Below are positions 1 through 57,755 of a stretch of DNA of 57,755 bases, piece after piece. Source of the DNA: a virus; the IMG/VR virus record IMGVR_UViG_3300023115_000024, positions 1 through 57,755 of that record. One strand, given 5' to 3'. Both the position numbers and the translations under genes were made by a program. Position 1 is the first letter of the stretch. The number at the start of each line of letters is the position of its first letter. The notes below the pieces were generated by a model. That model made no database searches. It had not been told where the DNA came from and saw only the letters and a program-made list of their open reading frames with translations.

Positions 1-20
1 ATTGTTACAATTGATTACAA

Positions 21-185
21 TTACTCTGCTTTCCAGATAGTCCAAGCACCATACGCAATGGCACCGTAAGCTACTAGAGCAGCAATTGGCTTGAAGATAA
101 GGAACGCAATGCCTGCGCCTACTAGTACAGCACCGTCCATTGTTGTACGTTCTTTGAGTCTTGCATTAATCCATTTTTGAACCAT
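21..185 (-). CDS. small membrane protein
   Basis: A 54-residue protein of unknown function. The ATG at 185 follows a good Shine-Dalgarno AGAAGGAG. The first 17 residues are basic and polar; residues about 18-52 are almost entirely hydrophobic with alanine and glycine and probably form one or two membrane segments. An AATAAATA late-promoter-like box lies just upstream, in the short divergent gap shared with the rightward gene at 244. I do not recognise a family beyond small phage membrane proteins. Confidence 0.7.
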   Translation of the reverse strand: MVQKWINARLKERTTMDGAVLVGAGIAFLIFKPIAALVAYGAIAYGAWTIWKAE

Positions 186-243
186 TTCTGTTCTCCTTCT
201 GTAAAATATTTATTAAATAATAGTTCCTTAAGGAGGAAAAATT

Positions 244-558
244 ATGACTATTGAATTAGTAATTGGTGCTGTAATTGTTGCAGTCGTGGTTGCTTTCTTT
301 CTATTCAGGCAACCCGCCCAGGAAAATCCTGTAGTTGAAGCAGTTAATGCCGTTACCGCAGAACCTGAGCCCACAAAAGTAGAAACAGTTGTTGAAGTCG
401 ACGCAAAGACTGTTAAAGTTACTAAGGCGAGTTTGTCAAAACTAACCAAGCAAGGTTTGGAAGATTTTGCAAAAGCGAACTACGGTGTGGACATTGACAA
501 GCGTAAAAAGAAAGACGTGCTAGTTAAAGAAGTTCTAGCTATTTCTAAGAAGGCTTAA
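244..558 (+). CDS. membrane-anchored protein with SAP/HeH-like C-terminus
   Basis: This 104-residue protein is one of only two rightward genes. A strong ribosome site (TAAGGAGG) precedes the ATG. Residues 4-22 are one hydrophobic membrane helix, residues 25-58 an acidic, proline- and valine-rich linker. Residues 60-104 (LSKLTKQGLEDFAK, then KRKKKDVLVKEVL) resemble the short helix-extended-helix (SAP, LEM, Rho-N) fold that often binds nucleic acid. The fold call is by eye only. The 3' end overlaps the convergent gene at 545 by 14 bases. Confidence 0.75.
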   Translation: MTIELVIGAVIVAVVVAFFLFRQPAQENPVVEAVNAVTAEPEPTKVETVVEVDAKTVKVTKASLSKLTKQGLEDFAKANYGVDIDKRKKKDVLVKEVLAISKKA

Positions 559-832
559 TAAGGCCTTTCAACTGCTCAATAGCAGTCTCACAGCGAGTTA
601 GCTTTCTTTCTAAAACACTGATAGCTGCTCGCTGTTTTCTTGATTGTTCTTCCAACGAGCGTACATATTCTACAGTGGGAATTTCTTGCTGAGAACCATC
701 TTCTGACATCATAACAAACTTATCAACACCTTGTGCTTTCAGTCCGCCAGTTACTCTGTTAGGATTTTTGTTAGATGATGATTGGGTCTGGGCCGGTGAC
801 TTCCTGCCGTACATCTGATTCAAATAGCTCAT
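545..832 (-). CDS. coiled-coil protein, unknown function
   Basis: The 95-residue reading starts at the ATG at 832, which has GGAGG seven bases upstream; the open frame continues upstream without a ribosome site. The N-terminal third is polar (Ser, Gln, Asn). Residues about 55-90 (YVRSLEEQ, AISVLERKL, AIEQLKGLI) have heptad spacing and should form a coiled coil. It overlaps the 3' end of the UV endonuclease gene by 62 bases and has its own late-type promoter inside that gene. No family recognised. Confidence 0.7.
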   Translation of the reverse strand: MSYLNQMYGRKSPAQTQSSSNKNPNRVTGGLKAQGVDKFVMMSEDGSQQEIPTVEYVRSLEEQSRKQRAAISVLERKLTRCETAIEQLKGLIKPS

Positions 833-1865
833 TGTCGTCCTCCATACTGTATTTATATAGTGCAATACTTGCAAGATTTTTTGCCTTAGACTCGACCATA
901 ATGTCTGCATAAGGTAAAAACTCTAGTGCCCAGTCGTTAACAGCATCGTTCCACATAAAGTCTGAGTGAGCTCTTAGTTTTGCTTTTTTGTATCCTTGCT
1001 CAAGGAGCGTTTGGAAATCGGGTCGAACATCTCGTGGTAGGTGTCCGATATGCTCTTCCCTTGACACCGAATAGTGTATAACAGGACGTACACCACGCCA
1101 GCTGTCAATAATGCGATTAAAACGCTCATCAGTAGGTTCAATATATTCTCCTCCGCTATTACACCAATGATGATGTATATCTAGGACCAAAGCGAGATCG
1201 TCTGCAAGCTCAAGCGATGCGTCGATTCCCCATTTGTTTTCGTCGTTTTCGATTGTAATACAGTTTCGTGCCTCAGGCGTGAGGCGTTTAAGCGCGGCTT
1301 TAATACCGGCTGGACCTTGTCTACCTGAGATGTGGACGTTGCACTTGAAGTCTTGGAACTGTTTACCGTAGCCCATCCACCTCGCGACATTGATGTGATA
1401 CTCAAACTCATCTACTGATCTTTCGACGATTTCTGGACTATCTGAAGCAAGGACTGTAAATTGGCCTGGGTGCATTGAGAGCCTAACATCAAGTTCTCTG
1501 GCTCGTTCTCCAACTTTTGCGAATTCTTGTTCACAGTACGCAACCACATCAGGACGGCGCCAAAAATAACACCAAGTAGGCTCGGTATAAACAGGAAGTA
1601 CATCACTACCCAGTCTGACCATTCTAAGGCTAGGGGGAAGATTTCCAACATACTCTATAAGTCTCCCATAGGACGCTATGTTATGGACCATAATATCCCA
1701 CAAGCGTTCTTCAGCAACATCTACAGTTTGACGGTTAAGCCACTGCACTGTTGTTGCTCTAGTATTTAGCGGTCGTTGTATCTCTTCTAACAGCTTCTTT
1801 TTTTGTGTTTGGTCTGGATGCATGTACTTGCAAGCAAAACCAATACGCCCTTGTGTAGTTTTCAT
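771..1865 (-). CDS. uvdE: UV damage endonuclease (UVDE family)
   Basis: UVDE enzymes nick DNA 5' of UV photoproducts and other lesions, starting alternative excision repair. The protein is a TIM-barrel enzyme of about 364 residues. Visible signatures are RIGFACKYM at the N-terminus, RLSMHPGQF (metal-ligand His near residue 132), NVHISGRQG, TIENDENKWG (ligand Glu), LVLDIHHHWCNSGG (Asp and His ligands), HYSVSREEH and AHSDFMW, the order expected for the family. An in-frame ATG at 1898 exists, but the sigma70 promoter at 1904-1931 would put the transcript start on it, so the ATG at 1865 is preferred. The 3' end carries the next gene's late promoter. Useful to a virus of sunlit water. Confidence 0.92.
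   Translation of the reverse strand: MKTTQGRIGFACKYMHPDQTQKKKLLEEIQRPLNTRATTVQWLNRQTVDVAEERLWDIMVHNIASYGRLIEYVGNLPPSLRMVRLGSDVLPVYTEPTWCYFWRRPDVVAYCEQEFAKVGERARELDVRLSMHPGQFTVLASDSPEIVERSVDEFEYHINVARWMGYGKQFQDFKCNVHISGRQGPAGIKAALKRLTPEARNCITIENDENKWGIDASLELADDLALVLDIHHHWCNSGGEYIEPTDERFNRIIDSWRGVRPVIHYSVSREEHIGHLPRDVRPDFQTLLEQGYKKAKLRAHSDFMWNDAVNDWALEFLPYADIMVESKAKNLASIALYKYSMEDDNELFESDVRQEVTGPDPIII
850..857 (-). promoter_or_regulatory. late-type promoter TATAAATA
   Basis: A perfect TATAAATA (T4 late consensus) on the minus strand, embedded in the end of the UV endonuclease gene. The predicted start site (about 844) lies just before the GGAGG and ATG of the 545-832 gene, so it fits a short late message for that gene. 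Confidence 0.65.
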
Positions 1866-1903
1866 ATAATCACCACATGTAGTAAATTTTAAGTCCATAG
1901 TTT

Positions 1904-1931
1904 ATTATAACACCTTATTGCCAATTGTCAA
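1904..1931 (-). promoter_or_regulatory. sigma70-type promoter upstream of uvdE
   Basis: Minus strand TTGACA, 16-base spacer, TATAAT: both hexamers are perfect consensus. It overlaps the stop codon of the glycosyltransferase gene and points into uvdE. Confidence 0.8.
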
Positions 1932-2790
1932 TCACCCATTTATCTTTACAGTTATGTGGATTTGGATCTCCGTGGAATACTGCTATAGCAGTTTTCTCCT
2001 TTATAATAGGATCGCCATTGATGGCAAAATCTCGTTTGCCTCGTGGTTTTTTGTCAAATGCAGGTTTGCCCCGCATCTCCCACTTGTAACTTTGTATCCA
2101 CTCGTCGGGCCAATAGTTAAAATTTTGAGTAACACACACTCTAATCCAGTCCTGATCACCGTGATACCTTTTCATTATACTATCAGCGTTTGCTATAAAG
2201 TTTCTCCATACTTCTGAATGTTGTCCTGTGTTAATACGAAACACACTACTATTGAATTTGCTATAGTCTTTGATAGCATATCTGTTAAAGTCACGTATAA
2301 TATAAAATTGATTCGGATCGTGTGTAAAAAGATTATCTATGTTTCTAAAAATAATCATATCTAAATCTAAAAATAATATAGTGCCTTTAAGGGGTAGATT
2401 AGGATCAAAAAAGTAAGGTTTGAACCACCAACCGGATAATGCGTGTGAAGGTAGGGGTTCTATGCGTATGTTATCATCGATACCGTTTGAATCTTCTGTA
2501 AAGCAAACAAATTCATAATCTATAGTTAAATTACGCTTAACCATATTGTATAATTTGTTTACATAGTCAGCAGAATATTTGTCACCGTACTTAAGGCATA
2601 CTACATAATTTTTATGCGCAGGCCTATACACTCTAGTAGAAGGTGCTGCCTCTATATTTTGTACCTTAACGGGCTCAACACTTTTTTGCGGCAGAATTTC
2701 CACAGCGTCTACAGTTTTCTGCGCCTTCTCTATAGCCTTACGAGCTTTCCGCTGTTCTTTAGTTTCGCCTGGTATGTACTTCTTGGCCAA
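1915..2790 (-). CDS. GT-A fold glycosyltransferase-like protein
   Basis: A 291-residue protein that begins with TTG, with GAGGCG upstream overlapping the end of queD. After a charged, lysine-rich N-terminus of about 55 residues comes a GT-A-like domain: YVVCLKYGDKY at the start, a WWFKPYFF region, then ILFLDLDMIIF, where DLD is the likely metal and nucleotide-sugar binding DxD motif. This pattern fits family 8-like or capsular glycosyltransferases. In a phage it could glycosylate virion proteins, DNA or host surface sugars; the substrate cannot be told from sequence. Confidence 0.7.
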   Translation of the reverse strand: MAKKYIPGETKEQRKARKAIEKAQKTVDAVEILPQKSVEPVKVQNIEAAPSTRVYRPAHKNYVVCLKYGDKYSADYVNKLYNMVKRNLTIDYEFVCFTEDSNGIDDNIRIEPLPSHALSGWWFKPYFFDPNLPLKGTILFLDLDMIIFRNIDNLFTHDPNQFYIIRDFNRYAIKDYSKFNSSVFRINTGQHSEVWRNFIANADSIMKRYHGDQDWIRVCVTQNFNYWPDEWIQSYKWEMRGKPAFDKKPRGKRDFAINGDPIIKEKTAIAVFHGDPNPHNCKDKWVIDNWQ

Positions 2791-2792
2791 AA

Positions 2793-3242
2793 TTACGCCT
2801 CATAAATAGCTGAGTTTGCTCCATGTTCTGCACACTCTACCCGTACAACATAACAGCGATTTTCTGTTTTTTCTCTAATTAGTTTATCTGCAAAATTAAA
2901 TGCATGTTCCGCAAACTTCTCTGCACCTACACCATCAAAAACACGAACTTCTGCAAGTCCTTTATCTTGTAAATCAAACAAGTCCATCAGATGAGGATCT
3001 TTGTTGTCTGCACAAACTTTGTGATCAAACATATCTTCTAGCCAAGCTTTCAAAGGTTTTAGTCCTCCAAAGTCTACGGCCCAGTTTTTGTTGTCTAGAT
3101 GATCACAACCAAATGTAAACGTAAATGCTAGACTGTATCCGTGTAGCAAATGACAGTGTGAATGATCTGCGTTGGGTTGACGAAACACTGCTGATAAGCC
3201 AATGTTGTGTCCGTAATGTTTTGTTGAATAGTGTTTTGCCAT
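2793..3242 (-). CDS. queD: 6-carboxy-tetrahydropterin synthase (QueD)
   Basis: QueD/PTPS enzymes make 6-carboxytetrahydropterin from dihydroneopterin triphosphate, an early step to preQ0 and queuosine or to 7-deazaguanine DNA bases. The 149-residue protein has the family's length and the zinc/active-site stretch DHSHCHLLHGYS (residues about 27-38), with Cys before HLLHG, then WAVDFGGLK and FDHKV and a C-terminal VECAEHGANSA segment carrying the catalytic His/Glu. The ATG follows AGGAGATAATT. QueC, QueE and FolE are not in this window, so whether the product goes to tRNA or DNA is open. Confidence 0.9.
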   Translation of the reverse strand: MAKHYSTKHYGHNIGLSAVFRQPNADHSHCHLLHGYSLAFTFTFGCDHLDNKNWAVDFGGLKPLKAWLEDMFDHKVCADNKDPHLMDLFDLQDKGLAEVRVFDGVGAEKFAEHAFNFADKLIREKTENRCYVVRVECAEHGANSAIYEA

Positions 3243-3309
3243 AATTATCTCCTGTATAATATAGCGGCAGAATTAGAAGGGATGACGCCAAGTCCTGTTA
3301 TTAATATGT

Positions 3310-3338
3310 ATTATATTATATGTTTGTAAGGTTGTCAA
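3310..3338 (-). promoter_or_regulatory. sigma70-type promoter upstream of queD
   Basis: Minus strand TTGACA, 17-base spacer, TATAAT. The -35 element overlaps the last codons of the preceding gene; it drives queD and the glycosyltransferase. Confidence 0.8.
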
Positions 3339-3897
3339 CCTTTACATTAGACTTTTTCCATGCTTTAGGACATTGCCATCCTTGCAACTGATAGATTGTA
3401 AATTGTATTTTTGTGTAGTTCTCAAAGACTTTACCTATTTGATAAATCCAGTATCTAGGATCAACAGCACTTTTTTCACTTACAGAATAATTAGGTGTAT
3501 CTTTATATACGTTGTTTACTTTTCCATCTACTCCATACAAATCAAAACCTAACAACCCTACTTTGTTGTTTTTAGTAAGAGTAGCAGCTAATAGCACAGC
3601 ATACGGACCACTACCCCAGTGCTGTGGTAGATCGGGTCTTTCAAACCCTGCATACGGAAGACTAGGAACAATTCTTAATCTTTTGGCCTGAAATGCTGTG
3701 AAAAGATTTTCTCTTGTGTATACTAAACTGTTGTAGTTTGCGCCAGAGTCTAATGCCTCAGATATCATACGATTATCAACGCAAACCAAATGTTCTATGT
3801 CATAGTCTCTGTATATTGCATTACAGCCTACTTTTGACTGGTCAATAGAATCTATATCTATAGCCTTGCGGCTTTCCCCATTTCCTATTGCAATCAT
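3316..3897 (-). CDS. DUF115/MptE-like Rossmann protein (tentative)
   Basis: A 193-residue protein whose opening IGNGESRKAIDID and GCNAIYRDYDIEHLVCVDNRMI resembles DUF115 and MptE-like proteins, in which a glycine-rich IGNGxS loop is followed by a GxNA...D pattern. Members include archaeal 6-hydroxymethylpterin pyrophosphokinase and motility-associated sugar-transfer factors. The middle has VGLLGFDLYG. It sits directly upstream of queD, a pterin enzyme, which is suggestive but weak evidence. Its start overlaps the stop of the upstream membrane-protein gene by four bases. Confidence 0.5.
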   Translation of the reverse strand: MIAIGNGESRKAIDIDSIDQSKVGCNAIYRDYDIEHLVCVDNRMISEALDSGANYNSLVYTRENLFTAFQAKRLRIVPSLPYAGFERPDLPQHWGSGPYAVLLAATLTKNNKVGLLGFDLYGVDGKVNNVYKDTPNYSVSEKSAVDPRYWIYQIGKVFENYTKIQFTIYQLQGWQCPKAWKKSNVKVDNLTNI

Positions 3898-4196
3898 AGG
3901 CTTTCTTTTACTTCTTTTTTGATTTCTTTTAGATCTGAATCTACTTTTTCGATCTTATCTACAGTTTGTCCTAAAACCCCTGTAACTTTTGCTATAGTAT
4001 ACAAAGTCCACCACCACCAAACTACAGCAATCATAAACATAAATGAAGATAAAATTATGATAGCAATATCATAATATGTGTCCGTCCCTATAAAATTTAT
4101 AAGGAATAGTGTTACCAGAGCAGTAGGTGGCATTACAGTTGCGGCCCATGCCCACCATTTGATTTCTAACAGTGCCTTTTTGTGAAAATTTTTCAT
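3894..4196 (-). CDS. two-helix membrane protein
   Basis: This 100-residue protein has two clear membrane helices (about 12-36 and 45-68, the second rich in Trp: VVWWWWTLY). A charged C-terminal helix (KIEKVDSDLKEIKKEVKESL) could form a coiled coil. Length and topology would suit a holin, but nothing proves this and no lysis gene is adjacent; the cell-wall hydrolase is 28 kb away. Good ribosome site AAGGAGATAGGCT; an AATAAATA box lies upstream. Confidence 0.6.
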   Translation of the reverse strand: MKNFHKKALLEIKWWAWAATVMPPTALVTLFLINFIGTDTYYDIAIIILSSFMFMIAVVWWWWTLYTIAKVTGVLGQTVDKIEKVDSDLKEIKKEVKESL

Positions 4197-4250
4197 AGCC
4201 TATCTCCTTGCCTTTGCAAATTATTTATTAGTGCAATTCTAAGAATTAAG

Positions 4251-5114
4251 TTATGATTTTATTTGACCAAAAGGTTTCCATTCGCCTGGAGTACCTGATT
4301 GTACACAAATCCAACCTACATAACCTGTTGGTTTTGGATCTGTATTCCATACAATAGCACCTTTCTTATATGTGCCTGCATCAGGTGCATCTGTTCCAGA
4401 TGACATTTTTGTTTGTTGGAAACTTATTGGTCCTCTTACAGCAAGATCTACATCTTCAGGAACATTATTGACGTTGATTCCAAGTTTTGCTGTAACAGTA
4501 GTATCGTTGTGTAATACTGTATGACCGCTGGCGCTTATTGTGATTCTAGGTGAATTATCAGTTACAATAGATAAATTTGAATAACTGTAATTACCTAATT
4601 TAGTACCTTCTTCGTCAGAATCAATAACAAAGTCACTATCGTAAGAAACAATGTTTATTGTACCTTTCGGACTTTCTGTGCCAATACCGATGCTTTGACT
4701 ATCTGAATTGTAAAAGATAGTTTCATCTAAATTAAGATTACCTTGTGTTCTAAGATTTTGAAGCACACCAACTTTGACAAGATTAGATGTTCTAACGGTT
4801 TTACCAAGTTCTTCTGCAGAAAGAACAGGAACGTTCCCAATCATATATGATTGTTCTTGATCAATATCAATGCTTTCTGTTGACCAAAGACGATCAGGAT
4901 TTCCTCTGTAAATAAACTGTCTTGCACGGTTTTCAGCTGTCCAAACAAGGCCCTTGCCATAGATGCTTTGTTCATTTTCGCTGTTAAAATTAATTGATAC
5001 AAGACTCTGCATCCGAACATCGTTATTCGTAATTGCATCGTTTAAAATGTTTTTTAATGAGTCTGCAATATTTTCTACCGCAGCATCTAATTGTTTAGTG
5101 TCAATGTTCTTCAT
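4251..5114 (-). CDS. tail- or head-fibre-like structural protein
   Basis: A 287-residue protein read from the ATG at 5114; a TTG five codons earlier is possible. The N-terminus is helical (KQLDAAVENIADSLKNILND). The middle is beta-rich with many Asn/Ser/Thr (IGIGTESPKGTINI, a fibre-like motif). The C-terminus GAIVWNTDPKPTGYVGW ... GEWKPFG is typical of marine phage fibre and structural proteins. Inferred to be a virion adhesin or fibre component. The start has no Shine-Dalgarno; a GATAAATA box lies five bases before it. Confidence 0.6.
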   Translation of the reverse strand: MKNIDTKQLDAAVENIADSLKNILNDAITNNDVRMQSLVSINFNSENEQSIYGKGLVWTAENRARQFIYRGNPDRLWSTESIDIDQEQSYMIGNVPVLSAEELGKTVRTSNLVKVGVLQNLRTQGNLNLDETIFYNSDSQSIGIGTESPKGTINIVSYDSDFVIDSDEEGTKLGNYSYSNLSIVTDNSPRITISASGHTVLHNDTTVTAKLGINVNNVPEDVDLAVRGPISFQQTKMSSGTDAPDAGTYKKGAIVWNTDPKPTGYVGWICVQSGTPGEWKPFGQIKS

Positions 5115-5125
5115 ACAATTATTTA

Positions 5126-6388
5126 TCAAGAAACCTTGAGAAGCACTGTATCTAGATTAATTCTACCATTAAGTTTTGTGTCTGTAGTGTTTATATTATC
5201 TAAAAATTTACGTAATGCAACTTTTCCTGCTGCTTTGAACTCTTTCAATTGTTCATCAGGTTTGCGTAGTGTTTTTTGTAGGCTTAGATTTTCGTCAAAA
5301 CCTTGAATAGTTGTGCCTTTAACACTAAATCCTGTTCCTTCTCTGTTCATTCCTTTAGGATCAATATTGCTTGCTATATATTTGCCAAGTTTTCGTGTTT
5401 TAACATTAAATACCCATAACTCGTTAGCACCTATCAAGGAAGCAGGATCAACACTTGCTAGTGAGTACTTAGGATCAGCTTTACAGAACTTCAATTTTTC
5501 TACCTGCTTAGATGCTGAACGCACCTTAGGCTTGCGCGGCTTACGTGTAGCCTTTGCTTTTTCAATAATAAAATCTAATTCAGTCATTAAACTATCGATT
5601 GCTGTGCGGTATTTCTTGATATCTGCCTTTTTTAGATGTGCATAACCTTCTTTTAGTTGTTCCCACAAATCTGCTTCTTGTTCATCCATCTTTGCCAACT
5701 GTCCTTTTGTTGGCATGCGCTCAAGTTCATCAAAATCACTTAATGCAGTTTCGTAAAGTGTTTTCATTTTACGTGCATGAGCTTGGCTAGGCTGTTGTTT
5801 GGCAAAATGGCGTTGTATGTCAAACCCTTTTGGGTCAAAGGCACTAGGATCTTCTGTCCATTTGTCTAACCATTCATCTACATCTTCTAGCATATCGTAC
5901 GCTTGGTCACGTATACGTTCTTGTATAGACGGAACATACTTTTTCTTTGCAGGTTGTTCTTCCTCATTAACTTCTTCAACAACCTTTTCACCTTTAGCGA
6001 TACATTCTTCTGCCCACGTGTGTAGATAGTGCGAATGCGGTTTCATCTCTCCGCCTGTGCCAGGTAGTGATTCCCAATATTCCTTATATGCAGGGTTTAT
6101 ATCAGGACAACCATCTTGGAGTATTCTAGCATATGTACCAAAGTTAGGGCGAGGATTACCTTTTTTAGCAGCCGCAATTTGATCTTTTGTATAACCATTA
6201 TCTTTCATCCAACTAAAGAAATAAGGAATAAGATCCGCAGGCTTATATTCTTGGTAGTAAAAATCTACAGCAATTCTCTGTAATCTTCCAAAGGCATCTG
6301 GCGACAGTTTTTCCCAGCCATCAAAGCTAGGTCCTGCTAGTTTGCCGCCACGGCGCCGAGGTGCTGCTTTTACTTTTTTACGTGCCAT
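5126..6388 (-). CDS. conserved phage protein, possibly structural
   Basis: A 420-residue protein of unknown function. The N-terminus is very basic (ARKKVKAAPRRRGGK); residues 130-150 are acidic; a long helical, lysine-rich central region follows; the C-terminal third (KLKFCKADPKYSLASVDPASL, LWVFNVKTRKLGKYIA) looks globular and beta-rich. The ATG has TTAGGAG upstream. It heads a unit with the fibre-like gene and has its own sigma70-type promoter. No catalytic motif recognised. Confidence 0.7.
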   Translation of the reverse strand: MARKKVKAAPRRRGGKLAGPSFDGWEKLSPDAFGRLQRIAVDFYYQEYKPADLIPYFFSWMKDNGYTKDQIAAAKKGNPRPNFGTYARILQDGCPDINPAYKEYWESLPGTGGEMKPHSHYLHTWAEECIAKGEKVVEEVNEEEQPAKKKYVPSIQERIRDQAYDMLEDVDEWLDKWTEDPSAFDPKGFDIQRHFAKQQPSQAHARKMKTLYETALSDFDELERMPTKGQLAKMDEQEADLWEQLKEGYAHLKKADIKKYRTAIDSLMTELDFIIEKAKATRKPRKPKVRSASKQVEKLKFCKADPKYSLASVDPASLIGANELWVFNVKTRKLGKYIASNIDPKGMNREGTGFSVKGTTIQGFDENLSLQKTLRKPDEQLKEFKAAGKVALRKFLDNINTTDTKLNGRINLDTVLLKVS

Positions 6389-6416
6389 AAAGATACTCTC
6401 CTAACAATGTTTTGCT

Positions 6417-6445
6417 AGTATATATGTTTGTTTACAAAATGTCAA
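6417..6445 (-). promoter_or_regulatory. sigma70-type promoter
   Basis: Minus strand TTGACA, 17-base spacer, TATACT, overlapping the stop codon of the deaminase gene and directed into the 420-residue gene. Confidence 0.75.
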
Positions 6446-6839
6446 GTATTTTTTCTGAATCTTCTGTCCAGTATACTTTTGTAATACCGTAATTCTCGAT
6501 TACATTTGCACAGCCTTCACAAGGTTTAGCAAGCCCATGTACCCACGTCTTAGACCATGTATAAGGTCGTTTAACACGTACTATGTGTAGCTCGCACTGT
6601 TTGAGCTGCTCTGCTGTAATCAAGCGTAGTGCGCTTCGTATTGCGTCTACTTCAGCGTGTCTAAAACGCTGATCGTTACGATAACCTTGTGTAAGCATTA
6701 AAGGGTGTGTTTTAGGCTGGTTTACACCTGTTGCAATAAGATGTCGCTTGTACACAATACCAGCAGCCATAGGAACACGTTGTCCCCATCCTCCTGATTC
6801 AATCGCAAGACGAGTCAACATTTGCGTGATTCTAGACAT
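6432..6839 (-). CDS. cytidine/deoxycytidylate deaminase-family protein
   Basis: A zinc-dependent deaminase fold protein of 135 residues starting at an ATG that overlaps the upstream stop (TAATG). The zinc motif is complete: HAEVDAI (ligand His and catalytic Glu) and, about 45 residues later, PCEGC with two ligand Cys. The region between (IVRVKRPYTWSKTW) differs from T4 dCMP deaminase. It could feed dUMP/dTMP synthesis or act on free nucleosides or RNA; substrate unknown. The longer TTG start nine bases upstream is less likely. Confidence 0.85.
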   Translation of the reverse strand: MSRITQMLTRLAIESGGWGQRVPMAAGIVYKRHLIATGVNQPKTHPLMLTQGYRNDQRFRHAEVDAIRSALRLITAEQLKQCELHIVRVKRPYTWSKTWVHGLAKPCEGCANVIENYGITKVYWTEDSEKILDIL

Positions 6840-7255
6840 TAGTCCCAAAGACCTTCGTAGTATTTTCCAAATAGCTTAAAACCGTTTGAGATACGTTCTT
6901 GTTCTTTTTGCATTGCGTCTCTTTCTGTTGCTATATCGAAACGCATATATACTTCTTCTTTGGTAACTTTAGAATCAAATGCGTATATCATTTCGTCTAA
7001 CACCCAATCCCAACGCTTGTGCCAATTGTCGTCAGTGTCCCACTCATTCTCTTTGGCAGGAGCAGAAGTTGAACGTAGTTCTTCTGGTACATCTTCATCA
7101 TCTACACTAGGAGAACCGTGTTTTGTTTTTTGTAATTGCTGAAGCATAGGTAACACAATCATAGCAAGTGTATAATCCATACTCCAAGTGTCAAACGGCT
7201 CTATTTCAATCCGTTCTGCTCTGTTCTTTCTATATGGGCCAATTCTAACCTTCAC
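6839..7255 (-). CDS. conserved phage protein, unknown function
   Basis: A 138-residue protein with a GTG start. It is rich in Trp and acidic residues: DTWSMDYTLAMIVLPMLQQL near the N-terminus, a variable DDEDVPEE segment, and WHKRWDWVLDEMIYAF before the C-terminus. I recall similar proteins as common in T4-like marine phages, always uncharacterised. It ends in a one-base overlap with the deaminase gene, so the two are probably co-translated. Confidence 0.7.
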   Translation of the reverse strand: MKVRIGPYRKNRAERIEIEPFDTWSMDYTLAMIVLPMLQQLQKTKHGSPSVDDEDVPEELRSTSAPAKENEWDTDDNWHKRWDWVLDEMIYAFDSKVTKEEVYMRFDIATERDAMQKEQERISNGFKLFGKYYEGLWD

Positions 7256-7290
7256 GTTCTAAATCCCAGATACAGCGTGGGTTTTCATAC

Positions 7291-8598
7291 TTATAACTTT
7301 TCGTGTACCGCGAATCCTCTAAAGGTTTTAAATCGAGGAAACCGTAACGAATAAGTACCGTCTTGATTTTGTGTAATAGCATCTGCTCTTACCTCTACTA
7401 AATTTCCGATAATGCTGTTGCGACTATTCCAGAAATCATCACGATTAGCATCAGTGAAACCACTACCGACATTAACAGTAATTTGTCTGTCATCGTCGAC
7501 TCCTTCGCATACAAACGCCCCAAGGCGCCCTTCGTTGCGACCAGTACCTTCTTCAATTTCTTTTACCTCCAATGTCACTTCAATAAACGGCTTTGCTTTT
7601 AGCCAAGCGTGTGTACGCTTACATTCGTACGGTGCATCTGGATCTTTGATCATTACACCCTCGTATCCACCGTCTACAGCCGCTTTATTAAGCTCTGTAA
7701 AGCGTGTTTGTCCTTCAGGAGTGTCTAAGTCTACATCTTCCCAATCCAGTGCTTGTACGTGCTCTAAGACGTCTTTATTTTGCTCTACCCATACGCTAAC
7801 ATATTGACTTCTAACGTGTTGTGGTTTGTCCCATACACCTTGTTGAAAGTTTTCTAGAGGAACTATATCAAACAAATGTAGTACAGCATCATTTGCTTCT
7901 ACATTCTCTTTGCGATGCACTTGCTTCATAAGATCTTGGAAGTTAGCACTCATTACTTCGCCATCTAGAACAAGATCATACGGAACAGGTTTCTTAGCAA
8001 TTACTTGTTCAATCTCTGCAATGATGTGTCCAAAGTTGTGAAACTGTTTTCCGTTACGGCTAAACATTTCTACTTTGTTGCCTTGAATAACTGTAATAAC
8101 ACGAACACCATCTAGTTTAATTTCAATCTGCTTTTGACCTACCATTTTCTTTTCGTGCTTGGCTGAGTCGTGTGCAAGAGCGCAAGTGAACACAGGAACA
8201 GTACCTGGTGCTACTTTGTTTACAGTTTTTTCGCTTACACCACAACGTAGGTCTTTGATAAGTATTCTGCGGTACCAACCGTTCCATTGTTCAGTTGTAG
8301 CAACACTCATTGCTAGTTCAATAGCATCACGAGCGGCGTGTCCTGTTAGTTCGCGATTTTGTAGTTTTTCTGCAAGTTCTTTAAACACAGGCCACGCAAG
8401 TCCTTGTCCAGTTAGCACGTCTGAGCGTTCTGGTACTTGCTTTACACCAAATGTTACAAGCGGATCAAGTGCCATCGTAAGACCTTCAAAGAACTCTGGA
8501 AGTCCTTCGTCCATTGCTTCTAGCAATAGTGCTTCTTTAGCTAGACGACTATTGTCTGCTTCTAGTTTAGCGATAATATTTTGTGGTTGTGTTCTCAT
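7291..8598 (-). CDS. ATP-dependent DNA ligase (T4 gp30-like)
   Basis: Seals nicks in duplex DNA during replication and repair. The 435-residue protein has the ligase motifs in order: EIKLDGVR (motif I, AMP-accepting Lys near residue 157), FSRNGKQF (motif Ia/III), DLVLDGEVM, EGVMIKDPDAPYECKRTHAWLKAKP (motifs IV and V, broken across the listed span), and RFPRFKTFRGF near the end. The length is close to T4 DNA ligase. Its start overlaps the stop of the SWIM-domain gene by four bases, placing it in the operon headed by the phosphoesterase. Confidence 0.93.
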   Translation of the reverse strand: MRTQPQNIIAKLEADNSRLAKEALLLEAMDEGLPEFFEGLTMALDPLVTFGVKQVPERSDVLTGQGLAWPVFKELAEKLQNRELTGHAARDAIELAMSVATTEQWNGWYRRILIKDLRCGVSEKTVNKVAPGTVPVFTCALAHDSAKHEKKMVGQKQIEIKLDGVRVITVIQGNKVEMFSRNGKQFHNFGHIIAEIEQVIAKKPVPYDLVLDGEVMSANFQDLMKQVHRKENVEANDAVLHLFDIVPLENFQQGVWDKPQHVRSQYVSVWVEQNKDVLEHVQALDWEDVDLDTPEGQTRFTELNKAAVDGGYEGVMIKDPDAPYECKRTHAWLKAKPFIEVTLEVKEIEEGTGRNEGRLGAFVCEGVDDDRQITVNVGSGFTDANRDDFWNSRNSIIGNLVEVRADAITQNQDGTYSLRFPRFKTFRGFAVHEKL

Positions 8599-8816
8599 TG
8601 CATTGCCCTTTCTACTTGTTTCAAAACTGCTTTTGAATGTTTACAATAACCGTGATAACCAAATCCCATACACTCGCACTCAAAACCTTTGTTAGTGAGT
8701 TCGACACCGTATGTTTTGCCTTTGGATCCCTCCATTGGCCATACGGTGCCTACCATCCAATGTCCTTCTGGATTGAACGCCGAGGGCTTCAAGTATTTTG
8801 CTTTGTATTTGCTCAT
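8595..8816 (-). CDS. SWIM zinc-finger protein
   Basis: A 73-residue protein with a textbook SWIM pattern CxCx8CxH: Cys47, Cys49, Cys58 and His60 in FECECMGFGYHGYCKH. SWIM fingers bind DNA or proteins and often accompany helicases and transposases. The protein is little more than the finger plus an N-terminal strand region. It overlaps the ligase downstream and the phosphoesterase upstream by four bases each, so a role in DNA metabolism is inferred. Confidence 0.8.
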   Translation of the reverse strand: MSKYKAKYLKPSAFNPEGHWMVGTVWPMEGSKGKTYGVELTNKGFECECMGFGYHGYCKHSKAVLKQVERAMQ

Positions 8817-9328
8817 GCCATCAACTCCTCAACATTAATTGGTGTAAAGTTTATTTGCTCTACACAAACACATTTGTAAGGACCTTCTGGAGAAGGATTA
8901 CTGTGAACGTGTCCGTGCACGTTTATCACACTTTGTCCACCCCACCTTTTGGTTTCGCCTAATGTTTGAGCGTGTAATGGAGTGTGTGACAAAACCATAC
9001 CAGGTAAATCAATCCACAACTGCATGTCCTTAAAGAACGGCGCAAGGAATTTAAGATTATCGTGATTACCTACAACTAATCTTTTTTTTCCTGGCAACTT
9101 TGCAAAGTTAGCTTCTAACCATTCTACTTTGTTGTGGCCGAAAAGGACGTCACCGCAATGTATAACAGTATCTTGTGGCTTCACGGTGTCTGCCCAGTTG
9201 TCTAACATGCACTCGTTCATTTGCTCAACAGAATCAAACAGTCTAGGCGGTTTACCGCTAAGATCAGTGAATGAAAGTATGGCTTCGTGATTAAAGTGCG
9301 TATCACTTATTAAAAATGTGTTAGCCAT
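8813..9328 (-). CDS. calcineurin-like metallophosphoesterase
   Basis: A 171-residue phosphoesterase with all five metal-binding blocks: SDTHFNH (residues 8-14), HCGDVLFG, VVGNHDNLK, LSHTPLH and NVHGHVHS. The small single-domain form resembles phage and bacterial enzymes annotated as phosphodiesterases; the substrate is unknown (nucleic-acid ends or cyclic nucleotides are possible). It is first in the operon with the SWIM and ligase genes, behind a strong sigma70-type promoter and the repeated AGGC leader, which suggests early expression. Confidence 0.88.
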   Translation of the reverse strand: MANTFLISDTHFNHEAILSFTDLSGKPPRLFDSVEQMNECMLDNWADTVKPQDTVIHCGDVLFGHNKVEWLEANFAKLPGKKRLVVGNHDNLKFLAPFFKDMQLWIDLPGMVLSHTPLHAQTLGETKRWGGQSVINVHGHVHSNPSPEGPYKCVCVEQINFTPINVEELMA

Positions 9329-9352
9329 TGTGTGCCTCTGTATGTTTGCCTA
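9329..9352 (-). repeat. repeated AGGC-box mRNA leader, copy 1
   Basis: The 5' leader TTAGGCAAACATACAGAGGC followed by ACACAATG recurs almost exactly at 17792-17816 and in weaker form at 19791, 21457 and 37025. Each copy lies between a sigma70-type promoter and a start codon. The second AGGC is at Shine-Dalgarno distance. Confidence 0.7.
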
Positions 9353-9364
9353 ATTAATGTATAT

Positions 9365-9393
9365 ATTATAGCAATAGATAGTGTATATGTCAA
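9365..9393 (-). promoter_or_regulatory. sigma70-type promoter of phosphoesterase-SWIM-ligase operon
   Basis: Minus strand TTGACA, 17-base spacer, TATAAT; perfect consensus hexamers in a non-coding gap. Confidence 0.85.
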
Positions 9394-9442
9394 CCATTAT
9401 TTGTCAAAAAGACACCAAAAGAAACATAAGACAATCAATGAC

Positions 9443-10063
9443 TTAGCTCTTTTGATATCTTTCTTTATAATATTGCTTGATAATTGAATAATCTCTAGCG
9501 TAAAACTTCTTTATTTTTTGTCTAAAAGCAGGATTTTTAGACACATAATTCTTAAGCCATTTTGTAGGAGCATGTTTTGCTTTTATTTCTTTTGCTTCGT
9601 TAGCATTCTCTATGTTCCCAGATTTTATATTATAATTTTCATATATTTCTTGAATGCCATTATCTTCTAAAACATAAAAGTCGCATTTATCAGGGTTAAT
9701 AAAATAACAATGTTCAAATTGCGGTACTGTATGTTCGTCAAAAATCATCTTGTCTAAATCTAAAGTTCTGATATCCTTATTATTTCTAACGCAGTATTCA
9801 ACAACACCACTTACCCAGCGCCTTAGAGGATCACGTAATAAAACAACGTAATTTATAATATGGCTATCATGGTTGTGCCTAGTAAATTCTCGCCTCCATG
9901 CATCTGAACAATTTCTACTTATAGTTTGTGACGCATTCTTAGGTATCAACAATATTGCTATACGACCTTTGCTTTTAGGTCTAGGACGATTACCTAGCCA
10001 ATGTCCGTGACACAAATCAGCTCTATATGTAGCAAATATTTTGGGATCTAATTTTAATTTCAT
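9443..10063 (-). CDS. sulfotransferase-like protein
   Basis: A 206-residue protein resembling membrane-sugar sulfotransferases. IPKNASQTISR (residues 40-50) looks like the 5'-phosphosulfate loop of PAPS-dependent enzymes, and VVLLRDPLRRWVSG (73-86) looks like the 3'-phosphate-binding RDP...S element. The C-terminal half is variable and basic. If right, it would transfer sulfate from PAPS to a carbohydrate, possibly host surface or virion sugar. The start has no Shine-Dalgarno; a TAAATA box lies seven bases upstream, so late leaderless expression is possible. Confidence 0.6.
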   Translation of the reverse strand: MKLKLDPKIFATYRADLCHGHWLGNRPRPKSKGRIAILLIPKNASQTISRNCSDAWRREFTRHNHDSHIINYVVLLRDPLRRWVSGVVEYCVRNNKDIRTLDLDKMIFDEHTVPQFEHCYFINPDKCDFYVLEDNGIQEIYENYNIKSGNIENANEAKEIKAKHAPTKWLKNYVSKNPAFRQKIKKFYARDYSIIKQYYKERYQKS

Positions 10064-10085
10064 GCGTAAGTATTTACAAAAAAAG

Positions 10086-10160
10086 TGGAGTGAGCGACAG
10101 GATTTGAACCTGCATAAAACGGATTTGCAATCCGTTGCCTAACCTTTCGACCACGCTCAC
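10086..10160 (-). tRNA. tRNA-Cys (GCA)
   Basis: Cloverleaf with 7-bp acceptor stem GTGAGCG/CGCTCAC, anticodon stem CGGAT/ATCCG and anticodon GCA; T arm with GGTTCAAATCC. The CCA end is encoded. Last of the four-tRNA operon behind the attenuator; its codon TGC occurs in the leader peptide. Confidence 0.93.
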
Positions 10161-10165
10161 ATGTT

Positions 10166-10249
10166 TGGTGGGGAAGGGAGGAATTCGCACCTCCACAGCT
10201 TTCGCGCCGAATTTACAGTCCGGTGGGCTCACTCGTGCCCAGCCTCCCC
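10166..10249 (-). tRNA. tRNA-Tyr (GTA)
   Basis: Class II tRNA with a long variable arm, acceptor GGGGAGG/CTTCCCC, anticodon loop CTGTAAA (anticodon GTA), encoded CCA. Third in the operon; Tyr codon TAT occurs twice in the leader peptide. Confidence 0.93.
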
Positions 10250-10253
10250 AAAT

Positions 10254-10330
10254 TGGTCGGAGTAGTAGGATTCGAACCTACGACCTCTGCATCCCAAATG
10301 CAGCGCACTACCAGGCTGTGCTATACTCCG
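10254..10330 (-). tRNA. tRNA-Pro (TGG)
   Basis: Perfect 7-bp acceptor CGGAGTA/TACTCCG, anticodon stem CTGCA/TGCAG with loop TTTGGGA, anticodon TGG, encoded CCA. Second in the operon; Pro codons CCG and CCA are consecutive in the leader peptide. Confidence 0.93.
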
Positions 10331-10404
10331 TGGCAGGCGAGTAGGGATTTGAACCCCAACGAACGGTTTTGGAGACCGCCATGCTACCATTACATCACTC
10401 ACCC
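10331..10404 (-). tRNA. tRNA-Trp (CCA)
   Basis: Acceptor GGGTGAG/CTCGCCT (two wobble pairs), anticodon stem GCGGT/ACCGT, loop CTCCAAA giving anticodon CCA, discriminator G, encoded CCA. First in the operon: its 5' end is two bases from the terminator T-tract. The leader peptide has one TGG codon. Confidence 0.92.
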
Positions 10405-10406
10405 AT

Positions 10407-10445
10407 AAAAAAAGCCCCCAAACAAATCAATGCTTAGGGGCTTTT
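10407..10445 (-). terminator. intrinsic terminator / attenuator hairpin before tRNA operon
   Basis: In the RNA sense AAAAGCCCC pairs with GGGGCTTTT around a loop of about 18 bases, followed by a run of seven T. It ends two bases before tRNA-Trp and lies downstream of the leader peptide, so it must be read through for tRNAs to be made. CCCCTA of its 5' arm can instead pair with TAGGGG inside the leader peptide gene. Confidence 0.85.
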
Positions 10446-10464
10446 AACGTACTAAAAAGTCACG

Positions 10465-10527
10465 TCAAGACAAACCCCTACCTCCTGGCGGGCACCAATA
10501 CAAATAATTTGTTGCTGTCTTGAACAT
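10465..10527 (-). CDS. 20-residue leader peptide (Tyr-Leu-Tyr-Trp-Cys-Pro-Pro)
   Basis: ATG at 10527 preceded by AGAAGGAA at proper spacing, with TGA at 10465. The peptide contains YLYWCPP at residues 8-14, encoded TAT TTG TAT TGG TGC CCG CCA. The downstream operon encodes exactly tRNA-Trp, tRNA-Pro, tRNA-Tyr and tRNA-Cys. Six of the seven residues in this run are decoded by those tRNAs. The remaining codons (GGA GGT AGG GGT) supply region 2 of the attenuator. Probably a regulatory, not functional, peptide. Confidence 0.75.
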   Translation of the reverse strand: MFKTATNYLYWCPPGGRGLS

Positions 10528-10554
10528 GTTAATATTCCTTCTAAGTATGTATAT

Positions 10555-10583
10555 ACTATAACTTCTTTGTATTTATTTGTCAA
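10555..10583 (-). promoter_or_regulatory. sigma70-type promoter of leader peptide and tRNA operon
   Basis: Minus strand TTGACA, 17-base spacer, TATAGT. It overlaps the stop codon of the 54-residue zinc-ribbon gene; the predicted start (about 10548) leaves a leader of about 20 bases before the peptide ATG. Confidence 0.8.
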
Positions 10584-10737
10584 CCACTTTTTCACATTTT
10601 GCTTTAGTTCCGCAATGTGGACAATGGAAGGTTGCTCTATCTATACAATATTTGTCTTCCATCGTTGCAAAAGTAAAGTAGCCTTTGCAACTGCTGCAAG
10701 TTAAGTGCCAAATAATTTCCTTGACTGCTTTAAACAT
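10573..10737 (-). CDS. zinc-ribbon protein
   Basis: A 54-residue protein with two CxxC knuckles, CSSC (residues 14-17) and CPHC (39-42), and a later Cys; probably one zinc ribbon. Function unknown; small zinc ribbons are common in T4-like phages as transcription or structural cofactors. The ATG at 10737 has no clear Shine-Dalgarno, but an AATAAATA box ends seven bases before it, suggesting a nearly leaderless late transcript. Confidence 0.7.
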   Translation of the reverse strand: MFKAVKEIIWHLTCSSCKGYFTFATMEDKYCIDRATFHCPHCGTKAKCEKVVDK

Positions 10738-10747
10738 TGTAAAGTAT

Positions 10748-11131
10748 TTATTTACTGTGTTTGTCTTTGTAATCTTTTACGGCCGCTTTGATTGCATCTT
10801 CTGCTAAAACTGAACAATGTATTTTTACTGGGGGTAAGGAGAGCTCTCTAGCAATGTCGGTGTTCTTAATCTCAGTGGCATCGTCAAGAGTTTTGCCCTT
10901 GACCCATTCTGTAAGGAGACTAGAACTAGCAATAGCACTGCCGCAACCATAGGTTTTAAATTTTGCATCTTCAATAACACCGTCGTCATTTACCTTGATT
11001 TGTAATCTCATTACATCACCGCAAGCTGGAGCACCGACCATGCCAGTGCCTACACCGTCAGTATCTGGATCCCACTTTCCTACATTTCTAGGATTTTCGT
11101 AATGATCAAGAACTTTCTTGGAGTATGCCAT
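10748..11131 (-). CDS. iscU: IscU-type Fe-S cluster scaffold
   Basis: IscU is the scaffold on which iron-sulfur clusters are built before HscA/HscB-assisted transfer. Read from the ATG at 11131, the 127-residue protein keeps the E. coli numbering: Cys37 and Asp39 (ACGD), Cys63 (YGCGSA), His105 and Cys106 (KIHC), and the HscA-binding motif LPPVK at 99-103. All cluster ligands are intact, so it should be active. No IscS, HscA or IscA gene is visible nearby, so it would plug into the host machinery. The start codon lies inside the 3' end of the upstream small basic gene. Confidence 0.92.
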   Translation of the reverse strand: MAYSKKVLDHYENPRNVGKWDPDTDGVGTGMVGAPACGDVMRLQIKVNDDGVIEDAKFKTYGCGSAIASSSLLTEWVKGKTLDDATEIKNTDIARELSLPPVKIHCSVLAEDAIKAAVKDYKDKHSK

Positions 11132-11300
11132 AGACTGCTTCTCTAAAAGCAGGATCTTGGCCAAACTGAGATGCTGCTTCTGCTCTTCTCTTAGCTAGTA
11201 CTAAGGGCGAGTTTGGCTTGCGCTTTTCACGGTATGCCCCGTGAGAGCTCATTTTAGCTCTTTTGCGCACTCGTCCACTAGTTTTCATTGTCTTCGCCAT
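11106..11300 (-). CDS. small basic protein, unknown function
   Basis: A 64-residue protein with a strongly basic N-terminal half (RVRKRAKMSSHGAYREKRKPN) and a helical C-terminus. The ATG has GGAG upstream. It overlaps the start of iscU by 26 bases. The composition suggests nucleic-acid binding, but no family is recognised; it is not the bS21 homologue, which lies at 29112. Confidence 0.6.
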   Translation of the reverse strand: MAKTMKTSGRVRKRAKMSSHGAYREKRKPNSPLVLAKRRAEAASQFGQDPAFREAVYGILQESS

Positions 11301-11305
11301 AGCGA

Positions 11306-11479
11306 TTATTCTCCGTCAGTCTTTATTTCTATAATGGTACTTTTTAATACATCCTCGTATTTACCATCTTCAGTTTTTACCACAATTCTTTCACTTTCCG
11401 GCCGAACGTTATCTAGTATAACGCCCTTTACAGAGAGTGTTTTATCTTTTTTCCAATGTTTGTAAATTACTTCAACCAT
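11306..11479 (-). CDS. 57-residue protein, unknown function
   Basis: Starts at the ATG at 11479, with AAGG upstream just after the tRNA-Ala gene. The sequence is beta-rich (SVKGVILDNVRPESERIVVKTEDGKYEDV), compatible with a small barrel of the SH3 or Sm kind. The longer open frame upstream merely reads through tRNA-Ala and is discarded. Confidence 0.55.
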   Translation of the reverse strand: MVEVIYKHWKKDKTLSVKGVILDNVRPESERIVVKTEDGKYEDVLKSTIIEIKTDGE

Positions 11480-11489
11480 ATAAACCTTG

Positions 11490-11562
11490 TGGAGCCGGAG
11501 GGAATCGAACCCACGACCTTCTGGATGCAAACCAGACGCTCTCCCTACTGAGCTACGGCCCC
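11490..11562 (-). tRNA. tRNA-Ala (TGC)
   Basis: Acceptor GGGGCCG/CGGCTCC with the G3-U70 pair that identifies alanine tRNAs; anticodon loop TTTGCAT gives TGC; T arm GGGTTCGATTCCC. Unlike the other tRNAs here, CCA is not encoded (CAA follows the discriminator). Confidence 0.92.
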
Positions 11563-11568
11563 TACAAA

Positions 11569-11644
11569 TGGTGCCGGATGCAAGAATCGAACTCGCGACC
11601 TTCTCATTACAAGTGAGCTGCTCTACCTGCTGAGCTAAACCGGC
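11569..11644 (-). tRNA. tRNA-Thr (TGT)
   Basis: Acceptor GCCGGTT/ATCCGGC with one T-T mismatch at pair 6; anticodon loop CTTGTAA gives TGT; CCA encoded. Seven bases upstream of tRNA-Ala in the transcript. Confidence 0.9.
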
Positions 11645-11650
11645 TAAATT

Positions 11651-11725
11651 TTATCTTCTAACTTTACAGTTAGGGCACCAATCGTTGTGCCCTAGTTCTG
11701 TTTTACATTCTGGACATTGTTTCAC
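11651..11725 (-). CDS. 24-residue zinc-ribbon microprotein
   Basis: GTG start and the sequence KQCPECKTELGHNDWCPNC: two perfect CPxC knuckles, ending VRR. No Shine-Dalgarno; a perfect TATAAATA late box ends four bases before the GTG, so the message may start at the start codon. Conservation of the four Cys in so short an ORF argues that it is real. Confidence 0.5.
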   Translation of the reverse strand: MKQCPECKTELGHNDWCPNCKVRR

Positions 11726-11729
11726 AGAA

Positions 11730-11737
11730 TATTTATA
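11730..11737 (-). promoter_or_regulatory. late-type promoter TATAAATA
   Basis: Perfect T4-like late box on the minus strand, four bases before the GTG of the zinc-ribbon microprotein; it would also transcribe tRNA-Thr, tRNA-Ala and the iscU unit. Confidence 0.6.
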
Positions 11738-11744
11738 CGATTTT

Positions 11745-11960
11745 TCAATGCTTGAAAATATTTTTGATCATATATTCAGCTTGTGGATAAGAATCCATAT
11801 AATTTACTCGACGGTCAACTTCGTCCCATCTTGCTAATTCTTGCCTTGTCTTGATTTCTTGTTTAGACATAGATGGTGTAAAATTATTGATATAATTTGA
11901 TGTCGTATAGGACTGTGTCCAACTGTGTTGGATACCTTTTGTGTAACGCTTGTTTGACAT
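11745..11960 (-). CDS. 71-residue protein, unknown function
   Basis: A polar protein rich in Tyr, Ser, Thr and Asn in its first half (SWTQSYTTSNYINNFTPS) with a charged helical second half (KTRQELARWDEVDRRVNY). ATG preceded by AGGG. No family recognised; it follows the glycine-zipper gene by nine bases. Confidence 0.6.
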   Translation of the reverse strand: MSNKRYTKGIQHSWTQSYTTSNYINNFTPSMSKQEIKTRQELARWDEVDRRVNYMDSYPQAEYMIKNIFKH

Positions 11961-11969
11961 TATTTTACC

Positions 11970-12488
11970 CTATCGTGCGTTGATTGAAATTGTAACCGGA
12001 ATTTGATCGCCTACACTGTATTGATTGTATGTATAGCTACGGCCTTGAACACCGTTCCATTCATACCAAATTGTGTAATTTTTAATTTCCGTTTTTTGTT
12101 CACGCACTATTGTTTCGGTACATTGCTGTTGCAAGCGATATCCTGTGATAACTTGCTGATTTCTTGCTCTTTTGTTAGCAATGTCTGCTCCGACAATTGC
12201 GCCAAGAACAGTCATTGCATCTTTGCCTGATCCGCCGCCAACTTGATTACCGATCGCGCCACCGATTACAGCACCTAGCACAGTGTCGCCTGTGCTTGCT
12301 TGTCCACCTTGTACATTACCATAGATAGGTACTTCAACATCTCTACATTCTGTACGAGGAATGTTTTGATATACAGTTGTGTAATTAGGATCAATTCGTG
12401 TTACAGTTGCATATTGACTTTGTGCACTTGCAGACCCTGCAAATAGTAAGGAGCCAAGTACGGCTGATGTAGTTAATAATTTTTTCAT
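11970..12488 (-). CDS. exported glycine-zipper 2TM-domain protein
   Basis: A 172-residue protein from the ATG at 12488 (AGAGAG upstream). Residues 1-22 are a Sec signal peptide ending AGSASA. Residues about 85-125 (VLGAVIGGAIGNQVGGGSGKD ... VLGAIVGADIANKR) are a glycine-zipper 2TM domain as in rickettsial 17-kDa surface antigen and SlyB-like envelope proteins, flanked by Cys-containing segments. Likely acts in the periplasm or outer membrane of the infected cell. Served by an unusual combined early/late promoter. Confidence 0.8.
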   Translation of the reverse strand: MKKLLTTSAVLGSLLFAGSASAQSQYATVTRIDPNYTTVYQNIPRTECRDVEVPIYGNVQGGQASTGDTVLGAVIGGAIGNQVGGGSGKDAMTVLGAIVGADIANKRARNQQVITGYRLQQQCTETIVREQKTEIKNYTIWYEWNGVQGRSYTYNQYSVGDQIPVTISINAR

Positions 12489-12518
12489 TACAATCTCTCT
12501 AAAAGTTTCATTCAAATT

Positions 12519-12547
12519 ATAATACTATATTTATAGATCTTTGTCAA
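12519..12547 (-). promoter_or_regulatory. combined sigma70-type and late-type promoter
   Basis: Minus strand TTGACA, 17-base spacer, TATTAT; the spacer contains a perfect TATAAATA (12528-12535). One site could therefore serve both host-polymerase early and phage late transcription of the glycine-zipper gene. Confidence 0.75.
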
Positions 12548-12555
12548 CCGTTAAT

Positions 12556-12945
12556 TTAAATAAAATCGTTAGGAACTATTACTGTGGTTACCTTCACATC
12601 TGTAACACGATCATACCTAAAACTGCGAAATGCTTTACTCTCAATTGCCCAAACTGCAATTACTTTATCAGATATTTCACGAACTTTCTTTTGTGTTAAA
12701 GGATCGTCTTTTTTTGCAGGAGGCAACATACCTTCATATAGTGTACAGGGCATAACACGGGTATCACCGTTTAGTTTTGTAAAGGTTACTTCAACTACGC
12801 TTTTTTTTAGAAGAGCTATTAGTTCTTCCTTTGTCGGTATTCCCTTCAGACTTGCTACTGTCTCGCTTACCGAAGATACGTTCCCAACTTTCTCTGTATT
12901 TTGCATCGTCTGCACCTTTTCTTCGTCCACTACCTTTACCTCCAT
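12556..12945 (-). CDS. DUF2693/WYL_2-like small-barrel protein
   Basis: A 129-residue protein. After a variable N-terminus, ELIALLKKSVVEVTFTKLNG and RVMPCTLYEGMLPP, then VIAVWAIESKAFRSFRYDRV, match the pattern of the phage DUF2693 (Sm/SH3-like) proteins common in T4-like phages, where a lysine-rich strand pair is followed by FRSFRYD. Proposed nucleic-acid-binding barrel; role unproven. Starts six bases after the stop of the preceding membrane microprotein. Confidence 0.65.
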   Translation of the reverse strand: MEVKVVDEEKVQTMQNTEKVGNVSSVSETVASLKGIPTKEELIALLKKSVVEVTFTKLNGDTRVMPCTLYEGMLPPAKKDDPLTQKKVREISDKVIAVWAIESKAFRSFRYDRVTDVKVTTVIVPNDFI

Positions 12946-12950
12946 GCCAT

Positions 12951-13070
12951 TTAGTTGTCATCGTTTCTTCCTATTTGAGAAAACACATAACTATAGTACA
13001 ACGTTAAACCTATACCTATAGGAGCAATCATCATTACTGCTCCTATACCAATTACGCCTGCTGACATCAT
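12951..13070 (-). CDS. 39-residue membrane protein
   Basis: MMSAGVIGIGAVMMIAPIG followed by IGLTLYYSYVF: one long hydrophobic helix with a short polar tail. The start overlaps the upstream stop (CTATGATG) and GGGAAG precedes it. Function unknown; part of the run of tiny genes behind clpP. Confidence 0.55.
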   Translation of the reverse strand: MMSAGVIGIGAVMMIAPIGIGLTLYYSYVFSQIGRNDDN

Positions 13071-13234
13071 AGTTCTTCCCAAATTCCAATAAATTCAGCT
13101 ACAGCAAAAAACAATGCCAATAGCACTGCTGATCCTGTTGCGGCTGCTCCAAGACAACCAACTAAACGCACTGCACTCTTAACTAAACTAAGATAAAAAT
13201 GTTTTTTGCCAGGATCTTTAGTTGCTATTTCCAT
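13067..13234 (-). CDS. 55-residue membrane protein
   Basis: Polar N-terminus, then AVRLVGCLGAAATGSAVLLA and LFFAVAEFIGIW, one or two membrane helices. GGAGAAGAGATA precedes the ATG, which overlaps the clpP stop by one base, so it is probably translated by coupling with clpP. Confidence 0.6.
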   Translation of the reverse strand: MEIATKDPGKKHFYLSLVKSAVRLVGCLGAAATGSAVLLALFFAVAEFIGIWEEL

Positions 13235-13851
13235 TATCTCTTCTCCACTACTTTATCTGCAAATCCGTTATCAACTGCTTCTTGTGCTGACAAAAATGTA
13301 TCAAACTTCATGGTTTCGAACAATTCATCAAATGTTTTGCCTGCGCTATTGTGTTTAACATACAATTCTGTGAGGCGTTCATTTAATCGCTTGCTTTCTT
13401 GTAAGTGGCGAATGTTATCTTCCATTTCAAGCTCTTGTACATGCACACTGCCACCTGTGCCGCGGGTGCCTGAGCTTACACGGTGAATCATTGTACGACT
13501 CTCTGGCAACACAATACGTTTACCTGCTGCACCTGCTTGTGCTAAAAATGAACCCATACTTGCTGCCTGGCCGCTTACAATAGTGCGCACATCACATTTG
13601 ATATATTGCATAGTGTCGTAAATAGCAAGACCAGATGTTACTGAACCTCCAGGGGAGTTAATGTACAAATTAATATCCTTGTCAGGATTTTCACTTTCTA
13701 GATACAACATCTGTGCCATAATAACATTTGCCATTGTATCTTCTACTGGACCGTTTAACATAATGATGCGATCCTTCATCAAACGTGAATAAATATCCCA
13801 CGAACGTTCGCCGCGTGATTCTTGTTCAACTACCATAGGAATTAGTGGCAT
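13234..13851 (-). CDS. clpP: ClpP serine protease subunit
   Basis: ClpP is the proteolytic chamber of ClpXP/ClpAP. The 205-residue protein is full length with catalytic Ser98 (GQAASMGSF), His123 (RTMIHRVS) and an Asp near 184 ([11 protein letters not shown]), plus the INSPGGS oxyanion segment. No ClpX or ClpA is visible here, so it would need host ATPases or mix with host ClpP. ClpS at 27074 and a phage tmRNA at 35566 suggest control of tagged-protein degradation. A GGAGATAAAATA ribosome site precedes the ATG. Confidence 0.94.
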
Positions 13852-14033
13852 TATTTTATCTCCGGTAAAGGTTTTGTGCTGATAGTATCATGATAGTCAC
13901 CGTCTGCACTATAGTCTCTTGATGCAATTTCTTTTACCATCATTCCGTTTTTGTAACGGTACGTGGTTATTTCTCTACGTACCACACCATCTATGTCAGC
14001 GTCAAAAGCTGATTTAAAAGGCCCATCAGTCAT
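13851..14033 (-). CDS. 60-residue conserved phage protein
   Basis: Short acidic/polar protein with [21 protein letters not shown] and [20 protein letters not shown] recognise the type as frequent in marine T4-like phages, without known function. Overlaps clpP by one base. Confidence 0.65.
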
Positions 14034-14257
14034 TAGCGTCCTTCCTTGATATATTTTACTTCAGGACCGGCTGAAGTAAATTCCATGCCATGAGCATTAC
14101 CAACATATGTGCGTCCATTCCAACGCATTGGAATTTTGTTAGTTGCAAGAAATGCATCAAACGATACATTTTCTTTAAAATTATCTGCTTCAGCTTCTGC
14201 ACTTACTCCGCTATTTGTGTTTGTAAGAGTTGCTTTATTATCTACAATAGTTCTCAT
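14033..14257 (-). CDS. 74-residue conserved phage protein
   Basis: Polar N-terminus followed by SFDAFLATNKIPMRWNGRTYVG and GMEFTSAGP. Probably one compact domain; function unknown. TAGGAAAG precedes the ATG; overlaps the next gene by one base. Confidence 0.65.
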   Translation of the reverse strand: MRTIVDNKATLTNTNSGVSAEAEADNFKENVSFDAFLATNKIPMRWNGRTYVGNAHGMEFTSAGPEVKYIKEGR

Positions 14258-14496
14258 TTCTTTCCTAGTAATTTTAAGTTTAAAACAAAATTTTCTACAA
14301 GTAGTTTAACAATAATTGCGCCATCTGTCAAGCTATTTCTTTCCATTTCAAGAACGTGTGCTGCCATCATTACATATGCTTGATCTTCTGAAATATTTAA
14401 ATCTCCCCAATCTATGGGATCAAATTCTGCTCCTTCTTTTGCAAGTATTACAAGATTACGAACAGCTTCATTATCTATATCAAACATATCACTCAT
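14254..14496 (-). CDS. 80-residue helical protein, paralogue of neighbour
   Basis: All-helical acidic protein. Its C-terminus (IVKLLVENFVLNLKLL) matches that of the adjacent gene at 14489 (MSKLLVENFCLGYTLK), and both have a DEIY/DQAYVMMA-type helix before it, so the two look like diverged tandem duplicates. Function unknown. Confidence 0.65.
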   Translation of the reverse strand: MSDMFDIDNEAVRNLVILAKEGAEFDPIDWGDLNISEDQAYVMMAAHVLEMERNSLTDGAIIVKLLVENFVLNLKLLGKK

Positions 14497-14764
14497 TAGT
14501 TTGTTTATCTAACTCCTGTTTTAGTGTATATCCTAAACAAAAATTTTCAACTAATAATTTTGACATACTAGCCATTGCTACAGCAGCTCTTTGATTTTCT
14601 GGCAAATTATCTAATTGCTCAAATACGTTCTTTGCCATTGCTGTATAAATTTCATCTTTGTTCATGCCAGCTTTTTGAAAATCAAAATCAATTGACAATT
14701 CAGCGTCTCTTGCTAATTTTGCTATCTCGTTGATAGCTTGGTTTTTTTCTGTAGTTTCGTCCAT
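14489..14764 (-). CDS. 91-residue helical protein, paralogue of neighbour
   Basis: Starts at the ATG at 14764 with AGGAG five bases upstream; a GTG six bases earlier is less likely. Shares KLLVENF and a preceding helix with the 14254 gene. The two overlap by eight bases. Function unknown. Confidence 0.65.
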   Translation of the reverse strand: MDETTEKNQAINEIAKLARDAELSIDFDFQKAGMNKDEIYTAMAKNVFEQLDNLPENQRAAVAMASMSKLLVENFCLGYTLKQELDKQTNE

Positions 14765-14772
14765 ACTCACTC

Positions 14773-14979
14773 CTAGTGTATAGTGCCATTATATAATGAA
14801 TCATCATTAGGGTCAATACCCCAGTGTTCTTTGATTAATTCAACAATTGCTTCTGGCACTTCTTCGTCATCGCTGCCTTTAGGAATCCAAATTCCTTTCA
14901 AATTTCCATCTTTATCTAGTATGAAGCCATAGTCTGACTCATCTAATGTATCTTCAAAACCTAAATAATCATGATCCAT
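14773..14979 (-). CDS. 68-residue acidic protein
   Basis: From the ATG at 14979: DYLGFEDTLDESDYGFILDKDG, then LKGIWIPKGSDDEEVPEAIVELI. Strongly acidic, beta-alpha pattern. Conserved-looking small phage protein; function unknown. The in-frame extension to 15027 lacks a better ribosome site. Confidence 0.6.
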   Translation of the reverse strand: MDHDYLGFEDTLDESDYGFILDKDGNLKGIWIPKGSDDEEVPEAIVELIKEHWGIDPNDDSLYNGTIH

Positions 14980-15118
14980 TTGGCCGCATTCCTTTTCTAG
15001 TAAATTCTTTTGCTCTTTTTGTAACATCTTTGTTACTCAGTCTAGATTGCGAAAGATACTCTTTCCATTCTTTGACTAATTTTTTATTTTCCTTTTTGTT
15101 AAGCTCATTCTTTTGCAA
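14969..15118 (-). CDS. possible 49-residue basic protein (TTG start)
   Basis: An open frame fills the otherwise empty gap between two genes: TTG preceded by GGAAAG, lysine-rich (NKKENKKLVKEWKEYL, VTKRAKEFTRKGMRPNG), ending 11 bases inside the next gene. Gene packing and the ribosome site support it; the TTG start and lack of a known family weaken it. Confidence 0.4.
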   Translation of the reverse strand: MQKNELNKKENKKLVKEWKEYLSQSRLSNKDVTKRAKEFTRKGMRPNGS

Positions 15119-15515
15119 CGAACTTTCCGTCCTTAATTACAAAAACACCGTCGAGGCCAGTAGATCTAATATACTGTCTACCGCCATCAATCATTTTGCC
15201 ATCGACAAAAATACAGTCATGATGACTACACGAATAGTACCAATGATTGTCTTTGTCTTTGATCATACCAAATTTAAAGTCTTCAACAATGTCTGCATTA
15301 CAAATCATCATACGATCATTCATTCTATCGTTGTACAATCCAAAGTAACGATTTCCAAACTCAGGATGTGGTGTAGCTCTGTAGTAAACATCTACAGGCA
15401 CATCGCTTGCTTTCAAGTCAGTAGTACACACATACTTAACAGGAACGCCATCTTTTTCAGTGTAATGTGATTCTATTTTTTCTCTGTCAAATTGATAAGG
15501 GTGTTTAATATCCAT
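15105..15515 (-). CDS. conserved phage protein, unknown function
   Basis: A 136-residue protein from the ATG at 15515 (AGAGGAAG upstream). Motifs include VYYRATPHPEFGNRYFGLY, MMICNADIVEDF and WYYSCSHHDCIFVDGKMIDGG, all beta-strand like, with a CSHHDC cluster that could bind metal. Function unknown. Confidence 0.7.
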   Translation of the reverse strand: MDIKHPYQFDREKIESHYTEKDGVPVKYVCTTDLKASDVPVDVYYRATPHPEFGNRYFGLYNDRMNDRMMICNADIVEDFKFGMIKDKDNHWYYSCSHHDCIFVDGKMIDGGRQYIRSTGLDGVFVIKDGKFVAKE

Positions 15516-15601
15516 TAATCTTCCTCTCCTTTGATAATAAACCAAAGCATCATTAAAGTAACAAATCCTATTCCTAGTAAAAACTCAAGTAATGTAATCA
15601 T
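15515..15601 (-). CDS. 28-residue membrane peptide
   Basis: MITLLEFLLGIGFVTLMML then WFIIKGEED: a single membrane helix with an acidic tail. It starts inside the 3' end of tilS and its stop overlaps the ATG of the next gene (TAATG), which suggests translational coupling. Confidence 0.5.
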   Translation of the reverse strand: MITLLEFLLGIGFVTLMMLWFIIKGEED

Positions 15602-16196
15602 CTTTCACTTTCTTTGCAATAGTTTTGTGAATACCAGGATTTACTTTTAGTACATGTGGCATCATTTCGTGTCTAATATAGTTTCTAGTATAACACGTAT
15701 CTGCGTTGCTGTCATCCTCTAAATAAGGCACATTGTGCATTGCAGCCCAAAGTTCTAAATCACGTTTACGAGTACCACGAAAAGGACGAATGACACCATT
15801 TCGACGATAAGGAATAATTTTGCCTGTTCCGTGCATTGAGCTCCATACCCAAGTTTCTACACAATCATCTAAATGATGGCAAGTAATCACTGGCAAGTGA
15901 TGCTGTGAAAACAAGTCCATCCATTTGTAGCGTTCGTCACGCCACCACTCTTCTTTGCTCATTCTTTTAGGCTTTGTACCTTGAGCAATACCACGAATTT
16001 GAAACGGCAAGTCGTATTTCATAATATAACGTCTTACTAGGTCTTCTGCTCTTTCGCCATATTCTGTTCCGTGATTAAAATAGTAGACTTCCACTTCATG
16101 ATTGCGGCGAAGAAAATCTAATGCTGCCATTGAGTCAACTCCTCCGCTAACAGCAATCATTACTTGCCTTGGAATTTTACCTTGAATTTTAATCAT
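15585..16196 (-). CDS. tilS: TilS-like tRNA-Ile lysidine synthase
   Basis: TilS attaches lysine to C34 of tRNA-Ile(CAU) so that it reads AUA codons. The 203-residue protein has the N-type ATP pyrophosphatase loop AVSGGVDSMAA (residues 15-25), YYFNHGTEYGE, CHHLDDCVETW and the TilS-specific EDDSNADTCYTRNYIRHEMMP. It lacks the C-terminal domains of bacterial TilS (about 430 residues), like other short N-terminal-domain forms. It would fit AUA-rich AT-biased phage genes and the phage's other translation genes. Confidence 0.88.
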   Translation of the reverse strand: MIKIQGKIPRQVMIAVSGGVDSMAALDFLRRNHEVEVYYFNHGTEYGERAEDLVRRYIMKYDLPFQIRGIAQGTKPKRMSKEEWWRDERYKWMDLFSQHHLPVITCHHLDDCVETWVWSSMHGTGKIIPYRRNGVIRPFRGTRKRDLELWAAMHNVPYLEDDSNADTCYTRNYIRHEMMPHVLKVNPGIHKTIAKKVKDDYIT

Positions 16197-16483
16197 TGTG
16201 ATAACAGTCTAGCGAGTGCTACACTATCAATAGAAACTAATAGCATGTAATTTGCTAACATACCTGTGCTCCTTCTTGTAAACGCTGCCCATGCAAAAAT
16301 TACACATTGAGTAATAAACAACGGATATAACAAAAGAAACGGAGGATTAGGCACTGTAAACATCATAGTGACTGCGCAAAATATACTTAAAAACCACGCA
16401 ACAATTTCTAATATACATCGTGTAGGATTTTCTTGCCAATCTTCTTTAATCCAACTAATTATACCATAAATTATATTTTTCAT
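16193..16483 (-). CDS. three-helix membrane protein
   Basis: A 96-residue protein with hydrophobic stretches at about 22-45, 50-68 and 75-93 and a conserved-looking WIKEDWQENPTR near the N-terminus. Overlaps tilS and the upstream gene by four bases each. Function unknown. Confidence 0.65.
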   Translation of the reverse strand: MKNIIYGIISWIKEDWQENPTRCILEIVAWFLSIFCAVTMMFTVPNPPFLLLYPLFITQCVIFAWAAFTRRSTGMLANYMLLVSIDSVALARLLSQ

Positions 16484-16683
16484 ACGTCACTATTGTCGTT
16501 CCATTTTAAAATTTCAACTTCTCCGTCTGCATTTTTACGATGACGTAGAAAACCATTTTCAATTAGTGTGTCAATAGTTTTACCGCTTGCATCAATGTAA
16601 GTAGACTTCAACATCAAAAAATACGTTGCAGCTGATCCTGCAAAATATGCTCCAAACAACCACATTACATTTTCTGTAAACAT
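16480..16683 (-). CDS. 67-residue membrane-anchored protein
   Basis: Start at the ATG at 16683 behind TGGAGGTTAAA. One membrane helix (VMWLFGAYFAGSAATYFLML) then a soluble tail predicting a small winged or helical unit (GKTIDTLIENGFLRHR). Function unknown. Confidence 0.65.
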   Translation of the reverse strand: MFTENVMWLFGAYFAGSAATYFLMLKSTYIDASGKTIDTLIENGFLRHRKNADGEVEILKWNDNSDV

Positions 16684-16684
16684 T

Positions 16685-16852
16685 TTAACCTCCAAAAAAC
16701 CAAATAAGTGCTGAAATTAAAACAATCCAGCCTGCATATTTCCAACCTAATCTAATTGCACCAAAGATAATTGCTAATACTACTCCAACACTAAATCCCC
16801 AAACAATTAAAGGTTGTATTACATACCAGGCTAATTCTAAATCACCACCCAT
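16685..16852 (-). CDS. 55-residue two-helix membrane protein
   Basis: Two hydrophobic helices, WYVIQPLIVWGFSVGVVLAI and YAGWIVLISALIWFFGG, ending at the membrane. GGAGATAGCATA precedes the ATG. Overlaps the upstream stop by one base. Function unknown. Confidence 0.6.
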   Translation of the reverse strand: MGGDLELAWYVIQPLIVWGFSVGVVLAIIFGAIRLGWKYAGWIVLISALIWFFGG

Positions 16853-17028
16853 TATGCTATCTCCGCAACAAAATTATTTCTACCCCAGCCTGTATATTTA
16901 CTTGCATTTCCGTATTTCATATAAACTTGCTGTTCAGCTGTACTTTCACTGACACACTTTACAAGATCAATATGTTTGACTTTTTTGCCGTTAGCATCTA
17001 CAAGATATACGTTATAATAATTAAACAT
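16852..17028 (-). CDS. 58-residue protein, unknown function
   Basis: Begins FNYYNVYLVDANGKKVKHID, beta-hairpin like, followed by a helix with AEQQVYMKYGNAS and YTGWGRNNFVAEIA. AAGGTGTAAT precedes the ATG, inside the end of the 253-residue gene. Resembles the short conserved phage proteins often found in such clusters. Confidence 0.65.
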   Translation of the reverse strand: MFNYYNVYLVDANGKKVKHIDLVKCVSESTAEQQVYMKYGNASKYTGWGRNNFVAEIA

Positions 17029-17029
17029 A

Positions 17030-17791
17030 TTACACCTTATATAGTTTTACATAGTTTAGACGAGTTTCGTTTGCATCAAACAAACGATTTTTAGTTTGTG
17101 CCTTTACTTTGGCTTTGATGCGTTTGCTATCACCAATTGCATGATCATACTTGTTCATAAACGACACAAGGTTACCGTCTGTAGTAACTGCGGTGTAGTT
17201 ATATGACTCCCACTGTGCGCTGTATCTCTTGTCAAGGATTTTAATCACTGCTTCTACATTGTCTTTATCTTGTCCAAGGTGCGCACTGTCACGATATTCT
17301 ACACGGATCTCTTTCTTAAGGCCGTTTTCGTGAATGTCACGTTTGATAAATTCTGGAGCAAACGCAATGCGACCCATGCCTGCAACTTTTACTTCATCTT
17401 GTGAAAGCTCTCTAATCATATCCTGTTTGAAACTATCAAGATCGGCAAGTCCAAGCATAACATACCGCTTCATCCACTTGAGGGCTTCTTGTACAGAATT
17501 ATAATCTTGTGCATTAGGTTCGAACATTTCAAAATCATCAGGGACATAACCACCACGTTTCTTCTCATAATAAAAACGCACAAGATCTTTATTTGGAAAA
17601 TGTGTTGGATTGTTGTCGTCTGAAAAACGACGAAGGTCTTTGTTATAAGTTTCGCCGTTGATACGATAGGCTGCATATGCAACAGCTAATGCATCTGTCA
17701 ATTTAACAGTTTTCATAGGTAAAACTTCAGGTTTTGCAGGAATCTTGGTTGCCCAACCAATTGCGCCAGAATAATTTGTATGTGCTGTCAT
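17030..17791 (-). CDS. conserved phage protein, unknown function
   Basis: A 253-residue soluble protein. The N-terminal part has VKLTDALAVAYAAYRINGETY, the middle ALKWMKRYVMLGLADLDSFKQDM, and the C-terminal ninety residues YSAQWESYNYTAVTTDGNLVSFM followed by RIKAKVKAQTKNR, a small domain that also appears in other phage proteins but that I cannot name. Strong early-type promoter and the repeated AGGC leader precede it, so it is probably an early gene with a role in takeover or replication. Confidence 0.65.
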   Translation of the reverse strand: MTAHTNYSGAIGWATKIPAKPEVLPMKTVKLTDALAVAYAAYRINGETYNKDLRRFSDDNNPTHFPNKDLVRFYYEKKRGGYVPDDFEMFEPNAQDYNSVQEALKWMKRYVMLGLADLDSFKQDMIRELSQDEVKVAGMGRIAFAPEFIKRDIHENGLKKEIRVEYRDSAHLGQDKDNVEAVIKILDKRYSAQWESYNYTAVTTDGNLVSFMNKYDHAIGDSKRIKAKVKAQTKNRLFDANETRLNYVKLYKV

Positions 17792-17816
17792 TGTGTGCCT
17801 CTGTGTGTTTGCCTAA
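17792..17816 (-). repeat. repeated AGGC-box mRNA leader, copy 2
   Basis: TTAGGCAAACACACAGAGGC then ACACAATG; one base different from the leader at 9329 over its whole length, although the genes behind them are unrelated. Confidence 0.7.
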
Positions 17817-17827
17817 CTATTAATAAT

Positions 17828-17856
17828 AGTATAGTACCAAAGGCACACATTGTCAA
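17828..17856 (-). promoter_or_regulatory. sigma70-type promoter of the 17030-17791 gene
   Basis: Minus strand TTGACA, 17-base spacer, TATACT, in a non-coding gap; GGTTGACA -35 context as at the other early-type promoters. Confidence 0.8.
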
Positions 17857-17859
17857 CCA

Positions 17860-18876
17860 TTATTCAAACAATTCTTCAAAAATTTCTTCATTTATTTGGG
17901 GTTTTTCCATGCCTGGATGGCGAACTTTTGACAAATCTTTTGGTATCTTTTGGTATATTTCCTCAGGAACAAAGAATCGATCCATAACACCTTTAATTCT
18001 CTGCCAATCAGATCCTAGATCATTTCCTTGGAAATCTGTGGTTACATAGTTACCAACTTGCTTATGAAACAAGTCAAACATATCCTGCGGAGTATAACCA
18101 AATTTCTTACACTGCGCTTCTACTATTTCTAGTTGCACCACAGGGCGACAACGTTGAATAGTTTGTAAAGCACCTTTGAGAATTGGATATTCATATCCTT
18201 CGCAATCTACTTTGATTGCATCAACATCTTCAAAGTTATAACTGTCTAATGTGTTAACTGTAACATCATAAACTTCGTATTTTGTCTTTTGTTTACGTTC
18301 TTCTGTAAGAATACAGTTGTGTCCTACATTATTAGGATGATCTTCCATTTGAAAACTGCCAGCAACATCACCTAGTCCTACATTGTGCAAATGTACATCA
18401 GCACTCATTGTCAGACTTGCAAATGTTTTGTCAGGAAATTTATACCAGCCATCTGCATGATCAGGATCATGTTCGCTCATTACCTTTTGACTGTTGTAGT
18501 AACGTCCTTTAAGCTCTACGTGTTGATTAAGTTCTACGTTAGCTTCTGCTAGTGCGAATGTGCTAGGTGTAGGTTCAAAGCCGTGAACTGTTTGAGCCCA
18601 TGTAGCATACTCCATTGTGTTGTTAGCAACGTTCATACCTACGTCAACAATAGTACGTGCATCAGGAACACACTTGCGTAACCATTTTAAATTTCTGCCT
18701 TGGTATGGGCCGTTTTCTCTTGCAAAGCGTTGCACGTATAGCGCATCATCTTTCCATACCCAATACAACCGACCCATGCGATTGTGTATTAGTTCTTTAG
18801 TTGTGTCTGCCTGTAATTGAGGATATAGTGTTTTGAAATGATTTATATCCCATTCTTGCCATTTATAATTTTTCAT
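17860..18876 (-). CDS. FkbM-family methyltransferase
   Basis: A 338-residue protein from the ATG at 18876, overlapping the upstream stop by four bases (ATGA). The SAM-binding core is clear: TIVDVGMNVANNTMEYA (motif I), VHGFEPTPSTF (motif II acidic residue), and the FkbM hallmark DAIKVDCEGYEYPILKGALQTI. FkbM enzymes O-methylate sugars or polyketides. The context (DGQH protein, HNH protein, unknown protein) makes DNA, sugar or surface glycan all possible targets. Confidence 0.85.
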   Translation of the reverse strand: MKNYKWQEWDINHFKTLYPQLQADTTKELIHNRMGRLYWVWKDDALYVQRFARENGPYQGRNLKWLRKCVPDARTIVDVGMNVANNTMEYATWAQTVHGFEPTPSTFALAEANVELNQHVELKGRYYNSQKVMSEHDPDHADGWYKFPDKTFASLTMSADVHLHNVGLGDVAGSFQMEDHPNNVGHNCILTEERKQKTKYEVYDVTVNTLDSYNFEDVDAIKVDCEGYEYPILKGALQTIQRCRPVVQLEIVEAQCKKFGYTPQDMFDLFHKQVGNYVTTDFQGNDLGSDWQRIKGVMDRFFVPEEIYQKIPKDLSKVRHPGMEKPQINEEIFEELFE

Positions 18877-19790
18877 GCCTTTTTCCATCTGTCTTTAAAC
18901 TTGTCAGGATAAAAGTTAGTAGCAATTTCTGCTGCATCATTCCTAACAAGAATATCTAAGTTCGTATCATTTAGAACTGGGCTTGTACTGCTCTTAGGTT
19001 CTTTGTTATACGTACTATTATATATTTCTTCTTTGAAAGTGTCAAGTTGAATCCGGCTTATGTTTTCTAACTTAGCTCTAAATTCTTGGAAGTAAGCATT
19101 TCGATTCCAGCGGTTACTGTTGACTTCTTGTATTGTGCAGTTTGTAACTTCTTCAAAACCGTCGTCTGTAAACTGTAGGACATTTGCACCTACATTAGCA
19201 TAACGCCAAAAAGGAGCAATGTTGTTGTTTAGATTATCGCCACCATCTTTGCGCTCTGTATTATGTACAGTCACAACAAGACTATGGTCTACTACAAAAC
19301 GCACCATACTTAACGGATCGATCTTATTGTTGCTAAGAATTTTATTTAAAAGAAGTGTTTTAATATGATTCACTTGAAAGTTGTGTTCGCAGTGAAAACC
19401 ACCTTCTTTAGTATGAAACTCTTTTGTAGTTAAACCACCTAATCCTAACTTTTGCATTTCTAACAATGCTTTACCTGTAATTAAGTCAGCACCACTGTTA
19501 CCTGTCTTCTGTGTTGTGTTAAGCACATCGCTTTGTGTTTCACGAATACAAAATCCTAGTGCATTATAGTTTTCATTACTGGCTGTTTTATATCCTTCTC
19601 CTGCACTTGATCCGCCCATAAAGTGATGCTTGAACCAATGATATTCGTTTAGTTCATTTGCATCTTTCGTACCTACTGCATTTGCAAAAGAACGTAAGTC
19701 GCTCGCAAGAAAGTGTAAGCGGAGCCCCCACTTACATGCTTTCTCAATCTGTTTGTTTACGTCTTGATCAAAGAATTTCTTAAGGTTCAT
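18873..19790 (-). CDS. unknown protein between HNH and methyltransferase genes
   Basis: A 305-residue protein without a recognised family. Features: YHWFKHHFMGGSSAGEGYKTA, a conserved-looking FHTKEGGFHCEHNFQVNHIKT that is rich in His and Cys, a VRFVVDHSLVVTVHNTER strand pair, and a hydrophilic C-terminus. The position between an HNH-type and a methyltransferase gene and its own early-type promoter with an AGGC leader suggest an early function. A nuclease role is possible but no catalytic signature is certain. Confidence 0.6.
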   Translation of the reverse strand: MNLKKFFDQDVNKQIEKACKWGLRLHFLASDLRSFANAVGTKDANELNEYHWFKHHFMGGSSAGEGYKTASNENYNALGFCIRETQSDVLNTTQKTGNSGADLITGKALLEMQKLGLGGLTTKEFHTKEGGFHCEHNFQVNHIKTLLLNKILSNNKIDPLSMVRFVVDHSLVVTVHNTERKDGGDNLNNNIAPFWRYANVGANVLQFTDDGFEEVTNCTIQEVNSNRWNRNAYFQEFRAKLENISRIQLDTFKEEIYNSTYNKEPKSSTSPVLNDTNLDILVRNDAAEIATNFYPDKFKDRWKKA

Positions 19791-19812
19791 TGTAGCCTCT
19801 GATTTTGCCTAA
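19791..19812 (-). repeat. repeated AGGC-box mRNA leader, copy 3 (diverged)
   Basis: TTAGGCAAAATCAGAGGC then TACAATG: the same two AGGC boxes with slightly changed spacing, directly before the ATG of the 305-residue gene. Confidence 0.6.
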
Positions 19813-19819
19813 CTATTGT

Positions 19820-20296
19820 TTATAGTGTAGCATCAGTAGGATGTTCTGTCAAGTTTTTTCCGCCCAAATAATCTTTGTCTCGATAAGTTTTAATCATATG
19901 ACACCGAACGCACAATGTTCTAATGTTATCTGCTGTATCTTCTCCACCTTCGCTTTTTAGAATTTGATGATCTCCGTGCATTACACCGCGGATAACTCGC
20001 ATACGATCATAGTCATCTTCAATACAACTAATCTGAGGATCTTCTCTAGGATCGTAGCTACATTCTTCGCATACAAAGCCTCTATGAAAAGTATGCAAGC
20101 GATCTAAACGTCCTGGTCCGCCATACTCACGTAGTTGTACTTGATGTTCTCTACACAGGACATCTTGGCCAGGTCCCTTGCGCTCAGTGATAAAATTGTC
20201 ACAATCCTTATGCACACATGTTTTCTGTTCTTTAAAAATGATGCGCATTTGCGCATCACTCTTAAATTCATCGTGCTTTGGATTACGGAATGGCAT
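19820..20296 (-). CDS. HNH endonuclease with zinc knuckles
   Basis: A 158-residue protein, start ATG at 20296 overlapping the upstream stop (TAATG). The HNH core is MHGDHQILKSEGGEDTADN followed by IRTLCVRCHMIKT. Extra pairs CVHKDC, CEEC and CVRC should hold structural zinc. HNH enzymes of this size act as homing, restriction or packaging nucleases. It sits in an operon rather than inside a split gene, so a free-standing homing enzyme is only one option. Confidence 0.82.
   Translation of the reverse strand: MPFRNPKHDEFKSDAQMRIIFKEQKTCVHKDCDNFITERKGPGQDVLCREHQVQLREYGGPGRLDRLHTFHRGFVCEECSYDPREDPQISCIEDDYDRMRVIRGVMHGDHQILKSEGGEDTADNIRTLCVRCHMIKTYRDKDYLGGKNLTEHPTDATL
19824..19852 (-). promoter_or_regulatory. 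sigma70-type promoter of the 305-residue gene and FkbM gene
   Basis: Minus strand TTGACA, 17-base spacer, TACACT; lies over the 3' end of the HNH gene. Confidence 0.7.
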
Positions 20297-21456
20297 TACC
20301 AAAGGTCCTTGTTAAGTACACGGAATTCTGTAGAACCATAGTAACGTGGCACAGGATGTTCCAAACTCTTACGTAGCTGTGCAGTTAGATAGGTTGCACC
20401 ATGTGGAATTTCTTTACGTGGTTGAGGTTCTGGACGATACATTTCGTCCCAGCTTGCATAATGATCTTTGTGCCAGCTGTAGTATGTGCTGTACACTTTG
20501 CCCCAGAATGTTCCTTCTGGACTAAAGTCTGCATCAAACAGGTCTTTCATTACAAGTGCAAGATCCTGAATATATTCGTCAGTTACAACAACATCTTGAT
20601 CTTTACACGCACTAAAGTACCAATACATCATTACAATTTCTTTTGGCTCTGTTGCACGTTCTTGTCCTACGGCAGCAAAGTATTTTGCAAACCATTGTGT
20701 TACAATAGGATCATGTTTAACAAGCTCGTTCAAACGACTAATAGCACCTGCTTCTTCGTGGTCGCCAAACTTTTCGTTTGTTGCAAAGAGTTCATACGCT
20801 TCTAAATATTGCTGTTTAAGTTCTGCATCAATCCAAGCTGGGTTAGTACTACCGTCTACACGAACACCGTAGATCATTTGCATGAACAAATCAATTTCGT
20901 CAAGTCCTAGTTTATCATCACCATTAAGACCAATAAAGTTTTCGCGGATTTCTGCTTTCTTGCTCATAGGGTACACAACAATAGGTACCATACAATCTGC
21001 AAGTTTATCACCAAATACTTTACTAATAATAGTATAAAGTGCAATAGCAGTATGCTGACCATCCCATGCAATGTAATATCCAGGTTTGTCTGGATCTTCA
21101 TATACTTGAATAGCCATTACTTTGCTTTCAAGAAAGCGACTGATAATTTTCATTACCCAACGGAAGTTGAGTGGTCGTTGCATAGTAGTATCAATAAGAA
21201 TCTTATCAATAGAAACTTCTAACGCTTTACAAAGTTTAAGATCGCTAAACTTATTCCATTGTGGGTTGTTTGCTACAAACTCTTTAACTGCGGCTTCTAA
21301 ACGATAACTGTTGAACTCGTCTAGTTGCTCGTTCAAACGTTCTTTTAGTGTCACAAAGTGACTGTCTTGTTTGTGATATCGTGAGTTAATCTTACGTGCA
21401 TAAGATTCAATTGCTCGTCGTTGTTGACGGTTAGGTTTGATCATAAATTGTTCCAT
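20296..21456 (-). CDS. ParB/DGQHR-like domain protein
   Basis: A 386-residue protein from the ATG at 21456. IDKILIDTTMQRPLNFRWV and VMAIQVYEDPDKPGYYIAWDGQHTAIALY (quoted around residues 85-160, split here) show the ParB/sulfiredoxin-like or DGQHR fold, with DGQHT in place of the usual DGxHR. Such domains occur in DndB-type regulators and phage ParB-like nucleases. The C-terminal half is helical and unassigned. Cotranscribed with the HNH gene. Confidence 0.65.
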   Translation of the reverse strand: MEQFMIKPNRQQRRAIESYARKINSRYHKQDSHFVTLKERLNEQLDEFNSYRLEAAVKEFVANNPQWNKFSDLKLCKALEVSIDKILIDTTMQRPLNFRWVMKIISRFLESKVMAIQVYEDPDKPGYYIAWDGQHTAIALYTIISKVFGDKLADCMVPIVVYPMSKKAEIRENFIGLNGDDKLGLDEIDLFMQMIYGVRVDGSTNPAWIDAELKQQYLEAYELFATNEKFGDHEEAGAISRLNELVKHDPIVTQWFAKYFAAVGQERATEPKEIVMMYWYFSACKDQDVVVTDEYIQDLALVMKDLFDADFSPEGTFWGKVYSTYYSWHKDHYASWDEMYRPEPQPRKEIPHGATYLTAQLRKSLEHPVPRYYGSTEFRVLNKDLW

Positions 21457-21482
21457 AGCATTTGCCTTTTCTTGTTTGCCTA
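21457..21482 (-). repeat. repeated AGGC-box mRNA leader, copy 4 (diverged)
   Basis: TAGGCAAACAAGAAAAGGC then AAATGCTATG: two AGGC boxes before the ParB/DGQHR-like gene. Confidence 0.55.
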
Positions 21483-21488
21483 TGTGTA

Positions 21489-21517
21489 AGTAAAACATCT
21501 TTTTATTTTGATGTCAA
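21489..21517 (-). promoter_or_regulatory. sigma70-type promoter of the ParB-like/HNH unit
   Basis: Minus strand TTGACA, 17-base spacer, TTTACT; overlaps the stop of the SprT-like gene. Confidence 0.7.
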
Positions 21518-21981
21518 CCATTAATATCATATGTCCATTTGTATTGCCCGAGATCATTGGCTTCGCAATATTGAATAAACAATCCTGCTTCTCTACCATG
21601 AGCTTCAATCTCCCACGGACTATCCCAATAGTTGAGATTATCGCTCATCCACTTGCCTTGCCAGCGATGTTTTGCATTTCGTGCACCTACATAAAGTTCA
21701 CCTCTAGCATATTGTTTTACATGAACCATTTCGTGAGCAAGTACTTCTAGTAATCTACGAAGTTTAAGTCCTCTATGCAATTCAATTTCAAACGTTCGAG
21801 GACGATCGTGCCATTGTTCTTCATTAGACAAACAATAACCGTAAGCATCTTCTAGTTTAGTTAATTTTACATGGATGTAAAGATCTTTCATTCTAGGCAA
21901 TAGTTTTTTTACGCAAAACTCTGTCATCGCCCGAACGTGTCTCTTTTGACTTGCTGACCCACCAGTAATCTTAATTTGCAT
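21514..21981 (-). CDS. SprT-like zinc metalloprotease
   Basis: A 155-residue protein. LLEVLAHEMVHVKQYARG gives the HExxH zinc motif (His83, Glu84, His87), and WEIEAHGREAG supplies the third ligand region, as in SprT/Spartan-like enzymes. Spartan relatives cut DNA-protein crosslinks; phage versions are uncharacterised. The basic N-terminus (SQKRHVRAM) could touch DNA. Start chosen at the ATG at 21981. Confidence 0.8.
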   Translation of the reverse strand: MQIKITGGSASQKRHVRAMTEFCVKKLLPRMKDLYIHVKLTKLEDAYGYCLSNEEQWHDRPRTFEIELHRGLKLRRLLEVLAHEMVHVKQYARGELYVGARNAKHRWQGKWMSDNLNYWDSPWEIEAHGREAGLFIQYCEANDLGQYKWTYDING

Positions 21982-22013
21982 AGCTACTCTCACAAGTGTT
22001 TATTTGTACAACT

Positions 22014-22042
22014 ATTATAGCAAGAATAGCTATGCTTGTCAA
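22014..22042 (-). promoter_or_regulatory. sigma70-type promoter of the SprT-like gene
   Basis: Minus strand TTGACA, 17-base spacer, TATAAT; perfect hexamers in a non-coding gap. Confidence 0.85.
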
Positions 22043-22070
22043 GCATATTAAGATTAACTAAATCAACAAC

Positions 22071-22412
22071 TTATAAATCTTCTTGTTCTAATTCATCGTC
22101 AACTGTTGGAGTTTGATAGCCTTTGAGAGCAGAATCATCTGTGATATTTCCTAATCTAATGCTTTTGCTTGTTTTTACATATTCTCGTAATTTGGCTACA
22201 GATCCAGGACCCTCCCAAACACTATTAAGTTCTGCGTTGATCTCTTCTAACGGAATAGAAGATAGCGTATGTCCTCTCCCTAACCATTTGCTATCAATCC
22301 TATCATAAAACTTTTCAAAAAGATATTCTGATAATGGTTCAGCAATCAGGGAGTGATCAGAGATGTTAAAAGTGCCAGAGAAAGTATCTAGCGTACTAGT
22401 AAAGTTTGACAT
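22071..22412 (-). CDS. 113-residue protein, unknown function
   Basis: Ser/Thr-rich start, then LAEPL-type helix (LIAEPLSEYLFEKFYDRID), IPLEEINAELNSVWEGP, and an acidic C-terminus. AGAGGACATT precedes the ATG. No family recognised. Confidence 0.6.
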   Translation of the reverse strand: MSNFTSTLDTFSGTFNISDHSLIAEPLSEYLFEKFYDRIDSKWLGRGHTLSSIPLEEINAELNSVWEGPGSVAKLREYVKTSKSIRLGNITDDSALKGYQTPTVDDELEQEDL

Positions 22413-22421
22413 AATGTCCTC

Positions 22422-22640
22422 TTATAGTCTGTAAGTGATCCGGCCCTTGTTAAGATCGTATGGTGACATTTCAACTCTTACTCTATCGCCCATTACTAAT
22501 CTTATCCTATGCTGTCTTAACTTGCCGCCGGTATAACAAGTTATGACATGTTCATTTGCAAGTTTTACCTTGAACATCTGACTTGGAAGTACATCAATAA
22601 TTTCGCCTTCCAATTCTATAATGTCATCGTTCTTTGCCAT
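22422..22640 (-). CDS. infA: translation initiation factor IF-1
   Basis: A 72-residue S1-type OB fold, the same length as E. coli IF-1, with family positions [40 protein letters not shown] and [18 protein letters not shown]-1 sits in the ribosomal A site and helps select the start codon. AAGGAGACAA precedes the ATG, inside the 3' end of the AbrB-like gene. A phage IF-1 could bias initiation on phage messages, including leaderless ones. Confidence 0.93.
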
Positions 22641-22818
22641 TTGTCTCCTTCTTTGATATGGTGATGCGTCCTTCTTCTGAATTTATAAGCAATGTGTCGC
22701 CTTCAACCCATCCCATCTGTTCTAAAATTTCTGGGGGTATATTCATTAGAACATTTTCGTCGTCCCCTTCAATATCTTCAAATATATCTTCTACTTTGTA
22801 TGTTATTACTTTTGACAT
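22624..22818 (-). CDS. AbrB/MazE-like DNA-binding domain protein
   Basis: A 64-residue protein: [20 protein letters not shown] then [14 protein letters not shown] is the swapped-hairpin AbrB/SpoVT pattern seen in antitoxins and regulators. No toxin gene is adjacent; IF-1 follows with an overlap of 17 bases. The ATG lacks a Shine-Dalgarno; an AATAAATA box ends four bases upstream, suggesting a leaderless late message. Confidence 0.75.
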
Positions 22819-22825
22819 ATGGTAT

Positions 22826-23014
22826 TTATTCGTAGCTTACAACTACTACATTCTCCTCTTTGTCTGGAATTTCAAAAGATCTAGCATGCTCAAGAGCATC
22901 ATGTATGTCGTCAAACAACAGAGGTTCAAGATCAAAACAATGATCAGTTTGCTTTGTTACGTAAATCCAATCATCTTCTTGCTTATTGAAACAAATCATT
23001 ATTGCATATTTCAT
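22826..23014 (-). CDS. 62-residue conserved phage protein
   Basis: MKYAIMICFNKQEDDWIYVT, then PLLFDDIHDALEHARSF and VVVVSYE: a small alpha/beta unit of the kind common in cyanophages. Function unknown. Its start overlaps the upstream gene by four bases. Confidence 0.65.
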   Translation of the reverse strand: MKYAIMICFNKQEDDWIYVTKQTDHCFDLEPLLFDDIHDALEHARSFEIPDKEENVVVVSYE

Positions 23015-23241
23015 TGGTTGGCATATCTCCCCATTTCCATTTCAAAGTTTTGGGCTGCATAAATGTTTTCAAAATGAAAAGTATGTTCATAGACATTTGT
23101 CCAAGTAGTGCAACTCCATTCATACTTTTCGCACTGTCTTTTACACCATGTTTTTCCTTTGTCAACTACATCACTATGAAGTCTAACTGTATAACCTGGT
23201 AGCCAGCTCTGTTTGTATTCAAATATTTGTTGTGGGGTCAT
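23011..23241 (-). CDS. 76-residue protein, unknown function
   Basis: MTPQQIFEYKQSWLPGYTVR followed by a Cys/Trp-rich middle (WCKRQCEKYEWSCTTW) and FHFENIYAAQNFEME. Three Cys and many aromatics suggest a compact fold, possibly metal-bound. Start at the ATG at 23241; a GTG three codons upstream is also possible. Confidence 0.6.
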   Translation of the reverse strand: MTPQQIFEYKQSWLPGYTVRLHSDVVDKGKTWCKRQCEKYEWSCTTWTNVYEHTFHFENIYAAQNFEMEMGRYANQ

Positions 23242-23242
23242 T

Positions 23243-23809
23243 TTAGTCACAAAGATTAAACGCCATAGTTGATCTGATTGCTCCAGGTTTACTAGGTTCT
23301 ACTGCATGACTTAACCATGCTGGAAATAAAACAACTGTTCCTTTTTTTGGAGGAAGTGCAAATAATCCGTGAGTAACATCTGTTTCTCTATGTCGTTTTG
23401 CAATTGATGTGTAAGGATTAGGAGATTCAAACACTGTCATTCCTGCATGTTCATTTGCTCTTATCCAGTAGATTCCGCTCACGCCATGTATACCGTGTTT
23501 ATGGACAGGATGATAATCTGCTGTTTCGCAATAATCCTGTGTCCAAGCATTAAATTTCATTTGAGGATCTACAGAAATACCTGTCATATCACAAAAACTT
23601 TCTATATTTTTATAGAAAGCTTCCTTTAAATCTGGTAAGTCTTTATCAATGTCTATTATCTTTTTTTCCTCGTGAAAGTCTGAACTATGAATAGAATGTC
23701 TAGGAAGTTTTTCTAATCTGTCAAGGAACATTTCCTCTACTTTATCTGCTAATTGACTATCTATTTCGTTCCAGTATATCGGAGTAGGGAATAAAGGTCT
23801 TAGTTCCAT
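23243..23809 (-). CDS. 2-oxoglutarate/Fe(II) oxygenase-like protein
   Basis: A 188-residue protein of the phage 2OG-FeII_Oxy_5 type: LFPTPIYWNEI at the start, WTQDYCETADYHPVHKHG with the first ligand region, SGIYWIRAN, and PPKKGTVVLFPAWLSHAVEP then RSTMAFNL, giving the distal His and 2-oxoglutarate-binding Arg. Such phage enzymes are common in marine T4-like viruses; substrates (protein or nucleic acid) are unknown. Overlaps its upstream neighbour, a second oxygenase-like gene, by one base. Confidence 0.8.
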   Translation of the reverse strand: MELRPLFPTPIYWNEIDSQLADKVEEMFLDRLEKLPRHSIHSSDFHEEKKIIDIDKDLPDLKEAFYKNIESFCDMTGISVDPQMKFNAWTQDYCETADYHPVHKHGIHGVSGIYWIRANEHAGMTVFESPNPYTSIAKRHRETDVTHGLFALPPKKGTVVLFPAWLSHAVEPSKPGAIRSTMAFNLCD

Positions 23810-24363
23810 TAGAAATCCAAATCTGCTGCTACTACAAATCTATCTTTAAATGATTGCAAAACTCCAGGTCGATGATAGATTTTACCTGGATAAATCATCC
23901 AATTTGCTGTGCGCCAGTCTGCAAAAAATTTTGTATTGTCTTCTGCCAAAGGGCCTTCTGGCGCCATTTCTGTTCCTGCTTTTTCTAAATCTTTTACATC
24001 GTCGGGTAACTGCAAATAAAATACACCACTTATTGTTTCATTCTCACTGACGGCGTGATGATGCCAAAGTTTTTCTGGTTCTTCTACTAGTTTTAAGGAA
24101 GTTTGAACTCCCCAGCTTCCTACTTTTTTAATTTGTACTTCTTTGCCTAAATAAGCAAACACACTCCAAATAAAAGCCATTTTGAGTTTGCTCCAGTGTT
24201 CGCCTTTGTGCCCAAAAATATTAATATTGGTTTGAAACTTAGGACTATTTTCCCAATACTGTCCTCTGTCAATTAGAGAAAAAATATCTTTAACAAGTAG
24301 TTTTCGATCTTCTTCTGTAATCAAGTTTGACCAATCATAATGTGTGTATAGATTGTTTTGCAT
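23809..24363 (-). CDS. 2OG/Fe(II) oxygenase-like protein, second copy
   Basis: A 184-residue protein with the same layout as its neighbour but little identity: LWHHHAVSENETISGVFYLQ and WMIYPGKIYHRPGVLQSFKDR, fitting the beta-helix core with His ligands and a terminal Arg. Calling it an oxygenase rests on this pattern and on the adjacent clearer family member. AGAAAGGTATCT precedes the ATG. Confidence 0.65.
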   Translation of the reverse strand: MQNNLYTHYDWSNLITEEDRKLLVKDIFSLIDRGQYWENSPKFQTNINIFGHKGEHWSKLKMAFIWSVFAYLGKEVQIKKVGSWGVQTSLKLVEEPEKLWHHHAVSENETISGVFYLQLPDDVKDLEKAGTEMAPEGPLAEDNTKFFADWRTANWMIYPGKIYHRPGVLQSFKDRFVVAADLDF

Positions 24364-24387
24364 AGATACCTTTCTAAGTTTTATACT

Positions 24388-24416
24388 ATAATAGCAGATA
24401 ACTTAGAGTTTGTCAA
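24388..24416 (-). promoter_or_regulatory. sigma70-type promoter of the oxygenase-to-IF-1 unit
   Basis: Minus strand TTGACA, 17-base spacer, TATTAT, in the gap before the oxygenase genes. The same transcript could run on to the IF-1 gene. Confidence 0.75.
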
Positions 24417-24419
24417 GTG

Positions 24420-25817
24420 TTAATTGCCACGAACTTTGGTAAGTTTTTTGAGAAGTGCGCCTTTTTCTATTAGATTGTTCATCTTATCTGCTCCATACTT
24501 TGCACGTATGCGGATAAGTTCTTCTTTTGGATTTTCTCTATTGTAGAAGATCAAACTAGGCCAACCTGGAGTACCGTCTTTTGGTTTACTAACAGTCATT
24601 TTTATATCAAGATCAAGTTGATCTCTATCTAGTAGTCTATCTAATTTTTGAAAGTCTAGCACATAATATTTGTTTCTTTCAAACTGGGCTAGTTGTACAG
24701 CTGGATCATTGTAGGTTCCGTGTTCTTTGATATTGTTTACAAATTGTTTCAACCATTTCTTTTCTGCGTCATCATCGGAGCCAGCCAACTCTTTGTGGAA
24801 TTCGTCTCCTGCCTTTTTGTAAACAGCCATTACAGCATCTCTTAAATTTTCTGCACCTAAATATTGATTACCAACTGCTGATACATCTACGCCAAAATCT
24901 GCAAAGATTTTTTTGTATGCTTCCCAGCCATACTCGCCATGAGCTTTCTTTTTACTGCGCACTGATGTGCCGCCTGCTGCCGCCTGCCCAAATTGGCTAG
25001 TAGTGCCTGCCTTCAAACTTAAATCAAAACGCTGTTTTCTTTCTTTGCCTTCTTCGTCTATATATAACATATAGATATCAGTTTTGCGGCCTGTCATGTC
25101 TGATACACCATCAGCAATAACATGAACTGTATCAGGACGCTTATTGTTTTCAAAGAATCTTGCAAATCTATCAACAATTGCTGCATCATTTACATAATTA
25201 ATACAATTGTTTATATAGCCTAGCATTTCTTTGTCAGCAGTCATAAACTCCCAGTCTACAAAATCTACATAATTTTTCATTGGTAGTTTTACTGTAAGTT
25301 TAAAATTATCTGTAATGTCTTCTGCTTTCGCAGGGAATGTAATTTCGCCGCCGCCAGACTTTAGTGTAGGGTCCGGAGCCTGTGTGTTTGCAAATCTATT
25401 AATTATTGCTTTTACATCATCTGCAGATACATCTCTGCCAGGACGAGTTGCCAATCTAGCTACAGTGGCAGCACCCAACACACCTTCCATAGTGTTACCA
25501 CGATTTGCCATTTTGCGCTCACCAGTTTCTGATTCACCAGTTGCACCAAATTCGCCAGTTTTTTCTAACTTAGACATTGTTAAAGTTTCGCCTTCAGTAG
25601 ACTGAAACTTTAATGTTCTAGTTTGTCCAGAACGGATAGCATTTACAATTTTATCTTTTTCTGCAGGATCAATTTTTACAGTGCCTGTATTTCCTACACG
25701 CACAAAGTCTTCACCGCGATCTATTTTTGCTAAAAATGTGTTTAAACGATCGTCGCCGTGTTTAACTAAATCATTAGCGGAAAGTTGTCTTTCAGATAAA
25801 ATTTCACTGTAACGCAT
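24420..25817 (-). CDS. unknown protein with capsid-targeting-like N-terminus
   Basis: A 465-residue protein. The start MRYSEILSERQ resembles the T4 capsid-targeting peptide with an LxE protease site (LSE/R). The rest is soluble: LPMKNYVDFVDWEFMTADKEM, DIYMLYIDEEGKERKQRFDL, SLKAGTTSQFGQ and a lysine-rich helical C-terminus. The DIYM...QRFDLSLK region looks like a beta-hairpin enzyme core, possibly a nuclease, but no motif is secure. Expressed from a perfect TATAAATA late promoter, which fits packaging into virions. Confidence 0.65.
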   Translation of the reverse strand: MRYSEILSERQLSANDLVKHGDDRLNTFLAKIDRGEDFVRVGNTGTVKIDPAEKDKIVNAIRSGQTRTLKFQSTEGETLTMSKLEKTGEFGATGESETGERKMANRGNTMEGVLGAATVARLATRPGRDVSADDVKAIINRFANTQAPDPTLKSGGGEITFPAKAEDITDNFKLTVKLPMKNYVDFVDWEFMTADKEMLGYINNCINYVNDAAIVDRFARFFENNKRPDTVHVIADGVSDMTGRKTDIYMLYIDEEGKERKQRFDLSLKAGTTSQFGQAAAGGTSVRSKKKAHGEYGWEAYKKIFADFGVDVSAVGNQYLGAENLRDAVMAVYKKAGDEFHKELAGSDDDAEKKWLKQFVNNIKEHGTYNDPAVQLAQFERNKYYVLDFQKLDRLLDRDQLDLDIKMTVSKPKDGTPGWPSLIFYNRENPKEELIRIRAKYGADKMNNLIEKGALLKKLTKVRGN

Positions 25818-25839
25818 TGCTTGTTTCCCATGTTTAGTG

Positions 25840-25847
25840 TATTTATA
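25840..25847 (-). promoter_or_regulatory. late-type promoter TATAAATA
   Basis: Perfect late box over the stop codon of the bilin reductase gene, about 23 bases before the ATG of the 465-residue gene. Confidence 0.65.
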
Positions 25848-26535
25848 CGATTTTAGGAAACAACATATCTCTACAGAACACTTCTACCTCATCTTCAGGT
25901 AGGCCTAGACTTTTCATTACATTGGGCGTATGTGGATTTTGTTGCTGATTATGACAATAGTAATTTTGAGATGCAATTACTTCGTCTCTATTTCCAGCAC
26001 CATTAAAAGCTGGTACTTCTTCAAACCATGCACGTAAATTGTCTAGCGCAATTTTAATAATTGCAACGGCTTCTTCTTCTGTTTTTACATTGCTGGCAGC
26101 AAGCATTTTATCTGTAAAAATGTTGCGAGCCCATTCAGGCAGTTCTCTTTTTTTACTAGGAACAAATTCTTCTACACTTTCTTTGTAACCGTCAATCATT
26201 GGATGGTCAAATGTGGCACTTGGTGAATAATCATGAAAGGCTCCAGTCATTTTATTTTTACCTGCAATTACATCAAAGCCGTATATAGGTGCATCATTAT
26301 TAAGTATTGGGAAGCAACATACGTGCATCATCCAAAGACCTTTTGTGTCTCTAGCATCTACAACATCAATATGAGCACGACGAACGCTATCATTACTCCA
26401 TACCCTATTAATCCAGCCGTTATCTGGTTGATTGAATGCTGCAAGTCCTGGCTCTTCAATTTCTGTAGCATGTTCATCAAAAATATTAATGATTTCATCT
26501 TGGCATTCTATTAGTTTATCCCAAATAGCACTCAT
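25843..26535 (-). CDS. pcyX: ferredoxin-dependent bilin reductase (PcyX/PebS type)
   Basis: FDBRs reduce biliverdin IX-alpha with electrons from ferredoxin; phage PebS and PcyX give phycoerythrobilin. The 230-residue protein has RAHIDVVDARDTKGLWMMHV, CCFPILNNDAPIYGFDVIAG with the catalytic Asp of FDBRs, then KNKMTGAFHDYSP and a C-terminal NYYCHNQQQNPHT. It overlaps the heme oxygenase gene by four bases, making a two-step heme-to-bilin operon. PcyX assignment over PebS rests on the non-cyanobacterial context and is moderate. Confidence 0.85.
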   Translation of the reverse strand: MSAIWDKLIECQDEIINIFDEHATEIEEPGLAAFNQPDNGWINRVWSNDSVRRAHIDVVDARDTKGLWMMHVCCFPILNNDAPIYGFDVIAGKNKMTGAFHDYSPSATFDHPMIDGYKESVEEFVPSKKRELPEWARNIFTDKMLAASNVKTEEEAVAIIKIALDNLRAWFEEVPAFNGAGNRDEVIASQNYYCHNQQQNPHTPNVMKSLGLPEDEVEVFCRDMLFPKIV

Positions 26536-27074
26536 AAAATTTCTTCCATTTGTTGAAATGCCTTAGTAGCAAAATCAAAACATATTTTAGCTTCTTCGGC
26601 CATGGCATCTGTTGTTTGAGATCTGATATGTTCTTTAATTGTATCAACATCTCCTTCAAATTGATACATTTTACCTGAGCCCGGAACACGCTTTGCTATC
26701 ATCTGCCCTCCACTTAAATCTCCCATATGTCGCACATAAACATGAGCCATTAACTTGTCAGCATCGTGCTTGATAGACATGATATGATCCATGTATTCTT
26801 TGACAACGGGTAGTAAAGGAGGTTGATCAGGATTGCCAACTCCCCATAGCTCTTGATAGTCTGCATGTATCAAAGGAGCTCTTCTTATGCCGGGCAAATT
26901 ATCAAAAATGCCTTCTGCCATTGCAAACATCTCTAATATATTATATTGCGGATGCTGATTAAATAAAAAGGTAGCATATCTTTCTTCAGATATACCACCT
27001 AAAAGTTCTTTAACAAAAGCCTGCCTTTCAGCATTTTTGTGATGTTCCCAAGTAAGCTCTTTCAGATTGCTCAT
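26532..27074 (-). CDS. ho1: heme oxygenase (HO1 type)
   Basis: Opens heme to biliverdin IX-alpha, CO and Fe(II). The 180-residue protein has the proximal His in TWEHHKNAERQAF (residue 11 or 12), YATFLFNQHPQYNILEMF and the distal-helix signature HVYVRHMGDLSGGQMIAKR. The start overlaps the clpS stop by one base and its stop overlaps pcyX, so ClpS, HO and the bilin reductase are cotranslated. Released iron may also matter in seawater. Confidence 0.93.
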   Translation of the reverse strand: MSNLKELTWEHHKNAERQAFVKELLGGISEERYATFLFNQHPQYNILEMFAMAEGIFDNLPGIRRAPLIHADYQELWGVGNPDQPPLLPVVKEYMDHIMSIKHDADKLMAHVYVRHMGDLSGGQMIAKRVPGSGKMYQFEGDVDTIKEHIRSQTTDAMAEEAKICFDFATKAFQQMEEIL

Positions 27075-27379
27075 TATGCCTCTTCTAATTTTGTCTGTAA
27101 AGGGAATCCGTTAGCTCTACTTAGATTAACCACCTCTACACTTTTCATCTCTGCTACTTCGTAATTATATGTTCCTACAACTGCTGCACCTTCATTGTGA
27201 ATTTGCATAGTTATAGCTTCGCTAGATTGCTGTGAGTGTTTAAAAATTTGTTGCAATATTTGTATAACAAAATTAATCGGTGTATGCTGATCGTTCAACA
27301 TAATTATGTTGTACTTACCAGGTAAGCTTTCTTTGATAACTATTTTTTCGTCAATGATTACTTCTGTATCTACGCTCAT
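27074..27379 (-). CDS. clpS: ClpS adaptor
   Basis: A 101-residue ClpS homologue: YNIIMLNDQHTPINFVIQIL, then IFKHSQQSSEAITMQIHNEG and VGTYNYEVAEMKSVEV, the classical order (NDD-like loop, H...A, GxaxxG, YxxExA). ClpS delivers N-degron substrates to ClpAP and blocks SsrA-tagged substrates on ClpA. Standing beside heme enzymes and Hsp20, and with ClpP and tmRNA elsewhere in the window, it suggests that the phage redirects host proteolysis. Confidence 0.9.
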   Translation of the reverse strand: MSVDTEVIIDEKIVIKESLPGKYNIIMLNDQHTPINFVIQILQQIFKHSQQSSEAITMQIHNEGAAVVGTYNYEVAEMKSVEVVNLSRANGFPLQTKLEEA

Positions 27380-27400
27380 TAATATCTCCTAGGTATAAGT

Positions 27401-27420
27401 GGGGGAGACAGTGCTCCCCC
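27401..27420 (-). other. GC-rich stem-loop between hsp20 and clpS
   Basis: GGGGGAG/CTCCCCC, 7 bp with a 6-base loop, in an AT-rich gap and without a T-tract. More likely an mRNA processing or stabilising hairpin than a terminator. Confidence 0.6.
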
Positions 27421-27427
27421 TAGACAA

Positions 27428-27889
27428 TTACTTGCTGTCTAATTCGCCTTCAATATAAGAATTATCGTTGATCTTAATTCTTTTAGGCTGTAGTTCTTCT
27501 GGAACTTCACGTTTCAAGTGAATGTTGAGCATGCCTAGTTCAAGGCCTGCACTTTCTACTTCTACGTGATCAGCAAGTGTAAACTCTCTACGGAAATTGC
27601 GTCCACCAATTCCCTTGTGTAGGTAGTTTACGTTTTCATCACCTTTCGGAGATGTACCTTCAATAATGAGCACATTTTTATCTTTGGTAATTTCTAAGTT
27701 ATCCATACCAAACCCAGCAACGGCAAGAGAGATCATATACTCGTCTTCGTTAATCTGTGAAATGTTATATGGGGGATAACCGTTACTTTTGCTATTTGCG
27801 AATTGTCTTTCCATTTCATCAAATAGTCTATCAAAGCCAATAGTTGCTCTGTGAAAGTGTGGTAAGTCTAGAGTTGTTAGTCTTGTCAT
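27428..27889 (-). CDS. small heat-shock protein Hsp20
   Basis: A 153-residue alpha-crystallin-domain chaperone: NISQINEDEYMISLAVAGFG, then FRREFTLADHVEVESAGLEL, MLNIHLKREVPEELQPKRI with the terminal IxI-type KRIKIND. Holds unfolded proteins; widespread in marine T4-like phages. AAAAGGAGAAATAAA precedes the ATG. Confidence 0.93.
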   Translation of the reverse strand: MTRLTTLDLPHFHRATIGFDRLFDEMERQFANSKSNGYPPYNISQINEDEYMISLAVAGFGMDNLEITKDKNVLIIEGTSPKGDENVNYLHKGIGGRNFRREFTLADHVEVESAGLELGMLNIHLKREVPEELQPKRIKINDNSYIEGELDSK

Positions 27890-27953
27890 TTTATTTCTCC
27901 TTTTATATAAGCAAGATTAATGTATGAACCCTTTCGGCGTTCAAGTTTATTTA

Positions 27954-29108
27954 TCATTTGCCAATCGTACTCGATTCATAAATTGCATTATGAGTTTGGG
28001 TACAACGAACAAATGTTGTACACTTTGACAAGTGCTTCAATCGCACTGCCCCAGCGTATGTGCAGGTGGATCTAACACCCCCTAAGATCTCTTGTACTGT
28101 ATCAGCTACGGATCCTTTGTAAGGTACTAGAACCGTCCTGCCTTCTGATGAACGATAATCTTTAAGTCCACCAAAATGCTTTTCGTTTGCGCTTTTACTA
28201 CTCATACCGTAGAATTGCACAAACTTCTTTTCTTCTACTACTGGAGTATATTCAGGAAATGAAATTGTATTGTCTGTTCTTATCATTTCATTAGTCTGAT
28301 ATAATTTTGTAATTACTTCACCACCGCCTTCATCGTGTCCAGCAAGCATACCACCTAGCATTACAAAGTCTGCGCCGGCAGCAAAAGCCTTAGCCACGTC
28401 ACCAGGGCAGGTACAGCCGCCATCAGCAATAATATGTCCACCGAGACCATGAGCCGCATCTGCACATTCGATAACTGCCGAAAGTTGGGGATACCCCACG
28501 CCAGTCTGAATGCGAGTAGTGCATACACTACCAGGGCCAATTCCCACTTTAATGATATCTGCTCCAGCAAGAATCAATTCCTCCGTCATTTCGCCTGTGA
28601 CAACATTACCTGCGATAATTACAATGTGCGGATGCTCTTGTCTAAATTTTCTAACAAACTCTGCAAATCGTTCTGAGTATCCGTTTGCCACATCAATGCA
28701 TACGTATTTTAGGTTGCCGTCGCACATTTTATATACATTTTGAAACTTGCAATAATCACTATCTGTAATGCCTATACTCATAGCAACATAGTTAGTACGA
28801 TTGTAGTCATCAGTATCAAAGAAGTCTATAAGTTCATTGTCAGTATAAGTTTTAACTAGACAAGTAAAAATACCTTCTCTAGCAAGACTGTCAGCCATTT
28901 CAAATGTACCAACACCGTCCATATTACTTGCCATAATAGGAACACCTCGCCAATGACGATGTTCTACATTATCTGGAAAGTCTGGTTCGTAGTTACGAAA
29001 TGTGTAACCACGTTGCAAATCTACTTCTTTGCGACTGCCAAGTGTTGAACGCTTAGGCCGTATAAGAACGTCCTTGTAGTCTAGTTTTACATCTTCTTCA
29101 AGACGCAT
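27954..29108 (-). CDS. guaC: GMP reductase / IMP dehydrogenase-family enzyme
   Basis: Converts GMP to IMP with NADPH, recycling guanine nucleotides. The 384-residue (beta/alpha)8 protein has [14 protein letters not shown] near the N-terminus, [20 protein letters not shown] with the catalytic Cys, [33 protein letters not shown] and the flap region [18 protein letters not shown]. No CBS domains, and CTTR rather than CITQ/CTTQ, favour GuaC over GuaB. With RNR it would rebalance purines for an AT-rich genome. Confidence 0.88.
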
Positions 29109-29111
29109 ATA

Positions 29112-29381
29112 TTACTTCCTTCTCATTTTGGCAATGTCAACATGTTCTAGTTCCATTTTAGACAACTTTTTAATCCATCTGGAACGAGCTGCTGCTTTTG
29201 CTTTCTTGCGCCTTTCGCTTGGCTTTGTGTAATATTCGCGCTCACGCAGTTCTTGCAAGATACCTGCTTCTTGCACTTTCTTCTTAAACTTGCGTAGCGC
29301 AAAGTTAAAGTCGCCATTACGTACTTCTACATGCAATCCTTTTACTGGATTAGAATCGTTATTGTAATTACGGCGTTTCAT
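29112..29381 (-). CDS. rpsU: ribosomal protein bS21
   Basis: From the ATG at 29381 (AAAGGAGACAAT upstream) the protein has 89 residues. [40 protein letters not shown] then [11 protein letters not shown] is the full bS21 pattern, with about 20 extra residues at each end. bS21 lies near the anti-Shine-Dalgarno of the 30S platform and helps mRNA binding; phage copies could alter message choice. It heads a unit with guaC behind an early-type promoter. Confidence 0.92.
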
Positions 29382-29402
29382 ATTGTCTCCTTTGTTTATT
29401 AT

Positions 29403-29431
29403 ATAATACACGCAATAGTGTTGCTAGTCAA
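29403..29431 (-). promoter_or_regulatory. sigma70-type promoter of rpsU-guaC
   Basis: Minus strand TTGACT, 17-base spacer, TATTAT, overlapping the stop of the 128-residue gene. Confidence 0.7.
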
Positions 29432-29810
29432 CCTCTTTTTGAGGAAGAAATGATAAGTCATAAACTTGTTTAGAACTTATATGTTTATAGATTGATTGTT
29501 CGCTGTTAGAGAACCAATAGGTATTTGACTTAGATATCAAAAAAGATATCATTGGTCGAAAAAAATCTATCGTATTATCTATGTCTAATATTGTATAGTT
29601 AGAAGATGCACAAAGTTGGAGTATATAATTTACGTGCTCTTTTTCGTATGTGGTTTGATCATATAGGTATAAATTAACATCTTCCTCAAAATGCTTTAGA
29701 AAGTTGTCTTGAAGTTCTTGAAGTATTGTTTGGCTAGGATATAAGAGGACTATGTTAAGAGCATCACCGTGAATAATATCAGGGTAAGTTATTATATTAA
29801 TTTTGTTCAC
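29424..29810 (-). CDS. 128-residue protein, unknown function
   Basis: GTG start. Alternating strands and helices (INIITYPDIIHGDALNIVLL, YTILDIDNTIDFFRPMISFL) suggest a Rossmann-like or receiver-like fold without recognisable active site. A functionally similar small alpha/beta protein lies at 33094. Follows the large membrane coiled-coil gene by seven bases. Confidence 0.6.
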   Translation of the reverse strand: MNKINIITYPDIIHGDALNIVLLYPSQTILQELQDNFLKHFEEDVNLYLYDQTTYEKEHVNYILQLCASSNYTILDIDNTIDFFRPMISFLISKSNTYWFSNSEQSIYKHISSKQVYDLSFLPQKEVD

Positions 29811-29817
29811 ATAAAAC

Positions 29818-32019
29818 CTATTTCTTTAACTTGTTGAAAAGACTATTTTCGTTTTGTTCTTCATTTTGTGTATATGTTTGGTCTTTTTCTTCCCAAGGTA
29901 ATTTTTCAATGTACCCATTTATATATAAGGCTTTGTAGTGTTTTAATGTCTCTTCTGGATTTGCAGCTTTCCATGCTTCTTTAGCACTTTTAAAGGTTGC
30001 ATCTGCTTCCTTTTTAACATACTCTTCTTCGCGAGCTTTTTGCTCAGGACTTAGATTTGTTTTTTGTTTCTTCTGTTCAATTTCTCTTTCCCAATTGAAC
30101 GGATTTCTAGTGTCTGCTATTTCTTTAGCATCTTTTTCATCAGCTTGTACTTCTGACTGTTCCAATTCTGTATCCACTGCATCTGCCACGGTAGTATCTG
30201 CTTCTGATACCATGTCTCCCAAATCTGCATCTGGTGTACTAATATTGTGTGTAACATCTTCATGTCTTTCTTCTTCTACTGCCTTTTCAGCAGCCTCAAT
30301 CATTTTATTCCATTCTTCAACTGGATCTTCTAAGAATTCCTCTTTTTCGTTGGCCAAAGCCAATTCTTGGGAAGTGTCTCTTCTCTTATCGTCGGCTCCA
30401 ATGGAATATTGCACAGAAGATCCTTCAGCTTCTGCTCCTCTGTCATCTACTTTCTCCTCTTCCGCAGGCGGCGTAGAATCGTCAATATTAAAACCAGGGT
30501 TGTCATTGATTTTCTGCGCTCTTAGTCTTTCATATTCTGACCAATCGAGCCGATGTCCCTCCTTCTGATCGTCTTTACGCTTGCGATGTAGTTCAAACGT
30601 ATATTGACTTGCGATCAAAAGTAACACGGCCAATGGGTCAAACACAAAGATGATAACCAATATCACCCAGCGGACTGCTTCTTCTAGTAGGTCTTGGTCT
30701 GCTTTTTCTCCGTAAACAAATTCAGCCAAATATTTAACTGGACCTACTTCTGCTTCAAGTTTACGGTACTCTGCTTCAAGAGCGTATTTTTCTTCTGTAA
30801 GTGTGTCAATTTCCGTATTAGCATTTCTAATACGAGAATTCTGTTCATCGATTGCTGTTTCTATATCAGCAGCTTTATCTTCTTGTGCTAATTGTTGTCT
30901 TAAACGTTCAATTAGTTCTTGTGATTGTGCCACCTGCGATTCTGCACTTTCACGTAATCTTTGTATTTCGTCTCTTGCTGTTTGGATTGCAGGGGATTCT
31001 GTGCCTCGCACATTGTCTATTTGTGCAAGAATATCTAGCTGGCGTTGCTTAACTGAATCTGTTTGTTCGCCTCTAATCCTTTGTACTAACATACCAAGGC
31101 GGTCACGCTCTTGTGCAACTGTATCCTGTGCTGTTTGACGAAGTTCGCTTATTTGAACGTTAATTGCAGAAACACGCTGTCTTTGTTGTTCTATCCATTC
31201 GTTTACTGCGGCTCTGGTTCTTGGACCTACTGAGCCGTCTGCATTCGCTCCTATAGTTCTCTGGGCCTGCTGTACTTGTTCACGTTCTCCGCTGGCAATT
31301 TGTCCTTGTACTTTTACAATAGTATCTTCTATTTGTGCAATTTGTGCAAGCAAAGGTTCAACTGCACTGTTGTCTACACTTAACGAACTTATGCGTTCTT
31401 CATACTCTCTTGCTTGTTGATCTAATCTACCAAGTTCTGCATCTAAACTGGCAAGTTGATCTTCATAAGGTTTTGTACGTGTAGCATCGCTCGCTCTTGC
31501 ATCTGCTATTATTTCATTTTGTTGTGCAATAGCAGGTTGTATACGATCAAATGCACGGTCAATACGTTCTTGTTCTTTGTCTATTTGTGATTGTATGTTT
31601 GCATCTGCTCCTACACCGTTTGATTGTAAGTCTTCTATACGCTGTTGTGCTCTAGCTACAATGCCTTCTTGACGAGCAATCTCTGTTGTAAGTCGTTCAA
31701 CTTGTGCTACGCTTTCCTGACTTGCACTTGTTTGTTCAATGTGTGCCTTAGACAAGAAGCCAAAAATACCCATAGAGGTAATAAACATAAGCACAATAAC
31801 TGCTATACTTAAATACGATTTCAGCCACCACGTTGCTTGTTGCCAATATCTATGTAACCACACAGCAGTAACGAGCTTGCCTACTTCAAGTACGCCGCCC
31901 ATAATCATTATAGGTAACGCAGCCGCGGCAAAAATAGCCACAAGTCCTGCTACAGAATAATAAATTGCAACGGCACTAATGCTTAATGCCGTTAGCATTG
32001 TCAATAAAGCAAATATCAT
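29818..32019 (-). CDS. large membrane protein with coiled coil and embedded PG-binding-like motif
   Basis: A 733-residue protein. The first 95 residues hold three to four membrane helices; residues about 100-420 are a long coiled coil (VERLTTEIARQEGIVARAQQ and similar); a further hydrophobic segment WVILVIIFVFDPLAVLLLI follows at about 450-470; the rest is acidic and disordered, ending in NSLFNKL. Inside the coiled coil, RTIGANADGSVGPRTRAAV resembles part of a peptidoglycan-binding_1 repeat. Probably an envelope-spanning factor. The ribosome site is weak. Confidence 0.7.
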   Translation of the reverse strand: MIFALLTMLTALSISAVAIYYSVAGLVAIFAAAALPIMIMGGVLEVGKLVTAVWLHRYWQQATWWLKSYLSIAVIVLMFITSMGIFGFLSKAHIEQTSASQESVAQVERLTTEIARQEGIVARAQQRIEDLQSNGVGADANIQSQIDKEQERIDRAFDRIQPAIAQQNEIIADARASDATRTKPYEDQLASLDAELGRLDQQAREYEERISSLSVDNSAVEPLLAQIAQIEDTIVKVQGQIASGEREQVQQAQRTIGANADGSVGPRTRAAVNEWIEQQRQRVSAINVQISELRQTAQDTVAQERDRLGMLVQRIRGEQTDSVKQRQLDILAQIDNVRGTESPAIQTARDEIQRLRESAESQVAQSQELIERLRQQLAQEDKAADIETAIDEQNSRIRNANTEIDTLTEEKYALEAEYRKLEAEVGPVKYLAEFVYGEKADQDLLEEAVRWVILVIIFVFDPLAVLLLIASQYTFELHRKRKDDQKEGHRLDWSEYERLRAQKINDNPGFNIDDSTPPAEEEKVDDRGAEAEGSSVQYSIGADDKRRDTSQELALANEKEEFLEDPVEEWNKMIEAAEKAVEEERHEDVTHNISTPDADLGDMVSEADTTVADAVDTELEQSEVQADEKDAKEIADTRNPFNWEREIEQKKQKTNLSPEQKAREEEYVKKEADATFKSAKEAWKAANPEETLKHYKALYINGYIEKLPWEEKDQTYTQNEEQNENSLFNKLKK

Positions 32020-32067
32020 AGTTAAATATTTAACCCCATATGATCTCCGAATAAAACTGTAACTTAA

Positions 32068-32574
32068 TCATTTCCAGCGATAAAAGATATGATCTCCGAT
32101 ACGACCAATTAGTTGAAAGTCACGAGCCCAACTAGGACTTACATAGTTTGCATGATAGTGAGTGGCGCCTTCTGTAATGCCGCGAAAGTCGCCATAATTC
32201 ATCATCATGTATGCTGATTGTTGTGCTTTACGCCATGAATCTGTGTCTTTAGGATCGTCTGATTTGCCATCACAATACCAACTAAATTGACATTGATTAC
32301 GAATAGGAACAGGTGACCCGTCTTTCCAACTAGGTTTGTGTCGTCCGTCATAGACTACATTACATACTGAATTAGGATACCTAGAGTCATCTACACGATT
32401 GAGAACAACGTCTGCTACTGCTAACTGATCTGCAAAATTAGATCCTCTTGCTTCGTGATAGATATTAAGTGCTAAACAAAATTCTTCCGGATGTGCCTCT
32501 TTTGCAAAAAGTTCTTGTGATTCTGCTGCTGACGAGAATATCAGCATGATTGCTGCCATAATATAAAACTTCAT
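32068..32574 (-). CDS. SleB-like cell-wall hydrolase (secreted lysin)
   Basis: A 168-residue protein from the ATG at 32574 (AAGAGGC upstream). Signal peptide at residues 1-20 (FYIMAAIMLIFSSAAES). The Hydrolase_2/SleB domain follows: CLALNIYHEARGSNFADQLA with the catalytic Glu near residue 40, VADVVLNRVDDSRYPNSVC, QFSWYCDGKSD and GATHYHANYVSPSWA. It cuts peptidoglycan glycan strands; the signal peptide implies Sec export, so lysis might need no classical holin. Confidence 0.9.
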   Translation of the reverse strand: MKFYIMAAIMLIFSSAAESQELFAKEAHPEEFCLALNIYHEARGSNFADQLAVADVVLNRVDDSRYPNSVCNVVYDGRHKPSWKDGSPVPIRNQCQFSWYCDGKSDDPKDTDSWRKAQQSAYMMMNYGDFRGITEGATHYHANYVSPSWARDFQLIGRIGDHIFYRWK

Positions 32575-32590
32575 GATTACTGCCTCTTGT

Positions 32591-33025
32591 TTACCTACGC
32601 ATTTTTGCGATGTCTTTAGCTTCATTAGTGCCACGCATAACTGGCACTGCGTTTGACTTGTGCATTGTAGCAATACCTACAATTAAGTCGCCTGTATATT
32701 TTTGACTTTCTTTTTTAGTTGCTACACCAACACCGTCTCCATGACTAGGAATGTGTGCTGTAGAACGATACATAGGATTTGTGTGCGGTTGATATGAAGA
32801 CTTATCTGTAGTTCTTTGTTTTGTTTTGTGTTGACCTCGAGTATAGGCTATATAGTCTTCAAGTGTATCAAATTGTGAAGAATGACAATATGTTTGTCTC
32901 ATACGTTTGTTATATGCTCGCCATTCTTGTTCTAGTTCCTGCCGCTGATTTTTTGTTAGTTCCTTAGGCTTACGCTTCTTGTAGTTTGTTGTGGTCATAT
33001 AAGGACCTACGAGATGCATAGTCAT
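32591..33025 (-). CDS. 144-residue conserved basic phage protein
   Basis: MTMHLVGPYMTTTNYKKRKP is a start seen in many T4-like marine phages; the protein is basic and polar with HIPSHGDGVGVATKKESQKY and a C-terminal GTNEAKDIAKMRR. Function unknown. AGGAG precedes the ATG, and that AGGAG is one arm of a 14-bp inverted repeat (33029-33077), so access to it may be regulated. Confidence 0.7.
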   Translation of the reverse strand: MTMHLVGPYMTTTNYKKRKPKELTKNQRQELEQEWRAYNKRMRQTYCHSSQFDTLEDYIAYTRGQHKTKQRTTDKSSYQPHTNPMYRSTAHIPSHGDGVGVATKKESQKYTGDLIVGIATMHKSNAVPVMRGTNEAKDIAKMRR

Positions 33026-33077
33026 AAAAAAACTCCTGCTATTTTGTTAATAGTGTTACTATTATAGCAGGAGTTTT
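33026..33077 (-). terminator. 14-bp inverted repeat: terminator-like hairpin that contains the next gene's ribosome site
   Basis: In the RNA sense AAAACTCCTGCTAT pairs perfectly with ATAGCAGGAGTTTT, followed by further T and then the ATG. Transcripts arriving from upstream would fold this and stop or hide AGGAG. Transcripts from the promoter at 33061 begin after the 5' arm and would leave AGGAG free. Confidence 0.75.
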
Positions 33078-33089
33078 CTAGATTGTCAA
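33061..33089 (-). promoter_or_regulatory. sigma70-type promoter overlapping the inverted repeat
   Basis: Minus strand TTGACA, 17-base spacer, TATAAT; the -10 box overlaps the 5' arm of the hairpin. Confidence 0.85.
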
Positions 33090-33093
33090 CCGT

Positions 33094-33426
33094 TTAATTT
33101 TGCAATAAATCTAGCAAATGTTCTGTAGTAAAGGGACTTTTTACTGTGTGAGTAACTTTAGAAAGTATCTCTTCGCTAGGCTCATGATTATTTGTAATTA
33201 ATATACTTTTCGCTAATGAACTTTTATTAATATAATCAATAGCAGCTTGTGTATTGGATTTAGAAACCAGCATATCCCAATCTGCTACAAAAAAATTGCA
33301 AGAAATTCCTCCCGATATAATCTTTCGCAAAAGACTTACAGGAACTACTTCTATACCTTTTTTTCTGCATTCGTCTGATATTTCATAAAACTTATCAGTA
33401 TCTTCAATTAAGACTAGTGCTTTCAT
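33094..33426 (-). CDS. 110-residue receiver-like alpha/beta protein
   Basis: ALVLIEDTDKFYEISDECRK, FFVADWDMLVSKSN, SILITNNHEPSEEI and VKSPFTTEHLLDLLQ mimic the strand order of response-regulator receiver domains, including a VKSPF Lys-Pro-like element, but the phosphoacceptor Asp is not certain. Function unknown. GGGGATTAAT precedes the ATG. Confidence 0.55.
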   Translation of the reverse strand: MKALVLIEDTDKFYEISDECRKKGIEVVPVSLLRKIISGGISCNFFVADWDMLVSKSNTQAAIDYINKSSLAKSILITNNHEPSEEILSKVTHTVKSPFTTEHLLDLLQN

Positions 33427-33442
33427 ATTAATCCCCTATACT

Positions 33443-33928
33443 TTATTTATCTTCCATAAGTTTTACTGCTGCATCGTAATCCTCTTGTTTTACTATACCT
33501 TCACGTAGCAATTTCATTCTGTTTGCCATATGCTTGGTTTGGATTTCTTCTTTAGAACCTCCAAAGTATGCAACACAGTGTCCTTCTTCGATCAAAATAT
33601 CTGTAACACGTTCACGTTGTCCTTCGTAACGCTCTACATAAAAGTCACCTAAGATACGTCCGAACTTGCCTTTCATATCTTCACCGTGCTTGTTTTCTGT
33701 AGTGATTAGTTTGCCGCCTTCGCTAAGAAGTTCTTTTAGTCTATTTTTAGCGGCTGTTCCGAATAGTTTTTCTACTTTGTCGCTTGTGCGTGACTCTGGT
33801 GTGTCAATGCCCATAATGCGTACTCGTTCGTCTTTCAACCATACGCCAAAGCCTAGATCAATATCTACGTCTACTGTATCTCCGTCTACACATTTCAGTA
33901 GAATAACATCATATTCGTTTTGTTGCAT
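33443..33928 (-). CDS. staphylococcal nuclease-like protein (thermonuclease family)
   Basis: A 161-residue SNase: VDGDTVDVDIDLGF (metal-binding Asp region), DERVRIMGIDTPESR (Arg/Asp catalytic site), KGKFGRILGDFYV (second catalytic Arg) and ILIEEGHCVAYFGG. Calcium-dependent DNA/RNA hydrolysis. No signal peptide, so it acts inside the cell or virion, perhaps in host DNA breakdown. GGAGGGCTAAA precedes the ATG. Confidence 0.9.
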   Translation of the reverse strand: MQQNEYDVILLKCVDGDTVDVDIDLGFGVWLKDERVRIMGIDTPESRTSDKVEKLFGTAAKNRLKELLSEGGKLITTENKHGEDMKGKFGRILGDFYVERYEGQRERVTDILIEEGHCVAYFGGSKEEIQTKHMANRMKLLREGIVKQEDYDAAVKLMEDK

Positions 33929-33949
33929 TTTAGCCCTCCGTTTAAATGC

Positions 33950-34291
33950 TTATTGTTGTGGGGTTTTCATTCCCCATTTGCGTTCGTATGTATCATCTGT
34001 TCCATACGTATCTGCCCATTTGTTTTCTGTAAACTTTGCAAAGTCAATTAACATTAAAATTTCTTCGTAGTTTTCAGATATCCATTGTTCGTGTTCTGCA
34101 AGTTGTTCTTTCATATCTTTCATGTCACGTGCCATATTGATTTCATCTTCAACTGCCATACGACTTGTTAGTTCACTTACTTCGCCCTTGAGTGTGTCGA
34201 TTGTTTGTGCCTGTTGTGCTGTCCACCATACAAATGCACTTACTTGCATAACGATTGCTATAACAACACCTATTCCAAATTTTGCGTTCAT
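33950..34291 (-). CDS. membrane-anchored coiled-coil protein
   Basis: A 113-residue protein with an N-terminal membrane helix (FGIGVVIAIVMQVSAFVWW) and a heptad region (TIDTLKGEVSELTSRMAVED, MKDMKEQLAEHEQWI). Topology resembles an inner-membrane spanin, and a lysin gene lies 1.4 kb away, but no outer-membrane partner is seen. Function otherwise unknown. Confidence 0.6.
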   Translation of the reverse strand: MNAKFGIGVVIAIVMQVSAFVWWTAQQAQTIDTLKGEVSELTSRMAVEDEINMARDMKDMKEQLAEHEQWISENYEEILMLIDFAKFTENKWADTYGTDDTYERKWGMKTPQQ

Positions 34292-34336
34292 AGGAATTCC
34301 TTTACAGTTATATACTACGTTATTTAGTCAAGACTA

Positions 34337-34363
34337 AAGGGCGATGTTGCCACCGCCCTTTTA
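34337..34363. terminator. bidirectional hairpin downstream of the barrel gene
   Basis: AAAGGGCG pairs with CGCCCTTT(T) around ten bases; T residues on both sides. Lies after the stop of the outer-membrane-barrel gene on the minus strand. Confidence 0.65.
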
Positions 34364-34387
34364 CACTGCTTCTTCTATGTGTTTTTC

Positions 34388-35164
34388 TTAGAAACTAAAA
34401 CCAACTGTTACACTTGGAGTAAACTCTTCTGAGTCTAGGTTGTAGTTTAGTTCTGTACCTAGATCCAATCCTGCAACTGTACGACCGTATGAAGCACCTA
34501 CGTTTTGTAGTGTGTCTGTGTCATCACCATTTAGATATGCTGTAACATTCATCATAGTGCCGTCAACTTCATATGCAATTTTTTCGTCTGCTGAACCGTA
34601 TGTTAGTGTTGAACCTAGCATAATATTTGCAACTTCAACACCACTTGCACGACCACCTAGCATATACTCTTCTGAGTCTAGATTATAGTCGCCACTTGCT
34701 GTGATTGATGCAAAGCCTGCACCTACAGTATAAGCACCTTGAACATTTGAAATGTCTGTAATGTCTGCGTTCCAATCTGTTAAGCCTACTGCAACTTGTG
34801 CATCGCCTACAGATACTTTAAGTGATTCTTCCATTGCTGGCGCTGCTAGTGTTGCACCGTTTTCGCCTTCAACAAATACACCATCTTGATTACCAAATGA
34901 TACTGTTGCTCCTGCAACGTCTGCACCAATTTGCCATTGGTCTAGTGTAAAAGAACCACCGTCTACTGATTCAACATTGAATGAACCAAATGCTAGATCA
35001 CCTGCACTTAGGCCTGCACCTAGTGTAAGTGTTGCTTCTTTGTCGCTGTTAACTTCAACTTCCATTGAGCCAGTAAGCATTGCACCTGCTGGGTTAACAG
35101 TATCTGCGTTTGCTACAGTCGCGGCCATTGCTGCGGCTGCTGCTAAAATAAATACATTGCGCAT
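34388..35164 (-). CDS. predicted outer-membrane beta-barrel (porin-like) protein
   Basis: A 258-residue protein with a Sec signal peptide (residues 1-20, ending VANA). The mature part is all beta: alternating hydrophobic/polar strands separated by Gly/Asn/Asp turns, with repeated YNLDSEE(Y/F) strands. It ends SVTVGFSF, a C-terminal aromatic beta-signal as used by the BAM machinery. Few charged clusters and no Cys. It forms its own transcription unit between two hairpins. It may be placed in the host outer membrane to block superinfection or aid uptake. Confidence 0.75.
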   Translation of the reverse strand: MRNVFILAAAAAMAATVANADTVNPAGAMLTGSMEVEVNSDKEATLTLGAGLSAGDLAFGSFNVESVDGGSFTLDQWQIGADVAGATVSFGNQDGVFVEGENGATLAAPAMEESLKVSVGDAQVAVGLTDWNADITDISNVQGAYTVGAGFASITASGDYNLDSEEYMLGGRASGVEVANIMLGSTLTYGSADEKIAYEVDGTMMNVTAYLNGDDTDTLQNVGASYGRTVAGLDLGTELNYNLDSEEFTPSVTVGFSF

Positions 35165-35203
35165 TAATTTTATACCTTTCTTATTATTTTTATTATTGCG
35201 TAG

Positions 35204-35232
35204 AAAAGGGCAAGTTTACGGCTTGCCCTTTT
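35204..35232. terminator. hairpin separating tmRNA-side and barrel transcription units
   Basis: AAAAGGGCAAG pairs with CTTGCCCTTTT around a 7-base loop, 11 bp, with T-runs on both strands; a strong candidate bidirectional terminator. Confidence 0.7.
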
Positions 35233-35327
35233 GACTTTTTATTTAAACATATCTTATGCTGCAATGCAACAAATAAGAATAATTCTTACGTAGAAAGTTA
35301 TTAGGTGTTACATCTAAGCAACACTTT

Positions 35328-35546
35328 TTACCCTCCTACATAAACTCCTTGTTGAGGTCTATACCAATTTTTTTGATTGTGTATGCGTCCTAATAGATCC
35401 CTAATTTCTGCTGCTTCAGTTGTTAGGATTTCAGGATCTTCTCCTTCAAGTATCCGCTGGCTTCTGCGGGCTACTTTGTTGTTAAGTGCTTCTTCAATAA
35501 TCTTAATATCTTTTACACTTAGTTCAAATGTTGTATTGGGTTTCAT
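35328..35546 (-). CDS. 72-residue protein, unknown function
   Basis: FELSVKDIKIIEEALNNKVA, then RRSQRILEG and TEAAEIRDLLGRIHNQKNWY: a helical pair of the kind seen in small phage proteins that follow structural RNAs or nrd genes. AAAGGACACACATG is the start region, directly downstream of the tmRNA on the same transcript. Confidence 0.6.
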   Translation of the reverse strand: MKPNTTFELSVKDIKIIEEALNNKVARRSQRILEGEDPEILTTEAAEIRDLLGRIHNQKNWYRPQQGVYVGG

Positions 35547-35565
35547 GTGTGTCCTTTGTGTGTAG

Positions 35566-35762
35566 CAGCCCGTTCTGTTGCTAGGTGGGCTAGACCCCCT
35601 GTGGTTACGCTGCTAGAGCGAACTCAGATGGTGCAAAGTTATCGTTTGCATTTGTGTTTTGTAAACTTGCCTACCTGTCGAAACCTATTTCGCCCCCTTA
35701 GTGTGTTTATGGTGGAGGCGTCCGGTACCGCCCCGGAGTCCAAATACGCTTTGTAACGTCTA
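35566..35762 (-). ncRNA. ssrA: two-piece circularly permuted tmRNA
   Basis: tmRNA rescues stalled ribosomes and tags the nascent protein for degradation. Gene order is permuted: the acceptor piece comes first (T-arm TCCGG-GGCGGTA-CCGGA, then CGCCTCC, discriminator A, encoded CCA at 35710-35712), a 12-base linker follows, then the coding piece starting GGGGGCG at 35697 with the tmRNA signature GGTTTCGACAGG. The two 7-base acceptor strands pair fully, with G3-U70, the AlaRS identity pair. The tag frame encodes ANDNFAPSEFALAA and stop. Ends are approximate. This permuted form is typical of alphaproteobacteria. Confidence 0.92.
35605..35649 (-). other. tmRNA tag reading frame
   Basis: GCA AAC GAT AAC TTT then ten more codons ending TAA: tag A-ANDNFAPSEFALAA when the charged alanine is added. 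The AND start and LAA end match E. coli (AANDENYALAA); the ALAA tail is the ClpX recognition signal. Confidence 0.9.
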
Positions 35763-35767
35763 CAGTT

Positions 35768-35799
35768 TATTTATACTACCAATGAGCTACTTTTGTCAA
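35768..35799 (-). promoter_or_regulatory. combined early/late promoter of the tmRNA
   Basis: Minus strand TTGACA (35794-35799), 18-base spacer, TATAAA, where the -10 is itself part of a perfect late box TATAAATA (35768-35775). Predicted start about 35762, at the 5' end of the acceptor piece. Confidence 0.75.
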
Positions 35800-35988
35800 C
35801 CGTTTTTGTGAACGGATTGCATCCATTAGACGAAGCAATCTTTTTTTATGATCACTTTTGCGTTCATAATGATTTTTTGCTTTCCATAAGCTATCTGCAT
35901 CTATTTCTGCAGCTAATTTTTCACCTAGTAATTTTTCTAGGTATGATAAATCTTCACTACTCAGATCTTCAATCTTCCGTGAAACCAT
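35776..35988 (-). CDS. 70-residue helical protein
   Basis: From the ATG at 35988: VSRKIEDLSSEDLSYLEKLL, GEKLAAEIDADSLWKAKNHY, then a basic KSDHKKRLLRLMDAI. It overlaps the upstream gene by 20 bases. The longer frame to 36090 is inside that gene and unlikely to be used. Function unknown. Confidence 0.55.
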   Translation of the reverse strand: MVSRKIEDLSSEDLSYLEKLLGEKLAAEIDADSLWKAKNHYERKSDHKKRLLRLMDAIRSQKRLTKVAHW

Positions 35989-36178
35989 TCTGTCTGTGTC
36001 TCCATGCTTGTTCAAACTGTTCGTCATAGTCATACAAAGGTGCGCCATTACATCCGTCATACCATAGACGTTTGAAATAACCATCTGCACTTGCTACTAC
36101 TGTTTTGGGATCTGCGTCAAGGTGGCCCTTGACCATGTAAAATAATCTATATTGTTCTTTAAGATCATTTCTTAACAT
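35969..36178 (-). CDS. 69-residue protein, unknown function
   Basis: LRNDLKEQYRLFYMVKGHLD, then VVASADGYFKRLWYDGCNGA and FEQAWRHRQNGF. No Shine-Dalgarno; GTAAATAC with its TAAATA four bases before ATG, identical to the start region of the gene at 52758, suggests a leaderless late message. Confidence 0.6.
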   Translation of the reverse strand: MLRNDLKEQYRLFYMVKGHLDADPKTVVASADGYFKRLWYDGCNGAPLYDYDEQFEQAWRHRQNGFTED

Positions 36179-36236
36179 AACGTATTTACAAACTTGTTAC
36201 AATGTAGGCGCTAACATAGGCCTTTTATTAAGTCGT

Positions 36237-36264
36237 AAAAAAAGGCTGTAAACACAGCCTTTAA
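36237..36264 (-). terminator. intrinsic terminator after the 58-residue gene
   Basis: RNA sense AAAGGCTG/CAGCCTTT with a 6-base loop and a run of seven T, directly after the stop of the gene at 36267. Confidence 0.85.
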
Positions 36265-36266
36265 TT

Positions 36267-36443
36267 TTACATAGCGTTCTTTTTTTCTTGAATCTCTGCT
36301 CTTCGATTTTTGGTTAGCTTACCTAAATCACCGAGTGCTTTACGAGCACGGGTTGCAGCAGCTTTTACACCCTTTTCGTCAAAGGTCTCTGCTTCCTTTA
36401 AATAATTGTTGAACGCTTGTACAATTTCTTCGTGTAATGTCAT
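36267..36443 (-). CDS. small basic histone-H1-like protein
   Basis: A 58-residue protein from the ATG at 36443 (AGGAGAAAATGT upstream): EEIVQAFNNYLKEAETFDEK, GVKAAATRARKALGDLGKLT, KNRRAEIQEKKNAM. The middle segment is like bacterial H1-type Hc1-related proteins, which compact DNA. Overlaps the HAD gene by four bases; a terminator follows. Confidence 0.65.
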   Translation of the reverse strand: MTLHEEIVQAFNNYLKEAETFDEKGVKAAATRARKALGDLGKLTKNRRAEIQEKKNAM

Positions 36444-37024
36444 ACATTTTCTCCTATAATTAAATTGTATATTTCTTTCCAATTGTTAACTTGCACAGCA
36501 TGTCCATTATAATCTTTATTATGTTCATGATTTACAAGTATTCCTGAAAGTCCAAACTTGATGCCAGTATCAACATTAAGTGGCTTATCTTCAATCCAGT
36601 AGCAACCACTACTTTCATATACAGCTAATTCTTCGTCCTTGTCAGCACCAGTATCTAGATAAACATATTTTTCAAATACAGTGTCTCCAAATAGTTCACG
36701 CAAATTTTTCGTCCGCAAGTGTTGTGAATAATCATCATTGCTTAAACTTGTTATTGCATGAAATATATATCCATGTTCGGTATGTAGCTTCTTTACAAAA
36801 TGGATTGCATCACGTAGTGGGGGTAGTTTACGTATCCATGCACTTTCATTGAACATACGAACCAAACGTTTTGTTTCTTTTGGATCTAGTTCATACTTAA
36901 TATCCATATTGTAGCAACCTGGGTTTACAATACTGTATCCATGTCGCTTCATCCATTGATCAAAACTATATTCCCAATCTAATAACACACCGTCACAGTC
37001 TGTCAAAATTACTTTATCTTTCAT
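36440..37024 (-). CDS. HAD-superfamily phosphatase (5'-nucleotidase-like)
   Basis: A 194-residue HAD protein: ILTDCDGVLLDWEYSF with nucleophile Asp9 and acid Asp11, then HAITSLSNDD (motif II Ser/Thr), K in the middle, and SSGCYWIEDKPLNVD (motif IV Asp). Length and sequence resemble small 5'(3')-deoxyribonucleotidases and PNKP-like phosphatases. Substrate unknown; with RNR and guaC a nucleotide role is reasonable. Confidence 0.85.
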   Translation of the reverse strand: MKDKVILTDCDGVLLDWEYSFDQWMKRHGYSIVNPGCYNMDIKYELDPKETKRLVRMFNESAWIRKLPPLRDAIHFVKKLHTEHGYIFHAITSLSNDDYSQHLRTKNLRELFGDTVFEKYVYLDTGADKDEELAVYESSGCYWIEDKPLNVDTGIKFGLSGILVNHEHNKDYNGHAVQVNNWKEIYNLIIGENV

Positions 37025-37042
37025 AGTGCCTCTCTTAGCCTA
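37025..37042 (-). repeat. repeated AGGC-box mRNA leader, copy 5 (diverged)
   Basis: TAGGCTAAGAGAGGC then ACTATG: two AGGC boxes at closer spacing, before the HAD gene. Confidence 0.5.
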
Positions 37043-37059
37043 AATTAACATTATGACTA

Positions 37060-37088
37060 AGTGTAACACCATTAATAGTGTTTGTCAA
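37060..37088 (-). promoter_or_regulatory. sigma70-type promoter of the HAD gene
   Basis: Minus strand TTGACA, 17-base spacer, TACACT; just upstream of the AGGC leader, over the end of the PAAR gene's downstream gap. Confidence 0.7.
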
Positions 37089-37089
37089 C

Positions 37090-37407
37090 CTATTCGTTGT
37101 GTTCTGTGTCGTCTGATCCTGCAATTATTCTTGCTTTATATATGCCGTCGCGGCCAACTTGGTCATCTACTCTTGCTTCTAATTTGCCATTTACTTCAAC
37201 AGTGCCACTGCCTGTAATTATATAATCTTTGTGTCCGCACTCTGTTTCTACACAATCACCTACCCTAGCTACTAGTCTACCATTTATTTCTGTATCAGGA
37301 CTTCCAGTGATAATTCTGCCTTTTGTATTTGGACGTTCGCCGTGGTCTGGATGGTAACAAGTACCTTCTGTTTGATCATTTACTCGTGCGCTGGGTTTGC
37401 CGCTCAT
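37090..37407 (-). CDS. PAAR-repeat tail-spike tip protein
   Basis: A 105-residue PAAR protein: SGKPSARVNDQTEG, CYHPDHG, TGSPDTEINGRLVARVGDCV, CGHKDYIITGSGTVEVNGKL, three PAAR-like repeats with Cys/His that would hold the tip metal ion. It sharpens the baseplate spike (T4 gp5.4-like). Its ATG overlaps the stop of the 1280-residue tail gene by one base. Confidence 0.9.
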   Translation of the reverse strand: MSGKPSARVNDQTEGTCYHPDHGERPNTKGRIITGSPDTEINGRLVARVGDCVETECGHKDYIITGSGTVEVNGKLEARVDDQVGRDGIYKARIIAGSDDTEHNE

Positions 37408-40400
37408 TATAGATATCCGCCTGTGCGGTCAATACCATCGCTGCTATATGTGCGTGGAGAAATTCTAGCACCACTTGTAATATCAGGCGAAGGATCTGAT
37501 AAAATTGGTGGTTCTTGTCTAGCTATCAGTGCTTCTAACTGGGGGAATGCTACGGCACAAGTGCTTATTATTGCAGCTCTTGCATTTTCTAACAACGGTG
37601 TAGCAGCATTTGCTAGAGATTTAGCTGAATTGGCTGCGTTTTTTGCAACACCGCTGAGCATGTTGGCCGTAACTTTAACAAAATCAAATTTTGCTTCTTC
37701 AGCAGCCTTTTCAGCAACCGCTACAAGCTTTTTAACATCTGTTTCAACAGCGATAGCATTTTTCTTATCCTGAATTTTAGTCGCATCAAACCCACCTAAG
37801 CCTGCTGTTGCAGCAGCAGCCTCTTTACGCAAAACTTCAACAGAATCTGCAAAGGGTGCAATAGAGGCATAATGTTCTTTGGTTGCTCTTTCATTTGCGT
37901 CTGCACCACTAATCAAATCAGTGGTAGGATTCATAGGACCTAATACTATTGTTCTATCACCTACAACCAAAGTCTTTGATTTACTGGGTTCTGTAAAAGA
38001 AGGAATACCCGCTGGAACTAAATCTGTTGTGTCAATAGGCGGAGGTCTTACGCCTTGCACATTGTTAACGACATTAAACTGATCTTCTACATCTACTCCT
38101 GTGCCAGTTCGTTCTCTCCAAGCTTCTTCCCATTCGTTGACAGGCAGCCAGTTTGTTCCTGCAACAATGAATAATTCTCCGAATTCTACATCTTCGCTGC
38201 GTCTAAAGTTATTAATTCGCACTAACCTTTCATTAGGATATATCCCTGCCCTGAAATCAGCTGTTGCTCTTTCAGAAGTGTTATAGGTTAAAACACCGTC
38301 AAGAGCTACAAATGGTTGTGGGCCTTCACCGGGATCACCTGCATTGAGCAATGCAATTTCTGCTGCTAATTCTTCTGCGGTTTTTTCTTGACCTATAGTA
38401 ACAGTTGTGTCTCCGTTTATTCGTCCGGTAAAGGCTGTATTATCTCCGTCAGAATTTCTTTCAAAAAATATCCTATAAGCATCTTGACCTGCAAATTTTA
38501 CATATTGTATAGAATTGGGTTTTAGATAATCTAAGTGATAGTCGCTTGCAACTTGTATACCTGTAGACTTTGAAATTAATATATCGGTTTCATCATAAAT
38601 AGTGTTCATTTCTACAGTTTTTTGCCACGCTCCGTTGTTTTTTGCATCTTGCCATGGAATGTATTCAACTCCTTCAATATCTGATGCATCAAAATAGCCA
38701 AAATACCAGTTGAATGGATCATAAATTGTAGAAGGACCAAAAGAACTGTTTGCTTCAATTGTTTCGCTGGCAGGATATCCTTGATCTTGAGCATGATTAA
38801 TAATAAGTCTATAATATACTTCTCCGGTTTCGTCCCATGTAAACTTATCGTTTTGATTAATGATCCCTCCGTTATTACCAGGATCATATATGTCGCCGCC
38901 TATCACTCTAAACTTATATTCTATAGGAGTACTAGTGCCCGTTTGATATGTGGGTAGGAAGCGACTTGTACCTGTAAATCTATCGTCATTTACATCTAAA
39001 TATTTTAAATAAAACTCTGCCGCGGCTTCGTACCAACCTGCAGGAAGACCAAAATATGTTACTAGTTCTTGTTCTGTAACACGTACAATAGTAAAAACAT
39101 TATTTCCGTCTATACTAATAGGACAACCAGCAGGTTGTTCTACTGCTTCTAATTGCCCAATCTCCGCATCAAATCTAATGTTATTGAAAGAGCCTGTGTT
39201 GTTTGCACCCTTTATAATTCTTTCATTTTTAAATCTATTTACTGCGCCGCGCCCTTCGTCCCATTCACTTAGAGTAAATATTCCTATCACACCTCCTAGT
39301 GCAAGTTCGTTTTGTGCGCTAAATTCAAATTCATTTTCGACGGTTGTTTCTGCGGCAGCATTATCGCCTTCATCTATAATTCTTTGCGCCCAATAATTCA
39401 GACCTCCTTTCTCGGCAGGTCTGTTGAGAGTTGATGTATACCATCCGTTAATAAGTGTTGCCCTTGCAGTTTTTGTAGTTTTTACTAGTTTTAAACCTTC
39501 GGACACTGTTCCATCTGCATATTGAATTACCATTCCATCCTGATATACTGCAAGTGCATCTTCTACATCTGCTGGATCTCCTGAAGTTGTGGCTGGTTCT
39601 ACTGTAATGCGATTTCTTTCCACATACTCATTGAAAGTTTCATAGTCGGGATTTCTACGGTCAGATGATTCAAGTACAATTGATCTCTTCATATTAGAGT
39701 TTAGATCTGCTGCCACACTAGGCCAACGTGATAGATCACTAAAATCATTATCATAACCTAAAAGCAATGGATCAATAGTAACAAGTTCGTCGGTAGTAGG
39801 TGCTCTTCCTCGTTCTTCTAATGTAAGTGCAAGAAAACCGTCTACAAGAGCCCAGTTCATGAAGTATGATCTTGAAACAATCGGAAAAAACGGATAGTTC
39901 TGGTTCTGGGGTACTAAATAATCGCCTTCTATATATTCAGAATATGGCGCTCTACCACTACTGACAGGATCATACCAAATTTTATCAGTCAAAGAATACC
40001 CTTGGCTCCATTCGATAATTCCTTCAACGTCACCAGGTGACTGTCGCACATACGGAATACCTTGTGTACCCAATCTTGGAGGACCGCCTGGAGTATCACT
40101 GTACCAAAATACCAAATTTAATTTATTTTGAGCAAGGCCAGATGGACTTTTGTCTGCTGGTGACGATCCAAAATATTGTATTCTCTCTCTGCCAACAATA
40201 TATTCATTATCAAATTTCAACTCGTAGGAAAAAATCTCTCCGTCACAGGGAATAGGTATTTTAAACCTGTTGTACACATCTCTCGGCTCGCCAAATTGGA
40301 AGCCGTGTGTTTTCAGCTCATTTACAGCCTTGTTGTATGTTTGGGGTATAAGCCGTGTGTTACTAGGAACTGATTGTCCGTCCCATTCAACTCCTAAGAA

Positions 40401-41249
40401 CTTTTCTGTATCTTTTGCACCTCTGAAACTTATGTTACCTTCAAATACAAAAACAGGCGGCTCATCTACAGGTGCCATTATATTAGAATTTTCTGCAATA
40501 TCGCCTATAGCTTGAGTAACTGCTTTTCCAGCCGTTTTTGAAATATTTTTTGCAATGTCGGCTGCTGTATCTAGCATTGTGTTTTTACCACTAGCAATGT
40601 TAGAATTTGATGTTTCTATGGCAGTCCTTGCCTGTGAAAAGGCAGCTCTCACAGGTGCCATAATAGTATTAAATGTGTTAATAATGTTATCTACTACAGC
40701 TTGATGATAAGCTCTTTGTTCTTCCCAATCTGTAGCGTAAGGACCGGTTAGTATATCTAATTCTTCATTATAGTCATCTATTAGATTGTTGGCTGCATCA
40801 ATAATGCTTTGTTGCGCTGCTACATCATCATCGTAAGTTTCTGATTCTGTATCTAAACCATCTATTACAGATTGGGCATCGCTTGCTATTTGATTTTGCT
40901 CACTAATTGCATTAGAATACCAGCCATTTGAGCTTGCAATTTGGTTCTGTTCTTCTTCTGCTCTTGATACTTTTTCTTCGTAAGGTCTTAATTTAGCATT
41001 AACCCTACTAACAATATTGTTAAGTTCAGCAACAATAGGATTGATAACTTGTGTGAGATCACCTAACGCTTTAAACGTTTCACTAGCCGCATCAATAGCA
41101 TCTAATTGTGCAAGATAAGAAGGCCCGTCAGTCTGTGCGCCAGTGCTTTTACCTGTATTAGAAATATCACCCGTATCGAGATTCATAGTATCGCATGAAT
41201 CGATAGCGAGCTGTTGAGTTTCTAATATTGCTGGTATGCTAACTGGCAT
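37407..41249 (-). CDS. large tail/baseplate structural protein with DUF4214-like segment
   Basis: A 1280-residue protein. Residues 1-270 are helical and coiled-coil; the middle is a series of beta-rich segments with Trp/Tyr/Gly; around 600-660 INGWYTSTLNRPAEKGGLNYW plus VENEFEFSAQNE matches the DUF4214 pattern found in adhesins and S-layer-linked proteins; residues 1130-1280 are helical again with Ala-rich repeats. Being translationally fused to the PAAR gene argues for a baseplate or central tail-fibre component. AAAGGAATGAA precedes the ATG. Confidence 0.75.
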   Translation of the reverse strand: MPVSIPAILETQQLAIDSCDTMNLDTGDISNTGKSTGAQTDGPSYLAQLDAIDAASETFKALGDLTQVINPIVAELNNIVSRVNAKLRPYEEKVSRAEEEQNQIASSNGWYSNAISEQNQIASDAQSVIDGLDTESETYDDDVAAQQSIIDAANNLIDDYNEELDILTGPYATDWEEQRAYHQAVVDNIINTFNTIMAPVRAAFSQARTAIETSNSNIASGKNTMLDTAADIAKNISKTAGKAVTQAIGDIAENSNIMAPVDEPPVFVFEGNISFRGAKDTEKFLGVEWDGQSVPSNTRLIPQTYNKAVNELKTHGFQFGEPRDVYNRFKIPIPCDGEIFSYELKFDNEYIVGRERIQYFGSSPADKSPSGLAQNKLNLVFWYSDTPGGPPRLGTQGIPYVRQSPGDVEGIIEWSQGYSLTDKIWYDPVSSGRAPYSEYIEGDYLVPQNQNYPFFPIVSRSYFMNWALVDGFLALTLEERGRAPTTDELVTIDPLLLGYDNDFSDLSRWPSVAADLNSNMKRSIVLESSDRRNPDYETFNEYVERNRITVEPATTSGDPADVEDALAVYQDGMVIQYADGTVSEGLKLVKTTKTARATLINGWYTSTLNRPAEKGGLNYWAQRIIDEGDNAAAETTVENEFEFSAQNELALGGVIGIFTLSEWDEGRGAVNRFKNERIIKGANNTGSFNNIRFDAEIGQLEAVEQPAGCPISIDGNNVFTIVRVTEQELVTYFGLPAGWYEAAAEFYLKYLDVNDDRFTGTSRFLPTYQTGTSTPIEYKFRVIGGDIYDPGNNGGIINQNDKFTWDETGEVYYRLIINHAQDQGYPASETIEANSSFGPSTIYDPFNWYFGYFDASDIEGVEYIPWQDAKNNGAWQKTVEMNTIYDETDILISKSTGIQVASDYHLDYLKPNSIQYVKFAGQDAYRIFFERNSDGDNTAFTGRINGDTTVTIGQEKTAEELAAEIALLNAGDPGEGPQPFVALDGVLTYNTSERATADFRAGIYPNERLVRINNFRRSEDVEFGELFIVAGTNWLPVNEWEEAWRERTGTGVDVEDQFNVVNNVQGVRPPPIDTTDLVPAGIPSFTEPSKSKTLVVGDRTIVLGPMNPTTDLISGADANERATKEHYASIAPFADSVEVLRKEAAAATAGLGGFDATKIQDKKNAIAVETDVKKLVAVAEKAAEEAKFDFVKVTANMLSGVAKNAANSAKSLANAATPLLENARAAIISTCAVAFPQLEALIARQEPPILSDPSPDITSGARISPRTYSSDGIDRTGGYL

Positions 41250-41258
41250 TTCATTCCT

Positions 41259-41546
41259 TTACAATTGTATCCCTGTTGTGCTGCTCACGTACTGTTTTGC
41301 CATTTCGGCATCAGTTTTATGAACAACCAACACTGCACTTTTATTTATTTTCACTCGTGCATCAGGATTTATCGTAAAGGAAAATGGGCCTAGGCCAATG
41401 CCTTGTTGTGTGGCCATAATGGCCATAGGTTTTTCAACAGTAATTGATTTGTCATCTTCTTCAACAAAGCGAGAAACAACTTCTTCTCCACCTGTGGTTT
41501 TGATAGTAACTGTGTCTGTTGCTTTGTATGGTGTTTCAATTATCAT
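41259..41546 (-). CDS. 95-residue beta-rich conserved phage protein
   Basis: VTIKTTGGEEVVSRFVEEDD, KSITVEKPMAIMATQQGIGL, FSFTINPDARVKINKSAVLV: strongly resembles an Sm/SH3-like barrel. Common beside nrd genes in marine phages. Overlaps the glutaredoxin gene by four bases. Function unknown. Confidence 0.65.
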   Translation of the reverse strand: MIIETPYKATDTVTIKTTGGEEVVSRFVEEDDKSITVEKPMAIMATQQGIGLGPFSFTINPDARVKINKSAVLVVHKTDAEMAKQYVSSTTGIQL

Positions 41547-41794
41547 AAAGAGTGTCCTGTTCCTGTATAACCTGTATCTTCAATGTATTTGGTAAACTGT
41601 TCGTAGCCGCCAATCTTTTGTCCGTTAACAACAATCTGCGGGAATGTACGTGCTTCTGGAAATTCTGTGAGAACTGCATCTCTATCAAAATCTTTGCCTA
41701 GTTCTAGATATTCAAATTGATAGCCACGCTGTTCGCATAGTGCTTTTGCTTTTGTGCATGACGGACATGCTGGTTTACCCCATATGTGTATCAT
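41543..41794 (-). CDS. nrdC: glutaredoxin
   Basis: An 83-residue glutaredoxin: WGKPACPSCTKAKALCEQRG with the redox pair Cys10/Cys13 (CPSC), RTFPQIVVNGQKIGGYEQF with the cis-Pro and GG elements. It would reduce the neighbouring class Ia ribonucleotide reductase. Overlaps nrdB by four bases. Confidence 0.93.
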   Translation of the reverse strand: MIHIWGKPACPSCTKAKALCEQRGYQFEYLELGKDFDRDAVLTEFPEARTFPQIVVNGQKIGGYEQFTKYIEDTGYTGTGHSL

Positions 41795-42894
41795 AATGAA
41801 AATCCTTTCAATGAATCTTTGTCAACATCTTGTTTGATACCGCCGATGATGTAGGATTCAACTTCTGTTTCTTGTGGTGCAACTTGCAATCCTGAACTTG
41901 ACAACCAGTGTGTAGTCCACGGTAGTGGATTTGTATTTACTGGCTGATCAAATATTGCTTGCATACCTAGTGCCTTTAGGCGACGGTTTGCAATGTATTC
42001 TACATACTGATGTAGTAATGTAGAGTTAAGACCAATCATAGAACCATCTTTAAACAAATATTCTGCCCAGTCCTTTTCTTCAGCAACACATTCACGCCAT
42101 AGATCATAAACTTCATCTTCACACTCTTTTGCAATAGCTGCCATTTCTGGATCGTCTTTGCCTTGTGCCCACAACTTCAATACGTGCGTACTCAGTGCCA
42201 AGTGCTGTGCTTCGTCACGAGCAATTAGTGAAATAATTTTTGCAGAGCCTTCCATTAGTTTTAGTTCGCCAAAACCAAATGTACATGCAAAACTTACATA
42301 GAAACGTAGTCCTTCTAGAATATTTACAGTCTGCATAGCTAGATACAGTTTCTTTTTGACATCACGCATATTGCCTTCACCACGATGCATAAACGCATCA
42401 GCCGCTTCGTTGAACTCGTCGTAATATTTGGTTACACTTTGCGCTCGTGCTAGAATTTTTTCGTCATCTAAGATTGTATCAAATACTTCACTTGGGTCTG
42501 CATATACATTTTTCATAATGTGTGTATAAGAGCGTGAGTGGATAGTTTCAAAGAAGTCCCAAGTAACAATACAGCCTTCTAGCTCAGGTAAACTTACGTG
42601 TGGCAAAAAGGCTAGGCATGGGCCACGCCCTTGTACACTGTCTAGTAGTGTTTGATACTTTAGGTTTGCTGTAAAGATGTGCTTCTGCTCTGGTCTAAAA
42701 TTTTGATAATCTGCGCGATCTTTTTGTAAACTAACCTCTTCTGGGCGCCAAAAATAACCCAGCATAGTCTGGTTAAGTTTGTCAAACACAGGGAACTTAA
42801 ATGTGTCATATCTCTGTGTGTTTTGGTCTGCTCCAAAGAACATTGGCTGTTTTGTGAAGTCGACTTTTTCTTTGTTAAAAACTGTCTTTGACAT
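41791..42894 (-). CDS. nrdB: ribonucleotide reductase class Ia small subunit
   Basis: A 367-residue NrdB with all diiron ligands: LKYQTLLDSVQGR (Asp), WDFFETIHSRSYTHI (Glu, His and the radical Tyr), ILEGLRFYVSF (Glu) and IARDEAQHLAL (Glu, His). The C-terminal tail ending DSLKGFSL should dock on NrdA. Makes dNTPs with NrdA and glutaredoxin for phage DNA synthesis. Confidence 0.96.
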   Translation of the reverse strand: MSKTVFNKEKVDFTKQPMFFGADQNTQRYDTFKFPVFDKLNQTMLGYFWRPEEVSLQKDRADYQNFRPEQKHIFTANLKYQTLLDSVQGRGPCLAFLPHVSLPELEGCIVTWDFFETIHSRSYTHIMKNVYADPSEVFDTILDDEKILARAQSVTKYYDEFNEAADAFMHRGEGNMRDVKKKLYLAMQTVNILEGLRFYVSFACTFGFGELKLMEGSAKIISLIARDEAQHLALSTHVLKLWAQGKDDPEMAAIAKECEDEVYDLWRECVAEEKDWAEYLFKDGSMIGLNSTLLHQYVEYIANRRLKALGMQAIFDQPVNTNPLPWTTHWLSSSGLQVAPQETEVESYIIGGIKQDVDKDSLKGFSL

Positions 42895-42923
42895 TCTATA
42901 TCCTATAATTTGTTTATTAATCT

Positions 42924-42952
42924 ATTGTAAACTCATTGTCGAAACTTGTCAA
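42924..42952 (-). promoter_or_regulatory. sigma70-type promoter of nrdB-glutaredoxin
   Basis: Minus strand TTGACA, 17-base spacer, TACAAT, in the gap between nrdA and nrdB; lets nrdB be made independently of nrdA. Confidence 0.75.
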
Positions 42953-42953
42953 G

Positions 42954-45260
42954 TTAAATCGCACAAGCTTCACATGCTTCTTCTTCATCTAAACTATCAA
43001 CAGCAGGCAGAAGAGTCTCTTGTGTTTTTTCTTCTTCTATCTCACTTGGATCAGTCTTATAATCATAGGTATTCTGATAATAAGAAGTCTTCCAACCATA
43101 CTTGTACGTATTTAACAAGTCTTGAATCATTACACTCATAGGCACTTCATTATTTTCATAATTAGTTGGATTATAGCTCCAGTTACCTGATATAGCTTGG
43201 TCAAAGAATTTCTGCATTACTGCAACTACATTGATATAACCTTCGTTTGATGGCATATCCCACAATAACGTATAATAGTTTTTCAAACTTTGATACTGTG
43301 GAACAATCTGCTTAAGAGGCCCTTTCTTCGACTTCTTAACGGACAGGTAGCCGCGGGGTGGTTCAATTCCGTTGGTAGCGTTTGACACAACAGAACTGCT
43401 CTCCGATGGCATCTGTGCGGACAAAGTCGAATGTCTGAGCCCGTGTTCTCTAATAGCATTGCGTAAACCACCCCAATCATAACTTAATTTGTTTTCTACA
43501 ATCGTGTCTACATCCTTTTTATATGTGTCAATAGGAAGGATGCCTTCAGCGTATTTAGTGCGCTCAAAATACTCACAAGCACCTCTTTCCTGCGCTAATT
43601 TGTTGCTGGCCTTTAATAGATAGTACTGGAATGCTTCTGTAAGATCATGCACCAATTTCCATGCTTGACTATCTGCATAGTTTACTCTATGTTTTGCTAG
43701 ATAATGTGCGAGTCCGATATAGCCTATGCCCAACGAACGTCTTGCTTTAGTAGATTTTTCTGCTGCCGCAATAGGGTAACGCTGATAATCAATAATTTCT
43801 TCTAATGCTCTTACAGCAAGATCGCACAACTCTTCTAAATCATCTAAATGCTTAATTACACCTACATTAATAGCAGACAAAATACACAGTGCTATTTCGC
43901 CATCTGGATCATCTATGTGTTGCAAGGGCTTTGTAGGAAGTGTAATCTCTTGACACAAATTACTCATATAAACTGTATCTTTAAATGAACTGTGTGTATT
44001 ACAATGATCTACATTCATAATATAGATACGTCCTGTCTCTGCCCGTTCTTTGATTAGATCTGAAAACAATTCCATAGCATCAATTTTCTTTTTCTTGATA
44101 CTGGTTTTGCGTTCATACATTTCATACATCTCTTTAAACTTGTCAGCATCACCAAAATATGCTTCGTACAAACCTGGAACATCGTGCGGCGAGAAAAGAG
44201 TAATTTCTCCTCCAGATAACAAACGTTCATACATTGTTTTATTAAGTTGAATTGAATAGTCTAGCTTACGCACACGATTGTCTTCTGTACCTTTGTTGTT
44301 CTTTAGCACAAGAATGTCTTCAATCTCTTGATGCCAAAACGGAAAATGCACAGTAGCTGAACCACCACGTACACCATTTTGTGTGCAACAACGAACAGTT
44401 GATTCAAACTTCTTTAGGAAAGGAATGATACCTGTATGTGCTACTTCACCGCCACGTATCTTTGAGTTTACACCCCGTATTCTTCCAGAATTGATACCAA
44501 TCCCTGCACGTTGCGCTGTGTAACGGCCAATAGCCATGTCACTAGCAAAAATGGAGTCAAGAGTATCATCACTGTCAACCAGGACACAACTAGCAAACTG
44601 ACGAACAGGGGTACGGACACCAGCCATAACGGGTGTAGGTATGTTGATTCTAAAAAGTGAGGTCGCATCGTAGTATCTCCTTACATAGTGCATTCTGTCT
44701 TCTTTAGGATAATTTGCAAATAGTGTTGCTGCAATCATCATGTACATAAACTGCGGAGTCTCAAAAATTTCTCCTGATGATCTATCCTGACAAAGATACT
44801 TATCTACAACTTGGCGCAAGCCTGCATATGTAAAGTTTTCGTCACGCTTGTGATGTATATAGCTATCTAAACGGTCAATTTCTTCAGCAGAATATTTTTC
44901 TAATATTTCTTTGTCATATACGCCACGTTCAATATTTTTTTCGATCATTTGATACAAGGAAATGGGTTCATATTCACCAAAAACCTGTTTGTTTGTTCCA
45001 TAAGATAATAATCTCGCGGCAGCATATTGATAGTTAGGAGCATCTAAAGAGATAAGATCATTTGCACTGCGTACAAGCACTTCTTGTATTTCTGCTGTGC
45101 TCATGCCATCATAAAATTGTAAATTTGCATTCATTTCAATTTGACTTGCACTAACACCTGCTAAACCTTCACAGGCATGCATTACTACCTTGTGGATTTT
45201 ATCAATGTTAATGTGTTCCTTGCCGCCGTCACGCTTGACGATCATAATCCCGTTAGACAT
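42954..45260 (-). CDS. nrdA: ribonucleotide reductase class Ia large subunit
   Basis: A 768-residue NrdA, close to the 761 residues of E. coli. Visible parts: N-terminal ATP-cone (VKRDGGKEHINIDKIHKVV), RQFASCVLVDSDDTLDSIF with an active-site Cys, CTQNGVRGGSATVHFPFWH, LCQEITLPT with the radical-site region, LGIGYIGLAHYLAKH, the QSLKNYYTLLWDMPS radical-transfer Tyr pair, and a C-terminal CEACAI redox tail. No intein or split is seen. AAGGAGAAAAA precedes the ATG; an AATAAATA box lies upstream. Confidence 0.96.
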   Translation of the reverse strand: MSNGIMIVKRDGGKEHINIDKIHKVVMHACEGLAGVSASQIEMNANLQFYDGMSTAEIQEVLVRSANDLISLDAPNYQYAAARLLSYGTNKQVFGEYEPISLYQMIEKNIERGVYDKEILEKYSAEEIDRLDSYIHHKRDENFTYAGLRQVVDKYLCQDRSSGEIFETPQFMYMMIAATLFANYPKEDRMHYVRRYYDATSLFRINIPTPVMAGVRTPVRQFASCVLVDSDDTLDSIFASDMAIGRYTAQRAGIGINSGRIRGVNSKIRGGEVAHTGIIPFLKKFESTVRCCTQNGVRGGSATVHFPFWHQEIEDILVLKNNKGTEDNRVRKLDYSIQLNKTMYERLLSGGEITLFSPHDVPGLYEAYFGDADKFKEMYEMYERKTSIKKKKIDAMELFSDLIKERAETGRIYIMNVDHCNTHSSFKDTVYMSNLCQEITLPTKPLQHIDDPDGEIALCILSAINVGVIKHLDDLEELCDLAVRALEEIIDYQRYPIAAAEKSTKARRSLGIGYIGLAHYLAKHRVNYADSQAWKLVHDLTEAFQYYLLKASNKLAQERGACEYFERTKYAEGILPIDTYKKDVDTIVENKLSYDWGGLRNAIREHGLRHSTLSAQMPSESSSVVSNATNGIEPPRGYLSVKKSKKGPLKQIVPQYQSLKNYYTLLWDMPSNEGYINVVAVMQKFFDQAISGNWSYNPTNYENNEVPMSVMIQDLLNTYKYGWKTSYYQNTYDYKTDPSEIEEEKTQETLLPAVDSLDEEEACEACAI

Positions 45261-45285
45261 TTTTTCTCCTTATTCAATGAAATAT

Positions 45286-45711
45286 TTATTGTAGTCTTGG
45301 TAGGGTATGCTCACATTGCGAATGCAGATTTGATGGTAATTCATCAATATGAACATGTGTGTCTCCCTTGTATCCAACCACACGGTTGTTGATGTATAAT
45401 AGATAATATGTTGCAGAATTCTCTCGATCCTGTACAATATGTATCATGTACGATGCTTGGGATAAAACGTCTGTTAATTGTAAGGTGTAACAAATCGCTA
45501 ATATCTTTACGAAGGGACAATAATTATTTTCCTCTAAAAGTTCCCAAGGGTCAGGCCATGTGCTAGGTGTAAAAGGATCCGCTGCAATTTTGCATAAAGG
45601 AGCAGAATTATAAAAGTCAATAGTCTGTTGTATAGGGTCTTGTGATGTTTCGAGTTTGGTTCGAAATTCTCTCCAAGAGACTAATCGGTCTTCGTATGTT
45701 TGGTTGAACAT
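45286..45711 (-). CDS. 141-residue conserved phage protein
   Basis: WREFRTKLETSQDPIQQTID, FYNSAPLCKIAADPFTPSTW and PDPWELLEENNYCPFVKILA are characteristic of a protein found in marine T4-like phages next to structural genes; function unknown. The ATG overlaps the tail-spike stop by one base. Confidence 0.65.
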   Translation of the reverse strand: MFNQTYEDRLVSWREFRTKLETSQDPIQQTIDFYNSAPLCKIAADPFTPSTWPDPWELLEENNYCPFVKILAICYTLQLTDVLSQASYMIHIVQDRENSATYYLLYINNRVVGYKGDTHVHIDELPSNLHSQCEHTLPRLQ

Positions 45712-47324
45712 TAGGATTTTATCTTAACTCTGTATTCCAATTGTGCGTTATCGTTTTGAGTTAAGTTTAACACATTTAGGTCCAATGTGTCAAGTAAAGA
45801 ATCTGAATTATTATCAACTAATGCTACAGAAAATTCTAATTTCTCTGTATCTAATGCAGATCCTCCAATAAAGTCAAAGTCGTCTGTAATTTGTGATAAA
45901 TTGTATGCTGGATTAATTGTAATGTGCAATGTTCCTGTTCGTGTTGCTACGATAGTTTCACTTTTATATACGTATTCAACTTCGATAGTTTTTTCTCTGT
46001 CTGCTGCAAAGCCTAATAACTTAGTAGGCACAGGCACTTCATTAATAGGAATAGTCTTTGTAAACTCTATTTCAGTTATACTGTTTCCTTCAACTTCAGG
46101 AATATAAACTGCGGTGCTATACCTACTGTCAAAGCCTAGTTCTTCTGTACGTGCAAACCAATCGCCTATTGATTGATTGTTTGCTGTATCAAACTTGATC
46201 ACAGGCCAGGCTGCATTTTCTGGGCTGCCGCCATTATTGCCTACACTAAAGAATTTATTAGACTCGCTAGTGTTAGAAGTTCCTGTTATCACACTAATTG
46301 CCATGCGTTTTATTTGGTCAAATGTACAATTGTTAATCTTGGTATGTCTAGGGCCATAACTTTGCCCAGGCGATCCTAATATAGTGTAGGCTCCTAGCTT
46401 TACCCCTTCAAATAATTCATAAAATTTACAGTGTTCAAATGTGTTGTTGATAACATCATCATCTGCAACTAATCCAAGATTTTTGCCTTTAACGGAAATA
46501 TTTCTAAAAATGTTATTTGAAGATGTAACAGCTTGACTGAGAGCTTTAATTTCAATGGCAATATCACTTGCACTAAAATTACTGTTAATTAATTCAAATG
46601 ATCCTAAAAACTTAATATTTTCAAAAACACTATCTGCACAGCAATCTACGATTAACGATTTTTGATTGTTGCTTTGGATAGTCATTCCAGATACTAAGAT
46701 GTTTCTTGGCTGATTGAGACTTGTTGTAGTAGATCTACTTGCTGGAACGCCAGGAGTGCCTTCTAAATTCTGAGTAACAAACATCTCGTTTGAGAAATCT
46801 GATGATGCTCTAAATATAGTTTTATCTTCGCCTGCACCTACAATAGTTGCGTAAGGCGGAATGTGTATTGTTTGTGAAATTTCGTAAACACCTGGATCTA
46901 TAAATAATTTTACTCTTGATACTTCATTATTTTTTGTAGAGGGCCCTAAGAATAATTCATCTAGTGCTCTTTGAATAGCAGCAGTTTGATCTGTGCCATC
47001 TCCTGTTGCGCCAAAAGAACGTATACTTACAATATCATCTAATCTTTCTTGTAGTGTTCTTTCTATAGGTGAATTTGCAGTGTCGCCTGTTTGTATTGTA
47101 CTGTTAACTTTATATGTATATGTGTTAGCGAGTTGAAAAAGATCATCGTGCTCTGTAAGAAGTTTTGTATTTCCTACGTAAGGTGCACCTTCTGATACTG
47201 CACCATTGCCTATATAAAGTTCTTGTGAATCAACTGCCCACCCGAACTCGCCAGATGCTAGTTGGGGTAAATCTGTTCTTCTTCCTCTACGGATCTGTAT
47301 TCGTGATATTGATACGACAGCCAC
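45711..47324 (-). CDS. tail-spike / fibre protein with pectate-lyase-like beta-helix
   Basis: A 537-residue protein with a GTG start behind TAGGAGACACAA. Residues 8-50 (IQIRRGRRTDLPQLASGEFG then WAVDSQELYIGNG) are the virion-attachment module shared by many fibres. IRSFGATGDGTDQTAAIQRAL (about 97-117) opens a right-handed beta-helix of the pectate lyase superfamily running to about 380. The remainder is a beta-sandwich-like C-terminus. Probably binds or degrades host surface polysaccharide. Confidence 0.85.
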   Translation of the reverse strand: MAVVSISRIQIRRGRRTDLPQLASGEFGWAVDSQELYIGNGAVSEGAPYVGNTKLLTEHDDLFQLANTYTYKVNSTIQTGDTANSPIERTLQERLDDIVSIRSFGATGDGTDQTAAIQRALDELFLGPSTKNNEVSRVKLFIDPGVYEISQTIHIPPYATIVGAGEDKTIFRASSDFSNEMFVTQNLEGTPGVPASRSTTTSLNQPRNILVSGMTIQSNNQKSLIVDCCADSVFENIKFLGSFELINSNFSASDIAIEIKALSQAVTSSNNIFRNISVKGKNLGLVADDDVINNTFEHCKFYELFEGVKLGAYTILGSPGQSYGPRHTKINNCTFDQIKRMAISVITGTSNTSESNKFFSVGNNGGSPENAAWPVIKFDTANNQSIGDWFARTEELGFDSRYSTAVYIPEVEGNSITEIEFTKTIPINEVPVPTKLLGFAADREKTIEVEYVYKSETIVATRTGTLHITINPAYNLSQITDDFDFIGGSALDTEKLEFSVALVDNNSDSLLDTLDLNVLNLTQNDNAQLEYRVKIKS

Positions 47325-47376
47325 TTGTGTCTCCTACATATTAATTATATGTATTTATTCAATTATTCAAGTTGTC

Positions 47377-48801
47377 TTAGTCAATTACTTCAAAGTCATC
47401 ATAACTGTATGGTTCAAGTCTTTGCCTTTGTGCTGTTCTATCAACATAATCATTTTCAGGATGAATTAAAGAAACGTTGTATCTTATTCTGTTTAGTGTG
47501 TATGCTGTATCAGAAAAATCTTTACTTCCTGCAAGGACTCCTTCATATATATTTGGAAATATCTCATCACAATATAAAGCAGAATTTGAATGATAATACC
47601 CTTCATGTCCGTAAGACATTAGATCATCTTTTGTTCCACAAATATCGTTCCACCCGTGACCAAAATCTGGAAAGATGTATCCGCTTGCCGGATAGCCTTG
47701 ATTTTCTGGACCGTGTGCAAGACCTACACTATGACCCATCTCGTGTAGGTCTACATATTTACCACAATTGCTCATAGATGCAGGTACTTGGCCTGTTCTA
47801 AATGTCGTTTTAACGTTGGCAACACCACAAGTATTTGGATAAGTTGTGCCGCGTCCTAGTACAATATCGACTGGCAAGTTTCTTGCTAAATTTATGATTT
47901 CAGTTGTTGAGTGCCAATGCACTAGATAAAGCCTTGTGAGTTTATATCTGACATGTACTCCTGATCTTTCATAAACTTCATTGTAAGTTTTTACTTTCTT
48001 TTCGTACCTTGCCCACTGTTCATTTGTTTCATCCCATTCCTCTAATATTTCTATTGGTTGATCGTTACCGTACTTAGAATGAGATGCATACACAAAAATT
48101 CCAAGTTCCCAAGTAACAATAGTGTCATCGTCTTCACCGTAATAAATGTATTCTTGACTTGGTCTTTGATAATAACCTACACAATCTATTCTGTCTTCTA
48201 CTGTGCAGACAGGCTCAGGATCAATACGAAACTGTATTTCCTTTGTGCCTAAAGTAAGAACGCCATCGCCAGTACGACCGTCTCCGTAGATTAGAATGTA
48301 GTCTCCGTCACGTTCTAAAGATCCAATAGTTGTTGAAGCATGTTCTATACCCCACGGCTCTTTTTCTCCTAAAAAGTCTGTGTAATTGACATAAACAACA
48401 GCAGGATAAAATCTATCACCTTCTGCTTTTTCTAGTTCTAATACAAGAGTAGGCGGTTCCCATCCGCACTCTGCTGACTGATTGTCTTTTTCAGAATATG
48501 TCCCCCCATTGCCATCTGCATATTGGAACCATTTTACTCCTGGATAGTCTTTTGAACATCCTTCACGTAACAGTGTACCTGCTTCTGGAACAGGAGGTGT
48601 GTACCCGCACTGTTTTGAACTGCCAGTCACACTTGTTATAACGCCGCCATTTCCGTCAGCAATTTTTTCAATTAGGGTTGTGCCATTGCAAGACCATTTA
48701 ATAACTGTGCCTTGTTCTGGATGTGTTGGCGGCTCAAGGCCACAATAAGTTGATATAAATCCGTAAAGGAAAAGGGTGTTACACAGGTTAGTAAAAAACA
48801 T
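47377..48801 (-). CDS. metzincin-type zinc metalloprotease with ADGNGG repeats
   Basis: A 474-residue protein from the ATG at 48801 (AAGGAGTCTGCT). The N-terminus (TNLCNTLFLYGFIST) may be a signal peptide. Two repeats with CG.(E/T)PP and (A/Y)ADGNGG follow within residues 20-110. Near residue 350-360 lies HEMGHSVGLAHG, the metzincin HExxHxxGxxH zinc site, and about 35 residues on DDLMSYGHEG gives the Met-turn. Several Cys suggest disulfides. Next to the tail spike, it may be a virion protease acting on host surface protein. Confidence 0.82.
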   Translation of the reverse strand: MFFTNLCNTLFLYGFISTYCGLEPPTHPEQGTVIKWSCNGTTLIEKIADGNGGVITSVTGSSKQCGYTPPVPEAGTLLREGCSKDYPGVKWFQYADGNGGTYSEKDNQSAECGWEPPTLVLELEKAEGDRFYPAVVYVNYTDFLGEKEPWGIEHASTTIGSLERDGDYILIYGDGRTGDGVLTLGTKEIQFRIDPEPVCTVEDRIDCVGYYQRPSQEYIYYGEDDDTIVTWELGIFVYASHSKYGNDQPIEILEEWDETNEQWARYEKKVKTYNEVYERSGVHVRYKLTRLYLVHWHSTTEIINLARNLPVDIVLGRGTTYPNTCGVANVKTTFRTGQVPASMSNCGKYVDLHEMGHSVGLAHGPENQGYPASGYIFPDFGHGWNDICGTKDDLMSYGHEGYYHSNSALYCDEIFPNIYEGVLAGSKDFSDTAYTLNRIRYNVSLIHPENDYVDRTAQRQRLEPYSYDDFEVID

Positions 48802-48865
48802 AGCAGACTCCTTACTTGCGTATGTCAGCACATGATACCACCGTAAGTCTACTGATGTATTTTAT

Positions 48866-49546
48866 TTAAGAAAAATTTTCGTAGTAATTATAAACTCTGG
48901 ACCACCACTCGTTCTTCCATTCGTCGAACTCGTCTGGCCAAATGTCAAACTGTTGATACTCACCTGCACGACTGCACATGAATACATGACCTTCACGGAT
49001 GTCTGTGCCGTGAACTTCGTTATGAGCTATCGCATATGCTGTCAATTGTAGGAAGTAATCAACTACCCATTCTTCTTTCTTGGGTTTATTTGTTTGCTTA
49101 AAATCCATTATACAGGGCTGACCTTTGTATACACCTACAAGATCAGTTGTACCTGCGTAAATGCCTGGAACATAAAGTGGAACTTCACTTCCCCATATTT
49201 CGTCCACATCTGTCATGGCTTTTTCTTTAATCTGTGTAGCCATCATGTGTGCTTGTTGAGCATAAGGATTACTTCCTGGTTCAGGCCATTCACCTGTATC
49301 TATATAATCTTCTAGATACTTGTGCATACGTGTGCCTACACCAGCTGCTTCAGTTACAATTTCTTGTGCTTTCTTTTCGCCTACACGTTTCTTCCAAGCG
49401 ATGAGATGTGTTTTGTCTTTAGTTGCATCAAGTATAGTTGTTACACTAGCAACTGGAGAGGATCCTGGGGCTGCATATCTTCTTTTGCCGTCTACTTCAA
49501 CCCGCTTTAATTTTTCGTAGACGTACTTTTCTGTGATTAAGCTCAT
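48866..49546 (-). CDS. RecB/Cas4-like PD-(D/E)XK exonuclease
   Basis: A 226-residue nuclease. GTRMHKYLEDYIDTGEWPEP, YAGTTDLVGVYKGQPCIMDF with the catalytic Asp pair, KQTNKPKKEEWVVDYFLQLT (K and Q of motif III and IV) and AYAIAHNEVHG are the RecB-family order. The early-type promoter would place its transcript start on the A of the ATG, so the message looks leaderless. Likely function in DNA recombination or host DNA breakdown. Confidence 0.85.
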   Translation of the reverse strand: MSLITEKYVYEKLKRVEVDGKRRYAAPGSSPVASVTTILDATKDKTHLIAWKKRVGEKKAQEIVTEAAGVGTRMHKYLEDYIDTGEWPEPGSNPYAQQAHMMATQIKEKAMTDVDEIWGSEVPLYVPGIYAGTTDLVGVYKGQPCIMDFKQTNKPKKEEWVVDYFLQLTAYAIAHNEVHGTDIREGHVFMCSRAGEYQQFDIWPDEFDEWKNEWWSRVYNYYENFS

Positions 49547-49552
49547 TAATTA

Positions 49553-49581
49553 ATAATAACATCAAAGATCTTTTAAGTCAA
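49553..49581 (-). promoter_or_regulatory. sigma70-type promoter of the exonuclease
   Basis: Minus strand TTGACT, 17-base spacer, TATTAT, then six bases and ATG. Overlaps the stop of the gene at 49562. Confidence 0.75.
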
Positions 49582-49915
49582 CCGCATTTTTAGCCATTTT
49601 GCCGACTGTGTCACTGGGACGACCTGGATTGCCTTTAAGATTCTTAACATCGTCTACTTCACTTGATTTAAACTCAATCTTTTCTTGATCAAAGTTTGTA
49701 ACAAGTTGCTGAAGTTTTGGATCAGCATCATATGCTGCTTTAAAAACTTCGTAATTAAACTGGCCACGGCCTTGGTTTTGCATAAACTTATCTAGTTTAT
49801 TCATAGATAAAGCGGCAATGCCTGCCGCTTTTTGTTGTCTTAAGACATTGTAAAGAAAGTCGCTATCTACAGCTTCACTTACTTTTTTTTTGAACTCTCG
49901 TTCATGTTTTCCCAT
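49562..49915 (-). CDS. 117-residue helical protein, probably virion-associated
   Basis: KHEREFKKKVSEAVDSDFLY, MNKLDKFMQNQGRGQFNYEV and LVTNFDQEKIEFKSSEVDDV, ending NAVDLKDL. Begins inside the 3' end of the acidic protein gene (37-base overlap). Function unknown; position suggests a head- or core-related protein. Confidence 0.6.
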   Translation of the reverse strand: MGKHEREFKKKVSEAVDSDFLYNVLRQQKAAGIAALSMNKLDKFMQNQGRGQFNYEVFKAAYDADPKLQQLVTNFDQEKIEFKSSEVDDVKNLKGNPGRPSDTVGKMAKNAVDLKDL

Positions 49916-50748
49916 GTTCCAGCATTTTCTTTGCCGTACTTCTTAATAAAAGCCGCTTTGCTCATTTTTTCAGCATCGGCCATCATTGCATTTTTAGTAG
50001 CGCCTTCTTTGATACGCTTGCCTTTAGGTGTAGCTGACTCACGCTTTTCACGGCCTAATTCTTCGTCGCCGCCTGCGGCTGCATCACTAGCTTCAAAATC
50101 GTCTTCGCCGCCTAGTGCAATTTCATCTTCGTCGTCTGGCTCTTCCATGTCCATATCCATGTCCATGTCATCGTCGCCCATTGTATCCATTGGCTCTGCT
50201 TCACCTGTAAGCATACCAACACCTTGAGTTAAACTATTACGAGTTGATTCCATTGCTGCATACATTGATTCAAGTGCAGGCTTAATTGCAGATGTAAATG
50301 CTTCTGACTTTTCTGAGCCCATTTCGTCGCGTATAGCATCAGCAAGTTCTAGCATTGATTCTGTTTGCATCTCTGCTGTGTCTTCCATCCAGCCTGTAAC
50401 ACGGTCAACCATGTCCTTTGCAGCCATTACTAGTTCTGCTTCGTCTTCTGCGCCTTCAGTAACCTGCTCAACTGCTTCGTCAATTGCGTCAATGATAGTG
50501 TCGTCACGTTCTGAAATTGCTGCATTCAAAACATCTAGGAAAAGTTTATTTTTTTGATAATCTTCTTTTTGAACGCTGTCAAAGCTTTCAGTAGTTTCTA
50601 CATTGAATACTTTAGTTCTTAACTTATTACGGGCATCAAGTAGTTGCTCAGTAGTAAACTGGTCAACATCGATCCTTGTGCCAAACTTTTGAGCTAGGCT
50701 TTCATTAAGCTTCTTAGCTGTTACTTTTGTAAATTCTCTTAGGTTCAT
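49879..50748 (-). CDS. acidic capsid-core-like protein with targeting-like N-terminus
   Basis: A 289-residue highly acidic protein (a run of DMDMDMEEPDDEDE near residue 195). The start MNLREFTKVTAKKLNES has an LxE site (LNE/S). Several further (L/I/V)xE/G or /S sites occur, such as VTEG and IKEG. Helical and Ala/Met-rich throughout. The composition and sites resemble T4 prohead core and internal proteins that are cut by the gp21 protease; this is inference. Confidence 0.6.
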   Translation of the reverse strand: MNLREFTKVTAKKLNESLAQKFGTRIDVDQFTTEQLLDARNKLRTKVFNVETTESFDSVQKEDYQKNKLFLDVLNAAISERDDTIIDAIDEAVEQVTEGAEDEAELVMAAKDMVDRVTGWMEDTAEMQTESMLELADAIRDEMGSEKSEAFTSAIKPALESMYAAMESTRNSLTQGVGMLTGEAEPMDTMGDDDMDMDMDMEEPDDEDEIALGGEDDFEASDAAAGGDEELGREKRESATPKGKRIKEGATKNAMMADAEKMSKAAFIKKYGKENAGTWENMNESSKKK

Positions 50749-50781
50749 TGCACTCTTTCCTAGTTTGATTAATAATATTTA

Positions 50782-51204
50782 TCAAAGATTAAAAATATAC
50801 TTATCTAATTTTTTCTGTATAAAGCTGGTTTCTTGAATTGCAATATCTAATCTATTCTGTCTTGCCTCAATATACTTATAATCTTTACTATTTTTTATAG
50901 AATTTTTATAAAACACTGCATCATTATAATGTTTTAAAAGGTCTTTGTCAAGTTCTAAAATATCTTTGTAACTACGCTTCTTAATAAAGTTTTTTACAAG
51001 TGCGATAGCAGTGTATTTGAAATTAGTAACAGCAACACTTTTGTTTTCTTTTATATCGAAAACAATATATTGTCCATGTTTGGTTTTTCTAATCACACAA
51101 TTTTTGATGCGGATAGATTTAGGAGTGACTTGAGGTACATCTAGATCGATCACACTTTGATCAATGATGTCTTCTAGGTCCTTTAGGATTTTATCAGAAA
51201 TCAT
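50782..51204 (-). CDS. 140-residue conserved phage protein
   Basis: LEDIIDQSVIDLDVPQVTPK, SIRIKNCVIRKTKHGQYIVF, then a basic helix YTAIALVKNFIKKRSYKDIL and DYKYIEARQNRLDIAIQETS. Resembles marine T4-like phage proteins of unknown role. Its start overlaps the previous gene by 11 bases. Confidence 0.6.
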   Translation of the reverse strand: MISDKILKDLEDIIDQSVIDLDVPQVTPKSIRIKNCVIRKTKHGQYIVFDIKENKSVAVTNFKYTAIALVKNFIKKRSYKDILELDKDLLKHYNDAVFYKNSIKNSKDYKYIEARQNRLDIAIQETSFIQKKLDKYIFNL

Positions 51205-51397
51205 TTTTAACCACCATGACGCTATTGTTGTACAGTACTTTACTTAGTATACTTTTTCTAATTAGTTCGTTAATTATGACTTGCTGTCTTTCATCAAAAC
51301 TTGACATTGGCACTAGGCCGTTAATATCTTCCAATAACTCTTTTTGTTCATTGGTTGTATAGATTTCAAAATCTGATATCAAGTTACTAATTTTCAT
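51194..51397 (-). CDS. 67-residue protein, unknown function
   Basis: ISNLISDFEIYTTNEQKELL, EDINGLVPMSSFDERQQVII, NELIRKSILSKVLYNNSVM: an all-helical small protein. ATG overlaps the upstream stop by four bases. It may act with the 140-residue neighbour. Confidence 0.6.
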   Translation of the reverse strand: MKISNLISDFEIYTTNEQKELLEDINGLVPMSSFDERQQVIINELIRKSILSKVLYNNSVMVVKNDF

Positions 51398-51714
51398 ATT
51401 CTAGATCTTCTTGCACCACGTCTTTTATGGGGTTTTATTCTTCTTCTTCCTATGTTAAGTCTTTTTAATTTTTGACTTGCTGGATTTGTTCTTTTGGTTC
51501 TGCTTCTTTTAATATCAAGTGTTTTACCTTTTGATCTTCTTGTTTTTTTAAGTGTGACACTTGCTTTTACGTTTTTAGGCGCATTACACGTTGCTGCCTT
51601 TGCAACAATACGGCCTTTTCTAGGTCCGCTTGTGCATCTATATTTTCTAACTGTTTTATTACCCTTTTTACCAAATACTGTAGTAATACCTTCAAGGAGT
51701 TCTCTTACAAACAC
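51394..51714 (-). CDS. very basic protein, paralogue A, targeting-like N-terminus
   Basis: A 106-residue protein with GTG start (GGAGACGCTA upstream). N-terminus FVRELLEG contains an LxE site (LLE/G). Then KTVRKYRCTSGPRKGRIVAK, a Cys pair, and an Arg/Lys-rich tail (RSRTKRTNPASQKLKRLN, RRIKPHKRRGARRSR). Shares the RKYRC(T/S)SGPRK...RIV(A/S)K core with the next gene upstream, so these are tandem duplicates. Probably binds DNA in the head. Confidence 0.7.
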   Translation of the reverse strand: MFVRELLEGITTVFGKKGNKTVRKYRCTSGPRKGRIVAKAATCNAPKNVKASVTLKKTRRSKGKTLDIKRSRTKRTNPASQKLKRLNIGRRRIKPHKRRGARRSRI

Positions 51715-52010
51715 TAGCGTCTCCTTTTGTTCATTGCCTGTATTCTACGACTGGCTGGATTTACTCTCTTGGTACGCTTTGCTTTACGTGCCATCCTTTT
51801 TCCTAAACGTGCTTTTGTTCTTTTAAGTGTAGCTCGTTTCTTAGGATCAGGCGCTGCAAAACATGCAGAGATTTTTGAAACTATTCTATTTTTACGTGGA
51901 CCAGACGAACAACGATACTTGCGTACCACTTTCTTTCCAGAACGTGCCCAAGTCTGACCTTCATCTAGGTCATCGATATTATCGTCATAAAAAAACTCAC
52001 GTACTAACAT
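51714..52010 (-). CDS. very basic protein, paralogue B, targeting-like N-terminus
   Basis: A 98-residue protein, LVREFFYDDNIDDLDEGQTW then KVVRKYRCSSGPRKNRIVSK, two Cys and a basic tail (RMARKAKRTKRVNPASRRI). Tandem paralogue of the 51394 gene; the stop of one overlaps the start of the other by one base. The RKYRCxSGPRK pattern is, from memory, common in T4-like cyanophages. Confidence 0.7.
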   Translation of the reverse strand: MLVREFFYDDNIDDLDEGQTWARSGKKVVRKYRCSSGPRKNRIVSKISACFAAPDPKKRATLKRTKARLGKRMARKAKRTKRVNPASRRIQAMNKRRR

Positions 52011-52032
52011 ATAGTTATTTATCGTGAGCGGT

Positions 52033-52278
52033 TTAGAAGTTTATTAAAATTATAACAATAGTAGATAGTAAACCTGCTACCACTGTTCCAGCTGTGCCAA
52101 TAAGCACTCTTGTCATTGAGCTTTGGCCATCTTTGAGATCTTTGTGTATATCTCTTAATGTGTTTTCAACCGTTGATAGTCTATTGTCAAGATTACGATA
52201 GCGTAACGCACATAAATCAACGTGCGCTTCTAAACTTGATTTTTCTAATTCGGTTGTATCGCCCATTTCACCAGACAT
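52033..52278 (-). CDS. C-terminally anchored coiled-coil membrane protein
   Basis: An 81-residue protein: acidic N-terminus, RYRNLDNRLSTVENTLRDIH coiled coil, then a C-terminal helix VLIGTAGTVVAGLLSTIVII. Looks tail-anchored, possibly envelope-facing. GGGAGAACATT lies about 6-17 bases before the ATG. Function unknown. Confidence 0.6.
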   Translation of the reverse strand: MSGEMGDTTELEKSSLEAHVDLCALRYRNLDNRLSTVENTLRDIHKDLKDGQSSMTRVLIGTAGTVVAGLLSTIVIILINF

Positions 52279-52362
52279 TAAAATAATGTTCTCCCATAAA
52301 GTAAACTCGTAGTTGGCCTTTAGATGTTGTATTATTGTGCCTGGTTACTCAATGTAACACTT

Positions 52363-52758
52363 TTATTTATCAGTTTTTTTGAAAATAATGTTCTTACTTG
52401 CTGAATTTTGAGAAGAAAACACAGCATTTTTAAATTGAACACTTTCGTCTAATCCTGTAATAATTGGGATTAAGTCAAAGTCTTTGTGCAATGTTTCTAT
52501 ATCTATCGCATCTTCATATTCTATATCAAAAGTATATTCCCAAATATTTTGCTTATTTTTATAATCTTTACCAAAACTATACTTGCCCGGCATGTCTTTT
52601 TTACACTCTGGTGCACCAATATAAGTAGGATTAACACGAAGACCAATAGTCTGTAGAACGGTTAGAAAATTTTGCTGTTGCTTAAACAGTTTAGGATCTT
52701 CTCCTCTACGAGCTCCTGTTTCTGTGATGTCTACTAATGTGTAAAGTGTAAATCTCAT
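52363..52758 (-). CDS. 131-residue conserved phage protein
   Basis: RFTLYTLVDITETGARRGED, FLTVLQTIGLRVNPTYIGAP, YEDAIDIETLHKDFDLIPII: an alpha/beta protein known to me only as conserved in T4-like cyanophages. No Shine-Dalgarno; TAAATA lies four bases before ATG with the same bases (TGTAAATACGTTATG) as at 36178. Confidence 0.65.
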   Translation of the reverse strand: MRFTLYTLVDITETGARRGEDPKLFKQQQNFLTVLQTIGLRVNPTYIGAPECKKDMPGKYSFGKDYKNKQNIWEYTFDIEYEDAIDIETLHKDFDLIPIITGLDESVQFKNAVFSSQNSASKNIIFKKTDK

Positions 52759-52777
52759 AACGTATTTACAGACATAA

Positions 52778-52809
52778 AAAAAGAGCCCACATAAATGTGA
52801 GCTCTTTGG
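52778..52809 (-). terminator. intrinsic terminator after the 97-residue gene
   Basis: RNA sense AAAGAGCTCACAT/ATGTGGGCTCTTT with a tiny loop and seven T; follows the stop of the gene at 52846. Confidence 0.85.
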
Positions 52810-52845
52810 TGTGCCTAAGCACGGTCCCTAAGGTAGTGGGATTTT

Positions 52846-53139
52846 TTACATGCCTAAGATTGAAGCAGGCTGTGCGCAAGTTGTTGAAGCAATGATTTCT
52901 GATGCACGAGCTGCAATGTCATCAGTGTCAGTGTTGTGACCGTCCATTACCATTACGATTTTTGTACCGTCTGCTTCCATGATCATTGGGTTGAACTCTT
53001 GTGCGATTGCTTCTAGTGTTCCGCCAATGCCTGCTGATGGTGTTGAACCAGCTGTTAGTACAAATGTTGTTACATTTGCTGTTTCATACTTAGTTGCGTC
53101 TGCGTGACCTACGCCGTGTACTCTTGTTACCTCTGCCAT
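52846..53139 (-). CDS. 97-residue small protein, candidate abundant virion protein
   Basis: AEVTRVHGVGHADATKYETA, TFVLTAGSTPSAGIGGTLEA, IVMVMDGHNTDTDDIAARAS, low in charge and Gly/Ala/Thr-rich. It has its own unit: a 5' stem-loop at 53165-53187, a strong GGAGAAATAAA site and a strong terminator, an arrangement seen for highly expressed virion genes. Family not recognised; a head-decoration role is possible. Confidence 0.65.
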   Translation of the reverse strand: MAEVTRVHGVGHADATKYETANVTTFVLTAGSTPSAGIGGTLEAIAQEFNPMIMEADGTKIVMVMDGHNTDTDDIAARASEIIASTTCAQPASILGM

Positions 53140-53164
53140 TTTATTTCTCCTATTTCTCTAATGG

Positions 53165-53187
53165 CAAGTTCACTTTCTATGAACTTG
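53165..53187 (-). other. 5' untranslated stem-loop
   Basis: CAAGTTCA/TGAACTTG, 8 bp with a 7-base loop, between a TATTATAC/CTAAATAA promoter-like region and the ribosome site of the 97-residue gene; may stabilise the message. Confidence 0.6.
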
Positions 53188-53250
53188 TATAATATTATTT
53201 AGCAAAATGTATAAAAAATAGGCTTTTTAGGGCAAAAACGAGGAAAAAAT

Positions 53251-54111
53251 TTATTTTTTTGCTCTCTTTTGTAGTGCACGTAGTTGTTGTACAAAGGCGG
53301 GGCCTGCTTGAACAATATCATCAAGCATTTCGATTGCTGGCAAGTATGCCTGCACCATGCTAGAACTTGCAGCTTTTCCGTCTTTAGCTGCTTCTAAAAA
53401 CTTCTTAGTTAAGGCAAGATTACGATCGCCGACTAGATATCTGTAAAGTGCTAAGTCACCCGGACGGGTTGCAATGTCAGGACGGCTAACAGTTGGTTCT
53501 GGATCAATTACACTTGCTTTCTCTAGATCTTTTATTTGGGCAAACTTTTCAAAGTCTTCAATTATATCAGAACTACGAAGCTTTGCTCTTACAGCAAAAA
53601 TAAGTCTAGTTGACAATAAACGCTTTTCTGCTTTTGTAAGTTTACTAAAATTTACAAGATTTCTACGTATAGCTTTGTAATCTGAATTTGTAATATTCAA
53701 TCCGCTTTCTAGCTTCATAAACATATTAGAAATTTGCAAAGGCTTTCTACCTTGTGCAATATATTGAATATATCTGTTTACGTCTGCAACAGGTATATTA
53801 GTAGTTTTTTTTAATTTCTTTGCAGCACCCGGATCTTTAAGTTTATCTTGGGCACTGTCATCTCCTACAAGGAAATAGATAAAATTATATAGGTCAGTGC
53901 CCATTATGCGATAAAATTTGTATAATTCAAAACCAGATGTTTTTTTACAGTAGCGTTGTACATATCCTCTAAAATCAGGATATTGACGCATAGTTTCCAA
54001 AGCCAACAGAGTCAAGTAAGCTCTTTCACCACAGTCAGTATATGTCAGCTTTTTTGAGCTGCCATTGTCTTTGGTCATCCTTGACTCGTGTAGGTCTTTA
54101 ATAAAATCCAT
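53251..54111 (-). CDS. 286-residue conserved phage protein with targeting-like N-terminus
   Basis: The start MDFIKDLHESRMTK resembles capsid-targeting peptides (LHE/S). The remainder is helical: GERAYLTLLALETMRQYPDF, YKFYRIMGTDLYNFIYFLVG, FSKLTKAEKRLLSTRLIFAV, with a basic end (LRALQKRAKK). I associate this type with T4-like cyanophage structural clusters; role unknown. Overlaps the upstream gene by one base. Confidence 0.65.
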   Translation of the reverse strand: MDFIKDLHESRMTKDNGSSKKLTYTDCGERAYLTLLALETMRQYPDFRGYVQRYCKKTSGFELYKFYRIMGTDLYNFIYFLVGDDSAQDKLKDPGAAKKLKKTTNIPVADVNRYIQYIAQGRKPLQISNMFMKLESGLNITNSDYKAIRRNLVNFSKLTKAEKRLLSTRLIFAVRAKLRSSDIIEDFEKFAQIKDLEKASVIDPEPTVSRPDIATRPGDLALYRYLVGDRNLALTKKFLEAAKDGKAASSSMVQAYLPAIEMLDDIVQAGPAFVQQLRALQKRAKK

Positions 54112-54518
54112 TAACGACCTCTAGCTACCATATCTGCTTGACGAGCTATTTCGTCATCGTCTGGTGCTGTATCCATATCGTCTTCTGGTTCGTCTTCGGG
54201 CTCAGGGTCTGCTACTTTAGGTGCTACACCTTTTGCTACCAACTTCTCGCCAAATGCCATAAACTTCTCAATTGTTTTCGAATTCATACCACTTTCTTTT
54301 TCGAGATCTTGCACACTTCTTGGTCCAAATGTAGTACCAAATTTTGTAAGCGCATTACCTAAGACTGACATTTTGTTAAACATGTCAATTTCTGCATCTG
54401 ACTTACCTTTCATCGAAGCTGTTTCACTGTGCCTCATCAATGCTCTACCAATGTTAGCCAGTATCTTGTGATTAGGATCTGTTTCCATTCCTGCTTCTGT
54501 TACTTCGTTTATTTTCAT
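54111..54518 (-). CDS. 135-residue protein, unknown function
   Basis: KINEVTEAGMETDPNHKILA (targeting-like with VTE/A), a helical middle, and an acidic tail (DPEPEDEPEDDMDTAPDDDE). Cotranscribed with the nucleotidyltransferase-like genes. AAGGAAATAGAT precedes the ATG. Confidence 0.6.
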   Translation of the reverse strand: MKINEVTEAGMETDPNHKILANIGRALMRHSETASMKGKSDAEIDMFNKMSVLGNALTKFGTTFGPRSVQDLEKESGMNSKTIEKFMAFGEKLVAKGVAPKVADPEPEDEPEDDMDTAPDDDEIARQADMVARGR

Positions 54519-54528
54519 ATCTATTTCC

Positions 54529-55680
54529 TTAATTTGGTGTCCATCTATTACGTGGAACTAATTTAGTTTTACTTCCGAGAGCAACGTAACCTTCGCCACC
54601 CTTTTCGCCTTTTGTTGTTGCCTTAACGTCTGCGTCAGCATCGTCTAATTGATCTATGATATGATCCTTTACAGACATAATTTGTTTTACAAGTCCTAGT
54701 ATTGCTGTTAAGCCACCAGTTTGTTCTTCTAATGCTGCTAGTTTTGCTTGCTGTCCTTGACTTACTTTACTTTGCTTTAACCAATTAAAAAAGTTTGATT
54801 CTAATTGACTTAGGTTCTTAGCCTTTCCCATTTGGTTTAGATAAGTGTAGATAATTTGTCCAGGGTTACTTAATCCTTGTGTACCCTTTAGAAATGCATC
54901 TACTGCTTTTGCACTACTTTGCACTCTTTTTCTTATGCTGTCAACCTCTTTTGTGTCTACTGTGGGCTGATGTGTTACATAAGTTTGTCCTAGCACTACA
55001 GCGTCTTGAGAATTAAGTTCTTTTACATCTTTAATAGGTGTGCCAGACTTGCTGCCCCATTCATCAAATTTTGTGTGAACTACTACACCAACTTTTGAAT
55101 TCGCTATGCGTCCGCCGAGTTGGCTCTTCGTATCTACTGTGTATTTGACATTATTGGGTTCAAATTCTACTGCTCCGTCAGTAGTGCTAAACGGTTTACG
55201 TGGACTGTATAATAAATCTCCGTATACATATCCGCGGAAGTTTGGAGGTGTAGCTGCTTTCATGATATTGAACACCTCTGCCATTTCAGCACCAAAGTCT
55301 GCTCTCCATGGTTCTTCTTCTACACCTTTGCCTGAATTTTGGATAAAACGACTTAGGTCTTCTGCTGAAGTTGATTTGTTTCTGCCCCAGCCGTTCTTGC
55401 CTACAAGAACAAATTGTCCATCTGGCTCACGTCCCCAATAGATAGTAGGGTTGCCGTCCCATTTGATAGCAACATCTCCTGAGTCTGAGCCAAGCTTTTC
55501 TAATATATCTGCTGCCTCCATTCCACCTTGTGATCCTTTTACAAACACAAGATCCTCTAGGTGTTGGTATTCTCTACCCACCTTTGCTGCTTCTGAGAGA
55601 CTTTCGCAAACACAGGGTTCTGCATTGCATTTGCCGCATACCCAATCCTCTTTTAAAATACGAAATTCTGTAAATCTCAT
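54529..55680 (-). CDS. nucleotidyltransferase/ligase-like protein (DUF6267-like)
   Basis: A 383-residue protein. N-terminus MRFTEFRILKED (targeting-like, LKE/D), then a zinc-knuckle-like CGKCNAEPCVC (Cys15-25). Residues 70-80 AIKWDGNPTIYW give KxDG, motif I of covalent nucleotidyltransferases; FRGYVYGDLLY and VVVHTKFDEW look like motifs III and IV. Closest memory is DUF6267 of marine T4-like phages. AMP- or GMP-transfer to DNA/RNA ends is possible, unproven. Confidence 0.65.
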   Translation of the reverse strand: MRFTEFRILKEDWVCGKCNAEPCVCESLSEAAKVGREYQHLEDLVFVKGSQGGMEAADILEKLGSDSGDVAIKWDGNPTIYWGREPDGQFVLVGKNGWGRNKSTSAEDLSRFIQNSGKGVEEEPWRADFGAEMAEVFNIMKAATPPNFRGYVYGDLLYSPRKPFSTTDGAVEFEPNNVKYTVDTKSQLGGRIANSKVGVVVHTKFDEWGSKSGTPIKDVKELNSQDAVVLGQTYVTHQPTVDTKEVDSIRKRVQSSAKAVDAFLKGTQGLSNPGQIIYTYLNQMGKAKNLSQLESNFFNWLKQSKVSQGQQAKLAALEEQTGGLTAILGLVKQIMSVKDHIIDQLDDADADVKATTKGEKGGEGYVALGSKTKLVPRNRWTPN

Positions 55681-56486
55681 CTAGTTAGTGCCTTCATTAG
55701 TTCAACTACACGATCGTGATTGCGGTCAGCAAGTGTTTCAGGTACTGACTTACCTTCTTTTTCCATTGCTTCTTTCCAAGGAGCAATTAGTTCTTGATAG
55801 TTAGGATCACCTTTAATCTTTGCAAGCATACTTTCTACAGTATGCGTGTCTGCCTCAGTAGCACCTTTGCCTAATAGGACAACTGCAATATCGTTCCAGT
55901 TATCTGCAACTACTTCGTCGCCTTTGTTTGGATCAACTACACCAAATTTAGGACTAAACTTGTAGCCTCTACCTCTTGCAATACTAGACAATAGTATAGC
56001 TCTGTCCTTACCTGAGTATTGTTCTGTGCCGCCACGCTTGGCTCCACGTTGCAAGTCTGGATTAGTTGTCATCATAAAGTCTGTTTGCACATAGCCTTCG
56101 CCGCCTTGGATAGGCATACGGAAGTGTACTTGGTCACCAGCATTGTGTATCCAGCCGCCCGTAAACTTACGACCTTGATTCATTATTTCATCTTCTGGGA
56201 TACCTTGCTTCTTGCACCATGCAGTAAGTTTTGCAATTAACTCGTCTTTGCTTATCTTGTTTAGGTCAGTGTTTAAATCCAAGTCGCCTGAACTATTCTT
56301 TTCAAATGTTCCGTCTGGATCTGACTTTTTGCCTGTGGTTCCTAGTAGATCGTCATCAACAAATTCTAAACCTGTAATCTTTTCAATTGCATCAACAGTA
56401 GGTCTTACAGCTGGCGTAGGAATACGCTGTGTAAGTGGACCTTGCTCTGTTTTGAAAACATTACCGCCTTCATTAAGTTTCTTCAT
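55677..56486 (-). CDS. polymerase-beta-superfamily nucleotidyltransferase-like protein
   Basis: A 269-residue protein: NSSGDLDLNTDLNKISKDEL (residues 64-83) carries a GS-GDxD-type catalytic site with Asp68 and Asp70; QTDFMMTTNPDLQRGAKRGG carries the probable third carboxylate; the rest is helical. Starts MKKLNEGG (LNE/G). Overlaps the KxDG protein by four bases, so the pair may work on the same nucleic acid end. Substrate unknown. Confidence 0.7.
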   Translation of the reverse strand: MKKLNEGGNVFKTEQGPLTQRIPTPAVRPTVDAIEKITGLEFVDDDLLGTTGKKSDPDGTFEKNSSGDLDLNTDLNKISKDELIAKLTAWCKKQGIPEDEIMNQGRKFTGGWIHNAGDQVHFRMPIQGGEGYVQTDFMMTTNPDLQRGAKRGGTEQYSGKDRAILLSSIARGRGYKFSPKFGVVDPNKGDEVVADNWNDIAVVLLGKGATEADTHTVESMLAKIKGDPNYQELIAPWKEAMEKEGKSVPETLADRNHDRVVELMKALTR

Positions 56487-56739
56487 CTAACTTCTTACTC
56501 TCTATAACTTTTTGTATTGAACGCTTGAATTTACGTGGATCACCGTTCTTTATACTACTAAGAAATCTACGCTCAAGTTCATAGGCAGTTTCGTCTTCGT
56601 ATAGATGATGAATACGGCTGAGCAAATTGATTGCACTTTCAATAATATTATTTGCAGTAGAGTCTATAAAGTAATCGGTATCTTTTTTACCGTGTACATT
56701 ATTCAACTCTTCAAGTATAGATCTTGTTCGTTTTTTCAT
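56473..56739 (-). CDS. 88-residue helical protein
   Basis: KKRTRSILEELNNVHGKKDT, ESAINLLSRIHHLYEDETAY, ELERRFLSSIKNGDPRKFKR: helical, basic, typical of the small partner next to the nucleotidyltransferase gene in marine phages. Overlaps it by 14 bases. AGGAAATTGAACA precedes the ATG. Confidence 0.65.
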   Translation of the reverse strand: MKKRTRSILEELNNVHGKKDTDYFIDSTANNIIESAINLLSRIHHLYEDETAYELERRFLSSIKNGDPRKFKRSIQKVIESKKLDEET

Positions 56740-56777
56740 TGTTCAATTTCCTGTTAATGTATTTAGTGCATTTACCT

Positions 56778-56785
56778 TATAAATA
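56778..56785 (+). promoter_or_regulatory. late-type promoter TATAAATA (rightward)
   Basis: Perfect late box on the plus strand, 24 bases before the lipase start; the only such box seen on this strand. Confidence 0.7.
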
Positions 56786-56809
56786 TTACAAACATTGGAG
56801 GGTGGTATA

Positions 56810-57589
56810 TTGACAATTTCTAAATTACGTTTCGAGGAACGTTCTCTATTATTTGCACAACTAGCAAAGATAGCATATAATAACATCAAAAAAGCAAAAA
56901 CACAAGCAAAAAAATTAGGGTTTACAGAAGTAGAATTTTACAACAAAGATGGCGCACAGGCATATCGTTTTGCAAATGAAACAGATATGGTAATTGCGTG
57001 TCGCGGTACACAACCTACTGAGTTTAACGACATTAAAGCAGATCTAAAAGCAATGCCTGTAGTAGCAGAGACCATAAGCCGTGTGCATCAAGGATTTAAA
57101 GCAGAAGTAGACGAGTTATGGCCAATGGTAATGGCAGACTTAATGAGTAAGCAACCAAAACAAAAACTATGGTTCTGTGGACATTCACTAGGTGCAGCAA
57201 TGGCAACTATTATGGCAAGCCGTTGTTTGTACAATAAAAAAGTTCCTAATCCTCAAGAACTATATACCTACGGTTCACCAAGAGTAGGCTGGAAGAAATA
57301 CTGTGTGCATCTTGGCGTTGTACATCACCGTTGGGTTAACAACAATGACATAGTCACAACTGTACCCCTACGTATTATGGGGTATACACACCATGGCACA
57401 GAACACTATCTAAATGCTTATGGCAATGTACGCAAGATGACAGGTATGCAAAGATTCAAAGATCGCATGCGTGGACTATGGATGGGTCTAAAACAAGGTG
57501 GTGTAGATAGTTTCTCAGATCATTCTATTGACAACTATGTAAACTATCTGGAGTTTTACGCTAAAGGCAAAGAAAACTCACAACACTAA
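56810..57589 (+). CDS. class 3 lipase-family alpha/beta hydrolase
   Basis: A 259-residue protein with a TTG start (TTGGAGGGTGGTATA upstream). VIACRGTQPTEFNDIKADLK (oxyanion region), WFCGHSLGAAMATIMA with nucleophile Ser near residue 127, VNNNDIVTTVPL with the acid Asp, and DHSIDNYVNYLEF with the His complete the triad of fungal-type lipase_3 enzymes. Could attack host membrane lipids or polyesters at entry or lysis. Late promoter on its own strand. The 3' end overlaps the convergent dehydrogenase gene by four bases. Confidence 0.88.
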   Translation: MTISKLRFEERSLLFAQLAKIAYNNIKKAKTQAKKLGFTEVEFYNKDGAQAYRFANETDMVIACRGTQPTEFNDIKADLKAMPVVAETISRVHQGFKAEVDELWPMVMADLMSKQPKQKLWFCGHSLGAAMATIMASRCLYNKKVPNPQELYTYGSPRVGWKKYCVHLGVVHHRWVNNNDIVTTVPLRIMGYTHHGTEHYLNAYGNVRKMTGMQRFKDRMRGLWMGLKQGGVDSFSDHSIDNYVNYLEFYAKGKENSQH

Positions 57590-57755
57590 GACTTACGAAT
57601 ACTACGATTGTATTCTAATGCTTCTTGCAATATTGACAGCTCAACGTTATCTCGTTGGGCTGTTCTTATGAGTGCTTCTACATCTTTAGGAAAGCAATGT
57701 CCTCCAAAGCCACGTTCTTCAGTTACAACACTATGACTGTCGCCTATGCGTGGAT
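57586..57755 (-). CDS. UDP-glucose/GDP-mannose dehydrogenase family, C-terminal part (cut by window end)
   Basis: The last 56 codons of a longer gene: ERGFGGHCFPKDVEALIRTA holds the GFGGxCFPKD signature with the catalytic Cys of NAD-dependent UDP-sugar 6-dehydrogenases, followed by a short helix and stop. The enzyme oxidises UDP-glucose (or related) to the uronate for surface sugars. The fragment ends soon after the central domain signature, so the usual C-terminal UDP-binding domain may be shortened. Confidence 0.8.
   Translation of the reverse strand, partial: PRIGDSHSVVTEERGFGGHCFPKDVEALIRTAQRDNVELSILQEALEYNRSIRKS

Follow-up and report, generated by a model that had tools for sequence, protein, structure and literature searches.

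The viral tRNA operon described here is very probably controlled by a ribosome-mediated transcription attenuator, in which a leader peptide samples the codons of the operon's own tRNAs. The parts of such a device, a kept reading frame, three covarying alternative helices and leader codons that track the tRNA set are apparent in the DNA, and together they make strong sequence evidence for a codon-matched tRNA-operon attenuator. That ribosome stalling depends on tRNA supply or charging, and that stalling alters read-through into the operon, is inferred in the absence of expression data, as is the physiological response.

The leader and its tRNA operon

The stretch of DNA analysed (hereafter the window) covers positions 1-57,755 (57,755 nucleotides) of the IMG/VR viral record IMGVR_UViG_3300023115_000024. 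The leader and operon lie on its minus strand and comprise the following features, with the supporting evidence in brackets.

10555..10583, minus strand: sigma70-type promoter, TTGACA-17-TATAGT (11/12 matches)
10535..10542, minus strand: ribosome-binding site AGAAGGAA, 8 nt before the ATG at 10527
10465..10527, minus strand: leader peptide gene MFKTATNYLYWCPPGGRGLS, 20 codons, ATG to TGA (TGA at 10467-10465)
10486..10506, minus strand: putative sensing codons TAT TTG TAT TGG TGC CCG CCA, Tyr Leu Tyr Trp Cys Pro Pro (tracking of operon tRNAs, 82 leaders)
10516..10527, minus strand: region 1, 5' strand of the protector helix P1, start codon included (covariation)
10462..10472, minus strand: 3' strand of the protector helix P1, stop codon included (covariation)
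10465..10480, minus strand: region 2, antiterminator 5' strand TAGGGGTTTGTCTTGA (covariation; footprint folding)
10431..10445, minus strand: region 3, antiterminator 3' strand and terminator 5' arm (covariation; region-3 swaps)
10407..10424, minus strand: region 4, 3' arm of the intrinsic terminator and U tract (sequence; covariation)
10331..10404, minus strand: tRNA-Trp (CCA), first gene of the operon (ARAGORN; first in all related operons)
10254..10330, minus strand: tRNA-Pro (UGG) (ARAGORN)
10166..10249, minus strand: tRNA-Tyr (GUA) (ARAGORN)
10086..10160, minus strand: tRNA-Cys (GCA) (ARAGORN)

A sequence-only reading of the window had proposed a 20-codon leader ORF with a ribosome site and the run Tyr-Leu-Tyr-Trp-Cys-Pro-Pro, followed by a terminator and by genes for tRNA-Trp, -Pro, -Tyr and -Cys. 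All its leader coordinates were right, and the four tRNA genes are present in the same order. The terminator stem (10445-10410) leads into a U tract whose last base is 10407, and tRNA-Trp begins at 10404. The competing helices of that reading are likewise all found in the window: a local hairpin over the Cys-Pro-Pro codons, the terminator, and the 2:3 pairing of TAGGGGTTT (10480-10472) with AAGCCCCTA (10443-10435). Its helix scheme requires one amendment, as the main protector is P1, a helix between start codon and stop codon that it had missed and that is better conserved than the local hairpin.

The window also encodes a ribonucleotide reductase with 72-73% identity to the versions of T4-type Synechococcus phages. 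A permuted tmRNA of the alphaproteobacterial type (35564-35802, minus strand) scored 75-82 bits with Rfam and received no call from ARAGORN. Directly upstream of the leader (10573-10737 and 10748-11164, minus strand) are an IscU-type NifU_N gene and a small ORF encoding four CxxC-like cysteines; NifU_N relatives are common across viral contigs, and several records with NifU_N/zinc-finger neighbours are without the attenuator module. A second tRNA cluster lies further upstream (tRNA-Thr and tRNA-Ala, 11489-11644, minus strand), with no such leader ORF or terminator.

Related leaders and their alternative helices

The same module was found on about 110 IMG/VR contigs from uncultured, mostly marine viruses. 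A promoter comes first, then an ORF of 15-24 codons that has a ribosome site, then three alternative helices and a terminator, and last the tRNA operon; tRNA-Trp opens every related operon, and the leader ORF always has an in-frame Trp codon. Because the whole module recurs in viral contigs, we reject a chance origin on this comparative evidence. The first search pattern, GGGGTNTGTCTTRA-N15..45-AGCCCCTA, names neither a sensing codon nor a tRNA. It matched 99 viral stretches, and all matches with enough flanking sequence were preceded by a short ORF that has a ribosome site and followed by tRNA-Trp. The second pattern was leader-blind, consisting of a poly-T terminator and then the tRNA-Trp anticodon loop. 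It retrieved diverged members (L216, L242, L246 and L250 among them), as well as tRNA-Trp genes after ordinary terminators that are unrelated and lack such an ORF; the presence of tRNA-Trp in this second set is not independent evidence, since it was part of the search pattern. The first tRNA of L163 and L242 was missed by ARAGORN and was seen by inspection to be tRNA-Trp.

In 66/74 leaders a TTGAC promoter precedes the start codon by 21-47 nt, and nearly all related leaders follow an AAGGA-like ribosome site. The distances from start to Trp (24-36 nt) and from Trp to stop (12-42 nt) vary, always by whole codons, so that the frameshifted or random leader codons in relatives that would have refuted the attenuator were not encountered. 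In two leaders (L103 and L164) the stop codon comes shortly before the antiterminator, and in another (L270) the ORF runs beyond it, with the Trp codon still in frame in all of them. These leaders bear on the possibility of an arrest peptide, as in TnaC and the Erm leaders, where the nascent peptide would be sensed or would stall the ribosome and a small molecule, not tRNA supply, would control the operon. The peptides are rich in Trp and Pro, RG(M/L)S is a common C-terminus, and a ribosome could be slowed by Trp-Pro-Pro. Against this, L246 and L294 have no such C-terminus, L270 has an altered one, and L103 and L164, whose stop precedes region 2, have lost it; the residues flanking Trp vary with the tRNA set and form no fixed motif, and Pfam returned no match. 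We therefore regard an arrest peptide as very improbable.

A search of whole viral records with model R1 gave no more than one strong copy in any record; the remaining matches were weak (E of at least 0.008) or opposite-strand echoes of the terminator, and no second module was found before other tRNA clusters in these records. The diverged L242, L246 and L294 score weakly with R1, and a pattern scan for L246/L294 yielded no additional member. In isolate phages, blastn with the leader matched only tRNA-Trp or unrelated pieces; the first pattern had no match in 85k prokaryote genomes, and no Rfam or Pfam family matches the leader or its peptide. Two further observations concern individual relatives. 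Compared with 10331-10445 of the window, the contig L003 (7133-7320) differs in its terminator loop and in its tRNA-Trp gene, as if this segment had been exchanged, but its leader peptide is identical and its tRNAs are the same four. A glutamine riboswitch (RF01739, 42.5 bits) occurs in the related viral contig L147 (3047-3095, minus strand).

Covariation was assessed in an alignment of 72 leaders (A1) that was not fitted to the structure, and in which a double-change cell stands for a sequence rather than an event. In P1, the start codon's first base and its partner form A-U in 55 leaders and G-C in 17, without exception. Another P1 pair is C-G in 40 and U-A in 17, a swap by which GTG starts accompany TAA stops. 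In the antiterminator, taken with its small helper hairpin, 8 pairs were changed on both sides versus 3.8 after shuffling, and the terminator had 40 double-change cells versus 9. Protector, antiterminator and terminator thus all covary in the relatives, one of two outcomes set beforehand as decisive by the sequence-only reading, and the mutually exclusive helices that define membership of the attenuator class are met. Swaps of region 3 between sequences were informative only for some diverged members (L216, L246 and L271); elsewhere they were uninformative, because regions 2 and 3 are nearly constant.

The effect of a ribosome was modelled by folding with its footprint masked, which was set to extend from the A-site codon 15 nt upstream and 12 nt downstream. 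The 2:3 pairing formed in 1/75 transcripts with the ribosome at the stop codon and in 71/75 with the ribosome held at Trp. The corresponding class feature, that a stop-codon ribosome blocks the antiterminator and a stall at the sensing codons permits it, is met in folding only, with no experiment. A stall at the last Pro codon covers region 2 in part and weakens 2:3, which bears out a caveat already raised for the second Pro codon. For an untranslated transcript, before region 4 exists, 2:3 was favoured in 65/75 equilibrium folds; P1 forms in 71/75 before region 3, and the local hairpin in 59/75. An off state without translation would need kinetic trapping by P1 and the local hairpin, because equilibrium favours 2:3.

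Leader codons and the tRNA set of the operon

Codons were scored from five before to four after Trp and compared with the tRNAs that follow tRNA-Trp in 75 unique leader/operon pairs. When a tRNA was present, its codon was present in the leader for Cys (39/39), Pro (37/37), Ile-UAU (15/15), Tyr (7/7), Gly (5/5), Gln (8/9) and Ser-UGA (9/12); the figure for Arg-GCG was 0/5. Over 82 pairs, 150/158 co-transcribed tRNAs had a codon in their leader. Permutation of the operons among the leaders predicted 98.6 +/- 4.4 matches, with a maximum of 115 in 20,000, and permutation restricted to groups of similar leaders gave p = 1e-4 to 2e-4. The leader sequences are related, and hence the counts are not independent events. 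Two of the class features are thereby satisfied: the regulatory codons are cognate to the operon product, and the operon is preceded by a short leader ORF, presumed to be translated, that has a ribosome site.

The tRNAs without a matching codon are largely explained, because many of them are preceded by a promoter of their own. A TTGAC promoter occurs in 9/13 gaps above 35 nt and in 0/139 short gaps. For tRNAs after such a promoter the codon was in the leader in 3/15 cases (1.5 expected at the base rate), versus 140/147 for the others.

The match between codons and tRNAs, which the sequence-only reading had proposed for four amino acids, holds in one direction: a controlled tRNA nearly always comes with its codon, and a codon often comes without its tRNA. 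Only the Trp codon with tRNA-Trp first is universal across the relatives. Cys and Pro codons are frequent in leaders without tRNA-Cys or tRNA-Pro; because they are present in 83% and 90% of all leaders, respectively, they are weak evidence in the window alone. The informative codons there, as judged from the relatives, are those for Trp and for Tyr beside Trp; Tyr codons near Trp are found in 7/7 leaders with tRNA-Tyr and 10/70 without.

Sensing of Trp alone was tried as the main reading and dropped after the comparison of codons with operons and the permutation tests. In that reading the other codons would have a structural role (the CC of the Pro codons pairs with region 2) or be inherited, and would agree with the tRNAs by coincidence or through phylogeny. 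Such an attenuator would fit the invariance of Trp alone among the codons, the constant first place of tRNA-Trp, the Cys and Pro codons found without their tRNAs, and the eight unique operons that consist of tRNA-Trp only and retain those codons. We consider it unlikely, given the permutation tests, also inside groups of similar leaders, the control provided by tRNAs with their own promoter, and the isoacceptor match and sister-pair contrasts that follow.

With a UAU-anticodon or CAU tRNA in the operon, leader Ile codons were ATA in 56 cases and ATT/ATC in 0; without either tRNA the numbers were 6 and 32 (p 2e-19). The sole operon with tRNA-Ile(GAU), that of L238, has a leader that uses ATT. 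From the association with ATA we infer that the CAU tRNAs, called Met by ARAGORN, are probably AUA readers, tRNA-Ile2. The UAU-anticodon tRNAs, called Ile and associated with leader ATA codons, mostly have a long variable arm and are class II-like (seen behind leaders L094, L124, L130, L145, L154, L165, L203, L252 and L295); the amino acid that they carry remains open.

Among disjoint sister pairs with differing operons, 12 changes were concordant, 1 was discordant and 51 were neutral. Neutral changes were mostly codons retained without their tRNA, and therefore tRNA loss does not force codon loss. Concordant cases include L203 and L121, with Cys versus Gly directly before Trp and tRNA-Cys versus tRNA-Gly in the operon; L112 relative to L232, where Gly replaces Asn and tRNA-Gly is added; and L246 relative to L294, where CAT replaces CAA and tRNA-His is added. 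The operons of four leaders were read only once the association had been found. They were Trp, Pro, Ser, Cys for L155 (leader Ser-Trp-Cys-Pro-Pro); Trp, Tyr, Pro, Ser-GCU, Cys for L243 (Tyr-Trp-Cys-Pro-Pro); Trp, Pro, Gln for L294 (Gln-Trp-Pro); and Trp, Met-CAU, Gly for L112 (Gly-Trp-Cys). In all, 10/11 tRNAs were matched inside the scored span. For Ser-GCU in L243, an AGC codon lies six before Trp, just beyond the span, and the first tRNA after tRNA-Trp was visible in that contig before the full operon was read. By permutation, sister pairs and later-read leaders alike, leader codons change jointly with the downstream tRNA set, as had been anticipated from the window.

Codon-like triplets that fit the anticodons of the controlled tRNAs, together with an antitermination switch, would also suit a T-box-like device, in which the leader RNA would itself bind uncharged tRNA and the ORF would be incidental. 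However, the triplets keep to the frame of a start codon preceded by a ribosome site, their spacing shifts by whole codons, a single leader matches several different tRNAs, and the T-box covariance model found no match in the leaders even at E <= 10. We give this alternative next to no weight. The interpretation of the window as an attenuator is supported at the level of sequence, and its link to tRNA charging or supply is an inference.

Proposed mechanism and known systems

In the proposed mechanism, RNA polymerase would initiate at the promoter at 10583-10555 and a ribosome would follow on the 20-codon leader. With prompt decoding of the Tyr, Trp, Cys and Pro codons, the ribosome would get to the TGA and cover region 2, the terminator would fold and the four tRNAs would not be made. 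Should any of the four be short or uncharged, the ribosome would stop at the corresponding codon, leaving region 2 free to pair with region 3 before region 4 is made; no terminator would then form, and polymerase would continue into tRNA-Trp-Pro-Tyr-Cys. In an untranslated transcript, region 2 is predicted to be sequestered by P1, the start:stop helix, and by the local hairpin. It is likely that one leader integrates the supply of up to six tRNAs, distinguishes isoacceptors and switches on exactly that set, and that its codons and the operon content have co-evolved to stay matched. By inference, the virus would use it to make tRNAs as needed once the host's capacity for decoding drops, as in starvation, host shut-off or tRNA-cutting defence.

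Why and when viruses express tRNA genes is an old question, and the leader suggests that these particular tRNAs are made when their codons stall ribosomes. It makes tRNA supply in infection testable, describes a feedback circuit with the decoder itself as the regulated product, and may offer a readout of the tRNAs that become limiting in uncultured hosts.

T-box riboswitches resemble the viral module in that tRNA supply controls transcription via antitermination, but they bind uncharged tRNA directly by a specifier loop, whereas the viral module would read it by a translated ORF. In Bacillus subtilis, Trp codons of the anti-TRAP leader peptide (rtpLP) report charged tRNA-Trp; the viral leaders share the Trp codons in a leader peptide, and differ in that rtpLP controls a protein gene. 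The sequence-only reading knew of no tRNA operon under leader-peptide attenuation, and we found none in the literature searched, which left most subscription journals outside its coverage and cannot exclude an earlier case. Among the Rfam leader families (His, Thr, Phe and others) no score exceeded the gathering threshold, the best being His_leader with 24.4 bits against 49.

Judged by its sequence-testable features, which are met, the mode of action is that of classical attenuation. Like the attenuators of amino-acid operons (trp, his, phe, thr and ilv), the viral leaders have a short ORF, predicted to be translated, with regulatory codons, and exclusive protector, antiterminator and terminator helices in which a stop-codon ribosome would cover region 2. 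Leaders of the ilv type combine codons of several amino acids. Unlike those systems, the viral module yields decoding tRNAs, not an enzyme, matches up to six tRNA species to the isoacceptor level, joins start and stop codons in its protector, and often has single sensing codons where classical leaders have runs. As far as we found, the controlled product, the codon breadth and the viral setting are new, and they would extend leader-peptide attenuation from amino-acid genes to tRNA genes.
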